Origin: Cellulosimicrobium funkei
Lineage (GTDB): Bacteria > Actinomycetota > Actinomycetes > Actinomycetales > Cellulomonadaceae
Assembly: GCF_004519295.1 (NCBI RefSeq)
Contig: NZ_SOZH01000004.1
Location: 310,001-374,000 of the forward strand
Direction of reading: 5' to 3'
Length of the DNA: 64,000 nt
Below, in pieces: positions 1 through 64,000 of the stretch. The notes below the pieces were generated by a model, which worked only from the letters and a program-made list of their open reading frames with translations, searched no databases and had not been told where the DNA came from. The position numbers and the translations under genes are program-made. Each line of letters begins with the position of its first letter. Position 1 is the first letter of the stretch.

Positions 1-282
1 GACTGGGCCGACGACCGCGACTGGGACTGGACCTCCGCGGCGGGCGACTCGCCGGAGGAGCTGCGCATGCTGTTCGACCGCGCGGTCGCGGCGTCGGACG
101 CGGTGCTCGACGCGGCGCTCGCGGACGGCGGGCTCGACCGGCTGAGCGCCCGCGCCGACCGGCACACGGGCGAGCGCTGGACGCTGCGCTGGATCCTCGT
201 GCACCTGGTCGAGGAGTACGCGCGGCACAACGGTCACGCCGACCTGCTGCGCGAGGCGATCGACGGGACCGTGGGGGAGTAG
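1..282 (+). CDS. DinB/DUF664-family protein, C-terminal part (5' end outside window)
   Basis: The frame is open to the left edge, so only the last 93 residues are visible. The C-terminal stretch [18 protein letters not shown] is the typical final helix of DUF664/DinB-like four-helix proteins, in which histidines of the bundle bind a metal. In actinobacteria these proteins are often mycothiol-linked transferases or isomerases, but the substrate cannot be read from this fragment. The start codon and most of the metal site lie outside the window. The next gene follows after about 40 bases. The family call is fairly secure; the reaction is unknown. Confidence 0.7.
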
Positions 283-321
283 CCCCGGCGTCGGTTGCCG
301 CGGGCGCAGCCGCCCGGGACG

Positions 322-714
322 ATGGCGGACGTGACCGCCCCCGAGCAGCCCGCGCCCCGTCCGGTCCGTCCGCGCGGCGCCGCCGTCGTCCTGGTGGCGC
401 TCGTCGTGCTGGGGGTGGGACTGCTGCTCGCCGCGCTCTGGGTCGCAAGCCGCCCGACGTCGTTCGGCTGGTTCGCGTACGCGCCGGTCTCCGGGACGAC
501 GTTCGTCCCCGTGGGCGCGTACCCGCCGGGTGCCGCGGCGCTTCTCGCGGGAGCCGGAGCCCTGCTGGTGGGCGGGGCGGTCGGGTTCGTCCTCGGACGG
601 CGCCGCGCCGCCCCGTCGCAGGAGACCTCGGCGCCCTCGCCGGCACCGTCCGACGGCCCCGGCCCCGGCCCCGGCTCCGCCCCGTCCGACGGCGGGACGG
701 CACCGACCGCCTGA
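322..714 (+). CDS. Small membrane protein with two predicted membrane segments and Pro/Ala/Ser-rich tail
   Basis: This is a 130-residue protein with no recognised family. A short Pro/Arg-rich head precedes a hydrophobic segment at about residues 18-41. A second hydrophobic segment, rich in Ala/Gly/Leu/Val, lies at about 72-92 and is followed by an Arg cluster (GRRRAA). The last ~30 residues are low-complexity Pro/Ser/Gly/Asp, probably disordered and cytoplasmic. I chose the ATG at 322 over the in-frame codon at 295; neither has a clear ribosome binding site. A strong hairpin follows 12 bases after the stop, so it is probably a single-gene unit. Function unknown. Confidence 0.6.
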   Translation: MADVTAPEQPAPRPVRPRGAAVVLVALVVLGVGLLLAALWVASRPTSFGWFAYAPVSGTTFVPVGAYPPGAAALLAGAGALLVGGAVGFVLGRRRAAPSQETSAPSPAPSDGPGPGPGSAPSDGGTAPTA

Positions 715-725
715 CGCGCCACCTC

Positions 726-763
726 CGACGCCCGGTCCCGCACGCCGCGGGGGCCGGGCGTCG
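726..763 (+). terminator. Rho-independent-like hairpin after the small membrane protein gene
   Basis: Bases 726-739 pair with 750-763 over 14 positions (one G-U), with core GACGCCCGG / CCGGGCGTC and a ten-base loop. There is no T-tract, as is common in high-GC actinobacteria. Confidence 0.6.
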
Positions 764-916
764 TCGTGTACCCACCGCCCGACGGCCGGGCACTCCTCCG
801 CAGCCCCCGCGTGCTCACCCGGCGTCCGGGGCGGTGCTCCACCGCGTCCGGGGCCCGGATGGGTACCGGCCCGTGCGACGGACGGTGGAACCACCGACGA
901 CGACAGGAGGTGGATC

Positions 917-1075
917 GTGTACCAGCTCGGTACGACTCAGGCAGGGACCGTGCTCGCGACGACGGGAGCGATCGCGGGCTTCTACGTGGTGGGAGCCTGG
1001 ACGCTCGTCGTGGCGGGGCTCGCGCTCGTCATGACGGCGCGCGTCCTGCGCAAGCGGCTCGCGGAGCACCGATGA
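917..1075 (+). CDS. 52-residue membrane peptide translationally coupled to a glycosyltransferase
   Basis: A GTG start at 917 lies five bases after a strong AGGAGG ribosome binding site (905-910). The product is 52 residues: a short polar head, a nearly continuous hydrophobic stretch at about residues 11-42, and a basic tail (RVLRKRLAEHR), as expected for a peptide with one long or two tight membrane segments. Its TGA stop overlaps the ATG of the downstream glycosyltransferase (ATGA at 1072-1075), so the two are almost certainly co-translated. By position it may be a membrane partner or assembly subunit of the glycosyltransferase. That role is inference; I do not recognise a family. Confidence 0.7.
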   Translation: MYQLGTTQAGTVLATTGAIAGFYVVGAWTLVVAGLALVMTARVLRKRLAEHR

Positions 1076-2226
1076 GCGCGGCGACGCTCCCACGGGTGGT
1101 GGTCGTGGTCCCGGCGCACGACGAGGCCGCAGCCCTGCCGACGACGCTCGCGTCGGTCCGGGCGCAGACGCGTCCGGTCGACCGGGTCGTCGTCGTGTCC
1201 GACCGCAGCACCGACGCGACGGTCGAGACCGCGCGCCGCCTGGGCGCCGACGTCGTCGAGACGGTCGGCAACACCGGCCGCAAGGCCGGGGCGCTGAACC
1301 AGGCGCTGCGCGGGGTGGAGGCGGAGAACGTCCTCGTGCTCGACGCGGACACGACCATCGCCCCGACGTTCGTCGAGGACGGCCTCGACCTGCTCGACGC
1401 GCGCCCGGAGCTCGGCGCGGTCGGTGGCGTCTTCCGCGGCACACCGCCGCGCTCGGTGCTGGAGCAGCTCCAGTCCGACGAGTACGAGCGGTACGGCGTG
1501 CAGATCGACGTGACCGGGCGGACGTCCGTCCTCACGGGCACGGCCGCGCTCGTGCGGACCGAGGCGCTGCGGGCGGTCGCCGCCGCGCGCGGGGACCGGC
1601 TCCCGGGGCGGCGCGGCGACGTGTACGACGTCGGCGCCATCACCGAGGACTCCGAGCTCACCCTCGCGCTGCGCACGCTCGGCTACGAGCTCGCGTCGCC
1701 GGTGCGGATGTCCTGTACGACGGAGCTCATGCCGACGTGCCGCGACCTGCACCGCCAGCGCGTGCGCTGGTACAAGGGGATGCTCGACAACCTGCGCGCG
1801 TACGGGTTCACGCGGGTCACCGCCCGGTACGTCGGGCAGCAGGCGATGCTCGTGCTGAGCACGCTCATGCTCGCGAGCCTCCTCGTGCTCACGGCGCTGA
1901 CCGTCGTCGCGGGCACGTTCCGGGTGGTCCCGGCGTGGCTCGCCGTAGGCGGGGTCCTCGTGCTCGAACGGCTGGTCACGGTGTGGCGGAACGGGCCCCG
2001 GGGTCGGCTGCTCGCCGTGCTCGTGCTGCCCGAGCTCCTCTACGACCTGTTCCTCCAGGTGGCGTTCGTCCGGGCGTGCTTCCTCGCCGCGACGTCGCGC
2101 GACGCCGGGTGGCACCACGTGGCGCACGCGACCGTCTCCGGGAGCGCGACCGAGGACGCCCCCGAGACCGGCCCCGCGAGCAGCATCGAGAACACGAGGG
2201 GCCCGAAGCAATTGACCTTGACGTGA
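1072..2226 (+). CDS. Membrane-bound family-2 glycosyltransferase
   Basis: 384 residues. The N-terminal GT-A fold opens with VVVVPAHDEA (~10-20). The DxD-type nucleotide-sugar/metal motif is D91-A-D93 (VLDADTT), the acidic catalytic motif is TEDSE (191-195), and the acceptor motif is QRVRW (229-233). This D, DxD, ED, Q-x-x-R-W set is typical of processive GT2 enzymes of the cellulose/hyaluronan/poly-GlcNAc synthase group. The C-terminal third holds about three membrane helices (around 259-365). It is coupled to the 52-residue membrane peptide just upstream. It probably polymerises or transfers sugars at the membrane for an extracellular glycan; the sugar is not deducible. Most of the last ~30 residues are polar and probably disordered. 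Confidence 0.85.
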   Translation: MSAATLPRVVVVVPAHDEAAALPTTLASVRAQTRPVDRVVVVSDRSTDATVETARRLGADVVETVGNTGRKAGALNQALRGVEAENVLVLDADTTIAPTFVEDGLDLLDARPELGAVGGVFRGTPPRSVLEQLQSDEYERYGVQIDVTGRTSVLTGTAALVRTEALRAVAAARGDRLPGRRGDVYDVGAITEDSELTLALRTLGYELASPVRMSCTTELMPTCRDLHRQRVRWYKGMLDNLRAYGFTRVTARYVGQQAMLVLSTLMLASLLVLTALTVVAGTFRVVPAWLAVGGVLVLERLVTVWRNGPRGRLLAVLVLPELLYDLFLQVAFVRACFLAATSRDAGWHHVAHATVSGSATEDAPETGPASSIENTRGPKQLTLT

Positions 2227-2242
2227 CGTCAACTTCTACCGT
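2212..2242 (+). promoter_or_regulatory. MerR/TipAL-type autoregulated promoter with 15-bp palindrome
   Basis: The palindrome TTGACGTGACGTCAA occupies 2218-2232 and is perfect apart from its centre base. It sits between a -35 element TTGACC (2212-2217) and a -10-like TACCGT (2237-2242). The spacer is 19 bases, the over-long spacing typical of MerR-activated promoters. It starts just before the stop of the upstream glycosyltransferase gene, about 50 bases before the MerR gene. Confidence 0.75.
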
Positions 2243-2293
2243 GGTCCCGGTGCCGCACGAGAGCACCACACCGACGCACGGGAGGAGCGGGAG

Positions 2294-3160
2294 ATGAGCA
2301 CGACGGGCGCCCGCACGGCCGACTGGTCCATCCAGGAGGTCGCGCGCCTGGCCGGGACGACGAGCCGGACGCTGCGTCACTACGACGCGGTCGGGCTCCT
2401 GCCCCCGAGCCGGGTCGCGGCGAACGGCTACCGCCACTACGACGCCGACGCGCTCGTCCGGCTCCAGCGGATCCTGCTCCTGCGCGACCTGGGTCTCGGC
2501 CTCCCCGCGATCCGCGAGGCGCTCGACGGCCCGACCGTCCGGCAGGGTGACGGGCCGCCGTCGGACAGTGCCCGGCGGGAGGCCCAGGTGCGGGCGCTGC
2601 GCGGCCACCTCGGGTGGCTGCGGGCGGAGCGGCAGCGGCTGGCGCGGCAGATCGCGTCGGTCGAACGGACGATCACCACGATGGAAGGAGGTGGCGAGCT
2701 CATGGCGGACGACATGTTCGACGGGTTCGACCACACGCAGCACCGCGACGAGGTCGAGGCCCGCTGGGGGAAGGACGCGTACGCGCGGAGCGACACCTGG
2801 TGGCGCGGGATGTCCGACGACGACCGCGCCGCCTGGCAGGACCGCACGCGCGCGCTCGGAGAGGACTGGGCCGCGGCGGCCGCCCGGGGCGTCGACCCGG
2901 CGTCCGACGAGGCGCAACAGCTCGCACGCCGCCACGTCGAGTGGCTCGGCGGCATCCCCGGCACCCCGGGTGCCGGCGCGGCGCCGGTCAAGGAGTACGT
3001 CGTCGGCCTCGGCGAGATGTACGTCGCGGACGAGCGGTTCGCGAAGAACTACGGCGGCGTCGAGGGTGCGACGCTCGTGCGCGACGCCCTGCGCGTCTAC
3101 GCGGACCCCGTGCCCGGGCCGGGACCTCCGGCCCGGGCACGATCCGTTCGACGTCACTAG
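2294..3160 (+). CDS. MerR-family regulator with TipAS-like drug-sensing domain
   Basis: 288 residues. Residues ~10-80 form the winged helix-turn-helix of MerR proteins (IQEVARLAGTTSRTLRHYD, NGYRHYDADAL). A coiled dimerisation helix runs ~90-135 and includes LRAERQRLARQIASVERTI. The remaining ~150 residues, with FDGFDHTQHRDEVEARWG and a C-terminal KNYGG, match the TipAS ligand domain of Streptomyces TipAL, which binds thiopeptide-like antibiotics and turns the protein into an activator. An internal ATG (2703) preceded by AAGGAGG could give an independent ligand-domain protein, as TipAS is made in Streptomyces. That alternative product is inference. The gene lies behind a MerR-type promoter. 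Confidence 0.9.
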   Translation: MSTTGARTADWSIQEVARLAGTTSRTLRHYDAVGLLPPSRVAANGYRHYDADALVRLQRILLLRDLGLGLPAIREALDGPTVRQGDGPPSDSARREAQVRALRGHLGWLRAERQRLARQIASVERTITTMEGGGELMADDMFDGFDHTQHRDEVEARWGKDAYARSDTWWRGMSDDDRAAWQDRTRALGEDWAAAAARGVDPASDEAQQLARRHVEWLGGIPGTPGAGAAPVKEYVVGLGEMYVADERFAKNYGGVEGATLVRDALRVYADPVPGPGPPARARSVRRH

Positions 3161-3209
3161 CCTGGAACCCCGGCGGGACACGGCGCCCCGCCGCCGCCAG
3201 GAGGCAGCC

Positions 3210-5306
3210 ATGGCCACGACGTCGACGTCCACCGGCCCGGCCACGACCCGCAACGTCGCCCTCGTCGGGCACAGCGGCTCGGGCAAGACCACGCTCGCCG
3301 AGGCGTTCCTCCACCGTGCGGGCGCCGTCCCGCGCCCGGGCTCCGTCGCGGAGGGCACGACCGTGTGCGACCACGAGCCCGAGGAGGTCGCGCGCGGCAT
3401 CTCCGTGAGCCTCGGCGTCGCGCACCTCGACTGGCGCGCGCCCGACGGCACGACCTACCAGGTCACGCTGCTCGACACCCCCGGCTCGCCCGACTTCGCG
3501 GGGTCCGTGGACGCGGCGCTCGCGGTGGCGGACCTCGCGGTCGTGGTGGTGAGCGCCGTCGACGGGGTGCAGTCGGGCACGGAGGAGGTCTGGCGGCGGT
3601 GCGACGAGGCGGGGATCCCCCGCCTCGTCGTCGTCTCCCAGGAGGACCGCGCGCGGGCGAGCTTCCGCGCCGTCCTCGCCGCGCTCCGGGCCGCGTTCGA
3701 CGCGCCGTTCGCGCCGCTCGAGCTGCCGCTCGGGGAGGAGCAGACGCTGCACGGCGTGGCCGACGTCCTCACCGAGCGCGCCCGCGAGTACGGCGGCGGG
3801 GCGCAGGGGGTCTGGCAGGGCCACGACGAGGAGGTCCCCGCCGACGTCCGCGACGAGGAGCACGCGCTGCACGACGAGGTCGTCGAGGAGATCGTCACGC
3901 ACGACGACGACCAGCTCGAGGCCTACCTCGGGGGCGACGAGCCGGGCCCGGCCGACCTGGAGCGCACGCTCGCGCACGAGGTGCTGACGGGCGAGGCCGT
4001 GCCGGTGCTGCTCGCGTCCGCCGTCACCGGCGTCGGGGTGGACCGCGTCCTCGACCTCGTGTGCGAGCTCGGGCCGTCGCCCGCGGACCGCCCGGCCGTC
4101 GTCGCGCTGCCCGACGCCGCCGGGTCGGGCGAGGCCGTGACGTCCGAGGTCGTGGCCGACCCCGCGGGCGACGCGCTCGTCCACGTCTTCCGGACCGTCG
4201 TCGACCCGTTCGTCGGGCAGGTGTCCGTGTTCAAGGTGCTGTCCGGGACCGTCGCGACGGGCGACCGGCTCGTGAGCACGGCGACCGGCGCGGACGACCG
4301 CGTCCACGGGCTCTTCCGGCTGCGCGGCCGCGAGCACCTGGCCGTGGACCGGGTCGTCGCGGGCGACGTCGCCGCCGTCGCGAAGCTCTCCGCCGCGTCG
4401 ACCGGCACGCTCCTCGCGGGCCGCCGGATGCCCGTCGCGGCGCGGGACCTGCCACCCCGGCCACCGGTGTACGCGCTCGCGCTGCGGCCCGTGTCGCAGT
4501 CCGACGACGACAAGCTGTCCGCCGCGCTCACCCGGCTGCGCGCCGAGGACGCGACGCTGCACGTCGACCTCACGGGCTCCCAGGCGGTCCTCGGCGGCCT
4601 CGGTGACACGCACCTCGCGGTCGCCGTCGAACGGCTCGAACGGTCCTTCGGTGTCCGCGTCACGACCGAGCCCGTCCAGGTCGCCTACCGGGAGACGATC
4701 ACGCGCGCCGTCGAGGTCGAGGGCCGCGTGAAGAAGCAGTCCGGCGGGCACGGGCAGTTCGCCGTGGTGCGGCTGCGCGTCTCCCCGCTCCCGCGCGGCG
4801 AGGGGTTCGCGTTCGTGAGCTCCGTCGTCGGCGGGTCGGTGCCGCGCCAGTACCTGCCCGCGGTCGAGCGCGGCGCGCGCGAGGCCATGGAGAGCGGCGG
4901 GCCGCACGGCTACCCCGTCGTGGACCTGCGCGTCGAGGTCCTCGACGGCAAGGCGCACTCCGTCGACTCGTCCGACATGGCGTTCCGCACCGCGGGCGGC
5001 GTGGGGGTGCGCGAGGCGCTCGCCACGGCCGGGACGGTCGTGCTCGAGCCCGTCTCCGCGGTGACCGTGACCGTCCCGCCCGACGCGCAGGGCGACGTCA
5101 TGGGCGACCTCTCCGCGCGGCGCGGCCACATCACCTCGACCGACTCCCTGCCCGACGGCCGCGTGCGCATCGACGCGCTCGTGCCCGAGGCCGAGCTGAC
5201 CCGCTACGTCCTCGACCTGCGCTCGATCACCGGCGGGCGAGGGTCGTTCACGGCCGCGCCCGACCGCTACGAGGTGCTCCCCGGCGGCGTCGGGGCGAGT
5301 CGCTAG
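3210..5306 (+). CDS. EF-G-like GTPase (EF-G2 type)
   Basis: 698 residues with AGGAGG ten bases before the ATG. The G1 loop is GHSGSGKT (20-27) and the switch-II motif is DTPGSPDF (89-96), where true EF-G has DTPGHVDF. Domains II-V follow, with the EF-G-type QSGGHGQF stretch and a C-terminal region holding GDLSARRGHI. It belongs to the EF-G-like paralogue group (FusA2-like), not the housekeeping factor, because no rpsL/rpsG/tuf genes are nearby. Oddly, the guanine-specificity motif NKxD appears as SQED (143-146). This GTPase may bind nucleotide with altered specificity, and its role in translation or ribosome rescue is unproven. The stop is shared with the convergent abi-like gene. Confidence 0.85.
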   Translation: MATTSTSTGPATTRNVALVGHSGSGKTTLAEAFLHRAGAVPRPGSVAEGTTVCDHEPEEVARGISVSLGVAHLDWRAPDGTTYQVTLLDTPGSPDFAGSVDAALAVADLAVVVVSAVDGVQSGTEEVWRRCDEAGIPRLVVVSQEDRARASFRAVLAALRAAFDAPFAPLELPLGEEQTLHGVADVLTERAREYGGGAQGVWQGHDEEVPADVRDEEHALHDEVVEEIVTHDDDQLEAYLGGDEPGPADLERTLAHEVLTGEAVPVLLASAVTGVGVDRVLDLVCELGPSPADRPAVVALPDAAGSGEAVTSEVVADPAGDALVHVFRTVVDPFVGQVSVFKVLSGTVATGDRLVSTATGADDRVHGLFRLRGREHLAVDRVVAGDVAAVAKLSAASTGTLLAGRRMPVAARDLPPRPPVYALALRPVSQSDDDKLSAALTRLRAEDATLHVDLTGSQAVLGGLGDTHLAVAVERLERSFGVRVTTEPVQVAYRETITRAVEVEGRVKKQSGGHGQFAVVRLRVSPLPRGEGFAFVSSVVGGSVPRQYLPAVERGAREAMESGGPHGYPVVDLRVEVLDGKAHSVDSSDMAFRTAGGVGVREALATAGTVVLEPVSAVTVTVPPDAQGDVMGDLSARRGHITSTDSLPDGRVRIDALVPEAELTRYVLDLRSITGGRGSFTAAPDRYEVLPGGVGASR

Positions 5307-6376
5307 GGACGGCCTTCTCGACGGGTGGTGCTCACGGCAGCGAGGTGGTGCGACCAGAACGGGTCGGAGCGCCAGCCCTGCGGGATGCCCATACCTGCGA
5401 GCGGCACGTCGGGGTGCTGGTCGAGGAGGAGGCCCAACCGCCGAGCCCACGAGGAGCGGGGTGACACCACCGCCAGAACGCTCTGGAGCGAGGCCAGTAC
5501 CGGATAGAGGCGTTTGCGGCGATCAGACGACGAGAGGACCTCCTCGTCGGTGAGCCACCGAACCGAGGGCGAGGTCGGGATCGCGGGGTAGACGCCGAGG
5601 CCGACGTTCCAGAGCCGCCCGTGATGAGCGCAGACGTTCCGCACCCGTACGTACGTGCGCAGCCAGGACAGCAGCAATGGGCCGGGAAGGCCCAGCGGGC
5701 GCGCCACCCGGCCGACGTCGGAGGCGCGACGCAAGTTGCCGACGAGGCCAGACAGCTGGCCCAAGGTGAGCGTCTCGACCATCAGCCACGACGGCGGCAG
5801 AGCTGGTTCGCCGTAGGTCGTCAGGTAGTGCTCCAGCGCAGAGGCGTGAGCGAGGTCGCCCCCAGCGCTCTCGGGTGCGCTCGCCAGCCGGTCCTCACAG
5901 GTCTTCCGGACCATCTCCAAGAACCGCTGATGCCGACGCTCGTCCCTGAAGTGCTCCGGCTCGCAGTACCACGAAGGACCACCGCGGTGCACGGACATGT
6001 GGTCGGTGAGACTGGACCGGACCGCGACCTCGATGCGCTCCAGGGCGTCCATGACGAGCAGACGGAGCTTGCGGTCGAAGATGTACAGGTCGAGCACCTG
6101 GTCGAACGTCGTTCCGCCGCGCAGCGCCTCGGCGCCCGGTTCCTTGCGGAAAGGGATGAGGTACGGCGAGAACCGGTAGTAGCCCACGTGGCGGACGTAC
6201 CGGGCGGCGCGCTCCGGCTCCGGGACGACGAGCCCGCGCTCGATCATCCTCGCCACCAGCTCGTCGTGCGTGGAGCGCTGGCTTGGCGTAGCGGTGCGGC
6301 CCCCGAGGTCGCGTCGGTCGTGCTGGCATCTGCTCTCTTCGCCCCCCGCGCAGAGAAAATCCCCCGGGTTGCGCAT
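5303..6376 (-). CDS. Abi-family (AbiD/F-like) HEPN protein
   Basis: 357 residues. The stretch RYVRHVGYYRFSPYLIPFR and the later RNVCAHHGRLWN are signatures of the Abi_2 family of abortive-infection proteins. The R-N-x3-H pattern in RNVCAH (about residues 245-255) is the HEPN RNase motif, so it probably acts on RNA. Its stop overlaps the stop of the convergent EF-G-like gene (the palindrome CTAG at 5303-5306 serves both). Sampled rows are 60-67% GC against about 77% in neighbouring genes, which suggests acquisition. No ribosome binding site precedes the ATG at 6376, and the first ~35 residues align poorly with the family, so the true start may be internal. Phage defence is a family inference. 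Confidence 0.8.
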   Translation of the reverse strand: MRNPGDFLCAGGEESRCQHDRRDLGGRTATPSQRSTHDELVARMIERGLVVPEPERAARYVRHVGYYRFSPYLIPFRKEPGAEALRGGTTFDQVLDLYIFDRKLRLLVMDALERIEVAVRSSLTDHMSVHRGGPSWYCEPEHFRDERRHQRFLEMVRKTCEDRLASAPESAGGDLAHASALEHYLTTYGEPALPPSWLMVETLTLGQLSGLVGNLRRASDVGRVARPLGLPGPLLLSWLRTYVRVRNVCAHHGRLWNVGLGVYPAIPTSPSVRWLTDEEVLSSSDRRKRLYPVLASLQSVLAVVSPRSSWARRLGLLLDQHPDVPLAGMGIPQGWRSDPFWSHHLAAVSTTRREGRP

Positions 6377-6491
6377 CGTTGAGAGGCGTGGGGGATGTCG
6401 TGATCCCGACCCTATCGTCCTCGAGGACGGCGGACAAGGGCGGCGGTCGCCGGCGCCTCACCACGCGCTGCCGGGGGCCGACCGCCCGCGC

Positions 6492-7364
6492 TCAGCGGCG
6501 CGGCACGACGATCGGCGCGCCGCCGCCGGGGTGGTCGACGACCTCGACGGGGTAGTCGTAGACGCCGCTCAGCAGCTCGGCGGTGAGGACGTCGCGCGGA
6601 CCGCCGTCGGCGACGACGCGCCCGCCCGCGAGGACGGTGACCTGGTCGGCGTACGCGGCCGCGAGCGAGAGGTCGTGCACGACGACGACCACCGCACCGC
6701 CGGCGGCGGCGTGCGCCCGGGCGAGCTGGAGCACGAGCTCCTGGTGCTTGAGGTCGAGCGCGGCGGTCGGCTCGTCGAGCATGAGGAGCGCGGTGCGCTG
6801 GGCGAGCACGCGCGCGAGCGCGACGCGGGCCTTCTCCCCGCCGGACAGCGACGTGAAGTGCCGGTCGGCGAGGTGCTCCACGTCGGTCGCGGCGAGCGCC
6901 TCGGCGACCGCGGCGTCGTCGTCGTCCTCGAACGGGGTGCCGCGCCACGGCGAGCGGCCCATGCGCACGACGTCCACGGCGGTGAACGGGAAGCTCAGCG
7001 AGACCTGCTGGAGCATGACCGACCGGCGCAGGGCGAGCTCGGTCGGGGTCCACGCGGCGAGCGGGCGGCCGTCCACGGTGACGTCCCCGGCCTCGGGGCG
7101 CAGGTCGCCGGTGAGGACGCCCAGCAGCGACGACTTCCCGGCCCCGTTCGGGCCGAGCAGCGCGCGGACCTCGCCCGCGCGCACGTCGACCGACACGTCG
7201 CGCAGGATCGGCGCCTCGCCGAGGGTGAGGGACACGCCCTGCGCGGCGGTGACCACGTCGCCGGGCGCGGCACGCCCCGGGAGCCGGGGCCGCCGTCGGG
7301 CACCGGTGACGGCGGTGCGCAGCGCGCCGAGGACCGACGAGCCCTCGTGGCGCAGGTCGCTCAT
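6492..7364 (-). CDS. hmuV: Heme ABC transporter ATP-binding protein
   Basis: 290 residues. Walker A is GPNGAGKS, the signature is LSGGEKARVALAR, Walker B is LLMLDEPTAALD and the switch His lies in VVVHDLSLAA. It is an FepC/HmuV-type ATPase that drives import through the FecCD-type permease encoded immediately upstream. The ATG overlaps the permease stop (ATGA), so hmuT-hmuU-hmuV form one minus-strand operon in the usual order. About 45 residues precede the ABC domain, longer than most HmuV proteins. Expression is probably iron-controlled through the box ahead of hmuT. Confidence 0.9.
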   Translation of the reverse strand: MSDLRHEGSSVLGALRTAVTGARRRPRLPGRAAPGDVVTAAQGVSLTLGEAPILRDVSVDVRAGEVRALLGPNGAGKSSLLGVLTGDLRPEAGDVTVDGRPLAAWTPTELALRRSVMLQQVSLSFPFTAVDVVRMGRSPWRGTPFEDDDDAAVAEALAATDVEHLADRHFTSLSGGEKARVALARVLAQRTALLMLDEPTAALDLKHQELVLQLARAHAAAGGAVVVVVHDLSLAAAYADQVTVLAGGRVVADGGPRDVLTAELLSGVYDYPVEVVDHPGGGAPIVVPRR

Positions 7365-8527
7365 GCCCAGCCTCCCTGGCGCGAGCGCGTGCGGCGCAGG
7401 AGGTAGAAGAAGAACGGCCCGCCGACGAGCGACGTGATCATGCCGAGCGGCAGCTCGACGTTCGCGACGGCGCTGCGCGCGAGGAGGTCGGCGGCGAGCA
7501 GCACGACGGCGCCGCCCAGCACGGACGCGGGGACGAGCGTGCGGTGGCTCGGCCCGCACACCATGCGCACGAGGTGCGGCACGACGAGCCCGACGAACGC
7601 GATGATCCCCGTGAACGCGACCCCGGCGGAGACGAGCAGCGCGACGAGGACGATGACGAGCTGGCGCAGCCGCTCGACGTCGACCCCGAGGTGCTGCGCG
7701 GCGCGCTCGCCGAGCGCGAGCAGGTCCATCCTGCGGCGCACGAGCATCGCGCCGGTGACGCCGACGACCGCGATCGGCAGGACGACCGCGACGGACTGCC
7801 ACGTCGCGCCGCCGAGCGACCCGAGCTGCCAGAAGACGATCTGCTCGCGCGCGGCCGGGTCGGCCACGAACGTGAAGAACGCGAGCATCCCGCCCGCGAA
7901 CGCGTTGACCGCGATGCCGGTGAGCACGAGCGTCACGACCTCGGTGCGACCACCCGCGCGCGCGAGCGCGTAGACGACGAACGTGGTCACGAGCCCGCCG
8001 ACGAACGCCGCCGCGGCGACCCACGTGCCGGGCACGAGCGCGCCCGCGGTGACGATGACCGCGCACGCGCCCACGGCCGCGCCCGAGGACACCCCGATGA
8101 CGCCGGGCTCGGCGAGCGGGTTGCCGAACACGCCCTGCATGAGGGCGCCCGAGCACGCGAGCGCCGCGCCCACGACGATCGCCAGGACGACGCGTGGGAA
8201 CCGCACGACCCACAGCGCGTTCTCGCCCTGCGGGTGCGACGGCATGGGCCCCCAGTCGAGCCCGACGTGGTGCGCGAGCGAGCCGAGCACCTCCGCGGGC
8301 GACACGGGCACCTGCCCCGTCATGCCGGACACGACGGTGAGCACCGCGAGCGCCACGCCCAGCCCGACCATCAGCCACCGGGCGGCGTGGCGGCGCTGCT
8401 GCCCGACCGCGGGCCCCACCCGGGCGGGCCGACCACCGGGGCGCGGGGCGCCGTCGGGCGCGGCGACGCCCTCGGGACCGGGCGCGTCCTCCGGAGTGCC
8501 GAGGGGACGGGTGGCGGGCGCGCTCAC
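7361..8527 (-). CDS. hmuU: Heme ABC transporter permease (FecCD family)
   Basis: 388 residues with a GTG start overlapping the hmuT stop (GTGA). A ~45-residue Pro/Gly-rich cytoplasmic head precedes about ten membrane helices. FecCD landmarks are RFPRVVLAIVVGAALACSGA near residue 120, NPLAEPGVIGVSSGAA, and the late GLVVPHLVRM segment. The family imports iron-siderophores, heme or cobalamin. Linkage to a heme oxygenase, a heme-type binding protein and iron boxes supports heme. The start is set by the four-base overlap; longer upstream reading is the shadow of hmuT. Confidence 0.9.
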   Translation of the reverse strand: MSAPATRPLGTPEDAPGPEGVAAPDGAPRPGGRPARVGPAVGQQRRHAARWLMVGLGVALAVLTVVSGMTGQVPVSPAEVLGSLAHHVGLDWGPMPSHPQGENALWVVRFPRVVLAIVVGAALACSGALMQGVFGNPLAEPGVIGVSSGAAVGACAVIVTAGALVPGTWVAAAAFVGGLVTTFVVYALARAGGRTEVVTLVLTGIAVNAFAGGMLAFFTFVADPAAREQIVFWQLGSLGGATWQSVAVVLPIAVVGVTGAMLVRRRMDLLALGERAAQHLGVDVERLRQLVIVLVALLVSAGVAFTGIIAFVGLVVPHLVRMVCGPSHRTLVPASVLGGAVVLLAADLLARSAVANVELPLGMITSLVGGPFFFYLLRRTRSRQGGWA

Positions 8528-9789
8528 GACGCCGGGAGCTCCGGCGCGGGCACGCCGTAGAAGGCCTCGACGAGCGACGCGATGGTGGAGCCGGTGCGGG
8601 GGCCGAACGTGAGCAGGCGCGAGCCGTCCATGTCGACGACGCGGCGCGCCTCGCCCGCGGGCGTCTGCGCGAGGCCGGGGATCGCCATCATGGCGTCGAG
8701 GCCGCCCATCGACTCGAGCCCGTCGGTCATGACGAGGTAGGCGTCGGGCGCGGCGCTGATGATCGCCTCGCTCGTGACCGGCGCGTACTGCTGCGTGAGG
8801 CCGATGGCGGTCCCGGCGTCCTCGCCGCCGATCTCGCGGATCAGGTCGTCGGCGCCGGAGCCGGGCCCGAACAGCATCTTGATGTTCGCCCCGCGCAGGT
8901 AGAGGAACGCGACGCGGGGCGTCCCGGTGTCCTGCGGCACCGCGGCAAGGGCTGCGCAGATCTGCCGGTCCGTGCGCTCGACGAGCGCCTCGCCCTGCTC
9001 GGGCACGCCCAGCGCGGTGGCGACCGCGCGGATCCGGTCGTCGACCCCGTCGAGCGTGCGAGCCTCGTCGAAGTACACGACGGGGATGCCCGAGCTCTCG
9101 AGCTGGCCGCGCACGTCGTCGGTGAGGATCGTCGCGTCGGTGAGGATCACGGAGGGGTTCAGCCCGAGGATCGCCTCGACGTCGAGCGCGTGGCCGGCGC
9201 CCGTGACGACGGGGACGTCCGCGGCCTCGGGGAAGCCGGTCGGCAGGTCGCGGCCCACGACGTTCGCACCCAGCCCCAGGCTGTAGACGATCTCGCCGAG
9301 CGTCCCGTACAGGTCGACGGGGATGATGCGGCTCACGTCCGTGATCTCGACCTGGCGCCCGTCGACCGACCCGACCGTCACCGGGAGCTGCGGGGCGGGC
9401 GCCTCGGCGACCGGGTGGATCGCGTCGTCGGTGAACGTCGCGCTCGTGGGCCCGGTGGGGAACGACGCGGGGTCGACGTCGGAGCCGCCGCCCGCGGCCC
9501 GGGACTCCTCGAGCGTCGTGCAGGCGGCCTCGGTGCCCGGGGTCTCGGCCGGGGTCGCCTCGACGGGTGCGGCGTCCTGGCTCGCCGCGGCCGACGGCGT
9601 CGCGGGCGCCTCGTAGGGGAGCGGCGAGCACGCGGCGACCAGGCCCAGCAGGACGACGGCGCCCGCCCCGGCCAGCGCGGTCACGGTCCGGCGTGCGCGG
9701 CGGGGTGCGGCACCCGGCGTGCCGGCGGGCGACGTCGGGCGGCGCGGCGACGAGCCGGGGTGCGGCGCAGGGCGGGCAGCGTGAGGCAT
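8524..9789 (-). CDS. hmuT: Heme-binding lipoprotein of the ABC transporter
   Basis: 421 residues. A basic head (RRARR) and hydrophobic stretch lead to the lipobox LVAAC, with Cys54 as the predicted lipidated residue. A Pro/Ala-rich linker precedes a two-lobe helical-backbone binding domain with DLYGTLGEIVYSLGLGANVV and DVEAILGLNPSVILTD, typical of HmuT/BtuF-like proteins. It should capture heme outside the membrane and hand it to HmuU. GGAGA precedes the ATG. The iron box at 9844-9863 lies 55-75 bases upstream, so the operon is probably repressed by an iron-loaded DtxR/IdeR protein. Confidence 0.88.
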   Translation of the reverse strand: MPHAARPAPHPGSSPRRPTSPAGTPGAAPRRARRTVTALAGAGAVVLLGLVAACSPLPYEAPATPSAAASQDAAPVEATPAETPGTEAACTTLEESRAAGGGSDVDPASFPTGPTSATFTDDAIHPVAEAPAPQLPVTVGSVDGRQVEITDVSRIIPVDLYGTLGEIVYSLGLGANVVGRDLPTGFPEAADVPVVTGAGHALDVEAILGLNPSVILTDATILTDDVRGQLESSGIPVVYFDEARTLDGVDDRIRAVATALGVPEQGEALVERTDRQICAALAAVPQDTGTPRVAFLYLRGANIKMLFGPGSGADDLIREIGGEDAGTAIGLTQQYAPVTSEAIISAAPDAYLVMTDGLESMGGLDAMMAIPGLAQTPAGEARRVVDMDGSRLLTFGPRTGSTIASLVEAFYGVPAPELPAS

Positions 9790-9843
9790 GGGGAGTTCTC
9801 CAGGAAGCGGTCCGAGGGCGCGGCCGCCACGGCCGCCGCCACC

Positions 9844-9863
9844 AGGTAAGACGAGCCTAACCT
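9844..9863 (-). promoter_or_regulatory. DtxR/IdeR-type iron box upstream of hmuTUV
   Basis: AGGTAAGACGAGCCTAACCT reads on the plus strand and is an imperfect palindrome matching the DtxR/IdeR consensus (TTAGGTTAGGCTAACCTAA) in most outer positions. It lies 55-75 bases before the hmuT ATG. The remaining bases of the 9790-10018 gap hold nothing else I can name. Confidence 0.75.
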
Positions 9864-10018
9864 GACCCGCGGACGTTTCTCGACCGCCGTGGAGGTAACT
9901 CACCTCACGAACGCCCCCCGGCGCGCGGCCGAGCATGGCGACGCGGCCCGTCGGCTGGGTGGGACGGGCCGCAGCCGCATGGTCGGCGGCGGCGGGGGTG
10001 GGTTGGGGGTGGGGCAGG

Positions 10019-10687
10019 TCAGGGGTGGGCGGCGCCGAGGTCGGCGAAGAGGTCGCTGTTGAGGCGGAAGGCGTGCTTGGCCTCGGCGACGGTCTCGTCG
10101 AGCTGCTCGGGGGTGAGGACCAGGGCGTCGAGGCGCTCGCGGTAGACGTCCTTGAACGGCTTGGACTTGGGGATCTCGACGAACGTGTAGAAGGCGAGGC
10201 CGTCGCCCGAGAGCCCGTAGTGGCGCTCGAGCATGCGCTTGATGATCTGCCCACCCGAGAGGTCGCCGAGGTAGCGCGTGTAGGCGTGCGCCGCGTATGC
10301 CGGCAGCGACCCGCCGACCGTGCGCAGGCGGGCGACGTAGCGCTCGGTCGCGGGGTGGATCGTCACGCGCTCGGCCCAGTCGGCGCCCACGAGGAACGTG
10401 AGGTCCTTCTCGATCTCGGGCGTGCGCGTGAGCTCGTCGAACACGAGGCTCGCGCCCTGGGCGTCGTCGCGCATCGCGGCGCTCGCGTCCTCGAGCGCGC
10501 CGTAGACGGCCCACTGCTGGGCGGCGAGGTCGGCGTACGCGGCGACGTCGAGGCGCCCGGACATGAGCCGCTCGACGAACCCGGAGCCCTCGGCCTGCTC
10601 GTGCTCGGGGCGCGTGCCCTCGCGCAGCCGCTGCGACAGCGGGACGGACTCGTCGGCGCGGTGGAGGTCGTGGGTGAGGGCAGTCAC
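10019..10687 (-). CDS. hmuO: Heme oxygenase
   Basis: 222 residues, about the size of Corynebacterium HmuO. His29 in TRPEHEQAE fits the proximal heme ligand, and RYLGDLSGGQIIKRM is the conserved distal-helix glycine-rich motif. The enzyme opens heme to biliverdin, CO and Fe2+, so this cell uses imported heme as an iron source. It is transcribed apart from hmuTUV, from its own promoter with an iron box and two adjacent 13-base palindromes (10730-10792). The neighbouring TetR gene upstream is a candidate second regulator. Confidence 0.93.
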   Translation of the reverse strand: MTALTHDLHRADESVPLSQRLREGTRPEHEQAEGSGFVERLMSGRLDVAAYADLAAQQWAVYGALEDASAAMRDDAQGASLVFDELTRTPEIEKDLTFLVGADWAERVTIHPATERYVARLRTVGGSLPAYAAHAYTRYLGDLSGGQIIKRMLERHYGLSGDGLAFYTFVEIPKSKPFKDVYRERLDALVLTPEQLDETVAEAKHAFRLNSDLFADLGAAHP

Positions 10688-10729
10688 GGGGTGGCTCCTG
10701 CGGGTGCGTCGGGGCGGGACAGCACGTCC

Positions 10730-10755
10730 TGACGCCGTGTCATGACGATGCGTCA
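10730..10755. promoter_or_regulatory. Two adjacent 13-bp palindromes over the hmuO start region
   Basis: TGACGCCGTGTCA (10730-10742) is followed without gap by TGACGATGCGTCA (10743-10755). Both have the form TGACR-N3-YGTCA. They lie just downstream of the minus-strand -10-like TACAGT (plus 10759-10764), where a bound repressor would block initiation. TetR-family proteins commonly bind such sites; the adjacent TetR is the obvious candidate. Confidence 0.65.
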
Positions 10756-10772
10756 GGAACTGTAACCCACGG

Positions 10773-10792
10773 AGGTGAGGCTTGCCTATCCT
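10773..10792 (-). promoter_or_regulatory. DtxR/IdeR-type iron box overlapping the hmuO -35 region
   Basis: AGGTGAGGCTTGCCTATCCT on the plus strand is a near-palindrome with the iron-box core AGGCTTGCCT. It covers the position expected for the -35 element of the hmuO promoter. Confidence 0.75.
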
Positions 10793-10828
10793 CTGTCCGT
10801 CATCCGGCCCGGCCGAGCGGGCAGGGCG

Positions 10829-11443
10829 TCAGCCCGCGAGCGCGGGCGAGGTCGCGTCGGCCCCCACGGCGCGCAGCACGAACGCCTCCGTCGCCTCGAT
10901 CGCCTGCTCGCGTGCGACCGGGTCGTCGGGCACGAGCCGCCCGGACAGGCACGCGTTGACGAGCTGGACGGTCGTGTCGATGTCCTGCGCGGGGAACTCG
11001 CCCGCCTCGATCCCCGACCGGACGATGCGGCGCAGGATCGCCTCGACGAGCTCGGCGTGCTCGCGCAGCCGCTGGCGCGTGGTGCGCGAGAGCACGGTGC
11101 GCAGGTCCGGCCCCGGGGCGAGGTGGAAGATGCGCTTGAGCTGCGCCTGCTGGCGGATGTACGTGCGCAGCTGCTCGACCGGGTCGTCCACGTGCTCCAG
11201 CGCGCGCTCCAGCGTTCCGACGTACTGCTCCGTCTCGTGGGTGATGAACCCGAGGAGCAGGGCCTCCTTGTCGGGGAAGTGGTTGTACACCGCGGTGCGG
11301 CCGACCCCGGCGGCGGCGGCGATGTCCGCGAGCGAGATGGCGTCGAAGCCCCGGTCCATCATGAGGGTCGAGAGCGCCGCGAAGAGCTTCTGCCGGGTCT
11401 GGGCGCGGTGCTCGTGGAGGGACCCTCCGATGATCTTGGGCAT
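10829..11443 (-). CDS. TetR-family transcriptional regulator
   Basis: 204 residues. The N-terminal helix-turn-helix spans ~20-65 (ISLADIAAAAGVGRTAVYNHFPDKEALL), followed by an all-helical ligand domain without recognisable ligand residues. The gene sits immediately upstream of hmuO, on the same strand. A CTGACA-N14-TGTCAG inverted repeat starts two bases before its ATG (11445-11470), suggesting autoregulation. Similar TGAC/GTCA half-sites lie over the hmuO start. A heme- or porphyrin-responsive repressor is plausible but inferred from position only. Confidence 0.88.
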   Translation of the reverse strand: MPKIIGGSLHEHRAQTRQKLFAALSTLMMDRGFDAISLADIAAAAGVGRTAVYNHFPDKEALLLGFITHETEQYVGTLERALEHVDDPVEQLRTYIRQQAQLKRIFHLAPGPDLRTVLSRTTRQRLREHAELVEAILRRIVRSGIEAGEFPAQDIDTTVQLVNACLSGRLVPDDPVAREQAIEATEAFVLRAVGADATSPALAG

Positions 11444-11444
11444 G

Positions 11445-11470
11445 CTGACATCATAGGCAGTTCGTGTCAG
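11445..11470 (-). promoter_or_regulatory. Inverted repeat in front of the TetR gene
   Basis: CTGACA (11445-11450) and TGTCAG (11465-11470) are perfect complements separated by 14 bases, directly before the minus-strand ATG at 11443. Its position fits an autoregulatory operator. Confidence 0.55.
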
Positions 11471-11530
11471 AACGCTAATCCCGGGCGACCGGCCCGCGGA
11501 GGGCGCTGCGCCGTCTGGCACACTGCCGCC

Positions 11531-12103
11531 ATGGACACGACCGCGTCGCCCGAGGGCGTCCCCGCCGCCCCGGACCCGGAGTTCCCGCCCGTCCCCGCGG
11601 ACACCAAGGACTGGACGTGGGTCATGGAGCGGCCGTGCCCCGCGTGCGGGTTCGTCGCAGGCGAGGTCACGCCCGACCGCGTGGGCGCCGTCGTGCGCGA
11701 CGCCGTCCCGCGCTACGTCGCGGCCCTGGGTCGGCCCGACGCGCGGACCCGCCCCGACCCGACGACCTGGTCGGTGCTCGAGTACGCCGCGCACGTCCGC
11801 GACGTCTTCTCCGTGTTCGACGTGCGCGTGCAGTCCATGGTCGAGGGCGACGACCCGCGGTTCGCCAACTGGGACCAGGACGCGACCGCGGTCGCGGAGG
11901 ACTACGCGCACCAGGACCCGGCCGTGGTCGCGCGCGAGCTCCGGATCGCGGGCGACCGCGTCGCGGGCCGCTTCGACGCGCTCGTCCCCGACCAGTGGGA
12001 GCGCCCCGGCCGGCGCTCGAACGGCTCGGTCTTCACCGTCCGGACGCTGGGGCAGTACTTCGTGCACGACGTCGTCCACCACCTCCGCGACGTCGGCGCC
12101 TGA
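11531..12103 (+). CDS. DinB-like protein with CPACG motif
   Basis: 190 residues. After a Pro/Ala-rich head comes RPCPACGFVAGE (~36-47), a CxxC motif found at the start of many actinobacterial DinB-like proteins. The body has TWSVLEYAAHVRDVF and ends with YFVHDVVHHLRDV, placing His residues where the DinB fold binds metal. Members are mycothiol-dependent isomerases/transferases or uncharacterised proteins. It is a monocistronic gene pointing away from the TetR gene. The fold is fairly sure; the reaction is unknown. Confidence 0.8.
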   Translation: MDTTASPEGVPAAPDPEFPPVPADTKDWTWVMERPCPACGFVAGEVTPDRVGAVVRDAVPRYVAALGRPDARTRPDPTTWSVLEYAAHVRDVFSVFDVRVQSMVEGDDPRFANWDQDATAVAEDYAHQDPAVVARELRIAGDRVAGRFDALVPDQWERPGRRSNGSVFTVRTLGQYFVHDVVHHLRDVGA

Positions 12104-12174
12104 CGTCCGCGGGGTCCCCGTGAGCGGACCCACGCTCGTGACACCGCCGTAACACCGTCGCCTCCGGGGCGCTC

Positions 12175-12180
12175 TACGTT
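12175..12180 (+). promoter_or_regulatory. -10 element for leaderless transcription
   Basis: TACGTT lies exactly six bases before the ATG at 12187, so transcription should start at or next to the A of the start codon. Confidence 0.65.
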
Positions 12181-12186
12181 CCGGTC

Positions 12187-13254
12187 ATGGACGCCCCCGT
12201 CGCCGGCCTGGTGCCGGACGCGCACGCCGGTGCGCACCTGCTCGCGACGCCCCGCTCGCGCGGCGCGGCCCGCACGCCCGTGGACGCGCTCGCGCGCGCC
12301 TGGTTCGTCGGCGCGGCCTGGACGACCCCGCCGGGCGGCGGGGGAGCGGCGCGCCCCATGGCCGGTGCGCGGTTCCGTGGCGTGGTGCCCGACGGCGTCG
12401 TCGCACCGGGCGAGCTGCGCCTCGCCGAGGGGGCGCGCGTCGTCGGGCCCTTCGCGCTCACGCCGCCGCAGACGCAGGCGCTCGGCCTCGCGGGCGGGGG
12501 CGCCGAGGCGTTCGCGCTGCACGTCGACCACCCCGACGCGCGGCTCGCGCCCGTCGCGCGGACCGGCGCCTGGGCCGACACGTCGACCGGCACGTCGACC
12601 GGCACGTCGACCGGCTCGGTGACCGACGACCGCGACGGGCTGGTGCGCGCGTTCCCGGCAGGGCTGCCGCAGGGGCTCGAGCTCCGCGTGCTGGGCTGGG
12701 CCGTCGCCGCGGCCCGGCGCGTCGGCGGCGCGGTCGTCGCGGACGGCCGGACCGTGCTCACGCCCGACCCGGCGTCGGGCGTCGACCTCACGCTCTACAG
12801 CGCCCACGTGCTCGGGCCCGACGACGCGCTCGGCGTCCTGCGCACGACGGTCCCCGGCGCGGGGGTCGTCGTGGTGCGGCCGGGCGCGGACGGCCTCGCG
12901 GAGTACGTGCTGTCGGGCGAGACCCCGTACGACGGCGCGGTGCGGCTCGAGGCCCGACGCGTCGCGCGGGTCCCGCTCGCGCTCGACGGCCTCGACTGGC
13001 GCGAGCACGGGCCGCACGCCTACCGCCTCACGTGGGTGCCGACCGAGCCGGACGAGCTCGCGGTCGAGCGGCCCTCGGGGCTGCACGTCATCGCGCGCTC
13101 GCGAGCCCGGGTGCTGCTCGCCCGGCTCGCGGCGATGCTCCAGGGCCGGCTCGCGGGGACGCTCGTCGACGACGGCGGGTTCGTCGTGCGCGACCTCGAC
13201 CTCGACGAGCGGCTCTCCCCGGCGGCGGCACCGTCGGCGCGGTTCTGGGTCTGA
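12187..13254 (+). CDS. Hypothetical protein
   Basis: 355 residues with no signal peptide, no membrane segment and no motif I recognise. It is rich in Ala, Val, Gly and Asp, as in soluble actinobacterial proteins. A Thr/Ser/Gly repeat (TSTGTSTGTSTG, ~131-143) is encoded by three identical 12-base units and divides the protein into two parts. The second part begins with DRDGLVRAFPAGLPQG and holds a beta-rich region with HAYRLTWVPTEP. The leaderless -10 fixes the start at 12187. No functional partner is adjacent. Confidence 0.7.
   Translation: MDAPVAGLVPDAHAGAHLLATPRSRGAARTPVDALARAWFVGAAWTTPPGGGGAARPMAGARFRGVVPDGVVAPGELRLAEGARVVGPFALTPPQTQALGLAGGGAEAFALHVDHPDARLAPVARTGAWADTSTGTSTGTSTGSVTDDRDGLVRAFPAGLPQGLELRVLGWAVAAARRVGGAVVADGRTVLTPDPASGVDLTLYSAHVLGPDDALGVLRTTVPGAGVVVVRPGADGLAEYVLSGETPYDGAVRLEARRVARVPLALDGLDWREHGPHAYRLTWVPTEPDELAVERPSGLHVIARSRARVLLARLAAMLQGRLAGTLVDDGGFVVRDLDLDERLSPAAAPSARFWV
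12579..12614 (+). repeat. Three tandem 12-base units inside the hypothetical gene
   Basis: CACGTCGACCGG is repeated exactly at 12579, 12591 and 12603. It encodes a Thr-Ser-Thr-Gly linker and keeps frame, so copy number could vary between strains. Confidence 0.85.
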
Positions 13255-13309
13255 GGGCGTGCGCACGGGCCGCGCCGCGGGGTCGGACGGGCCTGGCCCG
13301 CGGCGAGGC

Positions 13310-13388
13310 CTGTCCACAGAATTCATCCACAGGCCTGTGGGCGGCGTGGGAACGGCGCGGGCCGTCCTGTGGACGAACCTGTGGTCAT
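13310..13388. other. Cluster of four DnaA-box-like 9-mers
   Basis: CTGTCCACA (13310-13318), TCATCCACA (13323-13331) and, on the other strand, TCGTCCACA (13368-13376) and ATGACCACA (13380-13388) each differ from TTRTCCACA by one to three bases. They fall within 79 bases of non-coding DNA. No dnaA, dnaN or rpmH gene is near, so this is not obviously oriC; a DnaA-titrating or regulatory site is possible. Confidence 0.4.
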
Positions 13389-13420
13389 CCGGCCGGCCCA
13401 AATGACAACGGTGGGAACTC

Positions 13421-13813
13421 TTGCAGACCCCCGGGCCGAGGACTACAAACGTCCGTAACGGCCCGGACGGGCGCACACGGACGACGGGGTTCCGGCACGC
13501 ATCACGCAGGGGTCTGACGGCCCCGCCAGGACCGCACGACGTCTCGCCGCGCACGCGAGGGCACGGCCGACCGGAGAACGGTGGACGACCCGCCACCCCC
13601 TGCTGCGGGGCTGCGCGCGACGGCGCAGGTTCCTACCGGACCCGGAAGGCCGACCGCGATCGGCGTCACCGCACCTGCCCGGGCACCCGGGCGGACGCGA
13701 GGGCGCCGGGCCGCCACGTCGCGAGCGGCGCCCCGACGGGCCACCCGGCCCGACCGCCCCGGGGTCGCGCGGACACGGCGAGGCCCCTCGGAATCCTGCT
13801 CCGAGGGGCCTCG
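13421..13813 (+). ncRNA. Candidate non-coding transcript in a 644-base gene-free gap
   Basis: The gap 13255-13898 holds no convincing reading frame. A promoter-like pair TTGCAG (13421-13426) and TACAAA (13444-13449) has ideal 17-base spacing. A 14-bp perfect hairpin ends the stretch at 13813. The implied RNA is about 360 bases. I could not match it to RNase P RNA, tmRNA, 6S or SRP RNA by their conserved cores. It could instead be a long leader of the downstream pirin gene, although that gene has its own leaderless -10. Confidence 0.35.
13779..13813 (+). terminator. Perfect 14-bp hairpin in the gene-free gap
   Basis: Bases 13779-13792 pair perfectly with 13800-13813 (core GAGGCCCCTCGGA / TCCGAGGGGCCTC) around a seven-base loop. 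It lies 525 bases after the nearest upstream stop, so it probably ends an unrecognised transcript. Confidence 0.7.
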
Positions 13814-13886
13814 TCCCCATTCTCCCGCGGGCACGGCCCGACGCGAAGACCGCCCCCAGACGCAGGACGGCGCCGCCCCGCGCGCC

Positions 13887-13892
13887 TACGCT
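13887..13892 (+). promoter_or_regulatory. -10 element for leaderless transcription of the pirin gene
   Basis: TACGCT lies six bases before the ATG at 13899. Confidence 0.6.
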
Positions 13893-13898
13893 CGTGCC

Positions 13899-14990
13899 AT
13901 GAGCAACCTCGAGACCCGGCCCGAGGAGCGCGTCTGCTCGGCGGGCGCGCCCCACGACGACGGCGGACGCGCCGCGGTCGAGATCCTCGAGCACCGGGAC
14001 GTCCCGCTCGGGGGCACCCGGGCGATGCGGGTGCGGCGCACGATCCCGCAGCGCGCGCGGTCGCTCGTCGGCGCGTGGTGCTTCCTCGACCACTACGGGC
14101 CCGACCCGCTGCCCGCGATCGGCGACGGCACCGACGGCATGCAGGTGCCGCCGCACCCCCACACCGGGCTCCAGACGGTCACGTGGCTGTTCGCGGGGGA
14201 GATCTTGCACCGCGACGCCGTCGGGTCGCTCCAGACGGTGCGGCCCGGCGAGCTCAACCTCATGACCGCGGGCCGCGGCATCTCGCACTCGGAGGAGTCG
14301 CCGCGCGGCGAGCGCCCCCCGGTCCTGCACGGCGTCCAGCTCTGGGTCGCGCTCCCGGGCGACCGCCTCGCGGACCCGCCCGCGTTCGAGCACCACGCCG
14401 ACCTCCCCGTCGCCACGGTCGACGGCGCGCGCGTGCAGGTCTTCCTCGGCGCGCTCCGCGTGGGCGGCGCCGCCCTGCGCTCGCCCGCCACGACGTACAC
14501 GCCGATCGTCGGGGCGCAGCTCGACCTCGCGCCCGGCGCGCGCGTCACGCTCGACGTGGACCCGACGTTCGAGCACGGCCTGCTCGTCGACGAGGGCGTC
14601 GTGCGGCTGGAGGGCTCGCCGGTGCCGCCGTCGTCGCTGGGGTACGTCGAGCCCGGCCGCACGACGCTCGTCGTCGAGGCGGGGCCGGACGCCCCGGCGC
14701 GGGCCGTGCTCGTGGGGGGCGAGCCGTTCGGCGAGGACATCGTCATGTGGTGGAACTTCGTGGGCCGCACGCACGACGACGTCGCGCGCGCCCGCGCGGA
14801 CTGGCAGGCCCAGCTCGTCGTCACGGGGGACCAGGGTCCGAACCGCGGCGGCACCCGGTACGCCGACGGCGCGCGCGAGCGCCGCTACGGCGAGGTCGTC
14901 GGGTACGACGGCGGACCCCTGCCCGCGCCCGCGCTGCCCGACGTCCGCCTGCGCCCGCGCACCCGGCCCGCCGCGCCGCCCCGCCCGTAG
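13899..14990 (+). CDS. Pirin family protein
   Basis: 363 residues with two cupin halves. The N-terminal cupin has the metal pair PPHPHTGLQTVTW and the second set NLMTAGRGISHSEES, giving the His-His-His-Glu ligands of pirin. The C-terminal half includes GEPFGEDIVMWWNFVGR, the conserved pirin tail. Pirins bind Fe and act as redox-sensitive cofactors or quercetinases; the biological role here is unknown. The first ~20 residues and the Pro/Arg tail are extra to the fold. It is a single gene with its own leaderless promoter. Confidence 0.92.
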   Translation: MSNLETRPEERVCSAGAPHDDGGRAAVEILEHRDVPLGGTRAMRVRRTIPQRARSLVGAWCFLDHYGPDPLPAIGDGTDGMQVPPHPHTGLQTVTWLFAGEILHRDAVGSLQTVRPGELNLMTAGRGISHSEESPRGERPPVLHGVQLWVALPGDRLADPPAFEHHADLPVATVDGARVQVFLGALRVGGAALRSPATTYTPIVGAQLDLAPGARVTLDVDPTFEHGLLVDEGVVRLEGSPVPPSSLGYVEPGRTTLVVEAGPDAPARAVLVGGEPFGEDIVMWWNFVGRTHDDVARARADWQAQLVVTGDQGPNRGGTRYADGARERRYGEVVGYDGGPLPAPALPDVRLRPRTRPAAPPRP

Positions 14991-15000
14991 GCCGCGCCAG

Positions 15001-15006
15001 TAGACT
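15001..15006 (+). promoter_or_regulatory. -10 element for leaderless transcription
   Basis: TAGACT lies seven bases before the ATG at 15014. Confidence 0.65.
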
Positions 15007-15013
15007 GCCGCGC

Positions 15014-15838
15014 ATGGCCAAGAACACCACGCCCGACTTCGTGCTGCGCCCGTTCGAGGGGCTCCCCGGCGAGACCGACTGGGTCGCGATGCGCGAGGTC
15101 GTCCCCTCGGCCACCGCGACCGCGCGCACGACCGCCGAGCACGGGGCGCGCGACGTCCTCGTCGTGACGGTCCTGCCCGCCGGCTGGGCCGCGCTGCACC
15201 GCCAGGACGGCGCGATCCTCCTCGCCGTCCAGACCCTCGCCGGCTCGGGCGACACGAGCCGCGACCTCGCCGCCGCGCTCCTCGAGGCGATCGACGCCGA
15301 GCCCGGCACGTCCATCGAGACGAGCGCCCTGCCCGACGCCGGCCCGCGCCTGCAGGACGTGCTCGACCTCTCCGTCCCGTTCGACGTCACCGTGCACGAG
15401 GACTTCGCGTTCTGGCTCGACCCGTCGGCGGAGATCACGCCCGACCTGCGCGCCTCGCTCGACCAGGCGGCCGAGTCGATGGTGCCCACCGTCAAGCTCG
15501 ACGCGGTCGAGTCGGCGTACTGGTGCCGCATGTCGCGCGAGTTCCTGCGCTGGGCCCGCCCCGAGCCGGAGGACGCCCTCATCGACGCGATCTCGCGCCT
15601 GCACGCGAAGCGCGAGTCCGGCCTCGCGGGCGGCAAGTTCGTCGGCGCCTTCCGGTCGAGCGGCCTGCTCGTCCCCGTCTGGGAGCTGCCCCGCGGCACG
15701 GAGGCGGACGAGCTCGAGGGCCCGGTCGCGGAGCTCGACGCGCGGCTCACCGAGGCGCTCGCGGTCACGGAGCCGCTCGACGCGAACGAGCGCCGTGCGC
15801 GCGCGGGCATCGTGTCCCGGCAGGTCACGCTCCGCTGA
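15014..15838 (+). CDS. DUF5926-like conserved actinobacterial protein
   Basis: 274 residues, soluble, beginning MAKNTTPDFVLRPFEGLPGE. The overall pattern, including GETDWVAMREVVPSATA early and SREFLRWARPE late, matches a conserved uncharacterised actinobacterial family that I recall as DUF5926. No catalytic motif is evident. A strong terminator follows, and the gene after it encodes a glycosyltransferase. The start is set by the leaderless -10. Function unknown. Confidence 0.7.
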   Translation: MAKNTTPDFVLRPFEGLPGETDWVAMREVVPSATATARTTAEHGARDVLVVTVLPAGWAALHRQDGAILLAVQTLAGSGDTSRDLAAALLEAIDAEPGTSIETSALPDAGPRLQDVLDLSVPFDVTVHEDFAFWLDPSAEITPDLRASLDQAAESMVPTVKLDAVESAYWCRMSREFLRWARPEPEDALIDAISRLHAKRESGLAGGKFVGAFRSSGLLVPVWELPRGTEADELEGPVAELDARLTEALAVTEPLDANERRARAGIVSRQVTLR

Positions 15839-15903
15839 CCCCGCGCACGCTCTGCTGATCCAGAGCCCCCGCGCGAGCACACGACGCGGGAGCGCGACCA
15901 CGC

Positions 15904-15939
15904 CGAGAGCCCGCCGACGCCCCTGTCGGCGGGCTCTCG
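15904..15939 (+). terminator. Perfect 15-bp hairpin after the DUF5926-like gene
   Basis: GAGAGCCCGCCGAC (15905-15918) pairs with GTCGGCGGGCTCTC (15925-15938), extended by one pair outside, with a six-base loop. It lies 66 bases after the stop. Confidence 0.8.
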
Positions 15940-16050
15940 CGTCGAGTAGGATCCGGGAGACCTGGGAACGCAGCCCGGTCGTCCTGCGGAGATCCCGAGC
16001 GGATCCGCTGGTGGAACGACGACACATCTGCGGCCAACTCTTTGCACTAC

Positions 16051-16056
16051 TAGGCT
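16051..16056 (+). promoter_or_regulatory. -10 element for leaderless transcription
   Basis: TAGGCT lies seven bases before the GTG at 16064. Confidence 0.65.
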
Positions 16057-16063
16057 GGACGGC

Positions 16064-16945
16064 GTGAACGCGGACCATCGGTCGACCGATACGGGGAAGA
16101 ACACGGGGAGTGCCCCCACGAGCACGGCGAGCACGCCGCCGACGTACCTGTCGGCGTCCGGCACGCGGGCGCGCACGCCGCGCCCCGTGGCCGGTGACGG
16201 GCGCACGGGCCGCGCCGTCCGCCAGCGCGTCGCGGTGATCATCCCCGCGAAGGACGAGTCCCGCCGCATCGCCGCCACCGTGCGCGCCGCGAAGGCCATC
16301 CCGCACGTCGACCTCGTGCTCGTCGTCGACGACGGGAGTGAGGACGACACCCAGCACGTCGCGCGCGAGGCGGGCGCCGTCGTCGTGCGGCACTCCCACA
16401 ACCGCGGGAAGGCTGCGGCCATGGAGACGGGCGCCGCCGTCGTCGCGATGCGCGACGCGGCCGACCGCCCGCCGCGCCTCCTGCTCTTCATCGACGGCGA
16501 CCTCGGCGAGACCGCGGTGAACACCGCGCCGCTCGTCGCGCCCGTGCTCGACGGGTACGCCGACGTCGCCATCGCGCTGCTCCCGCCGCAGCCGGGCGCG
16601 GGCGGCCGGGGGATCGTCGTGGGGGCCGCGCGCCGCGCGATCCAGTCCCTCACGGGGTGGACCCCGACGCAGCCCCTCTCCGGGATGCGGTGCCTCACGC
16701 GCGAGGCGTTCGAGGCCGCGACGCCGCTCGCGCGCGGGTGGGGCGTCGAGACGGGCATGACGATCGACCTGCTCCGCAAGGGGTACGTGGCGGTCGAGGT
16801 GCCGTGCGACCTGCGCCACCGCGCGTCGTCGAACGACCTCAAGGGCCAGCTCCACCGCGCCGCCCAGTACCGCGACGTGCTGCTGGCGGTGAACGCGCGC
16901 AAGATGCGCTCCGCCGTCGACCGCGTGCGCGCGGGCGACCACTGA
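16064..16945 (+). CDS. Family-2 glycosyltransferase (GpgS/dolichyl-phosphate mannosyltransferase-like)
   Basis: 293 residues. A ~50-residue Ser/Thr/Pro-rich head precedes a soluble GT-A domain. The nucleotide-binding motif is VVDDGSEDDT (87-96), the N-R-G-K switch is HNRGKAAAM, and the DxD motif is IDGDLGE (D144, D146). PLSGMRCLTREAF and GWGVETGMTIDLLRKG resemble glucosyl-3-phosphoglycerate synthase and polyprenyl-phosphate sugar transferases. No membrane helices are present, so the acceptor is soluble or the enzyme is peripheral. The GTG start agrees with the leaderless -10. The substrate is not established. Confidence 0.85.
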   Translation: MNADHRSTDTGKNTGSAPTSTASTPPTYLSASGTRARTPRPVAGDGRTGRAVRQRVAVIIPAKDESRRIAATVRAAKAIPHVDLVLVVDDGSEDDTQHVAREAGAVVVRHSHNRGKAAAMETGAAVVAMRDAADRPPRLLLFIDGDLGETAVNTAPLVAPVLDGYADVAIALLPPQPGAGGRGIVVGAARRAIQSLTGWTPTQPLSGMRCLTREAFEAATPLARGWGVETGMTIDLLRKGYVAVEVPCDLRHRASSNDLKGQLHRAAQYRDVLLAVNARKMRSAVDRVRAGDH

Positions 16946-16957
16946 CCGAGGCGGCGC

Positions 16958-17524
16958 TCAGGGCGTCGGCGTGCGGACCATGCCGTGCACGACGGGACCG
17001 TCGTGCACCTGCGTGGTCGCGGTGCGCACGAAGCCCAGCCGCTCGTAGAAGGTGACGTTGCGCGCGTCGGAGGTCTCGAGCGCGACGGGCGCGTCCCCGA
17101 GGGCGGGGTCGCGCAGGGCGGCCCGGCACACCGCGCTGCCGAGCCCGGTGCCCTGGAGCGACGGCAGGACCCCCACCGTCGCGAGCGTCCACGCGTCCGG
17201 CGGGGACGGCGGGAGCTCGGCGGCGGCCACGGCCTGCAGGCGCGGGCCGTGCAGCGCGGCGACGCGCTCCTGGACGTCATCGGGGGGAGCGGGGGCGTCG
17301 GGCGGCATGAGCGCGACGACGGCGTCCGCCGGGTCGTGGACGACCACGATCCCGTGCGCGAGGGCGTGCTCGAGGTAGATCTCCTGGAGCGCGGCGAGGC
17401 GCTCGGGGTAGCCGTCCTCCGGGACGGCCCAGCGGGTCCAGGGGTAGTCGTGGAACGCGGCGGCGAGGGTGCGGGCCGCGGCGGGGACGTCGGCGGCGGT
17501 GGCTCGACGGAACGTCGGCGTCAT
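16958..17524 (-). CDS. GNAT-family N-acetyltransferase
   Basis: 188 residues. The fold starts with FRRATAADVPAAARTLAAAF. The acetyl-CoA pyrophosphate loop is LPSLQGTGLGSAV (Q/R-x-x-G-x-G/A), followed by ALETSDARNVTFYERLGF. It is the last gene of a three-gene minus-strand operon; its ATG overlaps the regulator stop (ATGA). The substrate could be an amine, drug or protein N-terminus. It ends convergently, 12 bases from the glycosyltransferase. Confidence 0.9.
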   Translation of the reverse strand: MTPTFRRATAADVPAAARTLAAAFHDYPWTRWAVPEDGYPERLAALQEIYLEHALAHGIVVVHDPADAVVALMPPDAPAPPDDVQERVAALHGPRLQAVAAAELPPSPPDAWTLATVGVLPSLQGTGLGSAVCRAALRDPALGDAPVALETSDARNVTFYERLGFVRTATTQVHDGPVVHGMVRTPTP

Positions 17525-17862
17525 GGTGCGGTGCCTCTCGGGGTCGGGTCGGGCTGGGGCTCGATCGCGCCGGTGCGGGCGATCTGCTCGAGCGTGCGCA
17601 CGTGCTGCCGGAACGCGTCGAGCCCGCGGTCGCTGATGCGGACCCACGTGCGCGTCCGGCGTCCGGCGGCCTCCTTGCGGATCTCCACAAGACCCGCGTC
17701 GGAGAGCGCGGTGAGGGCCTGGGAGAGGGACGAGTCGCTCAGCTCGACCAGGTCGGCCAGGAAGCGGAAGTCCGCGCTCTCGACGTTCGCCAGGGCGGCG
17801 AGGATCGAGAAGCGCACGGGCGAGTGGATGAGCGCGTCCAGGCCCTTGCGCGGGTGGCTCAC
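17521..17862 (-). CDS. Winged-helix transcriptional regulator (MarR/ArsR-like)
   Basis: 113 residues. It begins VSHPRKGLDALIHSPVRFSI and contains the helix-turn-helix LADLVELSDSSLSQALTALS, then a basic wing with KEAAGRRTRTWVRISDRG. This is the small one-domain type of winged-helix regulator often annotated as DUF- or MarR-like. The GTG start overlaps the stop of the membrane-protein gene upstream (GTGA). The 12-base inverted repeat at 18285-18315 over the operon promoter is its probable operator. Confidence 0.85.
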   Translation of the reverse strand: MSHPRKGLDALIHSPVRFSILAALANVESADFRFLADLVELSDSSLSQALTALSDAGLVEIRKEAAGRRTRTWVRISDRGLDAFRQHVRTLEQIARTGAIEPQPDPTPRGTAP

Positions 17863-18284
17863 CGGCGTGCGCTCGCGAACGCGCACGCCGCGAACGGGGA
17901 CGCGGCGACGACGCCGGCGACGACCCACCAGGCGGGCGACGTCGCGCCGACGAGCTGGAGCGCCGGGTCGAGCATCACGAAGTACAGCACCGCCCAGGTG
18001 ATGAGGGCGATGCCCATGTCGCGCACCCAGTGCCGGGGCGCCGTCCGGTGGTGCCGCGCGACGGCGGACCACAGCAGCGCGAGGACGACCACGAGCACCG
18101 TGGTGGCGGGCCACCACGGTGCGTCGAGGGCGTCGATCGCGATCGTGTACGCGAGGGCGGCGACGGCGTGCCCGACGCTGAGCCAGGGGTACCAGCGGGT
18201 CGCGCGGTGGGCCTGGGCGGCGACCTCCTCCGCCTGGCCGAGCTGACGACGGGCCTGCTCCGGGGTGATGGAGTTCTGGATCAT
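17859..18284 (-). CDS. Membrane protein, first gene of regulator/GNAT operon
   Basis: 141 residues. The first ~30 are amphipathic (ITPEQARRQLGQAEEVAAQA). Four membrane segments follow, one beginning WYPWLSVGHAVAALAYTIAI and one beginning ALITWAVLYFVMLDPALQL. Small membrane proteins of this kind are often co-transcribed with a one-domain winged-helix regulator and may be the target or sensor of the pair; that is inference. A leaderless -10 (TAAAGT, six bases before the ATG on the minus strand) lies inside the inverted repeat. Confidence 0.75.
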   Translation of the reverse strand: MIQNSITPEQARRQLGQAEEVAAQAHRATRWYPWLSVGHAVAALAYTIAIDALDAPWWPATTVLVVVLALLWSAVARHHRTAPRHWVRDMGIALITWAVLYFVMLDPALQLVGATSPAWWVVAGVVAASPFAACAFASARR

Positions 18285-18315
18285 GCAATCACTTTAACAC
18301 TCCTAAAGTGATTGC
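18285..18315 (-). promoter_or_regulatory. 12-bp inverted repeat covering a leaderless promoter
   Basis: GCAATCACTTTA (18285-18296) and TAAAGTGATTGC (18304-18315) are perfect complements around seven bases. On the minus strand the left arm supplies the -10 TAAAGT, six bases before the ATG at 18284. The right arm includes the TAG stop of the upstream sugar porter. It is a probable operator of the winged-helix regulator. Confidence 0.75.
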
Positions 18316-19745
18316 TGTCCACCCGACGCGGTGTCCTCCCGCATCTCCTCGAGCGGGCGGTTCGCCGTCTCGGGCAGCGCGCGGAGCACGAGCACGAACG
18401 ACGCTGCCGCGAACACCGCGTAGAGGGCGTAGCTGCCGGGAAGCGACAGGTCCCGGAGCGAGGGGAACGTGAGATTGACGGCGATGCCCGCCGCCCAGTT
18501 GGCGGCGGCGGCGAGCGACGCGGCGCGGGCGCGCAGCAGGTTGGGGAACATCTCCCCGACGAGGATCCACACCACCGGGCCCCACGAGACGGCGAAGGCC
18601 ACGACGAAGACGTTCGCCGCGACCAGGGTCACGACGCCCCAGGCGTCGACGAACACGACGCCGTCCGCCGTCTGCCGCGCCTGGGCGAACCCGGTCGCCA
18701 TGACGGCCAGGGCGACCGTCATGCCCACCGACCCCACGAGCAGCAGGCGACGCCGACCCACGCGGTCGACGAGGAAGATCGCGACGACGGTCGCCGCGAC
18801 GTTGACGAGCGACGTGAGGGCCGAGAGCCAGAAGGCCTGCTGCTCGCCGAAGCCCACCTGCGCCCAGAGCGACGTCGAGTAGTAGAAGATGACGTCGATG
18901 CCGACCAGCGCCTGGAGCGCGGCGAGCGCGATCCCCAGCCAGACGATGGGCTTGAGGCGGCCCGGGCCGGAGAACAGGTGGGACCACGCGGGCCGCGCCT
19001 CGTGGAGCGTTCCCTCGATGGTCGCGACGCCCAGCAGCGCGTCGCCCTCCGGGACGCGGTGGAGGCGCCGCAGCGTGCGGGCGGCGCCGTCCCGGTCGCC
19101 GCGCATCACCAGGTACCGCGGCGACTCGGGCAGCAGGACCGCCGCGACCACGTACGCCACCGACGGCACGACCGCGACGAGGAACATCCACCGCCAGGCG
19201 GGCAGGCCGAGGGCCAGTTCCGCCTCGGCCCCGCCCGCGGCGCGGACGAGGAACGCGTTCGAGACGAGCGCGGCGAAGATGCCCAGGACGATCGACATCT
19301 GCTGCGCCGTCGCGAGCCGCCCGCGCAGCCGGGCGGGGGCGATCTCGGCGATGTAGAGCGGGGCGACGACGGACGCCATCCCCACCCCCACGCCACCCAG
19401 GAAGCGCCACAGCGCGAGGGTCGGGCCGTCGTGCGCGACGGCGCACAGCACCGACGTGGTGACGAACAGGGTCCCGGCGACCATCATGAGGCGCCGTCGC
19501 CCGAAGCGGTCCGCGATCGTGCCCGCGGAGAAGGCGCCCACGGCCGCGCCGAGCAGCGCGCTCGCGACGATCACCCCGACGAGCGCGCTCCCGACGCCGA
19601 GCTCGGCCTTGAGAGCGTCGACGGCGCCGTTGACCACGGCCGTGTCGAAGCCGAACATGAACCCGCCCAGCGCCGCCCCGACGGTCGACGCGACGACGAG
19701 CGGGGTGAGGGCACCGTGGCCGAGCCGGCCCGTCGCGGCGTTCAC
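18303..19745 (-). CDS. Sugar porter (MFS) transporter
   Basis: 480 residues and twelve predicted membrane helices. Sugar-porter signatures include FMFGFDTAVVNGA in helix 1, DRFGRRRLM in the 2-3 loop, RFLGGVGVGMASVVAPLYIAEIAP shortened here to its PLYIAEIAP end, PESPRYLV after helix 6 and VDRVGRRRLL in the 8-9 loop. The final PETANRPLEEM is also typical. It closes the dehydratase-SDR-ASRT operon, so it probably imports the sugar or sugar acid they use. The GTG start at 19745 overlaps the stop of a 15-codon frame (GTGA). A frameshift joining them is an alternative. Confidence 0.9.
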   Translation of the reverse strand: MNAATGRLGHGALTPLVVASTVGAALGGFMFGFDTAVVNGAVDALKAELGVGSALVGVIVASALLGAAVGAFSAGTIADRFGRRRLMMVAGTLFVTTSVLCAVAHDGPTLALWRFLGGVGVGMASVVAPLYIAEIAPARLRGRLATAQQMSIVLGIFAALVSNAFLVRAAGGAEAELALGLPAWRWMFLVAVVPSVAYVVAAVLLPESPRYLVMRGDRDGAARTLRRLHRVPEGDALLGVATIEGTLHEARPAWSHLFSGPGRLKPIVWLGIALAALQALVGIDVIFYYSTSLWAQVGFGEQQAFWLSALTSLVNVAATVVAIFLVDRVGRRRLLLVGSVGMTVALAVMATGFAQARQTADGVVFVDAWGVVTLVAANVFVVAFAVSWGPVVWILVGEMFPNLLRARAASLAAAANWAAGIAVNLTFPSLRDLSLPGSYALYAVFAAASFVLVLRALPETANRPLEEMREDTASGGQQSL

Positions 19746-19789
19746 GGCGTGCCCCGGCGGGGGGTCGTCGGGGTGGAGGTCTGCGTCAT
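19742..19789 (-). CDS. 15-codon coupled reading frame, or frameshifted N-terminus of the sugar porter
   Basis: The peptide is MTQTSTPTTPRRGTP. Its ATG overlaps the ASRT stop (ATGA), a GAGAGGA ribosome binding site precedes it, and its TGA overlaps the GTG of the sugar porter (GTGA). Either it is a tiny coupling cistron that delivers ribosomes to the porter, or the porter really starts here and a one-base change in the nearby C/G runs separates the frames. Confidence 0.5.
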   Translation of the reverse strand: MTQTSTPTTPRRGTP

Positions 19790-20208
19790 CGGAGGTCCTC
19801 TCGGAAGGTGTCGACGGGGTGGGCGATCGTGCTGAACAGGGCGTTGGCGGCCTGCCGCGAGTCGAGCCGCGTGTGCTGGACGACGACGGGCGCCGACGCG
19901 ACGACGACGGCCGAGTAGTCGGTGCCGCGGGGCACGGGCTCGGGGTCGTCGAGGTCGTTGAGCGTCACGTGGCGCACCCGCTCGGCGGGCACCACCACGA
20001 CGTAGGGACCGGCCGGCGGGCGGTCCGCGAAGTAGAGCCGGATCTCGACGCGCGCGTCGTCGGGACCGGCGTTGAGCAGGCACAGGCTCTCGTGGCTCGC
20101 GAGGGTCGGGTCGTCGCCCGTGCCGTACGGCGGGATCCAGCCGTCGCCGATCGCCCAGCACGTCGCCCCGACCCGGGGGCGACGTGCCGGGGCGTCCGGC
20201 GCGCTCAT
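19786..20208 (-). CDS. ASRT-family protein (Anabaena sensory rhodopsin transducer-like)
   Basis: 140 residues. WAIGDGWIPPYG, SHESLCLLNAG, RLYFADRPPAGPY and the C-terminal VVQHTRLDSRQAANALFSTIA are the conserved blocks of the all-beta ASRT family (PF07100). In cyanobacteria a member binds a sensory rhodopsin. In most bacteria, as here, it sits in sugar operons without any rhodopsin, which suggests a sugar-binding or metabolic role. Both ends overlap neighbours by four bases (ATGA), so it is firmly part of the dehydratase-SDR-porter operon. Confidence 0.88.
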   Translation of the reverse strand: MSAPDAPARRPRVGATCWAIGDGWIPPYGTGDDPTLASHESLCLLNAGPDDARVEIRLYFADRPPAGPYVVVVPAERVRHVTLNDLDDPEPVPRGTDYSAVVVASAPVVVQHTRLDSRQAANALFSTIAHPVDTFREDLR

Positions 20209-20978
20209 ACGCTGATCGACGACTTGGCGAGGACGCCGCCGTCGCACCCGACGAGCGACCCGGTCGTGTACGACGAGCGGTCCGACAGCAGCCAGAGCAC
20301 GGGCTCGGCGATCTCCTCGGGCCGCGCGAGCCGACCCAGCGGGACCTCGTGCTCGATCTGCGCGCGCGTGGCCGCGACCTCGTCGGCGGGCACGTTGGCC
20401 CACATGAGGGGGGTCTCCGTCGGGCCGGGGACGATCGCGTTCACCCGGACCCCGTGGCGCGCGTAGTCGACCGCGAGGGTGCGGACCATGGACGACACCG
20501 CGCCCTTCGAGGCGCCGTAGGCCGTCGCGCCCCCGGCCGCGAAGCCGACCGTCGCGGCGGGCGAGCCGCACAGAACGACGCTCCCGCCGTCGCCGTCGAT
20601 CATCGCGCGCAGCACCTCGCGCACGACGAGGAACGTGCCCGTCACGTTGACGTCGAGCACGCGGCGCCACGTGGCCGGGTCGAGCTCGTGCGCCGCCCCG
20701 CCCACGTCGATCCCGGCGCCCGCGAAGAGGCCGCGCAGCGGCGGTCCGGATTCCACGGCCGTGCCGACCGCCGCCGCGACGGCGGCGGCGTCGGTCACGT
20801 CGAGCACGTGCGCGCGCCCGTCCCCGCCCGCCTGCCGGGCGAGGTCCACGGTGGCCGCGGCGCCGTCGGGGTCGAGGTCGAGCACGTGCACGAACCAGCC
20901 GTCGCGCGCCGCGCCCACGGCGACCGCGCGGCCGATCCCCGACGCCGCGCCCGTCACGACGAGCGACCGCGGGCTCAC
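20205..20978 (-). CDS. Short-chain dehydrogenase/reductase
   Basis: 257 residues, classical SDR. The nucleotide loop is TGAASGIG (9-16), the NAD-preferring Asp ends LDLD, the NAG-like motif is FAGAGID, and the active site is Ser in LCGSPAA with YGASKGA. PGPTETPLM and a final CDGG follow. It probably oxidises a sugar or sugar-acid hydroxyl in the pathway of the adjacent dehydratase. The GTG start overlaps the dehydratase stop (GTGA). Confidence 0.92.
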   Translation of the reverse strand: MSPRSLVVTGAASGIGRAVAVGAARDGWFVHVLDLDPDGAAATVDLARQAGGDGRAHVLDVTDAAAVAAAVGTAVESGPPLRGLFAGAGIDVGGAAHELDPATWRRVLDVNVTGTFLVVREVLRAMIDGDGGSVVLCGSPAATVGFAAGGATAYGASKGAVSSMVRTLAVDYARHGVRVNAIVPGPTETPLMWANVPADEVAATRAQIEHEVPLGRLARPEEIAEPVLWLLSDRSSYTTGSLVGCDGGVLAKSSISV

Positions 20979-22117
20979 GACGCGCTCCCGAGCAGCGCGT
21001 CGACGTCGCAGTAGCGCGCGAGGCGGTCGCGGTCGAGCGTGATGCCGAGGCCCGGGCCGTCCGGGATCGGGAGCATCCCGTCCGCGTCGAGCGTCCAGCG
21101 GTCGGTCGTCAGGTCGTCGATGTAGGGCGAGCCGGTGACGTACTCGACGAGGTCCGTGTCCGGCAGGGCGGAGGCGAGCTGGAGGTCGGTGGCGAGCCCG
21201 ACGGCGGTGTTCCACCCGTGCGGCACGAGCTTGACGCCGTGGTCGTGCGCGGACCACGCGATGCGCCGCAGCTCGCTCGTCCCGCCGACCTTCGTGACGT
21301 CGGGCTGCACGATGTCGAGGGCGCCGCCCTCGATCCACGGCTGGAACGCCTGCCGACGCGTGAGCACCTCGCCGCCCGAGATCGGCACGGGCGAGCGCCG
21401 GCGCAGGTGCGTGTAGTCCTCGATCGCGTCCGGCGGGAGCGGCTCCTCGAACCACGCGACGCCGTACGCGTCGAGCATGCGCGCGGTGCGCAGGGCCCAC
21501 TTGTAGCCCTGGCTCCACGCGCTGTCGCTGCCACCGGCGTCGACCATGAGCATCGCGTCGGGGCCGACGGCGTCGCGCGCCGCGGCGACGATGCGCTCGT
21601 CGAGCCGCTCGTCGACCCGGCCGAAGGGACCCCAGCCGATCTTGAACGCGGTCCACCCCTCGGCGCGCAGCGCGGTGAGGTGGTCGCGCAGCGCGTCGGG
21701 CTGGTCCATGAGCAGGGACGCGTACGGGCGCACCCGGTCGCGGTACCGCCCGCCGAGCAGGCGCCCGACGGGCTGGCCCGTCGCCTGGCCGAGGAGGTCC
21801 CACAGCGCGGTGTCGACGCCGCTGATCGCGTGCGTGATCGACCCGCCGCGGCCCATCCAGAACGTCGTGCGGTGCAGCCGCTCGCTCGTGCGCTCCGGCT
21901 CCAGCGCGTTCGCCCCCAGGAGCAGGGGCCGCAGGACGTCGAGCGCTCCGCGCACGAGGTCCTCGGTGGTGAACACGCTGCCGACGCCGACGAGACCCTC
22001 GTCGGTGTGGACGGCGACGAGGGTGTGCACGACGTCGTCCTGCCGCAGCTCCTCCTGCCAGCCGCCCTCGGGGGTGGCGCCGCGCAGCCCGGCGGCGGTG
22101 ATGGCGGTGATCCTCAT
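20975..22117 (-). CDS. Mandelate racemase/enolase-superfamily sugar-acid dehydratase
   Basis: 380 residues. After the capping domain comes the barrel with FKIGWG (K159), metal ligands D193 (MVDAGG), E224 or E225 (FEEPL) and E250 (SGGE), and the D273/H300 pair (QPDVTK, VPHGWN). The 27-residue spacing of that Asp-His pair equals the one in mandelate racemase. The second Lys of K-x-K is Gly161, so dehydration using His300 is more likely than two-base racemisation. It is first in the operon, with GAGAGGAC before the ATG. The substrate is probably an aldonate; which one is not visible. Confidence 0.88.
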   Translation of the reverse strand: MRITAITAAGLRGATPEGGWQEELRQDDVVHTLVAVHTDEGLVGVGSVFTTEDLVRGALDVLRPLLLGANALEPERTSERLHRTTFWMGRGGSITHAISGVDTALWDLLGQATGQPVGRLLGGRYRDRVRPYASLLMDQPDALRDHLTALRAEGWTAFKIGWGPFGRVDERLDERIVAAARDAVGPDAMLMVDAGGSDSAWSQGYKWALRTARMLDAYGVAWFEEPLPPDAIEDYTHLRRRSPVPISGGEVLTRRQAFQPWIEGGALDIVQPDVTKVGGTSELRRIAWSAHDHGVKLVPHGWNTAVGLATDLQLASALPDTDLVEYVTGSPYIDDLTTDRWTLDADGMLPIPDGPGLGITLDRDRLARYCDVDALLGSAS

Positions 22118-22148
22118 GGGTGTCCTCTCGTCGGTGCCGTGGACCGCG

Positions 22149-22183
22149 ACTCTAGGTCGCTCGATGGTAGATGGTCAACCATC
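22149..22183 (-). promoter_or_regulatory. Promoter of the sugar-acid operon with GntR-type operator
   Basis: On the minus strand a -35 TTGACC (plus 22173-22178) and -10 TAGAGT (plus 22149-22154) are 18 bases apart. The palindrome GATGGTCAACCATC (22170-22183) covers the -35, and CGATGGT (22162-22168) adds a direct half-site. It is a probable operator of the divergent GntR protein. Confidence 0.75.
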
Positions 22184-22228
22184 GGCCACCCACTAGGGTG
22201 GAGCCCTCCCGAGTGAGAGGTCGCCGTC

Positions 22229-22870
22229 GTGCCCGTCCTGCCCGCATCGCCGCCCGAGTCCCGGCGCGACTGGGTCCTGCGCCACCTGCGCGAACGCATC
22301 GCCTCCGGCGACCTGGCCGCCGGGGACCGCCTCGTCGAGCGCGACCTCTCCGCCGCCTACGGCATCAGCCGCGGCCCGGTGCGCGAGGCGATCATGGTGC
22401 TCGAGCAGGAAGGGCTCGTCGTCTCCCACCCGTACCGCGGCGCCGTCGTGGTGGACATCTCCCAGGAGGAGATCGCCGAGATCCTCGTCCCGGTGCGGAC
22501 CGTCATCGAGAAGGTCGCGTTCCGCTCGGCGGCGCGTGCGCAGGACCCCGCGCTCCTGGACGCGCTCGACCGCACGGTGGCGGCGATGGAGCGCGCGGCG
22601 GACCCGCTCGACGCCCGTCGCCTCGCCGACCTCGACCTCGAGTTCCACGAGGCGGTGATCGCCGCCGCGAGCCACACGCAGTCGCTGCAGATCTGGCGGC
22701 TCATCCAGCCGCGCGTCCGCGCGTACTTCGTCCGCGACGCGCCGCACCACGAGGACCCGCACGCCGTCGTCGAGCAGCACCGGGACCTGCTCGCGGCGCT
22801 GCGGTCGGCCGACCCGGACCGCGCGGAGCGCGCGGTCGAGGAGCACATCGCCGTCTACCTGCAGCCCTGA
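22229..22870 (+). CDS. GntR-family regulator, FCD subgroup
   Basis: 213 residues. The winged helix has RLVERDLSAAYGISRGPVRE and LEQEGLVVSHPYRGAVV. The FCD ligand domain has the metal-binding pattern Asp...His with DLEFHEAVIAAASH and a later EQHRDLLAAL and EEHI. It is divergent from the dehydratase operon, with a palindrome over that operon's -35, so it is probably the substrate-sensing repressor. The GTG start lies just after GAGAGG. Confidence 0.92.
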   Translation: MPVLPASPPESRRDWVLRHLRERIASGDLAAGDRLVERDLSAAYGISRGPVREAIMVLEQEGLVVSHPYRGAVVVDISQEEIAEILVPVRTVIEKVAFRSAARAQDPALLDALDRTVAAMERAADPLDARRLADLDLEFHEAVIAAASHTQSLQIWRLIQPRVRAYFVRDAPHHEDPHAVVEQHRDLLAALRSADPDRAERAVEEHIAVYLQP

Positions 22871-22992
22871 GGCGCGCCCCTGCCGGTGGCCCCATCCGGA
22901 GCCCGGACGCACCATGGGAGGACGGGGCACGACGTCGTGACCCGGCGGCGCGCGGTCCCGCGTGCCGTGCCGACGACGACGGGGGCAGCGCG

Positions 22993-23940
22993 ATGTGCAC
23001 AGGGATCAGGTTCTCGGACGACCAGGGCAGCGTGTACCTGGCACGCAACCTCGACTGGACGAGCGGCTACGGGCAGCAGGTCGTGGTGACGCCCACGGGC
23101 TACGCGCCGCGCTCGCCGTTCGGCGCCGTGCGCTCGATCGAGCACGCGGTCATCGGCATGGGCATCGTGGAGGAGGACACCCCGCTCTACTTCGACTGCG
23201 GCAACGACGCGGGCCTGGCCGTCGCGGGGCTCAACTTCCCGGGCTACGCGGCCTACGCGCCCGGGCCGGTCGACGGCGCGGTCAACGTCGCCGCGTTCGA
23301 GCTCCCGCTGTGGGTGTGCGCGCAGTTCGCGAGCGTGGACGAGGTCGAGGCAGCCCTCGCGGACGTGGTGGTCGTCGACCGTCCCATCAACGAGAAGTAC
23401 CCCAGCTCGATGCTGCACTGGATCGTCGCCGACGCGCAGCGCGCGATCGTGCTGGAGCACACGGCGGACGGCCTGCACGTGTTCCAGGACGACGTCGACG
23501 TGCTCACGAACCAGCCCGGGTTCGACTGGCACCACGAGAACCTGCGCAACTACCTCAACGTCTCGCCGGACTTCCCCGAGGACACGGTCGTGGGCCGGGC
23601 CCACCTCGCCCCGTTCGGCTCGGGCTCGCACATGCGCGGCGTCCCCGGCGACTACTACTCGCCGTCCCGGTTCGTCCGGGCCGCGTACGTCAACTCCCAC
23701 TACCCGACGAAGGGGACCGAGGAGGAGAACGTCAGCCGCGCCTTCCACACGCTGCAGCAGGTCGCGATGGTCGACGGCTGCGCCGCGATGGGGTCGGGCG
23801 AGTTCGAGATCACGGTGTACACCGGGCTCTTCTCGTCCCGCACCTCGACGTACTACTGGAACACCTACGAGGACCCGGCGATCCGGAGCGTCGCCCTCGG
23901 TGACCACGCCACGGGCGGCACGGAGCTCGTGCTCGTCTAG
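22993..23940 (+). CDS. Choloylglycine hydrolase-family (Ntn, C59) amidase
   Basis: 315 residues. The ATG is followed directly by Cys2, which becomes the N-terminal nucleophile after Met removal. R18 and D21 (ARNLDW), N173 (LTNQPGFDWH) and R229 (FVRAAY) fall at or next to the canonical bile-salt-hydrolase/penicillin-V-acylase positions. No signal peptide is present. The enzyme cleaves a linear amide, such as conjugated bile salt, penicillin V or acyl-homoserine lactone; quorum quenching or amide scavenging is more likely than bile metabolism in a soil-type organism. GGGGGCAG precedes the start. The 122 bases upstream hold no other gene. Confidence 0.9.
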   Translation: MCTGIRFSDDQGSVYLARNLDWTSGYGQQVVVTPTGYAPRSPFGAVRSIEHAVIGMGIVEEDTPLYFDCGNDAGLAVAGLNFPGYAAYAPGPVDGAVNVAAFELPLWVCAQFASVDEVEAALADVVVVDRPINEKYPSSMLHWIVADAQRAIVLEHTADGLHVFQDDVDVLTNQPGFDWHHENLRNYLNVSPDFPEDTVVGRAHLAPFGSGSHMRGVPGDYYSPSRFVRAAYVNSHYPTKGTEEENVSRAFHTLQQVAMVDGCAAMGSGEFEITVYTGLFSSRTSTYYWNTYEDPAIRSVALGDHATGGTELVLV

Positions 23941-23944
23941 CGCG

Positions 23945-26900
23945 TCACGGCGCCACGCTCCCGACGCCCGTCGTGGAGCCCGCCTCGGTGCGCTCGTCCG
24001 GGTCCTCGCCCTCGCCCTCGGCCGTGCCGTCGGCGTCGTCCGCCGCATGGAGCGCGGCGACGGTGAGCAGCGGCACCGCCGGGATGAGCGCGACGAGCGC
24101 GATCCGCACGCCGAAGTCGTTGACGAGGGAGCCCGCGACGGCCACGATCCACAGGGCGAGCAGGGTCGGGCGCACGAGCGGCCACGCGGCCTCCGTGCGT
24201 GCGAACCAGCGCGGCGTGAAGCGCCGGGGCCAGAAGAGCAGCAGCGCGGTCGCGACGAGCACGGCGATGGTCAGCCACACGGGCACCCCGCCCAGCACGG
24301 ACCGCGCGGCGTAGCCCGCCTTGCGGAGCAGCGTCTCCCACGCCGACCCGTCGACCACCTGCTCGACGAACCGCCCGAGGTGCGAGCGCTCGTCGGCCGG
24401 GCGCAGCCAGTCGAGCACGCCGACGGCGGCGACGAGCGCGACGCCCGCCGTGGCGACGAGCAGGAAGCGGCGCCACGTGACGCGCGCGCCCGAGGCGGCG
24501 AGGCCCAGCACCGCGAACGCGGGCACGACGACGAGACCGCCGCCGAGGTCGGCGCCGAGCGTCGGCCACACGTCCACGACCATCGTCACGAGGCCGATGA
24601 CCCCCACCGTCGCGGCGGCGACGTAGCGGTGGCCGCGCGCGACGAGCCACTGCGCGAGCGCCGCGGCGACGACGAGCGCCGCGACCGCGTACACGGAGAA
24701 CGTCGGGTTCCCGAACCCGTAGAACCGGGCGCCGAACGTCGGTGCCGAGCCGAGCGGGCTCGCCCGGTTGAGCGGGGTGCCGACGAGCGCGTCGAGCGTG
24801 AGCACGGCGAACGTGATGCCAGCGACGATCCCGGGCCCGAGCCACACCGGCCGACGCGGGGCGAGCGCGCCCAGGCCGGCGACGGCCGCCGTCGCGAGGA
24901 CCGTGGAGACGACGATCGCGAGGGTCTGGTTCCCGAACCGCCACCAGCCCGTGAGCGACACCAGGAAGGCGGCGGTGGGCACGGCGGCGACGACGAGCGC
25001 GGAACCCCGGGCCCAGTGCGCCGCCCGGGCCCAGCGGGCGCGCGCACGGTCGCCCGTCGCTCGCCTGGCGCGCGGCGCGAGCAGGAGGCAGAGCCCGGCG
25101 ATCGCGAGCCCCGCGTAGAGCGGCACGTCGACGAACGCGGTGTAGACGGCGCGGCGCACGTGGTCGCGGGTCGTGAGGTCGGCGAGGGCGTCGGCGGTCG
25201 ACGTCGCGTCGGCCGGGCGCGGCGAGCCCCAGGCCAGCGGGGTGTCCTGGATCCGCGCCGGGGTGGCGGCGCCCGCGGCGTCGAGCACCGTCGCGGGGAC
25301 GTCGAGCACGCGCGCGACGCCGTCGGTCCGGGTGGCGGCGCTCGTCAGGTAGCGCGACTGGTCGGGGCCGTCGGACGACGGGCGCACGAGCGCCGTGCCG
25401 AGCGCCGGGCGCGTGCCGGGCGTCCCGGCGACGTCCACGACGAGCACGGTCGTGCCGCTCGGGGCCGCGTCGAGCACGGCGCCGACGGTCGCGTCGACCG
25501 CGGTGAGGCGGTCGGCGCGCAGGGTGCTGCGCAGCGTGGCGCGCTCGTCCGCCGGGAGGCCGGGGTCAACGACCGGCGGGGTCGCGTCGCCCGCGTCGAC
25601 GACGGTCACGGGGCACGCGAACGCGTCGGAGCCGGGTGCGGTCGTGTCCGCGAGGTCGCGGTAGCGCGCGACCTGGCCCGCGGAGTCCGCGAGCGCGACC
25701 GCCGCACCGGGGCCCACCGCCGTCGCGCACACCGCGCCGTCGGCGCCGGCTGCGGCGAGCGCGTCGCCGAGGACGCCGAGGCGCGCCTGGTAGCCCGAGC
25801 CGCGCTGGAGCGCGACCAGGTCGTCCCACCCCTCGACCCGCGCACCGTCCGCGCCGTCGGGGGCGGGCTGTACCGTCGGGCACGCCCACGCGCCGTCGGG
25901 CGCGCGCTCGGTCGTGACCTCGGCGAGCTGCCCGGCGGAGAGCGCGAGCCAGCCGCCGACGGTGCAGCGGCTCGCCGCGCCCGTGGGCTGGGAGACGCCG
26001 CCGGCGCCCGCGCCGTCGGTGAGCAGGGCGTGGAGGTTCGGGGTGGCGGACGACGTGACGTCGCTCCACGTGACGCCCGTGGTCCCGACGACGACGACCG
26101 GCCGGTCCGTCGCGATCGCGTCGGAACGGGTCACCGACGCCTCGCCGCCCGCCGGGGCGGCGCTGGCCGCCGGTCGGAGCCCCGTCGAGGCGAGCACCGT
26201 GGCGGCGAGCAGGACGACGAGCAGGAGCCCGCCTCCCACCGTCGCGAGCATCGTCGGCATGCGCCGGATCCCCGGCTCGGGGACGGCTCCCGCGGTCTGC
26301 CGGGGCGCGGGGCGCGCGAGGAACCCCGGGACGATCATCGCGGTCGCGACCACCACGACCATGACGGCGATGATGACGCCCGAGTCGTTGAGGACGGAGC
26401 CGACACCCGCGACGACGACGAGCGCGACGACGAGCGGGCGCAGCACCGGCCAGGTCTCGTAGGCCCGCGCGACCTCCGGGAGGCGGAAGCGCTCGGGGCG
26501 CAGCACGGCGACGGCCACGAGGACCACGAGCACCGCGGCGACCGCGCCGAGCGGGTTCGCGAGGGTCGCCCACGCGCCGAGCGCCTTGCGGCCGATCACG
26601 TCGAGCGCGGCGCCGTCCACGACGGTCTGGACGAACCCGCCGAGGTGGGACCGCCCACCCGGCAGCAGCCAGTCGACGACCGCGACGACCACGACCACGA
26701 GCACCGTCGCGAGCGCGACGACGAGCGCGCGCAGCCACGTGATGCGGATGCGGCCCACGAGGAGCGCGAGGACGGCGAACGCGGGGACGAGGGCGAGGAT
26801 GCCGCCGAAGTCGGCGCCGAAGGCTGGCCAGCCGTCGATGACGACCGTGACCACCCCGACGGCGACGACGGACCAGGCCGCGAGCCGACGCAGTCCGCGG

Positions 26901-28615
26901 GCGGTCGCGGCCGACGCGAGGCCGCCCGCGAGCACGAGGCCGGCGACGGCGTACACGGCGAAGGTCACGTTGTTGAAGCCGTAGAAGCGCGTGAAGCCCA
27001 CGACGGCGGACGTCCCGAGCAGGGACGCCTGCTGGAGCGTCGTGCCGGTCGCGCCGTCGACGGTGAGCACGAGCCACGTCACCCCCGCGAGGGCCGACGG
27101 CAGCGCCCAGGGGCGCCGCGGGAGGAGACGTGAGACGACCCACGCGACGAGGGCGACGACGACCGCGCTCACCGCGAGCGCCAGCGTGAGCGCCGGGGCG
27201 GGCGCGCTCCACACCCACCAGCGGGACAGGCTCGCGAGCGACGCCGCGACGGGAGCCGCCGCGACCACCATGAGCACGGCGGAGAGCACGCGCAGGCCGC
27301 GCGGCCCCGGGCCGGGCTCGCGGCCGCGGCGGACGGCGGCGCGGCGCGCCCACAGGACGCCGCCGAGCGCGAGGACCAGGGTGGCGACGAGGAGGCCCAC
27401 GAGCACGGGGTAGAGCGTGGGGATGGTGCTCGTGAGGACGTTGAGGTACTGCCGGTTCTCGACCGTCCGGGCCACGTCCATGCGACGGACCTCGCCCTGC
27501 TCCAGGGCGGCGCCCTCAAGGCCTTCGGTGCTGCCGCCCGCCGACTCCACGACGGTCGCCGTCAGGTCGGTGAGCTGGACGATGCCGTCCTTCTGCGTGC
27601 TCGGCGAGTGGAGCCACCGGCTCGTCGGCTGCCCCTTGCGCCAGTCGACGACGACCTGGAGCCCCGTCTCGCCGACCGGTCCGGCGGACACGCCGGCCAC
27701 GACGACGCGCGTGCCCCGATCGACCTCGTCCATGATCCGGGCGAGGGCCTCGTCGAGCTCGTCGAGGCTCTCCCCGCGCCCGGTGGCCGAGTCGACGATC
27801 TCGCCCTGGTCGACGACCGTCACGTCGCACGCGTCGAGGCCGCCGGCGGGGAGGGCGGCGAGCGAGGGCGTGTACCGCTCGACGTGACCGACGGCGTCCG
27901 CGAGCATCACCGCGGCACCCGGCCCGACGGCGGTCGTGCAGACGCCCGTCCCGGCGATCCGGGCTGCGGCGGTCCCGGGGTCGTGCCGTGCCGCCTGCGC
28001 GGGCGTCTCCTCCGTGGCAGGCGCCGTGAGGACGGCCCAGCCGGGGACGTCCGCGGGGCGTGCGTCGGGCGTGGTCGTGCCGGTCGTCGCGACGGCGGGC
28101 ACGGGCACGGGGAGGCAGCCGCTCGCCGGCTCCTCGGCGTCGGCGGGGAGCGGCTCCGCGGGCTGCTCCGCCGTCTGGGCCGAGACCATGCGCCCCGCCG
28201 ACAGCGTGAGCCACGCGTCGGTCGTGCACACCGTGCGCCCGAGGTTGAGCGACGCGACGGACCCCGTCCGGATCATCGACCACAGCGTGGGCGTCGCGGT
28301 GGGGGAGACGTCGCTCCAGTACAGGCCGGCCACCGCGACCAGGACGACGGGCCGCGGGTCGTGCGTCGGCGCGGCGGCGAGCGGGCTCGCGGTCTCGGCG
28401 ACGCCGGCCGCTGTGCCCGGGCCTCCCGACGCGACCGCCGGGGGCGCCCCGGTCGTCGCCGCCGCGGTGGTCGCCGTTGCCGGGCCCGCCGTCGCGAGGA
28501 GCGTCAGCAGCAGCGCGACGGCGGTGGCGAGCGCCGCCGTCCGCCGCCCGAGGCCCCGGTCCCGGCGGACGGGCTGGGTGCGGGCAGGGGGGAGCGCGGC
28601 GGCCGGGAACGTCAC
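23945..28615 (-). CDS. Giant membrane protein made of two tandem copies of an ectodomain-plus-membrane module
   Basis: 1556 residues from a GTG start. A signal-like segment lies at ~28-48. Module 1 covers about 85-770 and module 2 about 830-1540. Each starts with an extracytoplasmic domain (GLYWSDVSPTATPTLWSM versus GVTWSDVTSSATPNLHAL; TVCTTDAWLTLSAG versus RCTVGGWLALSAG) that resembles the alkaline-phosphatase/phosphodiesterase superfamily start. Each then has about ten membrane helices with RFYGFNNVTFAVYAVA versus RFYGFGNPTFSVYAVA, a shared D-x-WP-x2-GAD-x-GG block, and SHLG-x-FV-x2-VVDG. Catalytic metal residues are not clear. It may act on cell-envelope polymers; that is inference. It stands alone and is divergent from the FBP gene. 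Confidence 0.8.
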   Translation of the reverse strand: MTFPAAALPPARTQPVRRDRGLGRRTAALATAVALLLTLLATAGPATATTAAATTGAPPAVASGGPGTAAGVAETASPLAAAPTHDPRPVVLVAVAGLYWSDVSPTATPTLWSMIRTGSVASLNLGRTVCTTDAWLTLSAGRMVSAQTAEQPAEPLPADAEEPASGCLPVPVPAVATTGTTTPDARPADVPGWAVLTAPATEETPAQAARHDPGTAAARIAGTGVCTTAVGPGAAVMLADAVGHVERYTPSLAALPAGGLDACDVTVVDQGEIVDSATGRGESLDELDEALARIMDEVDRGTRVVVAGVSAGPVGETGLQVVVDWRKGQPTSRWLHSPSTQKDGIVQLTDLTATVVESAGGSTEGLEGAALEQGEVRRMDVARTVENRQYLNVLTSTIPTLYPVLVGLLVATLVLALGGVLWARRAAVRRGREPGPGPRGLRVLSAVLMVVAAAPVAASLASLSRWWVWSAPAPALTLALAVSAVVVALVAWVVSRLLPRRPWALPSALAGVTWLVLTVDGATGTTLQQASLLGTSAVVGFTRFYGFNNVTFAVYAVAGLVLAGGLASAATARGLRRLAAWSVVAVGVVTVVIDGWPAFGADFGGILALVPAFAVLALLVGRIRITWLRALVVALATVLVVVVVAVVDWLLPGGRSHLGGFVQTVVDGAALDVIGRKALGAWATLANPLGAVAAVLVVLVAVAVLRPERFRLPEVARAYETWPVLRPLVVALVVVAGVGSVLNDSGVIIAVMVVVVATAMIVPGFLARPAPRQTAGAVPEPGIRRMPTMLATVGGGLLLVVLLAATVLASTGLRPAASAAPAGGEASVTRSDAIATDRPVVVVGTTGVTWSDVTSSATPNLHALLTDGAGAGGVSQPTGAASRCTVGGWLALSAGQLAEVTTERAPDGAWACPTVQPAPDGADGARVEGWDDLVALQRGSGYQARLGVLGDALAAAGADGAVCATAVGPGAAVALADSAGQVARYRDLADTTAPGSDAFACPVTVVDAGDATPPVVDPGLPADERATLRSTLRADRLTAVDATVGAVLDAAPSGTTVLVVDVAGTPGTRPALGTALVRPSSDGPDQSRYLTSAATRTDGVARVLDVPATVLDAAGAATPARIQDTPLAWGSPRPADATSTADALADLTTRDHVRRAVYTAFVDVPLYAGLAIAGLCLLLAPRARRATGDRARARWARAAHWARGSALVVAAVPTAAFLVSLTGWWRFGNQTLAIVVSTVLATAAVAGLGALAPRRPVWLGPGIVAGITFAVLTLDALVGTPLNRASPLGSAPTFGARFYGFGNPTFSVYAVAALVVAAALAQWLVARGHRYVAAATVGVIGLVTMVVDVWPTLGADLGGGLVVVPAFAVLGLAASGARVTWRRFLLVATAGVALVAAVGVLDWLRPADERSHLGRFVEQVVDGSAWETLLRKAGYAARSVLGGVPVWLTIAVLVATALLLFWPRRFTPRWFARTEAAWPLVRPTLLALWIVAVAGSLVNDFGVRIALVALIPAVPLLTVAALHAADDADGTAEGEGEDPDERTEAGSTTGVGSVAP

Positions 28616-28747
28616 CGGACCAGCCTACGGGGGCGCGACGCGCCGCCCCCGACCGCCCCGGCCGCGTCCGCGCAGGTCCGCGCGCGACGCTCACGCGGCC
28701 TCCACGGGGGCTGCGCGCAATCTTCTGGACGGGCAGACTTGGGAACG

Positions 28748-28771
28748 TGTACAAATTGTATCCATGTACAA
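28748..28771. promoter_or_regulatory. Overlapping TGTACA/TACAA palindromes before the FBP-TetR operon
   Basis: TACAAATTGTA (28750-28760) is palindromic, and its right half also pairs with TACAA at 28767-28771 (TTGTA-N6-TACAA). TGTACA occurs at 28748 and 28765. The AT-rich block is striking in this GC-rich DNA and lies 16-39 bases before the GTG of the FBP gene. It is probably the operator of the co-encoded TetR. Confidence 0.65.
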
Positions 28772-28786
28772 GTTGAAGGAGCGACG

Positions 28787-29311
28787 GTGCGTGCGCTGAC
28801 CCGCGCCGAGGCGCGGTCCGCGATCGTCAACGTCGACCCGGCGGAGGGGAAGGTCCGCCTGCCCGGCCACTTCGACGCGCTGCGCTGGGAGGAGCTCGAC
28901 TACCTCGGGTGGCGCGACCCGCGCGCGCCCTCCCGCGCGTTCCTCGTCGCGGACGTCGACGGGCGCGCGGTCGGGGCGCTCCTGCGCCAGAGCCCGAGCC
29001 ACGCCGAGGCCGGGTCGCGCGCCGTGATGTGCGCCCTGTGCCGCTTCTCGCGGCGCTTCAACGAGGTCGCGCTGTTCGCGGCGCACCGGCCGTCGCGCGA
29101 CCCGCGGAAGCGGCTCAGCAGCGTGGGCCTCCTGCTGTGCACCGACCTCGACTGCCATCGCAACGTCGGGACCGTCCGGTCCGGCGGTCCGCTCGACCCC
29201 CCTCCCGACGAGGTCGTGCGGACTCGTCGGGAGGGCCTGCGGGCGCGTACCGTCGCGTTCCTGCACACCCTGACCGACGGCGCCCCGACGGCGCGGACGA
29301 GGAGTCGTTGA
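28787..29311 (+). CDS. FBP/EF-G-binding-type zinc protein
   Basis: 174 residues. The four cysteines C82, C85 (MCALC) and C118, C123 (LLCTDLDC) with SRRFNEVALFAA between them define the treble-clef zinc finger of the FBP family. Its Staphylococcus namesake was called fibronectin-binding, and relatives (FusB type) bind EF-G and protect it from fusidic acid. The start GTG follows AAGGAG. It overlaps the TetR gene by one base (TGATG). A ribosome-protection function is a family inference. Confidence 0.82.
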   Translation: MRALTRAEARSAIVNVDPAEGKVRLPGHFDALRWEELDYLGWRDPRAPSRAFLVADVDGRAVGALLRQSPSHAEAGSRAVMCALCRFSRRFNEVALFAAHRPSRDPRKRLSSVGLLLCTDLDCHRNVGTVRSGGPLDPPPDEVVRTRREGLRARTVAFLHTLTDGAPTARTRSR

Positions 29312-29877
29312 TGGCCTACCTGCCGCGCGCGGAGCGTCGGGACTCCATCGTCGCGGCAGCGGCGGCCGTCGTGCGCCGCGACGGGCTCGGCGCCGTCACC
29401 GCGCGCGTCGTCGCCGACGAGCTCGGCGGGTCGCCGGGGCAGATCCACCACCACTTCGCGTCGACGGACGAGCTCGTCGCCGAGGCGTGGCGGCGGTACG
29501 CCGACGTCGAGATCGGCGCCTTCGAGGAGGCGGCCCGCGGCCGCTCCGCCCGTGCCGCGCTCGAGCTCTTCTTCGAGGACCTGCTCGGGCCCGGCGGTGA
29601 CGGCCAGGCGCTCGCCCGGTGGGCGGAGGCCGGGGCGCACGCGCAGCTGCGGCCCGCCGTCGCGCGGGCGTACGTGGAGACGCTCGGGCTCCTGACCGAC
29701 GTCCTGGCGGACGTCCTCGGCGACCGCGGCGACGCGCGACGTCGGGAGGCGGCGGGACGCCTGCTCATGGTCGGCGTCGGTCTCGCGGGCCTCACTCGCG
29801 TCGGTGGGGAGCGGGTCGTCCCGCCGGCGGCGGTCATGCGGTCGGCGATCGACGCGGAGACGGCCCGCGCGGACTGA
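29311..29877 (+). CDS. TetR-family regulator paired with the FBP protein
   Basis: 188 residues. The helix-turn-helix includes AVTARVVADELGGSPGQIHHHFAS (its QIHHHF end replaces the usual LYYHF). The C-terminal domain is helical and resembles regulators of drug or envelope-stress genes. It is translated by reinitiation at TGATG after the FBP gene and probably binds the palindromes at 28748-28771. Its ligand is unknown. Confidence 0.88.
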   Translation: MAYLPRAERRDSIVAAAAAVVRRDGLGAVTARVVADELGGSPGQIHHHFASTDELVAEAWRRYADVEIGAFEEAARGRSARAALELFFEDLLGPGGDGQALARWAEAGAHAQLRPAVARAYVETLGLLTDVLADVLGDRGDARRREAAGRLLMVGVGLAGLTRVGGERVVPPAAVMRSAIDAETARAD

Positions 29878-29911
29878 CCGCGTGGACCGACCGCGTGGAC
29901 CGACCGCGCGG
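29876..29911 (+). repeat. Short 13-base tandem repeat after the TetR gene
   Basis: GACCGCGTGGACC occurs at 29876-29888 and 29889-29901, with a degenerate third unit from 29902. It starts inside the TetR stop codon. No role is evident. Confidence 0.6.
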
Positions 29912-29954
29912 CGCCGACCGCGGGCCGGCCGTGCCCGTGGCCCGCCGCCGCGCG

Positions 29955-31088
29955 TCAGGCCGTGCGGACCACCAGCGCACCCGGGTCGACGCGCGTCTCG
30001 ATCTCGACGGCGAGGCCCAGCACGTCGCCGTCGACCTGCGCCTGCTCGCCCTCCTCGACGCGCACCCGGACCCGCCGGGCGCGCGCGTGGTCGATGCGCC
30101 CGATCTTGGCGGGCAGGTCGTTCCGCACGCCGAGGCCCTGCATGACGACCTCGCCGAAGAGCTGCGCCCACCCCACGACGCCGCCGCGCGTGTCGACCGC
30201 GGCGACGTCGAGCACGCCGTCGTCGATCACGGCGTCGGGCAGGAGCGTGATGCCGCCGGGGAGCCGCCCGCAGTTGCCGATCATGAGGGAGCGCAGCCGC
30301 GCGTCGACGGGCGGCGAGTCGTCGAGCTGGATGCGGGCCCGCATGCGCCGGCCGTGCAGGTGGCGGATCCCGGCGACGAAGTACGCGACCCACCCGACCT
30401 TGGCCTTGAGCTCGTCGTCGGCGTCGGCGACCATCGCGGCGTCGAACCCGAGGCCCGCGATGACGAGGAAGATGTGCTCCTTGCCGGGCTCCCGGACGGG
30501 GTCGAGGGTCGTGCCCTCCACGTCCCCGGGACCCGCGGGGTCCGCGTACCGCAGGACCGTGACCCAGCCGACGTCGATCGGGCGGTCCGACCCCGCGATC
30601 ACGACGGCGAGCGCCGCGCGGGCGTCGCCCACGGGCAGGTCGAGGTTGCGCGCGAGGAGGTTGCCGGTGCCGACGGGCACGAGGCCCATCGTTCGGCCGC
30701 TGCCGACCATGCCCTCCGCGACCGCCCGCACCGTGCCGTCCCCGCCCACGGCGACGACGACGTCCGCCCCCTGGGCGAGCGCGGCGCGGGTCTGCCCGAC
30801 GCCCGGGTCGGCGACCGTCGTCTCGAACCACAGCGGGTCCGGGAGCGCGGCGTCGGCGAAGGCGCGGCGCACCACGGCCTCCAGCCCGACGACGTCGGGC
30901 TTCGACGGGTTGGCGACGAACGCGACGAGCTCGCGCGGGTCGTCGTCGAGGGGCGTCTCCTCGACGGGGAGGTCCGCGCCGTGCGCGCGCCGCAGGCGCG
31001 ACTGCTGGGCGCGCAGCCCCAGCGCGACGACGAGGGCCACGACGGCGACGGCGAGCGCCGCGATCGCGACCCAGAGGGTCCAGGCCAT
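29955..31088 (-). CDS. Diacylglycerol kinase-family lipid kinase
   Basis: 377 residues. One N-terminal membrane helix (~5-25) anchors the protein. The catalytic domain carries the ATP-binding GGDGT (115-119) and LVPVGTGNLLARNL, followed by the long beta-sandwich with DAVIDDGVLDVAAV. This matches the YegS/DgkB family, which phosphorylates diacylglycerol or related lipids. The N-terminal anchor is typical of actinobacterial members. It is divergent from serS with 73 bases between them. Confidence 0.9.
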   Translation of the reverse strand: MAWTLWVAIAALAVAVVALVVALGLRAQQSRLRRAHGADLPVEETPLDDDPRELVAFVANPSKPDVVGLEAVVRRAFADAALPDPLWFETTVADPGVGQTRAALAQGADVVVAVGGDGTVRAVAEGMVGSGRTMGLVPVGTGNLLARNLDLPVGDARAALAVVIAGSDRPIDVGWVTVLRYADPAGPGDVEGTTLDPVREPGKEHIFLVIAGLGFDAAMVADADDELKAKVGWVAYFVAGIRHLHGRRMRARIQLDDSPPVDARLRSLMIGNCGRLPGGITLLPDAVIDDGVLDVAAVDTRGGVVGWAQLFGEVVMQGLGVRNDLPAKIGRIDHARARRVRVRVEEGEQAQVDGDVLGLAVEIETRVDPGALVVRTA

Positions 31089-31149
31089 GGCGACACCGTA
31101 GCGGGGTCGTGGCTGTGGAGGACCACGACCGCTGCGCCGCCGGGTTCGT

Positions 31150-31155
31150 TAGGCT
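31150..31155 (+). promoter_or_regulatory. -10 element for leaderless serS mRNA
   Basis: TAGGCT lies six bases before the GTG at 31162. Confidence 0.7.
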
Positions 31156-31161
31156 GCTGGC

Positions 31162-32445
31162 GTGATCGACCTCCGCCTCCTGCGCGACAACCCCGACATC
31201 GTCCGTGCCAGCCAGGTCACCCGTGGTGACGACCCCGCGCTGGTGGACGCCGCCCTCGACGCCGACGCGCGCCACCGCGCCGCGCTGAGCGAGTTCGAGA
31301 GCCTGCGCGCCGAGCAGAAGTCCCTCGGCAAGCAGGTCGCGCAGGCGCAGGGGGAGGAGAAGCAGGAGCTGCTCGCGCGCACCAAGCAGCTCGCCGCCGA
31401 CGTCAAGGCGCGCCAGGCCGACGCGGACGCCGCGGCGGAGGAGCTGCGCGGGCTGCTGTTCCGCATCTCCAACGTCGTCGAGGGGGCGCCTCCCGGGGGC
31501 GAGGACGACTACGTCGTGCTGCGCGAGGAGGGCACGATCCGCGACTTCGCGGCCGAGGGGTTCACGCCGCGCGACCACCTGGAGCTGGGCGAGGGCCTGC
31601 GCGCGATCGACACCGAGCGCGGTGCGAAGGTCTCGGGCGCCCGGTTCTACTACCTCACGGGCGTGGGTGCGCGCCTCGAGCTCGCGCTGCTCAACGCGGC
31701 GATGGACACGGCGGTCGCGGCGGGCTTCACGCCCGTCATCACGCCGACCCTCGTGCGGCCCGAGGTCATGCAGGGCACCGGGTTCCTCGGCGCGCACGCG
31801 GACGAGATCTACCGCCTGGAGAAGGACGACCTCTACCTCGTCGGCACGAGCGAGGTCGCGCTCGCGGGCTACCACGCGAACGAGATCGTCGACCTGTCGG
31901 GCGGCCCGCTCCGGTACGCCGGGTGGAGCGCGTGCTACCGCCGCGAGGCCGGCTCGCACGGCAAGGACGTGCGCGGCATCATCCGCGTGCACCAGTTCCA
32001 CAAGGTCGAGATGTTCTCCTACTGCGACCCGGCCGACGCCGCCGCGGAGCACCAGCGCCTGCTCGGCTGGGAGGAGCAGATGCTGCGCCTCGTCGACCTG
32101 CCGTACCGCGTCATCGACACCGCGGCGGGCGACCTCGGGTCGAGCGCCGCGCGCAAGTTCGACTGCGAGGCGTGGCTGCCCACCCAGCAGCGCTACCTGG
32201 AGCTCACGTCGACGTCGAACTGCACGACGTTCCAGGCGCGCCGCCTCAACGTGCGCGAGCGGGTCGAGACGGACGGCAAGACGGAGACGCGGACCGTCGC
32301 CACGCTGAACGGCACCCTCGGCACGACGCGCTGGATCGTCGCGATCCTCGAGAACCACCAGCAGCCCGACGGGTCGGTCCGCGTGCCCGAGGGGCTGCGG
32401 CCGTACCTCGGCGGCCTCGAGGTCCTCGAGCCGGTGGTGGCGTGA
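31162..32445 (+). CDS. serS: Serine--tRNA ligase
   Basis: 427 residues, normal for bacterial SerRS. The N-terminal coiled-coil arm (~30-105) that grips the long variable arm of tRNA-Ser is visible as alternating charged heptads. The class II core has the [13 protein letters not shown] block, the motif-2 region [22 protein letters not shown] and motif 3 [18 protein letters not shown] (its NGTL...R core). Two tRNA-Ser genes lie in the same window. The GTG start is leaderless. The stop overlaps the HAD gene (GTGA). Confidence 0.97.
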
Positions 32446-33272
32446 CGGACCCCCGGGAGACCACCGATGCGGCCGAGCCGCTGCTCGTCGCGCTCGACAT
32501 CGACGGCACGCTCATGTCCTACGACCAGGAGCTGTCGGACGACGTGCGCGACGCCGTCGCGGACCTGCGCGCCGCGGGGCACCACGTGGTGCTCGCGTCG
32601 GGACGGTCGCTCATCGCGATGACGCCCGTCGCGGAGATCCTCGGGATCGACCGCGGCTGGGTCGTCGCGTCCAACGGCGCCGTGACCGCGCGGCTGGACC
32701 CCGACGAGCCCGACGGGTACGTCCTCGAGGACGTCGTGACGTTCGACCCGGGCCCGGCCCTGCGGCTCCTGCGCGAGCACCTGCCCGACGCGCGGTACGC
32801 CGTCGAGGACGTCGGCGTCGGGTTCCGCATGAACGAGCTCTTCCCCGACGGCGAGCTCGACGGCGTGCACCGCGTGGTCGAGTTCGACGAGCTGTGGTCC
32901 GGCGAGGTGACGCGCGTCGTCGTGCGGGCGCCGGGGTCGACGAGCGAGCAGTTCCACGAGCTCGTGGAGCGGCTCGGCCTCGACGACGTCACGTACGCCG
33001 TGGGCTGGACGGCGTGGATGGACCTCGCGCCCCTCGGCGTCACGAAGGCGACCGGCCTGGAGCTCGTGCGTCGCACCCTGCACGTCCAGCCGCACCGGAC
33101 CGTCGCGGTCGGCGACGGCCGCAACGACGTCGAGATGCTCCGCTGGGCGTCGCGCGGCGTCGCGATGGGCCACGCGGACGACGTCGTGCAGGCGGCGGCC
33201 GACGAGGTGACCGGCACCATCGAGGACGACGGCGCGGCGCGCGTCCTGCAGAGCCTCCTACCCGCGCGGTAG
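32442..33272 (+). CDS. HAD-superfamily hydrolase (Cof type)
   Basis: 276 residues. The catalytic motif is ALDIDGTLM (nucleophile D19, acid/base D21). Motif II is VLASGRS, and motifs III/IV are GVTKATGL and [13 protein letters not shown]. The C2B cap makes it a Cof/YidA-type sugar or nucleotide phosphate phosphatase. It is translationally coupled to serS (GTGA), a pairing common in actinobacteria. Its stop TAG lies within the first unit of the 21-base repeat array. Confidence 0.9.
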
Positions 33273-33295
33273 AGCTGCGGTACCCCGAGGTAGAG
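33265..33295 (-). repeat. Left array of a 21-base interspersed repeat (two units)
   Basis: On the plus strand CGCGGTAGAG (33265) and CGAGGTAGAG (33286) are spaced 21 bases, with CGGTACC between them. This is the reverse complement of the array at 34536-34587. The first unit overlaps the stop of the HAD gene. Confidence 0.75.
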
Positions 33296-33365
33296 ACGCG
33301 GTCATCTCCGGGCTCCCACCGGGGGCAGGACGGCGGGCCGGTCCGCACCCGACCGGGCGTACGCC

Positions 33366-34382
33366 TCAGGGCCGTGTGAAGGTGACCTTTCCCGCCGCGT
33401 CGCGCGAGACGGTCCCGGTGTACGAGGCGCGCACCTCGGCGGGCAGGTCGCCGTTGTCCCAGAGCAGGACGGTGTACTCCGCCGTGGCCTGGTACGCCCC
33501 CTCGACGTACCGGATCTCTGGCCCGGGTTCGGCGAACCACTCCGTGCGGGAGGTCTCGCGTGCGTTCTCGACGAGCTCCGACGGGCACGACGGACCGGTG
33601 AGACCCTCGTCCTCGCAGGCGGCCCGCAGACCCTCGATCGCCTCCTCCACCCCCGGCTCGACGTCGGGCCGCAAGGTCGGGGTGAACGCGAAGCCCTCGG
33701 CCACGACCCCGTCCTCCCGAACGACGTCGGGCACGTAGGCCGTGAACGACGAGCCCCGGCGCAACCCTTCGAGGAGACCGGTCGGGTCGATGTACTCGAC
33801 GGCATAGGCACCGGGGAGCAACGTGACGGGGGTGAGCTCTGCCGCCGGGTACTCGACCTGGCCGTTGACCGTCAGCGTGCCGGACACCGGCTGACCCGCA
33901 CCGATCGTGTCGGCGGTGCCCAGGTCGCTGATCGTCGTGCGGTCGCCGTCGCGGGTCGTCCGGACCTCCAGGCTCACGGGGCCGTCGACGCCGTCGAGGG
34001 TGAACTCGACCGTCACGCTCGCGCCGGCCGACGAGCCGGAGGACGCCACCACGCGCGCGTCGGTGGGCCGAGCCACGGAAGCACGGTAGAAGTCGTCGTC
34101 GACGAGATCCTCGTCGAGGTCGATCGTGGTGAGCGCCGCCGCGTCGCTCGCCCTCCCGGCCTCCAGGCTCGCGAAGAAGTCCTCGACCACCGCGACGCTC
34201 TCGGTCGTGTCGGTGTCGACCGTGCCCGGCGCGCACCCGGCGAGCACGACGGCGACGGCGAGACCGCCGGTGAGGCGGGCCGCGGCTCGCCGCCGCCGAG
34301 CGTCGCGGGGGCAGTCGGCCACCCTGGTTCGCGCGTCCCCGGAGCCTCGGTCGAGGTCGCGTCCGTGAGGGTCGTGCGTCAT
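33366..34382 (-). CDS. Predicted secreted lipoprotein, unknown function
   Basis: 338 residues. A long polar head precedes RRRRAAARLTGGLAVAVVLA (~29-48) and the lipobox LAGC with Cys50. The mature part begins with a ~100-residue NTF2-like-looking helix-sheet segment (VVEDFFASLEAGRASDAAAL), then a beta-rich region with two Cys (ACEDEGLTGPSC), which may form a disulfide. GAGGA lies upstream of the ATG at 34382. No homologue is recognised. The gene is bracketed by inverted copies of a 21-base repeat. Confidence 0.75.
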   Translation of the reverse strand: MTHDPHGRDLDRGSGDARTRVADCPRDARRRRAAARLTGGLAVAVVLAGCAPGTVDTDTTESVAVVEDFFASLEAGRASDAAALTTIDLDEDLVDDDFYRASVARPTDARVVASSGSSAGASVTVEFTLDGVDGPVSLEVRTTRDGDRTTISDLGTADTIGAGQPVSGTLTVNGQVEYPAAELTPVTLLPGAYAVEYIDPTGLLEGLRRGSSFTAYVPDVVREDGVVAEGFAFTPTLRPDVEPGVEEAIEGLRAACEDEGLTGPSCPSELVENARETSRTEWFAEPGPEIRYVEGAYQATAEYTVLLWDNGDLPAEVRASYTGTVSRDAAGKVTFTRP

Positions 34383-34463
34383 CCCTACATCCTCTTCGAT
34401 CGACGACGAGAGCGTGGCGCCACGCGTCACGCGCGCCCGGACGGTGCGGCCGAGGGGGCGGGT

Positions 34464-34493
34464 AGCGACGTCTGACGGTGCTCGGACGTCGCT
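34464..34493 (-). promoter_or_regulatory. 9-bp inverted repeat upstream of the lipoprotein gene
   Basis: AGCGACGTC (34464-34472) and GACGTCGCT (34485-34493) are perfect complements with a 12-base spacer, 82 bases before the ATG. An operator or leader hairpin is possible. Confidence 0.45.
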
Positions 34494-34535
34494 CGGCGCC
34501 CGCTGCGACGACAGCCGCCGGCCCGGGTACCGCGG

Positions 34536-34587
34536 CTCTACCTCGGCGGACCGGGGCTCTACCTCGCGGTACCGGGGCTCTACCTCG
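34536..34587 (+). repeat. Right array of the 21-base interspersed repeat (three units)
   Basis: CTCTACCTCG occurs at 34536, 34557 and 34578, exactly 21 bases apart, with spacers such as CGGTACCGGGG. The array ends seven bases before the map stop. It is inverted relative to the array at 33265-33295. Confidence 0.85.
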
Positions 34588-34593
34588 GGACGG

Positions 34594-35385
34594 TCAGTCG
34601 CGGGGCTCGCGCGCGGTGAGCACGACGGGGCCGTCCTCGGTGATCGCGACGGTGTGCTCGCTGTGCGCGCCGCGCGACCCGTCGGCGGAGCGGAGGGTCC
34701 AGCCGTCGGGGTCGGTGTAGATCTCGTCGGTGGTCTCGAGGAACCAGGGCTCGATCGCGATGACGAGGCCCGGCTTGAGCGGGAACCCGCGCTTGCGGCG
34801 GCCGTCGTTCGGGATGTGGGGCTCGCCGTGCATGGTGCGGCCGACGCCGTGCCCGCCGAAGTCGGTGTTCACCGAGTAGCCCGCGGCGTGCGCGACGTCG
34901 GCGATGGCGGCGGAGATGTCGCCGACCTTCTTGCCCGGCTGCGCGGCGGCGATGCCCGCCTCGAGCGCGCGCTCGGTCGTCTGGATGAGCCGGGCGTCCG
35001 CCTCGCCGAGCGCGCCCGCGCGCGGCGTGCCGACGACGAACGACAGCGCCGAGTCCGCGACCCACCCGTCGACCGAGGCGGCGAAGTCGATGCTCAGCAG
35101 GTCGCCGTCGCGCAGCGCGTAGTCGTGGGGGAGGCCGTGCAGCACGGCGTCGTTCACGGACGTGCAGATCACCTTGCCGAACGGGCTCGCGCCGAACGAC
35201 GGGTGGTAGTCGATGTAGCAGGACTCGGCCCCGCGGTCGCGGATCATCCGGTGCGCGACCTCGTCGAGCTCGAGCAGGTTCGTCCCGACCTTCGTGGCGG
35301 CGCGCACCGTGGTGAGGACGTCGGCGACGAACCGTCCGGCGGGCCGCATCTGCTCGATCTCCCGCGGGGTCCTCAGCTCGATCAT
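34594..35385 (-). CDS. map: Methionine aminopeptidase, type I
   Basis: 263 residues. The five metal ligands are visible as Asp in SIDFAAS, Asp in VADSALS, His in GGHGVGR, Glu in AIEPWF and Glu in HSEHTV. The His in DYHPSFGASPFG is the substrate-binding residue. It removes N-terminal Met from new proteins. There is no N-terminal zinc extension. It is monocistronic here, not next to adk or infA, so it is probably one of several map copies. Confidence 0.95.
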   Translation of the reverse strand: MIELRTPREIEQMRPAGRFVADVLTTVRAATKVGTNLLELDEVAHRMIRDRGAESCYIDYHPSFGASPFGKVICTSVNDAVLHGLPHDYALRDGDLLSIDFAASVDGWVADSALSFVVGTPRAGALGEADARLIQTTERALEAGIAAAQPGKKVGDISAAIADVAHAAGYSVNTDFGGHGVGRTMHGEPHIPNDGRRKRGFPLKPGLVIAIEPWFLETTDEIYTDPDGWTLRSADGSRGAHSEHTVAITEDGPVVLTAREPRD

Positions 35386-35495
35386 CGTGGTCCTTCCGGT
35401 TCGCAGGTGGTGGTGCCCGACGACGGCACGGCGGGCTCGTACGTACCGAGCGGTGCCGAGGGGCGGGCCCGACCACGATATCGGTCCCGGCGAGG

Positions 35496-35507
35496 GCAAG
35501 CGCTTGC
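35496..35507. promoter_or_regulatory. LacI-type operator between map and the LacI gene
   Basis: GCAAGCGCTTGC is a perfect 12-base palindrome with the central CG of LacI-family sites. It lies 69-80 bases before the chosen LacI start and shares its half-site with the site at 36738-36753. Confidence 0.75.
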
Positions 35508-35575
35508 ATCGATCTGCTCACGATGCGGCACGGCGCCTCGCCAGGGTCCGTCCCGGCGTGGCAGCATCACCCGTC

Positions 35576-36586
35576 GTGGCAGGTATCGACGACGTCGCCC
35601 AGGCCGCCGGGGTGTCCACGGCGACCGTCTCGCGCGCCCTGCGCGGCCTGCCGAACGTCTCCGAGGCGACGCGCCTGCGGGTGCTCGCGGAGGCGGCGCG
35701 GCTCGGGTACGTGCCCACGCCGTCGGCGTCGTCCCTGGCCACGGGGCGGACCCGGACGATCGGCGTGCTGACCCCGTGGGTGAACCGGTGGTTCTTCGCC
35801 AACGTGATCGAGGGCGCCGAGCGCGCCCTGCGCGACCTCGGCTACGACGTGCTGCTCTACACGTTCGACGTCCGGCGCACGTCGTCGCGCCGCCGGGTCG
35901 ACCCGAGCGTGCTGCGCCACCGCGTGGACGGGACGCTCGTCGTCGGGCTGCCGCTGGACGACGACGAGGTGCGCTCGCTCGTCGGGCTGGCGCGCCCGCT
36001 GGCGTTCGTGGGGTCCGGGCCGGCGGAGCAGGTGACGGTGCGGCTCGACGACGTCGCGACCGGGCGCGCGGCGACGCGCCACCTGCTCGACCTCGGGCAC
36101 CGGGTGATCGGGCACGTGACCGGGGTGCCGGACCTCGTGTCGTCGTGGTCCCCGCCCGTGGAGCGCGCGCGGGGGTACGTGCGCGCGCTCGAGGAGGCGG
36201 GCGTCGTCGTGCAGCCGGACCTGGAGGTGAACGGCGACTTCGACGTCGCGGGCGGCCGCGAGTCGACCGCGGAGCTGCTGCGCCGCCGCCCGGACGTGAC
36301 CGCGGTGTTCGCGGCGTCGGACGAGATGGCGATGGGCGCGATCCTCGCGGCGCGCGACCTCGGCCGGCGGGTGCCGGAGGACCTGTCCGTCGTGGGCGTG
36401 GACGGCCACGACCTCGGCGAGCTCGTCGGCCTGACCACGATCGCGCAGGACGCCTACCAGCAGGGCTTCGACGCGGCGCTCCTGCTGCTCGACATGATCA
36501 ACGGTGCCCCGGTGCCCGAGAGCCTGACGTACCCGACGGAGCTCATCCGGCGCGGTTCGACGGCGCCGCTCCCCCCGGGCGCGTAG
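35576..36586 (+). CDS. LacI-family transcriptional regulator of the alpha-glucoside-type transporter
   Basis: 336 residues. The headpiece IDDVAQAAGVSTATVSRALRG gives way to the hinge ASSLATGRT. The periplasmic-binding-like core begins TIGVLTPWVNRWFFANVIEG and has ASDEMAMGAIL and SVVGVDGHDL. I chose the GTG at 35576; an in-frame GTG at 35558 would add six residues. It precedes the ABC transporter genes, and matching operators before both units suggest autoregulated repression relieved by an alpha-glucoside. Confidence 0.92.
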   Translation: MAGIDDVAQAAGVSTATVSRALRGLPNVSEATRLRVLAEAARLGYVPTPSASSLATGRTRTIGVLTPWVNRWFFANVIEGAERALRDLGYDVLLYTFDVRRTSSRRRVDPSVLRHRVDGTLVVGLPLDDDEVRSLVGLARPLAFVGSGPAEQVTVRLDDVATGRAATRHLLDLGHRVIGHVTGVPDLVSSWSPPVERARGYVRALEEAGVVVQPDLEVNGDFDVAGGRESTAELLRRRPDVTAVFAASDEMAMGAILAARDLGRRVPEDLSVVGVDGHDLGELVGLTTIAQDAYQQGFDAALLLLDMINGAPVPESLTYPTELIRRGSTAPLPPGA

Positions 36587-36590
36587 GGCC

Positions 36591-36649
36591 GGCCGCGACC
36601 CCTGCCCACACCGGGACGCCCTGCGGGCGCACGGTGTGGGAGCGCGGCC
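36591..36649 (+). terminator. Hairpin after the LacI gene
   Basis: CCCACACCG (36605-36613) pairs with CGGTGTGGG (36632-36640), and GGCCGCG (36591-36597) with CGCGGCC (36643-36649), forming a two-part stem directly after the stop. Confidence 0.65.
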
Positions 36650-36724
36650 AGCCTTCCGGGCCCCGAGAGAGCGCGCACCCGCCGCGCGTGACGGAATCGT
36701 TACGCAAACTCACCTCCGCTGTGC

Positions 36725-36753
36725 TTGCACCCCGGGGATGCAACCGCTTGCAT
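36725..36753 (+). promoter_or_regulatory. LacI-type operators upstream of the sugar ABC operon
   Basis: ATGCAACCGCTTGCAT (36738-36753) is a perfect 6-4-6 palindrome. An overlapping TTGCA-N9-TGCAA pair spans 36725-36743. The half-sites match the operator before the LacI gene. The start codon is 105 bases downstream. Confidence 0.75.
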
Positions 36754-36857
36754 GGTGGGAGGGCGAGAGCGCACCCGCGCTCGCGACGTCGCGATGCGCC
36801 CGGTCCTCACCGGACCGGGGTGACGGCGTCCGGACCCACGACGAGGTGGAGGCTGAG

Positions 36858-38264
36858 ATGACCAGGACCACGAGGACCAGCGCGGCGCGTCGCCGCACGC
36901 TGGCGGTCGCCGCCGGCGGCGCGAGCCTCGCGCTCGTGCTCGGGGCGTGCAGCAGCGGGGGCGGCGGCGGGGGCGACGACGAGTCGCCCAGCGCCGAGGT
37001 GGACTGCGCCGACTTCGAGCAGTACGGCGACCTGTCCGGCAAGACCGTCACGGTCTACTCGACGATCGTCGACACCGAGGCCGAGCAGCAGCAGGCGTCG
37101 TACGAGCCGTTCGAGGAGTGCACCGGCGCGACGATCGAGTACGAGGGCTCCAAGGAGTTCGAGGCCCAGCTCCCCGTCCGCATCCAGTCGGGCAGCGCGC
37201 CCGACATCGCGTACCTGCCGCAGCCCGGCCTCCTGCGCCGCATCGTCGCGGACTTCCCCGACGCGATCCAGCCGGTCGGCGACCAGGCCGCGGCCAACGT
37301 CGACCAGTACTACACGGAGTCCTGGAAGGAGTACGGCACCGTCGACGGCACGCTGTACGCGACGCCGCTCGGCGCGAACGTGAAGTCGTTCGTCTGGTAC
37401 TCGCCGTCCATGTTCGAGGAGGCGGGCTACGAGGTCCCGACGACGTGGGACGAGCTCATGGAGCTCTCCGACCAGATCGTCGCCGACAACCCGGAGGGCG
37501 ACGTCAAGCCCTGGTGCGCCGGCATCGCGTCCGGCGAGGCGACCGGCTGGCCGGCCACCGACTGGATGGAGGACGTCGTCCTGCGCACGGCGGGCCCCGA
37601 GGTCTACGACCAGTGGGTCAACCACGAGATCCCGTTCAACGACCCGCAGATCGCCACGGCCCTCGCCACGGTCGGCGACGTGCTGAAGAACGAGGACTAC
37701 GTCAACGGCGGCCTGGGCGACGTGAGCAGCATCGCGACGACCGAGTTCACCGAGGGCGGGTACCCGATCATCGACGGCCTGTGCTACATGCACCGCCAGG
37801 CCACGTTCTACCAGGCGAACTGGACGACCCTCGACCCCGACCTCGAGGTCGCCGAGGACGGCGACGTGTGGGCGTTCTACCTGCCGGGCGAGTCGGCCGA
37901 CGACAAGCCGCTGCTCGGCGGCGGCGAGTTCGTCGCGGCGTTCAACGACCGTCCCGAGGTCCAGGCCTTCCACGCGTACCTGTCGAGCCCCGAGTGGTCC
38001 AACGCCAAGGCGAGCGTGACCCCGCAGGGTTGGATCAGCGCCAACAACGGCCTCGACCCCGAGCTGCTGCAGTCGCCGATGGACCAGCAGGCGTACGAGC
38101 TGCTCACGGACGAGAGCTACACGTTCCGCTTCGACGGCTCGGACATGATGCCCGCCGCCGTCGGCGCCGGCTCGTTCTGGTCCGAGATGACCGAGTGGAT
38201 CGCGAGCGACAAGTCCGACCAGGCCGTGCTCGACGCCATCGAGGCGTCCTGGCCGACGTCCTGA
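36858..38264 (+). CDS. Alpha-glucoside-type ABC transporter substrate-binding lipoprotein
   Basis: 468 residues. The lipobox is LVLGAC with Cys31, followed by a Gly/Asp linker. The mature domain is a family-1 binding protein with TGATIEYEGSKEFEAQL, SGSAPDIAYLPQPG, VPTTWDELMELSDQIV and TGWPATDWMEDVVLR. The last two blocks closely resemble AglE, the alpha-glucoside receptor of rhizobia and Streptomyces. It should bind maltose-, sucrose- or trehalose-like sugars outside the membrane. GGAGG precedes the ATG. Two permease genes follow; no ATPase gene is present. Confidence 0.92.
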   Translation: MTRTTRTSAARRRTLAVAAGGASLALVLGACSSGGGGGGDDESPSAEVDCADFEQYGDLSGKTVTVYSTIVDTEAEQQQASYEPFEECTGATIEYEGSKEFEAQLPVRIQSGSAPDIAYLPQPGLLRRIVADFPDAIQPVGDQAAANVDQYYTESWKEYGTVDGTLYATPLGANVKSFVWYSPSMFEEAGYEVPTTWDELMELSDQIVADNPEGDVKPWCAGIASGEATGWPATDWMEDVVLRTAGPEVYDQWVNHEIPFNDPQIATALATVGDVLKNEDYVNGGLGDVSSIATTEFTEGGYPIIDGLCYMHRQATFYQANWTTLDPDLEVAEDGDVWAFYLPGESADDKPLLGGGEFVAAFNDRPEVQAFHAYLSSPEWSNAKASVTPQGWISANNGLDPELLQSPMDQQAYELLTDESYTFRFDGSDMMPAAVGAGSFWSEMTEWIASDKSDQAVLDAIEASWPTS

Positions 38265-38273
38265 CCCGCGAGC

Positions 38274-38323
38274 GGCCCGGGGGCTGACGGCGCGGCGCGA
38301 GCCACGTCGTCGGGCCCCGGGCC
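38274..38323 (+). other. Intercistronic hairpin after the binding-protein gene
   Basis: GGCCCGGGG (38274-38282) pairs with CCCCGGGCC (38315-38323). Within the 178-base gap to the permease gene, such a structure may stabilise or partly terminate the binding-protein mRNA. Confidence 0.5.
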
Positions 38324-38442
38324 CGCGCGTCGACCCGGGGGCGGGTCGCCCCTGGCAGGACCCGGGCGGCCCGCCCTCGCCGACCGTCCCTCGTCGTCCA
38401 CCTCGTCCTCCCGGCCGCCGCCGGCCACCTCAGGAGCCTCAC

Positions 38443-39426
38443 ATGGACTGGTTGCTCGAACCCTCCGGGACGGGGGGCAAGCTCGCGGTGATGGTCGTCG
38501 CGATCCTGCTCTTCGTCGTCGTCATGGGTCTGATCCTCTTCCTCGTCGACCGGCCGAAGCGCGTGCCCGGCTGGGTCGTCGCGATCGCGTTCGCCGGGCC
38601 CGCGGTCGTCATGCTCGCGTTCGGCCTGCTGTACCCAGGGCTGCGCACCATCCGCGACTCGTTCTACAACCGCACGGGCTCCGCGTTCGTCGGGCTCGAC
38701 AACTACGTCACCGCGTTCACGCGGGACGAGTTCCAGATCGTCCTGCGCAACACGGCGATCTGGGTCATCGTCGTCCCGCTCGTCTCGACGTTCCTCGGGC
38801 TGGTGTACGCGGTCGTCGTCGACCGGTCCCGCTTCGAGAAGCTCGCGAAGACCCTGATCTTCCTGCCCATGGCGATCTCCATGGTCGGCGCGGGCATCAT
38901 CTGGAAGTTCATGTACGAGTACAAGCCGGCCAGCCAGCCGCAGATCGGCCTGTTCAACCAGGTCCTCGTGTGGCTCGGGCTGGAGCCGCAGCAGTTCCTG
39001 CTCAGCGCGCCGGCGAACACGTTCTTCCTCATCCTCGTGATGATCTGGATCCAGGCCGGGTTCGCCATGACGATCCTCGCCGCCGCGATCCGCGCCATCC
39101 CGGACGACATCGTCGAGGCGGCCCGGCTCGACGGCGTCGGCGGCATGCGGATGTTCCGCTACATCACCGTGCCGAGCATCCGCCCGGCCCTCGTGGTCGT
39201 CCTCACGACGATCGCCATCGGCACGCTCAAGGTCTTCGACATCGTCCGCACGATGACGGGCGGCCGGTTCGAGACGTCGGTCGTGGCGAACGAGTTCTAC
39301 ACGCAGGCGCTGCGCCAGGGCGAGCAGGGCCTGGGCGCCGCGCTCGCCGTCATCCTCTTCGTGCTCGTCATCCCGATCATCGTGTACAACGTGCGGCAGC
39401 TGAAGCAGGCGGAGGAGATCCGATGA
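38443..39426 (+). CDS. AglF-like sugar ABC permease
   Basis: 327 residues. There are about eight membrane helices, including two before the family's usual first helix (LAVMVVAILLFVVVMGLIL and VVAIAFAGPAVVMLAFGLL). The cytoplasmic EAA loop reads DDIVEAARLDGVGGMRMF, which docks to the ATPase. It matches the MalF/AglF class. AGGAG precedes the ATG. It overlaps the second permease by ATGA. Confidence 0.93.
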   Translation: MDWLLEPSGTGGKLAVMVVAILLFVVVMGLILFLVDRPKRVPGWVVAIAFAGPAVVMLAFGLLYPGLRTIRDSFYNRTGSAFVGLDNYVTAFTRDEFQIVLRNTAIWVIVVPLVSTFLGLVYAVVVDRSRFEKLAKTLIFLPMAISMVGAGIIWKFMYEYKPASQPQIGLFNQVLVWLGLEPQQFLLSAPANTFFLILVMIWIQAGFAMTILAAAIRAIPDDIVEAARLDGVGGMRMFRYITVPSIRPALVVVLTTIAIGTLKVFDIVRTMTGGRFETSVVANEFYTQALRQGEQGLGAALAVILFVLVIPIIVYNVRQLKQAEEIR

Positions 39427-40373
39427 GCACCCCACTGTCCGCCTCCGTGCCCGACGCCCCGCTCGTCGACGAGACCGTCGAGGAGGGCAGCGGCAAGGGC
39501 GTCGTCGCCGGCCTGGACGCGCGCGCCGACAAGGTGCGCCGCAAGGTCTCGTCCCGGCCGGCGTCGATCATCGCGATCGTGCTCGCCGTCCTGTGGACGA
39601 TCCCGACGTTCGGGCTCCTCGTCACGTCGTTCCGGCCGCCGCGCGAGATCCGCCGGTCGGGGTGGTGGGAGGCGTTCGCGAACCCCGAGTTCACGGTCGA
39701 CAACTACACGGACGCGCTGTTCGGCGGCTCGACGAGCTTCGCGACCTACTTCGTCAACTCCCTCGTCATCACGCTGCCCGCGGTGATCATCCCGATCACG
39801 CTCGCGTCGCTCGCCGCGTACGCGTTCGCGTGGGTGAACTTCAAGGGCCGCAACCTGCTGTTCGTCGCGGTCTTCGCGCTCCAGATCGTGCCCATCCAGG
39901 TCACGCTCGTCCCGCTGCTCACGCAGTACGTGGACTGGGGGATCGACGGCTCGTTCTGGCCCGTGTGGCTGTCGCACTCGATCTTCGCGCTGCCGCTCGC
40001 GATCTTCCTGCTGCACAACTTCATGAAGGACATCCCGCGCGAGCTCGTCGAGGCCGCCCGGGTCGACGGTGCGGGGCACGTGAAGATCTTCTTCCAGGTC
40101 CTCATGCCGCTCCTCGTCCCCGCCATCGCGGCGTTCGGCATCTTCCAGTTCCTCTGGGTATGGAACGACCTGCTCGTCGCGCTGACGTTCGCGTCCGGCC
40201 AGGACACCGCACCGATCACGGTGCGGCTCGCCGAGCTGTCCGGCTCGCGCGGCGCGAGCTGGCACCTGCTCCCGGCGGGCGCGTTCATCTCCATGGTCGT
40301 GCCCGTGGTCGTGTTCCTCGCGCTCCAGCGGTACTTCGTGCGCGGCCTGCTCGCCGGCTCGGTCAAGGGCTGA
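39423..40373 (+). CDS. AglG-like sugar ABC permease
   Basis: 316 residues. A ~40-residue polar head precedes six membrane helices. The EAA loop is RELVEAARVDGAGHVKIF and the C-terminus GLLAGSVKG is typical of MalG-type permeases. Together with the upstream AglF- and AglE-like proteins it forms a CUT1 importer. The missing ATPase is probably a shared MsiK-type protein encoded elsewhere, as is usual in actinobacteria. Confidence 0.93.
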   Translation: MSTPLSASVPDAPLVDETVEEGSGKGVVAGLDARADKVRRKVSSRPASIIAIVLAVLWTIPTFGLLVTSFRPPREIRRSGWWEAFANPEFTVDNYTDALFGGSTSFATYFVNSLVITLPAVIIPITLASLAAYAFAWVNFKGRNLLFVAVFALQIVPIQVTLVPLLTQYVDWGIDGSFWPVWLSHSIFALPLAIFLLHNFMKDIPRELVEAARVDGAGHVKIFFQVLMPLLVPAIAAFGIFQFLWVWNDLLVALTFASGQDTAPITVRLAELSGSRGASWHLLPAGAFISMVVPVVVFLALQRYFVRGLLAGSVKG

Positions 40374-40396
40374 CGCCGGCCGCGGCGAGACGGTGG

Positions 40397-40429
40397 CGGC
40401 GGCCCGTCCCGCAGGCGGGCGGGCCGCCG
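40397..40429 (+). terminator. Hairpin after the sugar ABC operon
   Basis: CGGCGGCCCG (40397-40406) pairs with CGGGCCGCCG (40420-40429), 23 bases after the stop. Confidence 0.75.
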
Positions 40430-40470
40430 TCGCACGACCGGCGTGCGACGTCTCCGGGCGGGCGCGGTCG

Positions 40471-40476
40471 TAGAGT
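40471..40476 (+). promoter_or_regulatory. -10 element for leaderless transcription
   Basis: TAGAGT lies six bases before the GTG at 40483. Confidence 0.65.
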
Positions 40477-40482
40477 CGGTCG

Positions 40483-41403
40483 GTGCCCACCCGAACCGCC
40501 GCCCTCGACCGCGTCCCGGCACCGGCCCTGTTCGTCGTCTCGGGCCTCACGCAGTACCTGGGCGCGGCGATCGCCGTCGGGCTGTTCGCCGTCGCCGGGG
40601 CGGTCGAGGTGGGCTGGCTGCGCATCGCGGCCTCCGCGCTGCTCCTGGTGGCCTGGCGCCGCCCGTGGCGGCGGCGCTGGACGCGGCACGACCTCGCGTG
40701 GGCCGCGGTCTTCGGGGTCGCGCTCGCGGCGATGAACCTCGCGTTCTACGTCGCGATCGACCACCTCCCGCTCGGCACCGCCGTCGCGATCGAGTTCCTC
40801 GGCCCGGTCGCGGTCGCGGCGGTCACGGGCAGCGGCTGGCGCGAGCGCGGCGCCATCGCGGTCGCGGCGGCCGGGGTCGTGCTGCTCGCCGGCGTGACGG
40901 TCGGGTCCGACCTCCCGCACGACGACGCCGTGCTCGGCCTCGCGGCGATCGCCGTCGCCGCCGCGTGCTGGGCCGCGTACATCGTGCTCGGCCGCCGGGT
41001 CGCCGTCGGGGGCTCGGGCGTCACGTCGCTCGCGGTCGGGATGGCCGTGGGCGCGCTCGCGTTCGCGCCGTTCCTCGCGCCGGACGCCGTCCCGGTGCTC
41101 GGCGACTGGCGGCACGCCCTGGCAGTCGCGGGGATCGCGCTGTTCTCGTCCGCCGTGCCCTACGCGCTCGAGCAGGTGATCCTGCGCCGCGTCAGCGCGG
41201 CGACGTTCTCGGTGCTCCTCGCGCTGCTCCCGGCGACGGCGGCCGTCGTGGGCGCCGTCGTGCTCCGGCAGGTCCCGAGCCCCCTGGAGCTGGTCGGCCT
41301 CGTGCTCGTCTCCGGGGCGATCGCCATGACCGCCGCGCGCCCGGGCGCGAGCGGGCGCGGAGAGCCGGACGACGTGCTGCCGACCGACCCCCCGCCCGCC
41401 TGA
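40483..41403 (+). CDS. EamA/RhtA-like transporter
   Basis: 306 residues with ten membrane segments in two EamA repeats. ALAAMNLAFYVAIDHLPLGT and AIEFLGPV are typical of the RhtA branch, which exports threonine/homoserine and related amino acids. The second repeat holds ALFSSAVPYALEQVILRR. The last ~25 residues are polar. It is monocistronic with its own leaderless promoter. The substrate is inferred from family only. Confidence 0.88.
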   Translation: MPTRTAALDRVPAPALFVVSGLTQYLGAAIAVGLFAVAGAVEVGWLRIAASALLLVAWRRPWRRRWTRHDLAWAAVFGVALAAMNLAFYVAIDHLPLGTAVAIEFLGPVAVAAVTGSGWRERGAIAVAAAGVVLLAGVTVGSDLPHDDAVLGLAAIAVAAACWAAYIVLGRRVAVGGSGVTSLAVGMAVGALAFAPFLAPDAVPVLGDWRHALAVAGIALFSSAVPYALEQVILRRVSAATFSVLLALLPATAAVVGAVVLRQVPSPLELVGLVLVSGAIAMTAARPGASGRGEPDDVLPTDPPPA

Positions 41404-41416
41404 GCGGACCGGGGCC

Positions 41417-42049
41417 TCAGAGGTACTGGCCGGGCGAGGGGCGTCCGTCGTGCTCGTCCGGGCGCGGCTGCTGCCCCGGCATCCCGCCGGGCGCACCGTG
41501 GCCCATGGGCGGCAGCGAGCCGGGCGGCAGAGCCCGGCGCATCTGCGAGAGCTGCGCCTGCGCGGCCATCTGCTGCGCGACGAGCGCCGTCTGGATGCCG
41601 TGGAACAGCCCCTCGAGCCAGCCCACGAGCTGCGCCTGCGCGACCCGGAGCTCCGCGTCCGTCGGGACGCTGTCGTCCGAGAACGGCAGCGTGATGCGGT
41701 GCAGCTCGTCGACGAGGTCTGGCGAGAGGCCCTCCTCGAGCTCCGTGAGGGACCGCTCGTGGATCTCCGCGAGCCGCGAGCGCGCCGCCTCGTCGAGCGG
41801 GGCGTCGCGCACCTCGTCGAGGAGCTTCTTGATCATGCCGCCGATGCGCATGACCTTGGCCGGCTCCTCGATGACGGTCGCCGGGTTGCGGTCGGGGTCG
41901 GTCGAGTCGTCGCTCTCGACGACGCTCACCCCCGTGCCGTCAGGCATGACCACGGTGGAACGGCCGGGCTCGTCGTCGCCCTGCGCGGTCGCCGCAGGGT
42001 CGGGAGCGGTGGGCTCGTCGGGACGGGGGTCGCGCGGTTCGTCAGCCAT
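41417..42049 (-). CDS. bpa: Bacterial proteasome activator (Bpa/PafE-type)
   Basis: 210 residues. A ~60-residue acidic, disordered head precedes a helical core (PAKVMRIGGMIKKLLDEV to LVGWLEGLFHGIQTALVAQQ). A Pro/Gly/Gln-rich tail ends exactly in GQYL. In Mycobacterium tuberculosis the homologous dodecameric ring opens the 20S proteasome gate through that same GQYL terminus, independent of ATP, to degrade unfolded proteins. The intact terminus implies a 20S core particle elsewhere in this genome. The gene stands alone, convergent with the EamA gene. Confidence 0.92.
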   Translation of the reverse strand: MADEPRDPRPDEPTAPDPAATAQGDDEPGRSTVVMPDGTGVSVVESDDSTDPDRNPATVIEEPAKVMRIGGMIKKLLDEVRDAPLDEAARSRLAEIHERSLTELEEGLSPDLVDELHRITLPFSDDSVPTDAELRVAQAQLVGWLEGLFHGIQTALVAQQMAAQAQLSQMRRALPPGSLPPMGHGAPGGMPGQQPRPDEHDGRPSPGQYL

Positions 42050-42103
42050 GGGTCCAGTCTTGCGCGTGCCACCCCCGCGCGCACCGACGAGCGCGACCCG
42101 CCG

Positions 42104-43081
42104 TCACGGGACGAGCAGCACCTTGCCGAACACCTCGCCCGAGTCGAGCAGCTCGTGCGCGCGCGCCGCCTCGTCGAGCGGCAGGCGCGCGTGCACGACC
42201 GGCCGCACCCGCCCGTCTTCCACCAGCGGCCAGACGTGCGTCAGCACCTCGTGCACGATGCGCGCCTTCTCCTGCGGCGGGCGGGCCCGCAGCGTCGTGC
42301 CGGCCACCGTGGCACGCCGGGCGAGGAGGAGGCCGAGGTCGAGCTCCGCGCGTCGTCCCTTCTGCATGCCGATGACGACGAGGCGACCGCCCGTGGCGAG
42401 GACCTCGAGGTTGCGCGGCAGGTAGGCGGCCCCGACGACGTCCAGCACCACGTCCGCGCCGTGGCCGCCCGACGCGTCCCGCACCGCGGCGACGAAGTCC
42501 TCCTCGCGGTGGTCGACGGCGAGGCTCGCCCCGAGCGCCAGGCACCGGTCGGCGCGGCCGCGACCGCCCGCGGTCACCGCGACGTGCGCCCCCAGCGCCG
42601 CGCCCAGCTGGACGCCCACCGTCCCGACGCCGCCCGAGCCGCCGTGCACGAGCAGCCACTCGCCGGGCGCCAGGCGGCCCACGTCGACCACGTTGCTCCA
42701 GACCGTGCACACCGCCTCGGGGAGGGCGGCCGCGTCCACGAGGTCGACCCCCTCGGGGACGGGGAGCACCTGCGTCGCGCGCACCCGCACCTGCTCCGCG
42801 TAGCCGCCGCCGTCGAGCAGCGCGACCACCCGGTCGCCGACCGACCAGCCCGACACAGCGTCCCCGACGCGGGCCACCGTGCCCGAGACCTCGAGGCCCG
42901 GCCAGTCGGGTGCGCCGGGCGGGGGAGGGTAGGATCCAGCGCGTTGTAGCAGGTCAGCACGGTTCACGCCAGCGGAAGCGACGTCGACCACGAGCTCGTC
43001 CGGCCCAGGGGTCTGGTCAGGGAGCGTGGAAACCGTTAGTTTCTCAGGGCCACCGGGGCCCGATATCGTGACGCCTCGCAT
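42104..43081 (-). CDS. Zinc-independent quinone oxidoreductase (MDR family)
   Basis: 325 residues. MDR fold: N-terminal GroES-like part with AGVNRADLLQRAGSYPPPPG and GLEVSGTVARVGDAV, and the nucleotide loop VHGGSGGVGTVGVQLG. There is no structural-zinc Cys cluster, as expected for zeta-crystallin/PIG3-type NADPH:quinone reductases. VIGMQKGRRAELDL is also typical of that group. The ATG at 43081 is set by MRGVTISGPGGPE. It stands alone. Confidence 0.92.
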   Translation of the reverse strand: MRGVTISGPGGPEKLTVSTLPDQTPGPDELVVDVASAGVNRADLLQRAGSYPPPPGAPDWPGLEVSGTVARVGDAVSGWSVGDRVVALLDGGGYAEQVRVRATQVLPVPEGVDLVDAAALPEAVCTVWSNVVDVGRLAPGEWLLVHGGSGGVGTVGVQLGAALGAHVAVTAGGRGRADRCLALGASLAVDHREEDFVAAVRDASGGHGADVVLDVVGAAYLPRNLEVLATGGRLVVIGMQKGRRAELDLGLLLARRATVAGTTLRARPPQEKARIVHEVLTHVWPLVEDGRVRPVVHARLPLDEAARAHELLDSGEVFGKVLLVP

Positions 43082-43299
43082 CTCGCCGAGACTACGCGGA
43101 CGGCCCCGGAGGCGCCGGATCACCGACGGGGGCACCGCGTGACGAGGGCGATTGTTCGTGCTCCTCGCGGATTAGGTGTCCGGGGGAAGTGCACCGATAG
43201 TTAGTACGCACGACCGGGGAGCGAGCCCGGGAGGCGCCGCTGCCACGCGCGTCGACCATGCCGCCGAACGGGTGGACCAGGTGATGGAGGCAGGTTCGT

Positions 43300-46200
43300 A
43301 TGCTCCGCAGGTTGAGCGTCCGCGGGAAGATCCTTGCGGCACTCGCGGTGCCCGTCCTCGTCCTCTTCGCCGCCGCGGCGATCATCTCGGCCCAGGCCAT
43401 CGGGACCGCGCGCGACGCGAGCCAGACGAGCGCGCTCGTCGCGGCGCTCGCGGCGCAGGACGCGGCCGGGACGGAGATCGCGGCCGAGCGCACGTACTCG
43501 TTCCTCGACGCCAACAGCACGCGCGACACGGCCGAGGAGGCCGAGGCGCAGATGATGGCGCAGCGCGAGAAGACCGACCGCGCGCTCGACGCGCGCGACC
43601 GCGCGTACGAGCGGCTCAACACCTCCGCGCTCGACCCCCGCGTGCGCAAGGCCGTGGCCGACACGATCGGTGACCGGTCTGAGCTCGTGGGTGTCCGCCA
43701 GGCGATCGACCGGTCCGGTCTCGGCCAGCTGCAGCGCAACTCGATGTACAGCGACCTCATCGACGCGGCGCTGGACGTGCCGCGCACGCTCGCGGACACC
43801 ACTCCCGACCGCAGCCTCGCGCAGTACCTCGACACCTACGTGCTCCTCGACGAGCTGCTCGCCCAGCAGGCGCTCGAGCAGCCGCTGGCTGGAGCGGTGC
43901 TGCAGGCCGCGCAGGCGGGCCAGCAGAACACCGTCACCAACCAGCAGGCCGCCGTCCTCGTCACCACCGGAGACACGCTCGCCGCCCGCGCGCGCGCCGC
44001 GGTCCGCCAGCTGCCCGGGGAGTTCCGCCTCGAGACGCCGACGGCGACCTACAACCAGATCCGGCAGAACCTCATCGGGTCGCGCCCGGCAGCCACCCCG
44101 CCCAGCCAGGCGGCGCAGTGGCCGACGCTCTCGCAGGAGGACCGCGACCAGACCGCCCCCGTGCGCGACGCGGTGCGCACCGAGACCGCGGAGAAGGCCT
44201 CGGACCTCGCGGGGGCCGCCACGACGCGCGCCGTAATCACCATCCTCGTGACGCTCGCCGCGGTCGTCGCCTCGATCCTCGTGGCCGGCCTCATCGCGCG
44301 TGCGATCGTCAACCCGCTGCGGCGCCTCACCGACGCCGCCGAGGACGTCCGTGACCAGCTCCCCAAGCTCGTCGAGCAGGTCGCCGTGCCTGGCCAGGGT
44401 CCGGGCATCGACCTCGCGCCGATCACCGTCGAGTCCAGCGACGAGGTCGGCCAGCTCGCCACCGCGTTCAACGACGTGAACCAGACGACGATCAAGGTCG
44501 CCCGCGAGCAGGCCGCGCTGCGTGGCTCGATCGCCGAGATGTTCGTCAACGTGGCCCGCCGCGACCAGGTGCTCCTCAACCGCCAGCTCGCGTTCCTCGA
44601 CGACCTCGAGCGCTCCGAGGAGGACGCGGGCACGCTGTCCAACCTCTTCCGCCTCGACCACCTCGCGACCCGGATGCGCCGCAACGCAGAGTCGCTGCTC
44701 GTGCTCGCCGGCATCGACTCGGGCCGTCGGGTGCGCCAGCCGATGCCGGCCTCCGACGTGATCCGTACCGCGTCCTCCGAGATCGAGCTGTACGACCGCG
44801 TGCGCCTCAACCTCGTCGTCGACCCGCTCATGCTGGGGCACAACGCGCTCAACGCGGCGCACCTGCTCGCCGAGCTCCTCGAGAACGCCACGATGTTCTC
44901 CGAGCCGCACACGCCCGTCGAGGTCACCACCGGCCGCGACGCGGACTTCGTGCACATCACCGTCCGGGACCACGGTCTGGGCATGACGGCCGAGGAGATC
45001 GCGGAGGCGAACCGGAAGGTCGCGACGCACGCGGCCTCGGACGTCGTCGGCGCCCAGCGCCTGGGCCTGTTCGTGGTCGGCCGCCTCTCGGAGCGGCTCG
45101 GAGCCAAGGTCCGCTTCAGCGCCGGTGGCGACGAGCAGGGCACCGAGGTCGTCGTGTCCTTCCCGGCCGTCCTCTTCGTGCCCGACTCGAACGTCCCGCT
45201 CCCGCAGCCGACGGACCCGTTGGAGACGAGCACCCAGGCCGCCGCGCAGCAGCTCACGAGCACGGGCGTGATGCCGGCCCTCCCCGCCGAGCCCGCCGCT
45301 CCCGCACCCGTCCCGACGGCGTCCGTCGCGGCCGTGGAGCCCGAGGCGCCCGCCGCCGTGCCGGTCGACCTCGACGCGCTCACCGACGGCACCACGCAGA
45401 CGGGCATGCCGCGCCGTCGCTCCCGCACGGTCGACCCGGCGGCGGCCGCGCCCAGCGCGTCGTTCGCGTCGGGCCCGCAGACGGGCGCCATCGTGCTCCC
45501 GCCGCTCGCGACCCCGGCCCTGCCGGACGAGCTGCCCGCCGCGGACGAGGCCTGGACTCCGCCCGCGGAGGTGGCTCCCGCCGCGTCCGCGCTCCCGAGC
45601 CGGTCGCGTGCCGCCGCGACCCCGGTCGAGCCCGTCTCGGCCGAGATCCCGGTGCTCGATGTCAGCACCCGCAGCGCGCTCTTCTCGAGCTTCCGTCCCG
45701 TGGGCGAGCGGCCGGTCACCGAGAACCCGGTCGAGCTGCCGGTCGCGCCGGACGTCACGGCGACCGACATCCCGCTGGTGAGCGACGTGCCGACGGCCGA
45801 GGCCGCCGTCCACCACGAGGTCGTCTGGACCCCGCCGGAGGTCGCGGAGCAGCCGGCCGCCCCGAGCGCGGCCACGGGCACGGAGCAGGCCTGGGCACCC
45901 GAGCAGGGCTGGGCCCCGGAGCAGCCCGCCGAGCAGACGTGGACCCCGGAGCAGCCCGCCGAGCAGACGTGGACCCCGGAGCAGCCCGCCGAGCAGGCCT
46001 GGGAGCCCGAGCCTGCGCAGGAGACCGCGTCCGCGGGCTGGGCGCCGTCGTCGTTCGCCGAGGAGCCGCTCGACGCGACCCGCGTCGTCCCGCCCGTGGC
46101 GGCGCAGCCGGAGCAGCCCGCGGCCGAGCGCGCGCCGCTCGCCGACCGGAGCCGGGCCGCGGCCGACGCGACCGAGGTCCGGCCCGTGGCGCCCTCCGCC

Positions 46201-47235
46201 CCGGAGCAGACGGACGTCCCGGTCGTGGCCGAGGGACGTGCCGCGGACGGCGCCGAGGAGATCCCCGCCGAGCTCTCGTTCGAGGCGCTTCCCCGCTTCG
46301 AGGAGCTCATGGCCGACCTCCCGACGCGCCGCTCGCTGCGCGAGAGCCAGGCGCGCAAGCGCGGTCTCTTCGGGCGTCGTCCGCGGACGACCGCCACGCC
46401 GCAGGCGACGCGACCCGCCGGCCCCTCGGCCGAGGCGCTCGCCTCGCGCCCGGCCGCGTCGACGCCGGCACCGGCGGCGGCCGCACCCGCGGCGTCGAAC
46501 CCGGTGGCACCTGCGCCCGCGGCGCCCGCCCCGGTCCAGGCGGCCCCGGCCGCGCGGCAGGGGCCGGGCGCGCCGGCGCGCACGTCCGCGTTCGCGCCGC
46601 GCGCCGACCTCCCTGCTGCGCCCACGCCGTCCTTCGCCCCCGAGGCGCCGGCGGCCCCGGTGCAGGAGACGCGGAGCCTCCCCCCGGTCCAGGACGACCC
46701 GTACCCCGCGGCCCGGCCGTCCGTGCCCGAGCCGGCGGACTCCGCCGCCGCGTGGGACGCCGCTCCCGCCAGGGACGCGGCGTCGGGCTACGGTCCGCCG
46801 AGCCCGCTCGCCCGACGCCCGGTCGCGGAGTCCCTCGAGCCGCTGGACGCGGGCTACGTCTCCGACTCGGTCGAGGCGCGGTCGGACTGGATGGCGTCGG
46901 CGGTGCTGTACGAGGAGATGTCCACCCTGCTGCAGGGCAGCACCGATTTCCAGGAAGCGACCTTGGCGGACCCGAACGACGGCATCTACCAGCCGCTCAA
47001 GGTCGACGCCGCGGCGTCGGGCCTCGCGCGACGCTCGCGCGGCGAGGAGCGCGACGGGTACGTCGACCGCTTCACGGCGCGGATCGACCGCGACCCGGAG
47101 CAGCTGCGGGCGCGTCTGTCGGCGTTCCAGTCGGCGACCGCCCGCGGGCGCGTCGAGGGGCAGGACGAGACGAGTTCGACGTGGAACCCCGAGGCCATGG
47201 ATTATGTCCCTGATTCAGCGCCGCAGGCGCGGTGA
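43300..47235 (+). CDS. Conservon sensor histidine kinase with nitrate-sensor-like domain
   Basis: 1311 residues, CvnA type. TM1 lies at ~10-32. An extracytoplasmic NIT (nitrate/nitrite-sensing-like) helical domain covers ~40-300, TM2 ~308-334 and HAMP ~335-400. The dimerisation helix carries H454 (RLDHLATRMRRN). The ATPase domain has LLENATMF (N box), DHGLGM (G1) and GLFVVGRLSERLG (G2). Residues ~627-1195 are Pro/Ala/Glu-rich and disordered, with three 10-residue repeats. A short conserved end (DWMASAVLYEEMSTLL and LRARLSAFQSAT) follows. It starts the four-gene conservon. In Streptomyces such sets control development and antibiotic production through a GTPase. Confidence 0.92.
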   Translation: MLRRLSVRGKILAALAVPVLVLFAAAAIISAQAIGTARDASQTSALVAALAAQDAAGTEIAAERTYSFLDANSTRDTAEEAEAQMMAQREKTDRALDARDRAYERLNTSALDPRVRKAVADTIGDRSELVGVRQAIDRSGLGQLQRNSMYSDLIDAALDVPRTLADTTPDRSLAQYLDTYVLLDELLAQQALEQPLAGAVLQAAQAGQQNTVTNQQAAVLVTTGDTLAARARAAVRQLPGEFRLETPTATYNQIRQNLIGSRPAATPPSQAAQWPTLSQEDRDQTAPVRDAVRTETAEKASDLAGAATTRAVITILVTLAAVVASILVAGLIARAIVNPLRRLTDAAEDVRDQLPKLVEQVAVPGQGPGIDLAPITVESSDEVGQLATAFNDVNQTTIKVAREQAALRGSIAEMFVNVARRDQVLLNRQLAFLDDLERSEEDAGTLSNLFRLDHLATRMRRNAESLLVLAGIDSGRRVRQPMPASDVIRTASSEIELYDRVRLNLVVDPLMLGHNALNAAHLLAELLENATMFSEPHTPVEVTTGRDADFVHITVRDHGLGMTAEEIAEANRKVATHAASDVVGAQRLGLFVVGRLSERLGAKVRFSAGGDEQGTEVVVSFPAVLFVPDSNVPLPQPTDPLETSTQAAAQQLTSTGVMPALPAEPAAPAPVPTASVAAVEPEAPAAVPVDLDALTDGTTQTGMPRRRSRTVDPAAAAPSASFASGPQTGAIVLPPLATPALPDELPAADEAWTPPAEVAPAASALPSRSRAAATPVEPVSAEIPVLDVSTRSALFSSFRPVGERPVTENPVELPVAPDVTATDIPLVSDVPTAEAAVHHEVVWTPPEVAEQPAAPSAATGTEQAWAPEQGWAPEQPAEQTWTPEQPAEQTWTPEQPAEQAWEPEPAQETASAGWAPSSFAEEPLDATRVVPPVAAQPEQPAAERAPLADRSRAAADATEVRPVAPSAPEQTDVPVVAEGRAADGAEEIPAELSFEALPRFEELMADLPTRRSLRESQARKRGLFGRRPRTTATPQATRPAGPSAEALASRPAASTPAPAAAAPAASNPVAPAPAAPAPVQAAPAARQGPGAPARTSAFAPRADLPAAPTPSFAPEAPAAPVQETRSLPPVQDDPYPAARPSVPEPADSAAAWDAAPARDAASGYGPPSPLARRPVAESLEPLDAGYVSDSVEARSDWMASAVLYEEMSTLLQGSTDFQEATLADPNDGIYQPLKVDAAASGLARRSRGEERDGYVDRFTARIDRDPEQLRARLSAFQSATARGRVEGQDETSSTWNPEAMDYVPDSAPQAR
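45901..45990 (+). repeat. Three 30-base tandem units in the kinase tail
   Basis: Units at 45931-45960 and 45961-45990 are identical and encode EQTWTPEQPA. The unit at 45901-45930 is a variant encoding EQGWAPEQPA. All keep frame. Confidence 0.9.
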
Positions 47236-47271
47236 CGACATGCCGTCTGCGGCAACTGACGAGGAGGAACA

Positions 47272-47721
47272 GTGAACGCGCTCAGCACCGAGGCCACGAA
47301 CTTCGGGTGGCTGCTCGACAACTTCGTGCGGACCGTACCGGGCAGCCGGCACACGCTCGTGGTGTCGGCGGACGGCCTGCTCATGGCGATGTCCGACCAG
47401 CTCGACCGGACGAGCGGTGACCAGCTCGCCGCGATCGTCTCGGGCATGTCGAGCCTGACCCGCGGTGCGGCCCGCCAGCTCAACGGCGGGAACGTCCGGC
47501 AGGCCATCATCGAGATGGACAACGGGTTCCTGTTCCTCATGAACGTGTCGAACGGCTCCGTCCTGGGCGTGGTGGCCGAGGCGAACTGCGACATCGGCCT
47601 CATCGGCTACGAGATGGCGCTCCTCGTCTCGCGCACGGAGGCGACCCTGACGCCGCAGCTCATCTCGGAGATGCGGGGTAGCCTTCCGGTCGACGGTGCG
47701 ACCCGAACCCCGGTGGGATGA
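47272..47721 (+). CDS. Roadblock/LC7 protein of the conservon
   Basis: 149 residues, CvnB type. NFGWLLDNFVRTVPG and HTLVVSADGLLMAMSD are the standard opening of actinobacterial Roadblock proteins. GSVLGVVAEANCDIGLIGYE completes the fold. Roadblock proteins act on small GTPases, here presumably the MglA/CvnD-like GTPase two genes downstream. The GTG start has the strong site GAGGAGG upstream. Confidence 0.93.
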   Translation: MNALSTEATNFGWLLDNFVRTVPGSRHTLVVSADGLLMAMSDQLDRTSGDQLAAIVSGMSSLTRGAARQLNGGNVRQAIIEMDNGFLFLMNVSNGSVLGVVAEANCDIGLIGYEMALLVSRTEATLTPQLISEMRGSLPVDGATRTPVG

Positions 47722-47731
47722 GGACTGATCG

Positions 47732-48142
47732 ATGACGAACGTACCTTTCGGCAGCATGGGAGCCCACGACGGGTACGAGGCGGCGACCGTCCGCCCGTAC
47801 GCGGTGACGGGTGGTCGCGTGCGGTCCGCCACGTCCGACCTCCCGCTCGAGGCGCTCGTCGAGGTCATGCCGGGTGCCGTGAACAGCTTCGGGCTGCCGC
47901 CCGAGAAGCGCTCGATCCTCCAGCACGCCGCGCACACGTACGTCTCGATCGCCGAGCTCTCCGCGCTCCTGCGCCTGCCGCTCGGCGTGACGAAGGTGCT
48001 CGTCGCGGACCTGCAGGAGGACAACTACATCACCGTCCACACGTCGACCCCGCTCAACGTCCACACGGGTCACGGCAGCAACCACTCGGGTCTGTCCCTG
48101 AGCGTCTTGGAGAGTGTTCTCAATGGCATTTCCACCCTCTGA
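47732..48142 (+). CDS. DUF742 protein of the conservon
   Basis: 136 residues, CvnC type. The region VRPYAVTGGRVRSATSDLPLEA and the winged-helix-like EKRSILQHAAHTYVSIAELSALLRLPLGVTKVLVADL segment, here split as ILQHAAHTYVSIAELSALL and LPLGVTKVLVADL, define DUF742. Its biochemical role is unclear. It starts ten bases after the Roadblock stop and overlaps the GTPase gene by 20 bases. Confidence 0.93.
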   Translation: MTNVPFGSMGAHDGYEAATVRPYAVTGGRVRSATSDLPLEALVEVMPGAVNSFGLPPEKRSILQHAAHTYVSIAELSALLRLPLGVTKVLVADLQEDNYITVHTSTPLNVHTGHGSNHSGLSLSVLESVLNGISTL

Positions 48143-49217
48143 CGGCTCGGGGAGCGGGCCGCAGGCAGGGCAGCCGTCCGGGGCGAGCGGGGGTGCGCCC
48201 GGCGGTCAGCCGGCGCTGCGCCAGACGGCGTGGGCTCCGGTGAGCGCACCCGTCGGCGTGCCGACCCAGGCGGCTCCGGCGACGCCCGGCCAGCCCGCGG
48301 CACCGCAGCAGCCGGCCGCCGCCCAGCCCGTCGCTCCGGCGGCACCGCAGCCCGCCGCGCCGGTGGCCACGCAGCCCGCGACGGCTCCGGCCGCACCGCA
48401 GCCGGTCGCTCCGGCTGCCGCGCAGCCGTCCCCGGCCGCCGCGCAGCCTGCGTCGGCTCCCGTCGCGCAGGCCGCGGCCCAGCCGCGCACCGCGCCGCAG
48501 CCCCTGGCCGCCGCGCAGCCCGTGGCTCCCGCCCAGCAGGCGCCCGCTCAGCCGGTCGCCCCGGTGCAGCAGGCGGCCCCCGCGCGCCCGGTCGCGGCAG
48601 CGCCCGCGGCTCCGCCCGCTGCGGCGGCGCAGCCCGGTGGTGCCGCAGCGGCGTCCCGGACCGCGCCGACGGTCGTGAAGATCGTCGTCGCGGGCGGCTT
48701 CGCCGTCGGCAAGACGACGTTCATCGGCTCGATCTCGGACGTGGAGCCGCTCAACACCGAGGCCGCCATGACGGAGCACTCGGTGGGCGTCGACGACGCG
48801 GGCGGCGTGTCCGACCGCAAGACGACGACGACCGTCGCGATGGACTTCGGCCGCGTCTCGCTGCCGGGCAACCTGTGGCTCTACCTGTTCGGCACGCCGG
48901 GCCAGGACCGCTTCCTCTTCATGTGGGACGACCTGGTCCGCGGCGCGATCGGCGCCGTCGTGCTCGTCGACACCGACCGCCTGGAGCAGTGCTTCCCGGC
49001 GATCGACTACTTCGAGTCGCGCAACATCCCGTTCGTCGTGGGCGTCAACTGCTTCGACGGCGTCGCCAAGCACAAGCTCGAGGACGTCCGCGAGGCGCTG
49101 CAGATCCCGCCGCACGTGCCGATGCTCTACACGGACGCGCGCTCGCGCGCGGCGACGAAGCAGACGCTCATCGCGCTCGTCCAGCTCGCGATGCGCCAGC
49201 TCCGCGGCGCGGCCTGA
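48123..49217 (+). CDS. Conservon Ras-like GTPase with long Ala/Pro/Gln-rich N-terminal extension
   Basis: 364 residues, CvnD type. The GTPase domain begins only at ~185, with G1 GGFAVGKTT (191-199), G3 FGTPGQDRF and a degenerate specificity motif VNCFDG in place of NKxD, which is usual for conservon GTPases. Residues 1-180 are almost only Ala, Pro, Gln and Val; standard family members are about 190-200 residues in total. The start inside the DUF742 gene ensures coupling. The kinase, Roadblock and DUF742 proteins probably form a membrane complex with it. No cytochrome P450 gene follows, unlike some conservons. Confidence 0.93.
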   Translation: MAFPPSDGSGSGPQAGQPSGASGGAPGGQPALRQTAWAPVSAPVGVPTQAAPATPGQPAAPQQPAAAQPVAPAAPQPAAPVATQPATAPAAPQPVAPAAAQPSPAAAQPASAPVAQAAAQPRTAPQPLAAAQPVAPAQQAPAQPVAPVQQAAPARPVAAAPAAPPAAAAQPGGAAAASRTAPTVVKIVVAGGFAVGKTTFIGSISDVEPLNTEAAMTEHSVGVDDAGGVSDRKTTTTVAMDFGRVSLPGNLWLYLFGTPGQDRFLFMWDDLVRGAIGAVVLVDTDRLEQCFPAIDYFESRNIPFVVGVNCFDGVAKHKLEDVREALQIPPHVPMLYTDARSRAATKQTLIALVQLAMRQLRGAA

Positions 49218-49242
49218 CCGCTCCCGCACCCCGCGCCACGCA

Positions 49243-49280
49243 CGACGGCGGGCCGCCCTCCACGGGTCGGCCCGCCGTCG
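49243..49280 (+). terminator. 13-bp hairpin after the conservon
   Basis: CGACGGCGGGCCG (49243-49255) pairs perfectly with CGGCCCGCCGTCG (49268-49280), 25 bases after the GTPase stop. Confidence 0.8.
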
Positions 49281-49316
49281 TCGTGCAGGGGCGGGGCGTG
49301 CCACAATGGCTCGCCG

Positions 49317-49404
49317 GGAGGGCTGACAGAGCGGCCTAATGTGACGGTCTTGAAAACCGTTGTGCGGCAACGCACCGGGGGTTCGAATCCCTCGCCCTCC
49401 GCCA
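49317..49404 (+). tRNA. tRNA-Ser(UGA), CCA encoded
   Basis: The acceptor stem GGAGGGC pairs with GCCCTCC. The anticodon loop CTTGAAA has TGA at 49351-49353, and GGTTCGAATCC forms the T arm. A long variable arm (TGTGCGGCAACGCAC) is typical of serine tRNA. The discriminator is G49401, and CCA follows in the DNA. Confidence 0.97.
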
Positions 49405-49413
49405 GTCGTGCCG

Positions 49414-51228
49414 TCAGGCCGGGTCGGGAGCCGTGCTCCGTCCCGGCCTGACGCGCGCCGGGCGCAGGGCCGCCGGGGCGTGCGCCGGGACCAGCGGGTG
49501 CCGCGGTGCGACCGGGCCCAGCACCGCGTACGCAGCGCCGAGCGGCGGGCGCACGTCCTTCTCGCCCGCGTTGGGCCAGAGCGCACAGGCCCGTTCCGCG
49601 AGCGCCGTGATCGTGAGCGACGGGTTCACCCCGAGGTTCGCGCTCACCGCGGACCCGTCCATGACGTGCAGGCCGGGCTGACCGTGGACACGGTGGTACG
49701 GGTCGATCACGCCCGTCCGCGGCGAGGTGCCGATCGCGCACCCGCCGAGGATGTGGGCCGTCATCGGGACGTCGAAGGGCTCGCCGACGGTCCCTCCGGG
49801 CATGCCGCCCATGCGCTGGGCCATGCGCCGTGCGGTGTCGTTCCCGGCCGGGATCCAGGTCGGGTTGGGCGCGCCGTGCCCCTGGCGGGACGTGAGGACC
49901 TTGCGGCCGAGGAACCCGCGCCGCAGCGAGGTGGTGAGCGAGTTGTCGTGGCTCTGCATGACGAGCGCGATGATCGTCCGCGACGACCAGCCGCGCAGGT
50001 CGGCCATCGCCGGCAGGTCCCGACGTCGGCGCCACAGCTCGCGCAGCCAGGTGCGCCACCGGCTCGGACCACCGTCCGTGAGGACCGTCTGGAGCAGCCC
50101 CATGGCGCCCGACCCCTTCCCGTACCGCACGGGCTCGACGTGGGTCCGGGCGTCCGGGTAGAACGACGACGTGATCGCGACGCCGCGCGAGTAGTCGGGC
50201 GCGTCGGGCCGTCGCTGGTGGTCGCGACGCCGGACCGTGGCGCCGAGCAGGGCCTCGGAGTTGGTGCGCGTGAGGTGTCCCAGTCGCTCGGAGACCCCCG
50301 GCAGGCGTCCCGAGTCCCGCATGGCGTGGAGGAGTCTCTGCGTGCCCAGCGCCCCCGCGGAGAGCACGACGTGGCGTGCCGTGTAGCGCTGCCGTCCTGC
50401 CCAGGGGCGCCCCGAGCGGTGGGCGAGGACCTCGTGCAGGACGCCGCCCGCGCCGTCGGGCACGGGCCGCACCTCGGTGACGGTCGTGAGCGGCAGGACC
50501 TGGGCGCCGCCGCGCTCGGCGAGGTAGAGGTAGTTCTTCACGAGCGTGTTCTTCGCACCGACACGGCACCCCGTCATGCACGCGCCGCACTCGGTGCAGC
50601 CGCGCCGCTCGGGCCCGGCCCCGCCGAAGTAGGGGTCGGGGGCGGTGCCCCCCGGCTCCCGCGTCCCGCCTCGGCCGAAGAACACACCGACCGGCGCCTT
50701 CACGAAGGTGTCGCCCACCCCGGTCTCGCGGGCCACGTCCTCCAGGACGTCGTCCGCGGGGGTGCGCCCGGCGTAGGTGGTGACGCCGAGCATCCGGCGC
50801 GCCTGGTCGTACCAGGGCGCCAGCTCGGTCCGCCAGTCGGCGACGTCGGCCCAGGCGGGGTCCGTGAAGAAGTCGTCGAGCGGCTCGTACAGCGTGTTCG
50901 CGTACACGAGGCTGCCGCCGCCGACACCGGCGCCGGCGAGGACGAGCACGTCGCGGAGGCGGTGGATGCGCTGGATCCCGAAGCATCCGAGGGCGGGTGC
51001 CCACAGGAACGACCGGAGACGCCACGACGTGCGGGGGAGCTCCTCGTCGGTGAAGCGGCGGCCCGCCTCGAGGACGCCGACGCGATAGCCCTTCTCAGTG
51101 AGGCGCAGGGCGGTGACGCTCCCGCCGAACCCCGAGCCGACCACCAGCACGTCGAAGTCGGTCGGGACGCGCGGGCCACCGCGCCCGGGTACGTCGGCGG
51201 GGGCGGTGCGGGGGACGTCGGCGGCCAT
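49414..51228 (-). CDS. GMC-family FAD oxidoreductase (cholesterol-oxidase-like)
   Basis: 604 residues. The FAD-binding loop is VVGSGFGGS (30-37). LAGAGVGGGSLVYANTLYEP is the second flavin motif. The C-terminal active-site end reads GVNPSLTITALAERAC. There is no signal peptide. A four-Cys cluster, C211-x2-C214-x2-C217-x3-C221 (CTECGACMTGC), resembles a ferredoxin motif and is known in this oxidoreductase subgroup. Substrates may be sterols, sugars or other alcohols; electrons may pass through the cluster. It converges on tRNA-Ser with nine bases between them. Confidence 0.88.
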   Translation of the reverse strand: MAADVPRTAPADVPGRGGPRVPTDFDVLVVGSGFGGSVTALRLTEKGYRVGVLEAGRRFTDEELPRTSWRLRSFLWAPALGCFGIQRIHRLRDVLVLAGAGVGGGSLVYANTLYEPLDDFFTDPAWADVADWRTELAPWYDQARRMLGVTTYAGRTPADDVLEDVARETGVGDTFVKAPVGVFFGRGGTREPGGTAPDPYFGGAGPERRGCTECGACMTGCRVGAKNTLVKNYLYLAERGGAQVLPLTTVTEVRPVPDGAGGVLHEVLAHRSGRPWAGRQRYTARHVVLSAGALGTQRLLHAMRDSGRLPGVSERLGHLTRTNSEALLGATVRRRDHQRRPDAPDYSRGVAITSSFYPDARTHVEPVRYGKGSGAMGLLQTVLTDGGPSRWRTWLRELWRRRRDLPAMADLRGWSSRTIIALVMQSHDNSLTTSLRRGFLGRKVLTSRQGHGAPNPTWIPAGNDTARRMAQRMGGMPGGTVGEPFDVPMTAHILGGCAIGTSPRTGVIDPYHRVHGQPGLHVMDGSAVSANLGVNPSLTITALAERACALWPNAGEKDVRPPLGAAYAVLGPVAPRHPLVPAHAPAALRPARVRPGRSTAPDPA

Positions 51229-51324
51229 GGGCAGACGGTACGTCACGACGGCGCGGGGCTCTGGCCGGGAGGTCCGGGACCTTCGGCGAGTGCCGGGCGC
51301 GGGGCGGTGCGGGATCATGGCGTC

Positions 51325-52602
51325 GTGACGCCTGAGCCCTCCCCGGCCGACGAAGCCGGTCTCGAGCCCGTCGACCTCATCCGCCGGTCGGGCACCGTGC
51401 TGCGGATCGGTCGGCTCGCGCTGTCGGCGGGCACCGGCAGCTACCGCGTGAAGTCGCACATGACGCGCGCGGCCCGGGCGCTGGGCCTGGACCGCATCGC
51501 GGCGCACGTGACGCTGACGGAGATCACCGCGACGTCGTACCGCGGGCCGATCTTCCGCACGGAGCTCACCGAGGTGCGCTCCATCGGGATCAACGCGGAC
51601 CGGCTCGCGCAGCTCGAGCGCTTCTCGGCCACGCTGCCGGCGGGGGCCGACCTCGACGAGGTCGACGCGGAGCTCGACCGGATCGCGCGCCGACCGCCGC
51701 TCTACGGGGCGTTCCTCAACGCCCTGTGGGCAGGGATCGCGTGCGCCGCGTTCGCGTTCCTCAACCACGGCGGCCTCGTCGAGTGCGGCGCCGTGCTCGT
51801 CGCGGCGGCGCTGGGGCAGGGTGTCCGGCGCGCGATGCTGCACCGGGGCATCAACCAGTTCGGCGTGACGATGCTCGCGGCCGCGGTCGCGAGCGTCGCG
51901 TACCTGGGGCTCGTGCTGGGGCTCTCCGCGCTGGCCGGGGTCGAGGGCGGCCACGAGGCGGGGTACGTCTCGGCGGTGCTGTTCCTCGTGCCCGGGTTCG
52001 CGCTCGTGACGGGCGCGCTCGACCTCGCGAAGCTCGACTTCTCGGCGGGCGTCGCGCGCGTGACGTACGCGCTGATGATCCTCGCGTCCGCGGCGCTGGC
52101 GGTGTGGGGCGTCTCCGCCGCCGCGGGCCTCGCCCCGGACCCGGTGCCCGCCCCGGTTCTCGCGGAGCCGCTGCTGTTCGGCCTGCGCGCGGTCGCGAGC
52201 TTCCTCGGGGTGCTGGGGTTCGCGCTGATGTTCAACAGCCCCTGGGCGATGGCGCTCGGGGCGGCCTCGATCGGCATGGTGGCGAACGTGGGGCGCCTGC
52301 TCCTCGTCGACGCCGACGTCGTCCCGCAGGCGGCCGCCGCGGCGGCGGCGCTGCTCGTGGGCCTGCTCGCGGCGACGGTCGCGCCCGCGCTGCAGGTCCC
52401 GCGCATCACGGTGTCCGTCCCGGCTGTGGTCATCATGGTCCCCGGCGTCACGGCGTACCGGGCGGTGTACGAGTTCAACACCGGCGCGACGGCGCAGGCC
52501 CTCGCCTACGCCGTCGAGGCCGGCCTCGTGATCGTCGCGCTCGCGATCGGGCTCGCCGTCGCGCGCATGCTCACCGACCGGGAGTGGACCTTCGAGCGGT
52601 AG
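51325..52602 (+). CDS. ThrE-like threonine/serine exporter
   Basis: 425 residues. The N-terminal half has LSAGTGSYRVKSHMTRAARALGL split here as LSAGTGSYRVK, then TEITATSYR and TEVRSIGINADRLAQLERF, the conserved cytoplasmic ThrE domain. About ten membrane helices follow. PRITVSVPAVVIMVPGV near the end is the ThrB-like permease signature. It exports threonine/serine in corynebacteria. The GTG start at 51325 lacks a good ribosome binding site. Confidence 0.92.
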   Translation: MTPEPSPADEAGLEPVDLIRRSGTVLRIGRLALSAGTGSYRVKSHMTRAARALGLDRIAAHVTLTEITATSYRGPIFRTELTEVRSIGINADRLAQLERFSATLPAGADLDEVDAELDRIARRPPLYGAFLNALWAGIACAAFAFLNHGGLVECGAVLVAAALGQGVRRAMLHRGINQFGVTMLAAAVASVAYLGLVLGLSALAGVEGGHEAGYVSAVLFLVPGFALVTGALDLAKLDFSAGVARVTYALMILASAALAVWGVSAAAGLAPDPVPAPVLAEPLLFGLRAVASFLGVLGFALMFNSPWAMALGAASIGMVANVGRLLLVDADVVPQAAAAAAALLVGLLAATVAPALQVPRITVSVPAVVIMVPGVTAYRAVYEFNTGATAQALAYAVEAGLVIVALAIGLAVARMLTDREWTFER

Positions 52603-52627
52603 GAGGGGACGCCGTCGGGTCGGCGGT

Positions 52628-52656
52628 TTGGTCTGGTGGCGACGCCCTTGTACCCT
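52628..52656 (+). promoter_or_regulatory. Promoter of tRNA-Ser(GCU)
   Basis: TTGGTC (52628-52633) and TACCCT (52651-52656) are 17 bases apart, and the tRNA begins 32 bases later. Confidence 0.6.
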
Positions 52657-52688
52657 GGGCGACGCAGGCTCTTCGCGGAGTCCTGCGA

Positions 52689-52777
52689 GGAGACGTCGCA
52701 TAGTCAGGTCTAGTGCGCCACCCTGCTAAGGTGGTAACGGGGCAACCCGTTCGAGGGTTCAAATCCCTCCGTCTCCG
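52689..52777 (+). tRNA. tRNA-Ser(GCU), CCA not encoded
   Basis: GGAGACG pairs with CGTCTCC. The anticodon GCT is at 52725-52727 in loop CTGCTAA. A long variable arm and the T arm GGGTTCAAATCCC are present. The discriminator is G52777, followed by CTC, so CCA must be added by enzyme. Confidence 0.97.
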
Positions 52778-52783
52778 CTCAGG

Positions 52784-52818
52784 AAGGTCTCGGTGTGCAC
52801 GCACCCGGGGCCTTTTCT
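52784..52818 (+). terminator. Terminator with T-tract after tRNA-Ser(GCU)
   Basis: AAGGTCTCGGTG (52784-52795) pairs with the stretch ending GGGGCCTT (52802-52814), with two G-U pairs and one unpaired base, followed by TTTTCT. Confidence 0.75.
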
Positions 52819-52956
52819 GTTGCCCGGGATCGTGCGGCCTGCACCGCCCGACGCGCGGGCGGGGCGGCCGGGCTCGTGGCCGAGCCCCTGCCGCCCCGGC
52901 GCCGACACCGGCGCTGCGTGACAGCCCGACGTCGGGCCTGCTCCGTGGGCCGTGCC

Positions 52957-54330
52957 CTACGCCGTGCCGGTCGTCGCGAGCGCCGACCGCACGACGAACC
53001 GCGACGCGCCCGCCCCGGCGAGCACGAGCGCGGACGCCCCCAGGACGCACAGCAGGAACTGCAGGGCGACGCTCGCGTTCGTGAAGGCGTTGATGCCGAG
53101 GACGGGCACCATGAACAGCAGCACGGCCGCGGTCGCGACGCCTACGCTCACGACGAGCGGCACGAGCGTCTCGCGGAAGCGCGCCCGGTCGAGCGTCCGC
53201 AGGTCGGTGCCCGCGAGGACGAGCGTGCGGTACTCGCCGCGCTGGTCGATGACCCGGCCCGCCTGCATGACGCCCGTCGAGACGGCGGCCAGGACGCCCG
53301 CGATGGCGAGGGTGAGGAAGCCGCCCGTCTTGATGTCGACGAGGAACTGGGCCTCCGCCGGGTCGGACGCCATGCCCGGGTCGAAGAGCGCGAAGATGCT
53401 CGCGAGGCCCGCGATGAACGTCGCGAGCGCGACCCCGCCCACGGACCGCCACGCGGTCTTCGGGTTGTCCACGATCCGCCGTCCGGCGAGCAGCGTGGGC
53501 ACGCGGCGCGCGGAGCCGGCGGTGATCCTGCCGACGACCCAGATGACGAACGGCCCGACGAGGTTGAGCGTCGCGAAGCCGATCAGCAGGATGACGACGA
53601 CGACGGTGATCCCCACCGCGGCCGAGCCGAACGACAGGTTGGTCGCGACGATCATCGCGACGGCCGCGAGCCCGGTCGCGAGCAGGCGCACCGCCTTGAG
53701 GCCCGGGGGAGTGACGCGCGCGGCGACGCCGAGCGGCGTGATCGCGACGCGCCGGAGGCTGACGAGCGCGGACACGAGCGCGACCGCGACCACGAGCACG
53801 ACGGCGCCCAGCAGGGCGGGCACGCCGACCCACAGCTCGGCGACGTCGAACGTGCGGCCCTGGAAGCGCAGCTGCGCGACGAGCGGCAGGAGGGCGCCGT
53901 AGCCGACCAGCCCGACGAGCGCCCCCGTGACGGCCTGGGCGGCGGCGTCGAGCACCGTGAGGGACGTGACCTGGCCGGTCGTGGCCCCCGCGAGCCGGAG
54001 CGCCGCGAGGCGCGCGTCGCGGCGCGCGACGGCGAGCCGCGCGGCCGCCCCGCCGAGCGTCACGAGCGGGATGAGCAGCAGGAGCGAGGCGATGCCCGCG
54101 AAGATCGGGTACTGCGTGTCGTACGACGTCACGGCCGCGTCCACGCCCTCCTGCATGCCCTCGATCCCGCCCGCACGGCCGAGGAACGCGCCGAACCCGC
54201 CCACGACGACGAGCAGGATCGCGGTGGTCGTGGCGAACGCGATGACGGCGAGCACGTTGGTCAGGCCCTGCGGGTCGCGCTCGTCGGCGCTGCGGCGGCG
54301 CAGGAGCCACCAGAGGTCGACGGTCCTCAT
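52957..54330 (-). CDS. FtsX-like ABC transporter permease
   Basis: 457 residues. After MRTVDLWWLLRRRSADERD the protein has about ten hydrophobic segments arranged as two FtsX-type units. Each has cytoplasmic turns such as RRDARLAALRLAGATTGQV and GEYRTLVLAGTDLRTLDRAR typical of MacB/LolC/YtrF-like exporters. It overlaps the ATPase gene by ATGA. The pair probably exports or detects a peptide or envelope stress signal. No dedicated two-component system is adjacent. Confidence 0.88.
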   Translation of the reverse strand: MRTVDLWWLLRRRSADERDPQGLTNVLAVIAFATTTAILLVVVGGFGAFLGRAGGIEGMQEGVDAAVTSYDTQYPIFAGIASLLLLIPLVTLGGAAARLAVARRDARLAALRLAGATTGQVTSLTVLDAAAQAVTGALVGLVGYGALLPLVAQLRFQGRTFDVAELWVGVPALLGAVVLVVAVALVSALVSLRRVAITPLGVAARVTPPGLKAVRLLATGLAAVAMIVATNLSFGSAAVGITVVVVILLIGFATLNLVGPFVIWVVGRITAGSARRVPTLLAGRRIVDNPKTAWRSVGGVALATFIAGLASIFALFDPGMASDPAEAQFLVDIKTGGFLTLAIAGVLAAVSTGVMQAGRVIDQRGEYRTLVLAGTDLRTLDRARFRETLVPLVVSVGVATAAVLLFMVPVLGINAFTNASVALQFLLCVLGASALVLAGAGASRFVVRSALATTGTA

Positions 54331-55094
54331 CGGACGTTCTCCTGACCGGGGACGGCCGGGGCGGCCACGTCGTGGCCGGGCGCGAAGAACTCGCCGGAGA
54401 TGACCCCGTCGCGCATCGTCACCGTGCGCGAGCAGTGCCGCGCGACCCCGGCGTCGTGCGTCACGACGACGAGCGCGGCACCCGAGTCGCGGGTCGCGCG
54501 CGTCAGGACGTCGAGCACCTCGGCGCCGGTCGACTGGTCGAGGGCGCCCGTCGGCTCGTCGGCGAACACGACGCCCGGCGACCCGACGAGGGCACGCGCG
54601 ATCGCGACGCGCTGCGCCTGCCCGCCGGAGAGCTCGCCCGGCCGGCGCTGCTCCATCCCGGCGAGGCCGAGGTGGGCGAGCCAGCGGGCGGCGACCGCGG
54701 TGGCCTCCGCGCGGGCCGTGCCGGCGAGCATGAGCGGCAGCGCCGCGTTCTCGACGGCGGGCAGCTCGGGCAGGAGCTGGCCCGACTGGAAGACGAAGCC
54801 GAAGTCCTGGCGGCGCAGGATCGTGCGCCGCGCCTCCGAGAGCGTCGCGACGTCCTCGCCGCGCCACGACACCGACCCGGACGTCGGCGTGATGATGCCC
54901 GCGAGGCAGTGCAGGAGCGTCGTCTTGCCGGACCCGGACGGGCCCATGATCGCGAGCGACTCCCCGGGGCGGACCGTGAGGCTCACCCCCGCGAGGGCGT
55001 GCGTCGCGGTCTGCGCGGAGCCGTAGACCTTGGTGAGCGCGCTCGCGACGAGGGGCGAGCCGCCGGGGACGGGAGTGGGGCCGGTGAACGTCAT
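54327..55094 (-). CDS. MacB-type ABC transporter ATP-binding protein
   Basis: 255 residues. Walker A GPSGSGKTT, Q-loop FVFQSGQLLPELPA, signature LSGGQAQRVAIARAL, Walker B VVFADEPTGALD and switch VVVTHDAGVA are all intact. DEPTGALD is diagnostic of the LolD/MacB/BceA class that works with FtsX-like permeases such as the one encoded directly downstream. The ATG at 55094 is chosen because the family starts near here; the longer upstream frame is low-complexity. Confidence 0.92.
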   Translation of the reverse strand: MTFTGPTPVPGGSPLVASALTKVYGSAQTATHALAGVSLTVRPGESLAIMGPSGSGKTTLLHCLAGIITPTSGSVSWRGEDVATLSEARRTILRRQDFGFVFQSGQLLPELPAVENAALPLMLAGTARAEATAVAARWLAHLGLAGMEQRRPGELSGGQAQRVAIARALVGSPGVVFADEPTGALDQSTGAEVLDVLTRATRDSGAALVVVTHDAGVARHCSRTVTMRDGVISGEFFAPGHDVAAPAVPGQENVR

Positions 55095-55256
55095 GCGTCG
55101 ATCGTCCGCCGGGGAGCGGTGCCGCCGCGTCGGGCTGGGGACGGGACGTCGTCCGGCGCGGGTCCGACCGTGGGGGGACCGTGCGGCGTCGTTCGTGCGG
55201 CGACGGTCGGACGGCGTGGCGTCCGTCACGCTGCGGCCTCCGGGCCCGGATCCGGT

Positions 55257-55285
55257 TTGGGATCAGGGCGAGGACGCGGTAGTGT
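55257..55285 (+). promoter_or_regulatory. Promoter of tRNA-Arg(ACG)
   Basis: TTGGGA (55257-55262) and TAGTGT (55280-55285) are exactly 17 bases apart. The tRNA begins 39 bases later. Confidence 0.6.
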
Positions 55286-55324
55286 TCTCGACGGCCGGTG
55301 AGCGATCAACGGCCAGCACGACCA

Positions 55325-55397
55325 GCGCCCGTAGCTCAACGGATAGAGCATCTGACTACGGATCAGAAGGTTGGGGGTTCGAATCCCTCCGGGCGCA
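55325..55397 (+). tRNA. tRNA-Arg(ACG), CCA not encoded
   Basis: GCGCCCG pairs with CGGGCGC. The anticodon ACG is at 55358-55360 in loop CTACGGA, and the T arm is GGGGGTTCGAATCCCTC. The discriminator A55397 is followed by CAG. The A34 would be edited to inosine to read CGU/CGC/CGA. Confidence 0.97.
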
Positions 55398-55402
55398 CAG
55401 CG

Positions 55403-55433
55403 GAACGGCCCCACCCGACGGGTGGGGCCGTTC
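55403..55433 (+). terminator. Perfect 14-bp hairpin after tRNA-Arg
   Basis: GAACGGCCCCACCC (55403-55416) pairs with GGGTGGGGCCGTTC (55420-55433) around a three-base loop. Confidence 0.85.
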
Positions 55434-55514
55434 GTCGTTTCCCGCGCGTCTCGTGACCCCGCGTCCGGGCGACCGGCCCTCCCGGTTTCCGCACGATCGT
55501 GCTACGTTCGCCGG

Positions 55515-56117
55515 GTGACCAAGGGCGACGACACGCGGCAGGCGATCCTGCACCGCGGCGTGGAGGCCGCGTACCGCGTCGGCCTGGCGGGCCTGACGAT
55601 CGGTGAGCTCGCGCGTGCCACGGGCATGTCGAAGAGCGGGCTCTACGCGCACTTCCGCTCCAAGGAGTCGCTCCAGCTCGCGGTGCTCGACCAGGCCCGC
55701 GCGGAGTTCGTCGACACGGTCGTGGCGCCCGCGCTGCGCACGCCCCGCGGCGAGCGCCGCCTGCGCGAGCTGTTCGAGCGCTGGCTCGTGTGCGACCTGC
55801 GGCAGCAGCCCGGCGGCTGCCTGTTCGTCAAGGCGGCGACCGAGCTCGCCGCCCAGGAGGGGCCGGTCCGCGACCAGCTCGTGCGCGACCACCAGGACCT
55901 GTACGACGCCGTCGCGCAGGTCTACCGGACGTGCGTCGCGGAGAGCGGCTTCCGCGACGACGTAGACCCCCAGCAGTTCGCGTCGGAGCTGTACGGGGTG
56001 ATGCTCGCGCTGCACCACGCGCACGTCTTCATGGCCGACCCGCTGGCCGAGGACCGGGCGCGTCGCGCGTTCGAGGCGCTCCTCGACGGGTCGCGCGCAC
56101 CCGTGCCCGTCGCCTGA
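55515..56117 (+). CDS. TetR-family regulator
   Basis: 200 residues. The helix-turn-helix is LTIGELARATGMSKSGLYAHF (its SKSGLYAHFRSKE part is diagnostic). The C-terminal domain has CLFVKAATELAAQEGPVRDQ, close to the TetR_C subgroup linked to hydrolases. Its GTG is leaderless: TACGTT (55503-55508) lies six bases upstream. The alpha/beta hydrolase gene follows after 43 bases on the same strand and is probably its target. Confidence 0.92.
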   Translation: MTKGDDTRQAILHRGVEAAYRVGLAGLTIGELARATGMSKSGLYAHFRSKESLQLAVLDQARAEFVDTVVAPALRTPRGERRLRELFERWLVCDLRQQPGGCLFVKAATELAAQEGPVRDQLVRDHQDLYDAVAQVYRTCVAESGFRDDVDPQQFASELYGVMLALHHAHVFMADPLAEDRARRAFEALLDGSRAPVPVA

Positions 56118-56160
56118 GCACCTGCCCCGCACCCGACCCACCCCGACGGAGAGGATCCTC

Positions 56161-57180
56161 GTGACCACCTCGCGAGCCGAGAAAAGCACGACCGTTCGGC
56201 TGGAACGACGGCGCGCCGCGCGCCGTCGGAAGGCCGCGGCTCGACTCGCCCTCGTGCGCGCTCGGTTCGCGGTGCTCCAGACGGTGTCGCCCCGGCGGGC
56301 CGCCCGGCTCGCCCTCGACCTGTGGTGCACCCCGCCCGACGGCGCAGGTCGTCGCCGCGACGACCGCGCCGTCGCCGGTGCGCTGAGCACCGTGACGACG
56401 TCGTCCGGCGCGCGGGTCGTCGTCGAGACGTGGGACCCGCACGCCTCCGCGGACGACGCGCCCGACGGGACCGCGGGACACGGGGCGGGGGCCGGCGTCG
56501 TCTACCTCGCGCACGGGTGGGGCGGGCGGCGCGGCCAGCTCGGCGCGTTCGTCGAGCCCCTGCGTGCCGCGGGCCACCGCGTCGTCGCGTTCGACGCGCC
56601 GAGCCACGGGGACTCCGGGCCCGGCCGCCTCGGTCCGCGGCGCAGCACGATGCCCGAGCTCGCGGACGCCCTCGCCGCGGTCGTGCGCGAGCACGGGGAG
56701 GCGACGGCCGTCGTCGCACACTCGCTCGGCACGGCGACGACCGTGCTCGCGGTGCGCGACGGCCTGCCCGCGGGGCGCCTCGTGCTCGTCGCGGCGATCG
56801 CCGACGTCCTCGGCCAGCTCCACGGGTTCGCCGACCTGCTGGGCCTGTCGCGCCCGACGCGCGAGCTCCTCCAGAGCCGGCTCTCCGACCTGGCCGGGCG
56901 CCCGTTGCCCGAGCTCGACGTGCGCGAGACGCTGCGCACCCACCCGGTGCCGCCGGCGCTCGTCGTGCACGACCGCGCCGACAAGGAGGTCCCGTACCCC
57001 GTGGGTGCCGCGCTCGCGGCGGCCTGGCCCGAGGGCGAGCTGCTCACGACCGACGGGCTCGGGCACCACCGGCTGCTGCGCGACCCCGACGTCGTGCGGG
57101 CGGTCGTCGACTACGTGCGCTCTCCCGCCGCCCGGCCCGACCCGGAGCCCGTCGTCAGGCCGGCGGCCGGTAGCCGGTGA
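56161..57180 (+). CDS. Alpha/beta hydrolase
   Basis: 339 residues. A basic head (RRRAARRRKAAAR) and ~95 residues precede the fold. The oxyanion HGWGG starts it, the nucleophile Ser is in VAHSLGTAT, the acid Asp in HDRADKEV, and the His in GLGHHRLL. No secretion signal is seen. It may be an esterase or lipase-like enzyme under the adjacent TetR. The last 26 bases overlap the convergent membrane-protein gene. Confidence 0.9.
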   Translation: MTTSRAEKSTTVRLERRRAARRRKAAARLALVRARFAVLQTVSPRRAARLALDLWCTPPDGAGRRRDDRAVAGALSTVTTSSGARVVVETWDPHASADDAPDGTAGHGAGAGVVYLAHGWGGRRGQLGAFVEPLRAAGHRVVAFDAPSHGDSGPGRLGPRRSTMPELADALAAVVREHGEATAVVAHSLGTATTVLAVRDGLPAGRLVLVAAIADVLGQLHGFADLLGLSRPTRELLQSRLSDLAGRPLPELDVRETLRTHPVPPALVVHDRADKEVPYPVGAALAAAWPEGELLTTDGLGHHRLLRDPDVVRAVVDYVRSPAARPDPEPVVRPAAGSR

Positions 57181-57622
57181 CCTGCGTGAGCGCCCGTGCC
57201 CGGTTCGAGCGCGCGAGCATCACGCACCCCGGGACGAACGCCCCGAGCAGGAGCGGCCCGACGACGAGCATCGCGGCCCACATCATCAGGGCGAGGTAAC
57301 CGGCGGCCGAGTTGCTCGACGGGTCGCTGTCCGCGTAGGCGAGCAGGCCGATGCTCAGCGCGCCCGCGGCGACCATGAGGACGACCGGCACCCAGATGAG
57401 CACCCAGGCGGTGCGTCGGTACCTCGGTGTGAAGGCGGCCGCCGGCGGCGGGGGCGTCGGTGCGTACCCCGGCGGCGGGTACCCGGGACGCGGCGGGTAG
57501 GTGGGCTGCGGGGGATAGGCGGGCTGCGGCGGGTGCGCGCGGTACGGCGGGCCCGGCGAGAAGCCGCCGTACGGGGAACCACGCCGCGGGTCGTGCGGGG
57601 GGTGGGGCGGCGGGGAGGTCAT
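57155..57622 (-). CDS. Pro/Tyr-rich-headed small membrane protein
   Basis: 155 residues. The first ~62 are Pro/Tyr/Gly repeats (PPQPAYPPQPTYPPRPGY), a style common in actinobacterial membrane proteins with cytoplasmic Pro-rich heads. Two membrane helices lie at about 70-94 and 108-134. No family is recognised. AGGAGG abuts the ATG with only one base of spacing, so a slightly later start is possible. Its 3' end overlaps the hydrolase gene. Confidence 0.65.
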   Translation of the reverse strand: MTSPPPHPPHDPRRGSPYGGFSPGPPYRAHPPQPAYPPQPTYPPRPGYPPPGYAPTPPPPAAAFTPRYRRTAWVLIWVPVVLMVAAGALSIGLLAYADSDPSSNSAAGYLALMMWAAMLVVGPLLLGAFVPGCVMLARSNRARALTQVTGYRPPA

Positions 57623-57696
57623 CCCTCCTGGATACCAGCCGGACGAGGATCGTGCGCGGACGTCCGGCGGCGTGCTCGGGTGTCGGGGGACCCCGG

Positions 57697-57702
57697 TAGC
57701 GT
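57697..57702 (+). promoter_or_regulatory. -10 element for leaderless transcription
   Basis: TAGCGT lies six bases before the ATG at 57709. Confidence 0.65.
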
Positions 57703-57708
57703 CGGGCC

Positions 57709-58332
57709 ATGCCGTCGGACAAGGTCGACCTCAAGGCGTCCCACCGCGAGCTCTACGCACCGCCCCGCGGCCGGTTCGTCGAGGTCGACGTGCCGACCCT
57801 GGCCTACCTCGCCGTCGACGGCGAGGGCGACCCCAACACGGCGCCGGCCTACGGGCAGGCGGTCGAAGCGCTGTTCTCGCTGTCCTACGCCGTGAAGTTC
57901 GCGAGCAAGCGCGCGGGGCGGGACTACGTCGTCGGGCCGCTCGAGGGGCTGTGGACGGCCGACGACCCGGGGACGTTCGTGCGCCGCGAGAAGGGCGCGT
58001 GGCGGTGGACCCTCCTCGTCCTCCAGCCCGACTGGGTCGACGAGGACACGGTGGTCGCCGCCGCGGAGACGCTCCGGGCGAAGAAGGAGCCCCCGGTCGC
58101 GCTCGACCTCGTGCGCCGCACGAGCCTCACGGAGGGGTGGTCGGTGCAGACGCTGCACGTCGGCCCGTACGACGACGAGGGCCCGGTGCTCGCCGAGCTG
58201 CACGACGTCTACCTGCCCGAGCACGGGCTCACGTTCGCCGGGCCGCACCACGAGATCTACCTGAGCGACGTCCGGCGCACCGACCCCGCGAGGCTGCGCA
58301 CCGTGCTCCGCCAGCCGGTTCGCCCGGTCTGA
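57709..58332 (+). CDS. GyrI-like small-molecule-binding protein
   Basis: 207 residues. Two SHS2-type repeats of the GyrI-like family are visible; landmarks are VPTLAYLAVDGEGDPN, YGQAVEALFSLSYAVKF, YVVGPLEGLW and HVGPYDDEGPVLAELH. Family members bind hydrophobic small molecules or act as cyclopropanoid/drug hydrolases, with an acidic pocket residue. No DNA-binding domain is attached. It is transcribed alone. Confidence 0.9.
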   Translation: MPSDKVDLKASHRELYAPPRGRFVEVDVPTLAYLAVDGEGDPNTAPAYGQAVEALFSLSYAVKFASKRAGRDYVVGPLEGLWTADDPGTFVRREKGAWRWTLLVLQPDWVDEDTVVAAAETLRAKKEPPVALDLVRRTSLTEGWSVQTLHVGPYDDEGPVLAELHDVYLPEHGLTFAGPHHEIYLSDVRRTDPARLRTVLRQPVRPV

Positions 58333-58410
58333 CGCGCGGGCCCGCCCGGCGCCAGGACGCTCGATCGGGCCGCGAGTGCGGGGCCGACCCCGCCCACCCG
58401 CGGCGCGACG

Positions 58411-59124
58411 TCAGGCGGCGACCCGCCGTCGCGCCCAGGCGAGGTCGGTCGCGTCGAGCACGTCGGTGAGGCGGCGGCCCGCGAGGCCGCGCGCCCAGGC
58501 GGGGGACGCGCCGTCGGGCACGGCCTCCTGGAGCACCCACTCGCGCACGCCGAGACGGCGCAGGTGCGTCCCGAGGGCGAGGAGCTCGGTGCGCGAGTGC
58601 ACGCTCGGGTCGACGGTCGTGCGCACCTCGTGGTCGACGCCCGAGCGCAGGATCACGGCCAGCGCCTCGAACGCGCGGCGTCCCGACGGGATCGTGCCCG
58701 TCACGACGGGGTAGCGGGACGGCAGGTGCTTGATGTCGAGGCCGACCCAGTCGACGAACGGCAGGAGCCGGGCGAGCCGCGCCGGCCACGGGCCGGCCGT
58801 GTGGAGCCCGACGTCGAGGCCGAGGCCCCGCACGTCGTCGATCGCGCCGAGCAGCCCGGGGTGCAGGGTCGGCTCGCCGCCCGAGAACACGACGCCGTCG
58901 AGCAGGCGACGGCGCGGCGCGAGGAACGCGACGACCTCGGACCAGGGGACCGTGTCCTGCGGCGGCGGGCCGCCGAGCGCGGCGACCGCGCACAGCCCCG
59001 GGTGGTGGCAGTAGCCGCAGCGCCACGGGCAGCCCTGGGTGAGGACCGTCGCGACCCGACGGCCGGGCCAGTCCGTGACGGACAGCCGGTCCAGTCCGGC
59101 GACCACGAGGCCGGGGCGGGTCAT
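58411..59124 (-). CDS. NrdG-like radical SAM activating enzyme
   Basis: 237 residues. The 4Fe-4S motif is C32-x3-C36-x2-C39 (CPWRCGYC), followed by VVFSGGEPTLHPGL and LDIKHLPSRY. This matches anaerobic ribonucleotide-reductase activators that generate a glycyl radical on NrdD. No nrdD lies in the window; it may lie elsewhere, or the target may be another glycyl-radical enzyme. The 59125-59310 stretch upstream holds no clear gene. Confidence 0.88.
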   Translation of the reverse strand: MTRPGLVVAGLDRLSVTDWPGRRVATVLTQGCPWRCGYCHHPGLCAVAALGGPPPQDTVPWSEVVAFLAPRRRLLDGVVFSGGEPTLHPGLLGAIDDVRGLGLDVGLHTAGPWPARLARLLPFVDWVGLDIKHLPSRYPVVTGTIPSGRRAFEALAVILRSGVDHEVRTTVDPSVHSRTELLALGTHLRRLGVREWVLQEAVPDGASPAWARGLAGRRLTDVLDATDLAWARRRVAA

Positions 59125-59310
59125 CGGCGGCTCCTTCGGACCACGACGGCCCGGCGGTCCGGACCTCCCGGCGGCGGTGCCGTCAGGACCTCGAACGTAT
59201 CCTCGCGGGCCCCCGCGCCGGACCGGCCGAAGGTCCCGACCTGGCGGGCCCGATCCGGGCCCGGTCCAGGCCTGACGCAGGCCCAGCGGGACGCGCGCGC
59301 CGGACGCGAC

Positions 59311-59354
59311 GGACCCGGGGCCGCGCGCCACGGCGGGCGCACGACCCCGGGTCC
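59311..59354 (-). terminator. Hairpin after the discoidin-protein gene
   Basis: GGACCCGGGG (59311-59320) pairs with CCCCGGGTCC (59345-59354), 15 bases past the minus-strand stop. Confidence 0.65.
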
Positions 59355-59369
59355 GGGGGAGCGGCACGG

Positions 59370-62300
59370 TCAGCCGCAGGCGGGCTGCCCGTGCTCCGGT
59401 GTCGCGACGGTCTCGCGCTCGTCGGCGTCGTCGGACGGCGTGGCCGTCGTGGTCACGGGGCCGGTCGTGGCCCCGCGGACGGCGAACGACTGGTACGCGT
59501 TCTTCCCCGGGGCGACCGCGGGGAAGCTCTTCGCGCCCCACGGGGTGGCGACCTCGACGTCGAGCGGGACGTCGTCGTCGTTCACGACGCGCACCGCCAC
59601 GTACGCCTTGCCCGCGAGGCACCGCACCTCGGCCGTCGCCGTCACGGCGACCCCGGGGTGGGCCGCGGGGTCCGCGGCGCCGGGCGCGAGCACGCGCAGC
59701 GCCGTGAGGCCCGGGTCGCCGTCGCGCCACGACGTGCTCAGCGCGACGTACCGGGCCGTGCGGTCCACGGCGAGCGCGCCGCGCACGTCGCCGGTGCCGA
59801 TCGTCCCGACGTCGGTGAACGTCAGGCCGTCGTCGCTCACCGAGACGACCGACTCCGGCGCGCCGCCGCGCTCCCACGCGGCGACGACGGTGCCGATCTT
59901 GCGCGGCGCGCCCAGGTCGGTGACCATGCGGCCGTCCGGTCCGGGCACCCACGACGTCGCGGCGTCGCCGTCCACGGCGAGCGACGGCGACGTCATGCCG
60001 GCGGGCAGCACGGACGCGGGGAACGTGAGCGTGCTGAGCGCGTGGTCCGCGACCGGGAACGGGGTCGCGTCCCGGAGGGTGACGCGCGTGCCCGACGGCG
60101 TCGCCCCGACGGTGCGCGTCGCGCCCGTCTCGGCGTGGTGCAGCACGACCGGCGCCCCGTCGCCGCTGACGCGGAACGAGCGGGCGTCGTCGACGGCGAC
60201 CGTGACCCCGGAGGGGGTCTGCCCGGCGGGCGTGGCGACCGTCGCGCGCGGGGCGAGGACGACGGCGTCGCCCGCGGGGACCGTGACCGCGAGCGTCGAG
60301 GCGTCCGACCCCACGGCCTGGGTGCCGGCGTAGACCGGGACGGCCCCGCCGTCGTGCGGGACGGTGAGGGTCGTCGCGACGTCGGCGCCCGTGAGGTTGA
60401 ACGCGACGACGTACCCGTCGACCGCGCTCACGAGCACGCCCGCCGCGTCGGCCGTGGGCACGCGAGCCCCGGCCTGTGCGGCCGTGGCCGCGGCGTCGCC
60501 CGGGACCATCTCGACGAGCCGGGGCCCGGTCGCGCCGTCGGTGAGCCGCACGACGTGGCGCGTGTCCGTCGCGCGCGAGACGGTCACGGGGGCGTCCGAG
60601 CCGCGCACGACGAACCCGGCCTCGCCCTCGACGTTGAGCCAGTCGCCCTCGCTGCTCAGCACCTGGTCGCCCGTGTACCGGAACGACGCGGCGTCGTGCC
60701 ACGTCTGCCCGTCGAGCGACGTCTGCACGCGGTACTCCTGGCCCGCGGCGACCTCCCAGCCGAGCTGGACCTGGCTCACCGCGGTGGGCACGCCGAGGTC
60801 GACCTGGACCCAGGAGTCGGGCCGCGTGCGGTCCGCGACCGCGACGGCCCAGCGGGTCGTGGCGGAGCCGTCGGTGACGGCGCTCGCAGGGTTGGACCCG
60901 TTGGCGCTCGACGCCGTGGCCGCCTTGCCCGCGGCGACGTCGGTCCCCGTGGGCGAGAACGCGCGCAGGTGGTAGAGCGAGTAGCCGTAGGCCGCGTCGC
61001 CGCGCACGCCCTGCATGCGGACGTAGCGCGTCGTGACGGGGCCGGGCTCGTCGGCGCCCGCGGGCGTGAGGTCGACGGTGTCGAGCCGCGCGACGTTCAC
61101 GTCCGCCGGGGCCTTGCCGTAGGCGGTCGCGGTGGTCCAGGTCTCGCCGTCGGTCGACGTCTGGACGAGGTAGCGCGCGCCCGCGCTCGCCTCCCACGCG
61201 AACCGCACGCCGCCCACGGTGGTCTCCTCGCCGAGGTCGACCTGGATCCACGAGTCGGGGCGCGTGCGCTCGCCGACCGCGACGGCCCAGCGGGTCGACG
61301 GGTTGCCGTCGGTCACGCGCGCCGCGGTGCGGCCGCCCGCCGTGTCCTGGCTGGACGCGGTCGCGACCTTCCCGGCGGCGAGGTCGGTCGTCGACCCCTC
61401 GTCGCCGTAGGCGTGGAACGCGAACATCGAGTAGCCGTACTGCGGGTGGCCCTGCTGCCCGAGGAGCCGGACGTACCGCGCCGTGACGGGCGCGAACGAC
61501 AGGTCGTCGACGCGCGCGGCCTTCGCGTCCGCGGGGTCGGCCGGACGCGTCACGGGGAGCGTCGCGGTGGTCTCGCCCTCGGCGGTCGTGTAGGTGCGCG
61601 ACCCGTCGAGGCCCGAGTAGCCGTTCATGGCGAGGTTGCGGACCGACAGGCTGGCGTCCTCCGTGCCCGCCCCGGTCGACGCGTAGACGGCCGCGCCGGT
61701 CGGGAGCGTGACCTGACCCGCGTAGCCGCTGCCGACCCGGAACACCGACGACGTGCCCTCGAAGCCGTCGCGCGGCCCGGTGTACGTCCGCACGTGCCGG
61801 TCGTCGACCGTCGCGCCCGTGGTCGGGTAGAGGAACGGGGTCGAGCCGGAGACGTGGAACAACCACGAGTCGTGCGCGGGGACCCAGGGGAACTTGACGA
61901 AGCCCTTGCGGCTCGACGCCGCGGCCCACGCGTCCGCCGTCTGCTGGACGGTCAGGCCGGGCCCGGCGCCGAAGTCGCGCACGCCGGCGAGGCGCTCGAA
62001 GAACTCGTCCTGCGGCGTCGGCTCGACGGGGCCCTCGGGCGACTCGGCGGCCTCGACGTGCAGGAGGTAGGAGATCGCGATCTCGGCCCGCGCCTCGGGC
62101 TCGTACTTGGGCTCGCCCGAGAACTTCGCGAGCCGGTAGACCGGCGCGTACGACTGGTAGTCCTCGAGCGCGGCGGCGAGGTTCGCCTCGGCGCGCGCGG
62201 CGTCGGGGTCGCGCAGGACCTGGCCGAGGAACGCCATCGGGATGGCGTCGCGGCCGTAGAGGAACTCGCGGTCGGCGACCATGGGCATGAACGGCTCGCC

Positions 62301-63347
62301 CGCGTCGGACATGACGAGCTTGATCGACTCCCACAGCTCCGCCGAGTTGGGCTGGTGCGTGAGGATCTCCGGCAGCGGCTCGTCGCGCAGGAGGAAGTGG
62401 ATCGCGTTGCGCCCGCCTGACCGCCAGATGTCGGACTGGTAGTGCGGGCCGAACGACCCGTGGTTCTCCACGAGGTACGTGTCGTGGATGGTCTGCATGG
62501 TGTTCGTCGACACGGGCCTGCCCGCGACGACGGCCGGGTTGTTCCGGTCGGCCGTCGGCTGGCCCGCCGCGTTGCGGCCCCAGTCGCCGAGCTGCTCGGC
62601 CCAGCGCGCGGCGTCGGGGTCGTCGGGCGCCCACGCGAGGCCGGGCGCGAGGGCCTGCGTGTAGACGCCGACCTCCTCCTGCGCGGTGTCGCCCTCGTGC
62701 TTGCCCGTCGGCCAGTCCGCGGTCCACGAACCCGAGAGCGGGTCCTTGCCGAAGTCGAGGTCGGCCGTGTACTTCGACTGGCCCGTCGCGATCGTCGTGA
62801 GGTTGGCCTGCGTCGTGGCGTCGAGCTCGTCCCACAGCAGCGTCCCGGCCGCGAGGAAGTAGGACTGGAACGTCGAGTCCCAGAACAGCTTCTTGCCCCA
62901 CGCGCCCGCCGGGTCCACGAACCGGTTGGTCGCTGCGTAGTGCCGGATCGTCGCGAGCGTGCGGGCACGCAGCGTCTCCTCCGGGACCCCCGCGAGCTCG
63001 GCGTCGTACTCGCCGTGGGTCAGGAGCACGGCGTTGCCCAGCACGACGGCGAAGTTGAAGTCCTTGAGCTGGTACACCCCGGCGGACTCGTCCCAGACGG
63101 TCTCGACCCAGCGCGTGTGCCGCAGCAGCGCGCCGTAGTAGTCGGCGGCGGTCGCGTCGGGGGCGCCGTACGCCGGAGCGGCGTCGACCGTGGTCGACGC
63201 CGGGGCCGCGGGCGGGGAGGCCGGCGCGCCCTGGGCGGTCGCGGGGGCCAGAAGGAGGGAGCCGGCCGTCGCGAGCGCGAGGGCGGCGGTCGTCGTGCGG
63301 CGCCGAGCGCGGCGCACGGCAGGGGGCGGGGCGGGCGATCGGGTCAT
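59370..63347 (-). CDS. Large secreted discoidin-domain protein, probable carbohydrate-active enzyme
   Basis: 1325 residues. A twin-Arg-like/Sec signal (RRARRRTTTAALALATAGSL) ends near AQGA. Residues ~60-490 are helix-rich with Trp/Tyr/His/Asp, resembling an (alpha/alpha)n glycosidase or lyase barrel (NHGSFGPHYQSDIWRSGG, WGKKLFWDSTFQSYFLAAG). At least two F5/8-type C (CBM32) domains follow near 650-920 (GNPSTRWAVAV, DSWIQVDLG; ATTRWAVAV, DSWVQVDLG), and a third is likely at ~1130-1230. The end is beta-rich with two Cys. It probably degrades a polysaccharide outside the cell. A LacI-type operator covers its promoter, and a sugar permease gene lies upstream. Confidence 0.75.
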   Translation of the reverse strand: MTRSPAPPPAVRRARRRTTTAALALATAGSLLLAPATAQGAPASPPAAPASTTVDAAPAYGAPDATAADYYGALLRHTRWVETVWDESAGVYQLKDFNFAVVLGNAVLLTHGEYDAELAGVPEETLRARTLATIRHYAATNRFVDPAGAWGKKLFWDSTFQSYFLAAGTLLWDELDATTQANLTTIATGQSKYTADLDFGKDPLSGSWTADWPTGKHEGDTAQEEVGVYTQALAPGLAWAPDDPDAARWAEQLGDWGRNAAGQPTADRNNPAVVAGRPVSTNTMQTIHDTYLVENHGSFGPHYQSDIWRSGGRNAIHFLLRDEPLPEILTHQPNSAELWESIKLVMSDAGEPFMPMVADREFLYGRDAIPMAFLGQVLRDPDAARAEANLAAALEDYQSYAPVYRLAKFSGEPKYEPEARAEIAISYLLHVEAAESPEGPVEPTPQDEFFERLAGVRDFGAGPGLTVQQTADAWAAASSRKGFVKFPWVPAHDSWLFHVSGSTPFLYPTTGATVDDRHVRTYTGPRDGFEGTSSVFRVGSGYAGQVTLPTGAAVYASTGAGTEDASLSVRNLAMNGYSGLDGSRTYTTAEGETTATLPVTRPADPADAKAARVDDLSFAPVTARYVRLLGQQGHPQYGYSMFAFHAYGDEGSTTDLAAGKVATASSQDTAGGRTAARVTDGNPSTRWAVAVGERTRPDSWIQVDLGEETTVGGVRFAWEASAGARYLVQTSTDGETWTTATAYGKAPADVNVARLDTVDLTPAGADEPGPVTTRYVRMQGVRGDAAYGYSLYHLRAFSPTGTDVAAGKAATASSANGSNPASAVTDGSATTRWAVAVADRTRPDSWVQVDLGVPTAVSQVQLGWEVAAGQEYRVQTSLDGQTWHDAASFRYTGDQVLSSEGDWLNVEGEAGFVVRGSDAPVTVSRATDTRHVVRLTDGATGPRLVEMVPGDAAATAAQAGARVPTADAAGVLVSAVDGYVVAFNLTGADVATTLTVPHDGGAVPVYAGTQAVGSDASTLAVTVPAGDAVVLAPRATVATPAGQTPSGVTVAVDDARSFRVSGDGAPVVLHHAETGATRTVGATPSGTRVTLRDATPFPVADHALSTLTFPASVLPAGMTSPSLAVDGDAATSWVPGPDGRMVTDLGAPRKIGTVVAAWERGGAPESVVSVSDDGLTFTDVGTIGTGDVRGALAVDRTARYVALSTSWRDGDPGLTALRVLAPGAADPAAHPGVAVTATAEVRCLAGKAYVAVRVVNDDDVPLDVEVATPWGAKSFPAVAPGKNAYQSFAVRGATTGPVTTTATPSDDADERETVATPEHGQPACG

Positions 63348-63452
63348 GGTGCGTGTCTCTCGTCGGCGTCGTCGGGAGCGGGTCCGCCGGGGACGGCGGT
63401 GCGGCGCGGGTGGTTGCCGAGGGGCCAGGGGTGCGGAGCGCCGGTGCTCGCC

Positions 63453-63481
63453 ATCCTGACAGCGCTGTCTGGCTGTGTCCA
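63453..63481 (-). promoter_or_regulatory. Promoter of the discoidin-protein gene with LacI-type operator
   Basis: On the minus strand -35 TGGACA (plus 63476-63481) and -10 CAGGAT (plus 63453-63458) are 17 bases apart. The perfect palindrome GACAGCGCTGTC (63458-63469), with the AGCGCT core of LacI-family sites, lies between them. Confidence 0.7.
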
Positions 63482-63529
63482 GGGGTTCCGGAGAACTGCT
63501 GCGGGTGATCCTCGGCGGTGCGGGACGAG

Positions 63530-63580
63530 CGGAGGCCCGCCGGGGAACGTGGTGCGACCACGCTCCCCGACGGGCCTCCG
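63530..63580 (-). terminator. Long hairpin after the sugar permease gene
   Basis: CGGAGGCCCG (63530-63539) pairs with CGGGCCTCCG (63571-63580), with further pairing inside (GTGGT / ACCAC). It ends the ABC operon 27 bases past its stop. Confidence 0.75.
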
Positions 63581-63606
63581 GGCGGCGGACGACGCCCGGT
63601 CGGGGC

Positions 63607-64000
<394 letters not shown>

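Follow-up and report, generated by a model that had tools for sequence, protein, structure and literature searches.

A fused two-module membrane protein of Cellulosimicrobium funkei from a family widespread in Actinomycetota that probably acts on lipid-carried sugars on the outer side of the cell membrane

Members of the alkaline phosphatase superfamily (e.g., iPGM, NPP, sulfatases, and the ectodomains of YejM/PbgA and LtaS) have a metal-binding Asp on the first strand and a Ser, Thr, or Cys nucleophile. Proteins of the LtaS/PbgA type carry an N-terminal transmembrane (TM) bundle and a C-terminal ectodomain, and the eukaryotic PIG-N, PIG-O, and PIG-G proteins of the ER carry an N-terminal alkaline-phosphatase-like ectodomain followed by a multi-TM part. 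The Cellulosimicrobium protein described here has the superfamily fold in its ectodomains but differs in that only 4 of 60 modules of its family carry the first metal Asp, the nucleophile position is not conserved, and the ectodomain precedes a many-helix membrane core. According to the structure models, this order (ectodomain first, then helices) is the reverse of that in LtaS/PbgA and the same as that in the PIG proteins; unlike the latter, the core lacks a Pfam match to such families and the catalytic set is not conserved. O-antigen ligases (Wzy_C) are comparable as polytopic membrane proteins, and lipid-linked glycan genes lie near the modules in other genomes; however, PF04932 was not matched by any of 52 core sequences, and the profile score is close to that of a column-reversed control.

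The window (i.e., the whole stretch of 64,000 nucleotides that was analysed) contains one open reading frame (ORF) of this family, which starts with GTG and lies on the minus strand, the original prediction having named no strand. The features discussed below are as follows.

23945..28615, minus strand: fused two-module membrane protein, 1556 aa, sole family ORF of its own genome
28466..28615, minus strand: N-terminal signal peptide-like segment, residues 1-50, hydrophobic at 25-53 by hydropathy; putative in role and cleavage
27476..28360, minus strand: module A ectodomain, residues 86-380, alkaline-phosphatase-superfamily fold
26318..27475, minus strand: module A membrane core, residues 381-766, polar set D520, R543, N549, D602, H657, K677, N743, D744
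26159..26263, minus strand: inter-module hydrophobic segment, residues 785-819, by hydropathy; putative in origin and topology
25208..26110, minus strand: module B ectodomain, residues 836-1136, alkaline-phosphatase-superfamily fold
23996..25207, minus strand: module B membrane core, residues 1137-1540, polar set D1275, R1297, N1303, D1356, H1412, K1432, N1499, D1500
16064..16945, plus strand: GT2 glycosyltransferase (PF00535, E 5.1e-13), 84% identical to the GT2 of locus L056 and syntenic with it
29955..31088, minus strand: lipid (diacylglycerol-type) kinase homologue, syntenic neighbour, 67% identical to the L056 lipid kinase (itself PF00781, E 1.8e-20)
31162..32445, plus strand: syntenic anchor, which we take from its sequence to be SerS (seryl-tRNA synthetase), 82% identical to the L056 homologue

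The protein was originally predicted to be a tandem duplication of an ectodomain-plus-membrane module, and comparison of its two parts bears this out: BLASTP pairs residues 88-761 with residues 838-1517 (713 columns, 39% identity, E 8e-84), MAFFT alignment of the halves gives 42% identity, and all five landmark blocks named in the prediction occur in both halves in identical order. A scan of its own genome matched the family in this ORF only, twice (E 1.2e-280 and 4.5e-243). Hydropathy analysis shows an N-terminal signal-like segment, an ectodomain followed by many hydrophobic segments in each half, and one further hydrophobic segment (residues 785-819) separating the halves. The alternative of two separate genes or a frameshift is ruled out by the presence of both modules in a single open frame at 40 of 67 related loci.

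Structure prediction of each half, as originally proposed, was carried out using AlphaFold2 with alignments of 82 modules (B) and 66 modules (A), and both models are confident (pLDDT 94.4 and pTM 0.92 for B; 90.9 and 0.90 for A) and share one layout, namely an alpha/beta domain of ~300 residues and a helical part for which 11 TM helices were counted from the model helices and hydropathy. Fold searches with the models found the core alpha/beta fold of the alkaline phosphatase superfamily in the ectodomain, the top Foldseek row being the YejM periplasmic domain (6vat, E 1.2e-3), so that the ectodomain fold as modelled is one already known. In these whole-model searches the ectodomain fills the rows, and the absence of a membrane-core match among the matches listed (50 rows each) is no evidence of a new fold. 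The first metal Asp occurs in 4 of 60 aligned modules (the plus-strand copy at L105, L113, L114, and L116), the column holding another residue in 51 and a gap in five. In the profile alignment to Xac NPP, too, the first Asp is matched by a residue other than Asp (E 0.02 for the whole sequence, with no single stretch significant), and neither this alignment nor the module alignment has a conserved residue near the nucleophile position; the other metal ligands were judged by eye. The predicted alkaline-phosphatase-like ectodomain with an incomplete catalytic set thus agrees with the fold matches and with the state of these two positions.

In the module alignments, conservation peaks in the membrane core and not in the ectodomain. 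Eight polar residues stand out over 60 modules (module B numbering): R462 in 60, H577, N664, and D665 in 59 each, D440 in 58, N468 in 57, K597 in 54, and D521 in 53. Alignment A2 excludes the near-identical loci L001, L002, L003, L010, and L038, modules shorter than 600 aa, and L022, and both A2 and A3 exclude nine Promicromonospora A modules that are included in the following count. All eight residues are intact in 32 of 41 A modules (the other nine being those of Promicromonospora), in 43 of 45 B modules (the remainder being cut or frame-broken), and in 16 of 16 single modules. Selection on both copies, as first suggested, accords with the intact set in 32 of 32 A modules outside Promicromonospora. 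Given the signal segment and the 11 helices, the conserved core motifs would face outside; counts of Lys and Arg are mostly higher in the inner loops, with the exception of the outer 569-576 loop, which also contains them. All 39 fused loci that were checked encode a hydrophobic 19-mer in the 80 residues preceding module B, and segment 785-819 may be the former signal segment of module B, which would place ectodomain B outside. A single module found in one same-class genome (L075 and L112, the same gene) has lost five of the eight core residues and may be an inactive form, despite the MurJ, GT4, Glycos_transf_4, and SteA homologues near it.

By sequence, the family has no named counterpart in the libraries that were searched. 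No known domain was found when the window protein was compared with Pfam, NCBIfam, and PDB sequences at E up to 1, in keeping with the predicted undescribed envelope protein, and four parts of it searched at E up to 10 gave two rows, taken as chance. NCBIfam has no model that fits either the window protein or any of six further module proteins (L042, L052, L045, L059, L065, L067), among which the sole nearly relevant row was PF01663 in L042 (E 0.014, under the family cut-off). Scanning only the cores of 52 sequences against Pfam at E up to 5, with HMMER filters that discard most weak matches, returned 23 families, each in a single member; the best row (DUF6056, E 0.0069) was taken as chance, and neither PF04932 nor the C-terminal model of GPI ethanolamine phosphate transferases was among them. 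A core profile found no relative among solved structures in the PDB (one unrelated row, E 1.2). Comparison of the core with 29 O-antigen-ligase-type ORFs (of 30, L143 having been dropped) using hhalign gave probabilities of 17.3 and 20.4%, as against 7.9 and 17.8% for the column-reversed control; R-x-Y-G-x-G-N-P fell on the Wzy Arg...Gly-x-Pro-Asn stretch and G-A-D-x-G-G near T-x-S-R-G, in collinear order along the core, which we take as no more than a lead. Viral contigs gave 34 pattern matches and no relative, and no paper was recognised as treating this family in a literature search whose coverage of subscription journals is thin. Judged by sequence, the membrane core has no family name in the libraries used, and we stop short of describing it as categorically new.

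Scanning genome contigs yielded 67 loci (hereafter the first 67 loci), of which the 40 with both modules in one ORF belong to Cellulosimicrobium, Oerskovia, Isoptericola, Promicromonospora, Antribacter, Xylanimonas, some Actinotalea, and others. The remaining 27 comprise 16 single modules, a weak match (L067), and 10 contig ends or frame-broken copies. The single-module homologues that had been proposed as a search target therefore exist, at these 16 loci (Cellulomonas, Pengzhenrongella, other Actinotalea, Myceligenerans, Thermocatellispora, an Acidothermales MAG, an Arcanobacterium MAG, and two further MAG contigs) and at an additional one in Nonomuraea (L068). Several records deserve comment in their own right. 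The gene in the complete genome of Paraoerskovia sediminicola (L039, 7620-12736) is split over three frames by sequencing error or decay; the copy labelled Sphaerisporangium cinnabarinum (L010) is 96% identical to that of the window, has the same neighbours, and probably reflects contamination or mislabelling of the assembly; a MAG contig recorded as Proteobacteria (L046) falls in the tree beside an Actinomycetes MAG that shares its BP9 series and is probably mis-binned; and the 11.85 Mb "plasmid" of Nonomuraea gerenzanensis (L068, NZ_LT559118.1) carries serS and pheA homologues and looks like a chromosome.

Fused and single forms occupy a common locus. Amongst loci longer than 16 kb (the single set including L068), serS was found at 32 of 35 fused loci and at all 12 single ones, the lipid kinase in 35 of 35 and 10 of 12, and the GT2 gene in 29 of 35 and 12 of 12, no GT2 being seen in the flank examined at six of the 35 fused loci. 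The serS and lipid kinase synteny may be chromosomal backbone. In the window the GT2 gene lies ~7 kb from the fused gene, and a GT2 homologue is near the module in most related loci. A nameless protein of ~275 aa (15026-15835 of the window) has a homologue beside GT2 in 28 of 35 fused and 10 of 12 single loci of this size. Between 23032 and 29877, the fused gene is flanked, also in some close relatives, by genes that we take by eye to be hydrolase-like (choloylglycine-hydrolase-like) and from their sequences to be FBP-like and TetR-like. GT87/MptA-like neighbours occur at L042 and L052, with a homologue of one at L068.

Across the phylum, a family match was found in 89 of 296 sampled Actinomycetota genomes, or about three in ten with partial matches counted, and the only open frame longer than 1300 aa among the matches listed was that of the window itself. 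Eighteen loci from the phylum-wide genomes were checked for five homologues using seeds from L117, itself among the 18; Pfam confirmed the L117 SteA-like, MctB, MurJ, and GT4 proteins, and its Glycos_transf_4 fell below the cut-off with the L116 counterpart above it. SteA was near the module at 10 loci, MctB at nine, MurJ at 11, GT4 at 11, and Glycos_transf_4 at 13; the last three occurred together at eight (L103, L107-L112, L117), and none of the five was near the module at L104, L113, L114, or L115. GT2 was present at two of the 18 (L105, L116). SteA/SteB are reported to be tied to cell separation in Corynebacterineae (PMC6705760). The five L117 proteins had no tblastn match in the window or the first 67 loci; the glycan cluster is thus an argument from other lineages. 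In the window's lineage the gene does not have this cluster next to it, and the case depends there on orthology and on the neighbouring GT2 gene.

Taken together, the fused copies belong to a membrane-protein family that is widespread in the phylum and probably acts on lipid-carried sugars at the outer face of the membrane. Where a cluster encodes a polyprenyl-sugar initiator, glycosyltransferases of the cytoplasm, and a flippase, a polymerase or ligase at the outer leaflet is still required, and the module is polytopic, apparently outward-facing, and equipped with a conserved polar set; the core is taken as a transferase for this reason. Tentatively, and with slightly less than even confidence, we read the protein as a two-module, outward-facing component of polyprenyl-linked glycan assembly. 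The membrane core of each module would be the working part, with an outer-face polar site of Asp, Arg, Asn, Asp, His, Lys, Asn, and Asp, and the ectodomain would be a catalytically dead alkaline-phosphatase-fold lid or docking domain. The likeliest job would be the outer-leaflet transfer of a lipid-linked sugar or oligosaccharide (a polymerase or ligase step), coming after the Glycos_transf_4 initiator, the GT4/GT2 enzymes, and the MurJ-type flippase that accompany the module elsewhere. Weighing against this reading are the lack of any fitting Pfam family for the core, the four loci with none of the five cluster homologues, the L112 module that has lost five of the eight residues beside the full cluster, the Lys- and Arg-containing outer 569-576 loop, and the six fused loci at which GT2 was not seen.

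There are two other readings of the core. A non-enzymatic sensor or scaffold of envelope growth similar to PbgA/YejM, in which a degenerate alkaline-phosphatase-fold domain on a lipid- or glycan-binding membrane part regulates cell-wall enzymes, is suggested by the YejM periplasmic domain as top Foldseek row (6vat, E 1.2e-3), by SteA and MctB homologues at 10 and nine of 18 loci together with the link of SteA/SteB to cell separation in Corynebacterineae (PMC6705760), and by the retention of the L112 module despite the loss of five of its eight core residues; elsewhere, however, the near-invariant residues lie mostly in the membrane core rather than the ectodomain, and PbgA/LtaS-type proteins have their TM part first, so that we consider this reading unlikely. 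Distinctly unlikely is a flippase or exporter whose core translocates a glycolipid or lipid-linked glycan, with the ectodomain gating its release outside: the polytopic core with its conserved polar cluster and the glycan-assembly neighbours in other genomes would suit it, but a MurJ-type flippase homologue is already near the module at 11 of 18 loci, and the near-invariant motifs would be confined to one side of the membrane. The original prediction also allowed for a polymer exporter, which these observations neither demonstrate nor contradict.

In a tree of 90 modules (quick method, SH-aLRT; L001, L002, L003, L010, L038, L022, L049, and L012 left out), 36 A modules form one group (100), 38 B modules and three Myceligenerans singles form another (100), and neither group takes in the other 13 singles. 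This is most simply read as a single event of duplication and fusion with later loss of A in Myceligenerans, where a B-type module stands alone at 3 of 3 loci. The Promicromonospora A core lacks its last helices in three aligned proteins, and the eight-residue set is broken in 9 of 9 A modules examined, apparently a half-way state. Module B shows higher identity than module A to the window at 35 of 39 loci (sign test p 3e-7, related loci counted as independent; identities taken from BLAST segments of unequal length, those of Promicromonospora A and L012 B being partial). Elsewhere in the phylum, modules are encoded by adjacent separate genes at L101, L102, L103, L104, and L106 and by a divergent pair at L105. 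In a quick-method tree of 36 rows selected from the loci collected, the window's A and B are sisters (SH-aLRT 85), as are the L104 pair (100) and the L106 pair (100), and tandem pairs therefore probably arose at least three times; L101/L102, L103, and L105 are further pairs.

The obligate pseudo-dimer offered in the original prediction, in which neither module would work alone, is consistent with this recurrence of pairs (window A/B, L104, and L106 as sister pairs, with the further three) and with the conservation of both sites in most fused proteins. As an obligate arrangement it is not supported: an obligate symmetric pair fits poorly with the faster divergence of A (35 of 39 loci), its decay (9 of 9 Promicromonospora A modules), and its loss (3 of 3 Myceligenerans loci), though single modules could homodimerise, and we regard it as improbable. 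Pairing as such is not refuted and is compatible with the adjacent separate-gene pairs. Since most fused proteins keep both sites intact and pairs have appeared repeatedly in the phylum, two sites seem useful, and an asymmetric two-site protein with B as the core activity is favoured. In the proposed sequence of events, a single tandem duplication and fusion would predate the radiation of the fused Cellulomonadaceae/Promicromonosporaceae lineages and give A+B, the old B signal segment would become an internal TM segment that preserves topology, and A would then diverge faster and decay in one lineage. Least probable is a phosphotransferase, akin to LtaS/EptA or to the GPI-ethanolamine-phosphate transferases, whose active site would be the ectodomain. 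The shared superfamily fold and the PIG-N/PIG-O-like order of an alkaline-phosphatase-like N-terminal domain and many TMs speak for it; against it, only 4 of the 60 modules aligned have the first metal Asp, no conserved nucleophile is seen, and the core lacks a Pfam match to such a family.

A further step beyond the transferase reading, which we hold to be possible but doubtful, is that these proteins are undescribed, phylum-wide outer-leaflet glycan polymerases or ligases, with their own core and a dead alkaline-phosphatase lid, that fill the missing last step of the polyprenyl-glycan cluster found in many Actinomycetota beside steA/steB-like genes; the fusion in the Cellulosimicrobium lineage would then be a single-chain enzyme with two diverged sites (e.g., one for starting and one for extending, or two acceptor specificities). 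The family occurs in about three in ten of the sampled Actinomycetota genomes, yet no Pfam model was found to fit its core. The fused form provides natural experiments on one site versus two, namely the intact double, the half-decayed double of Promicromonospora, and the reverted single of Myceligenerans. Should the module prove to polymerise or ligate a conserved envelope glycan, it would name the missing enzyme of a pathway whose remaining parts are encoded beside it in many genomes.
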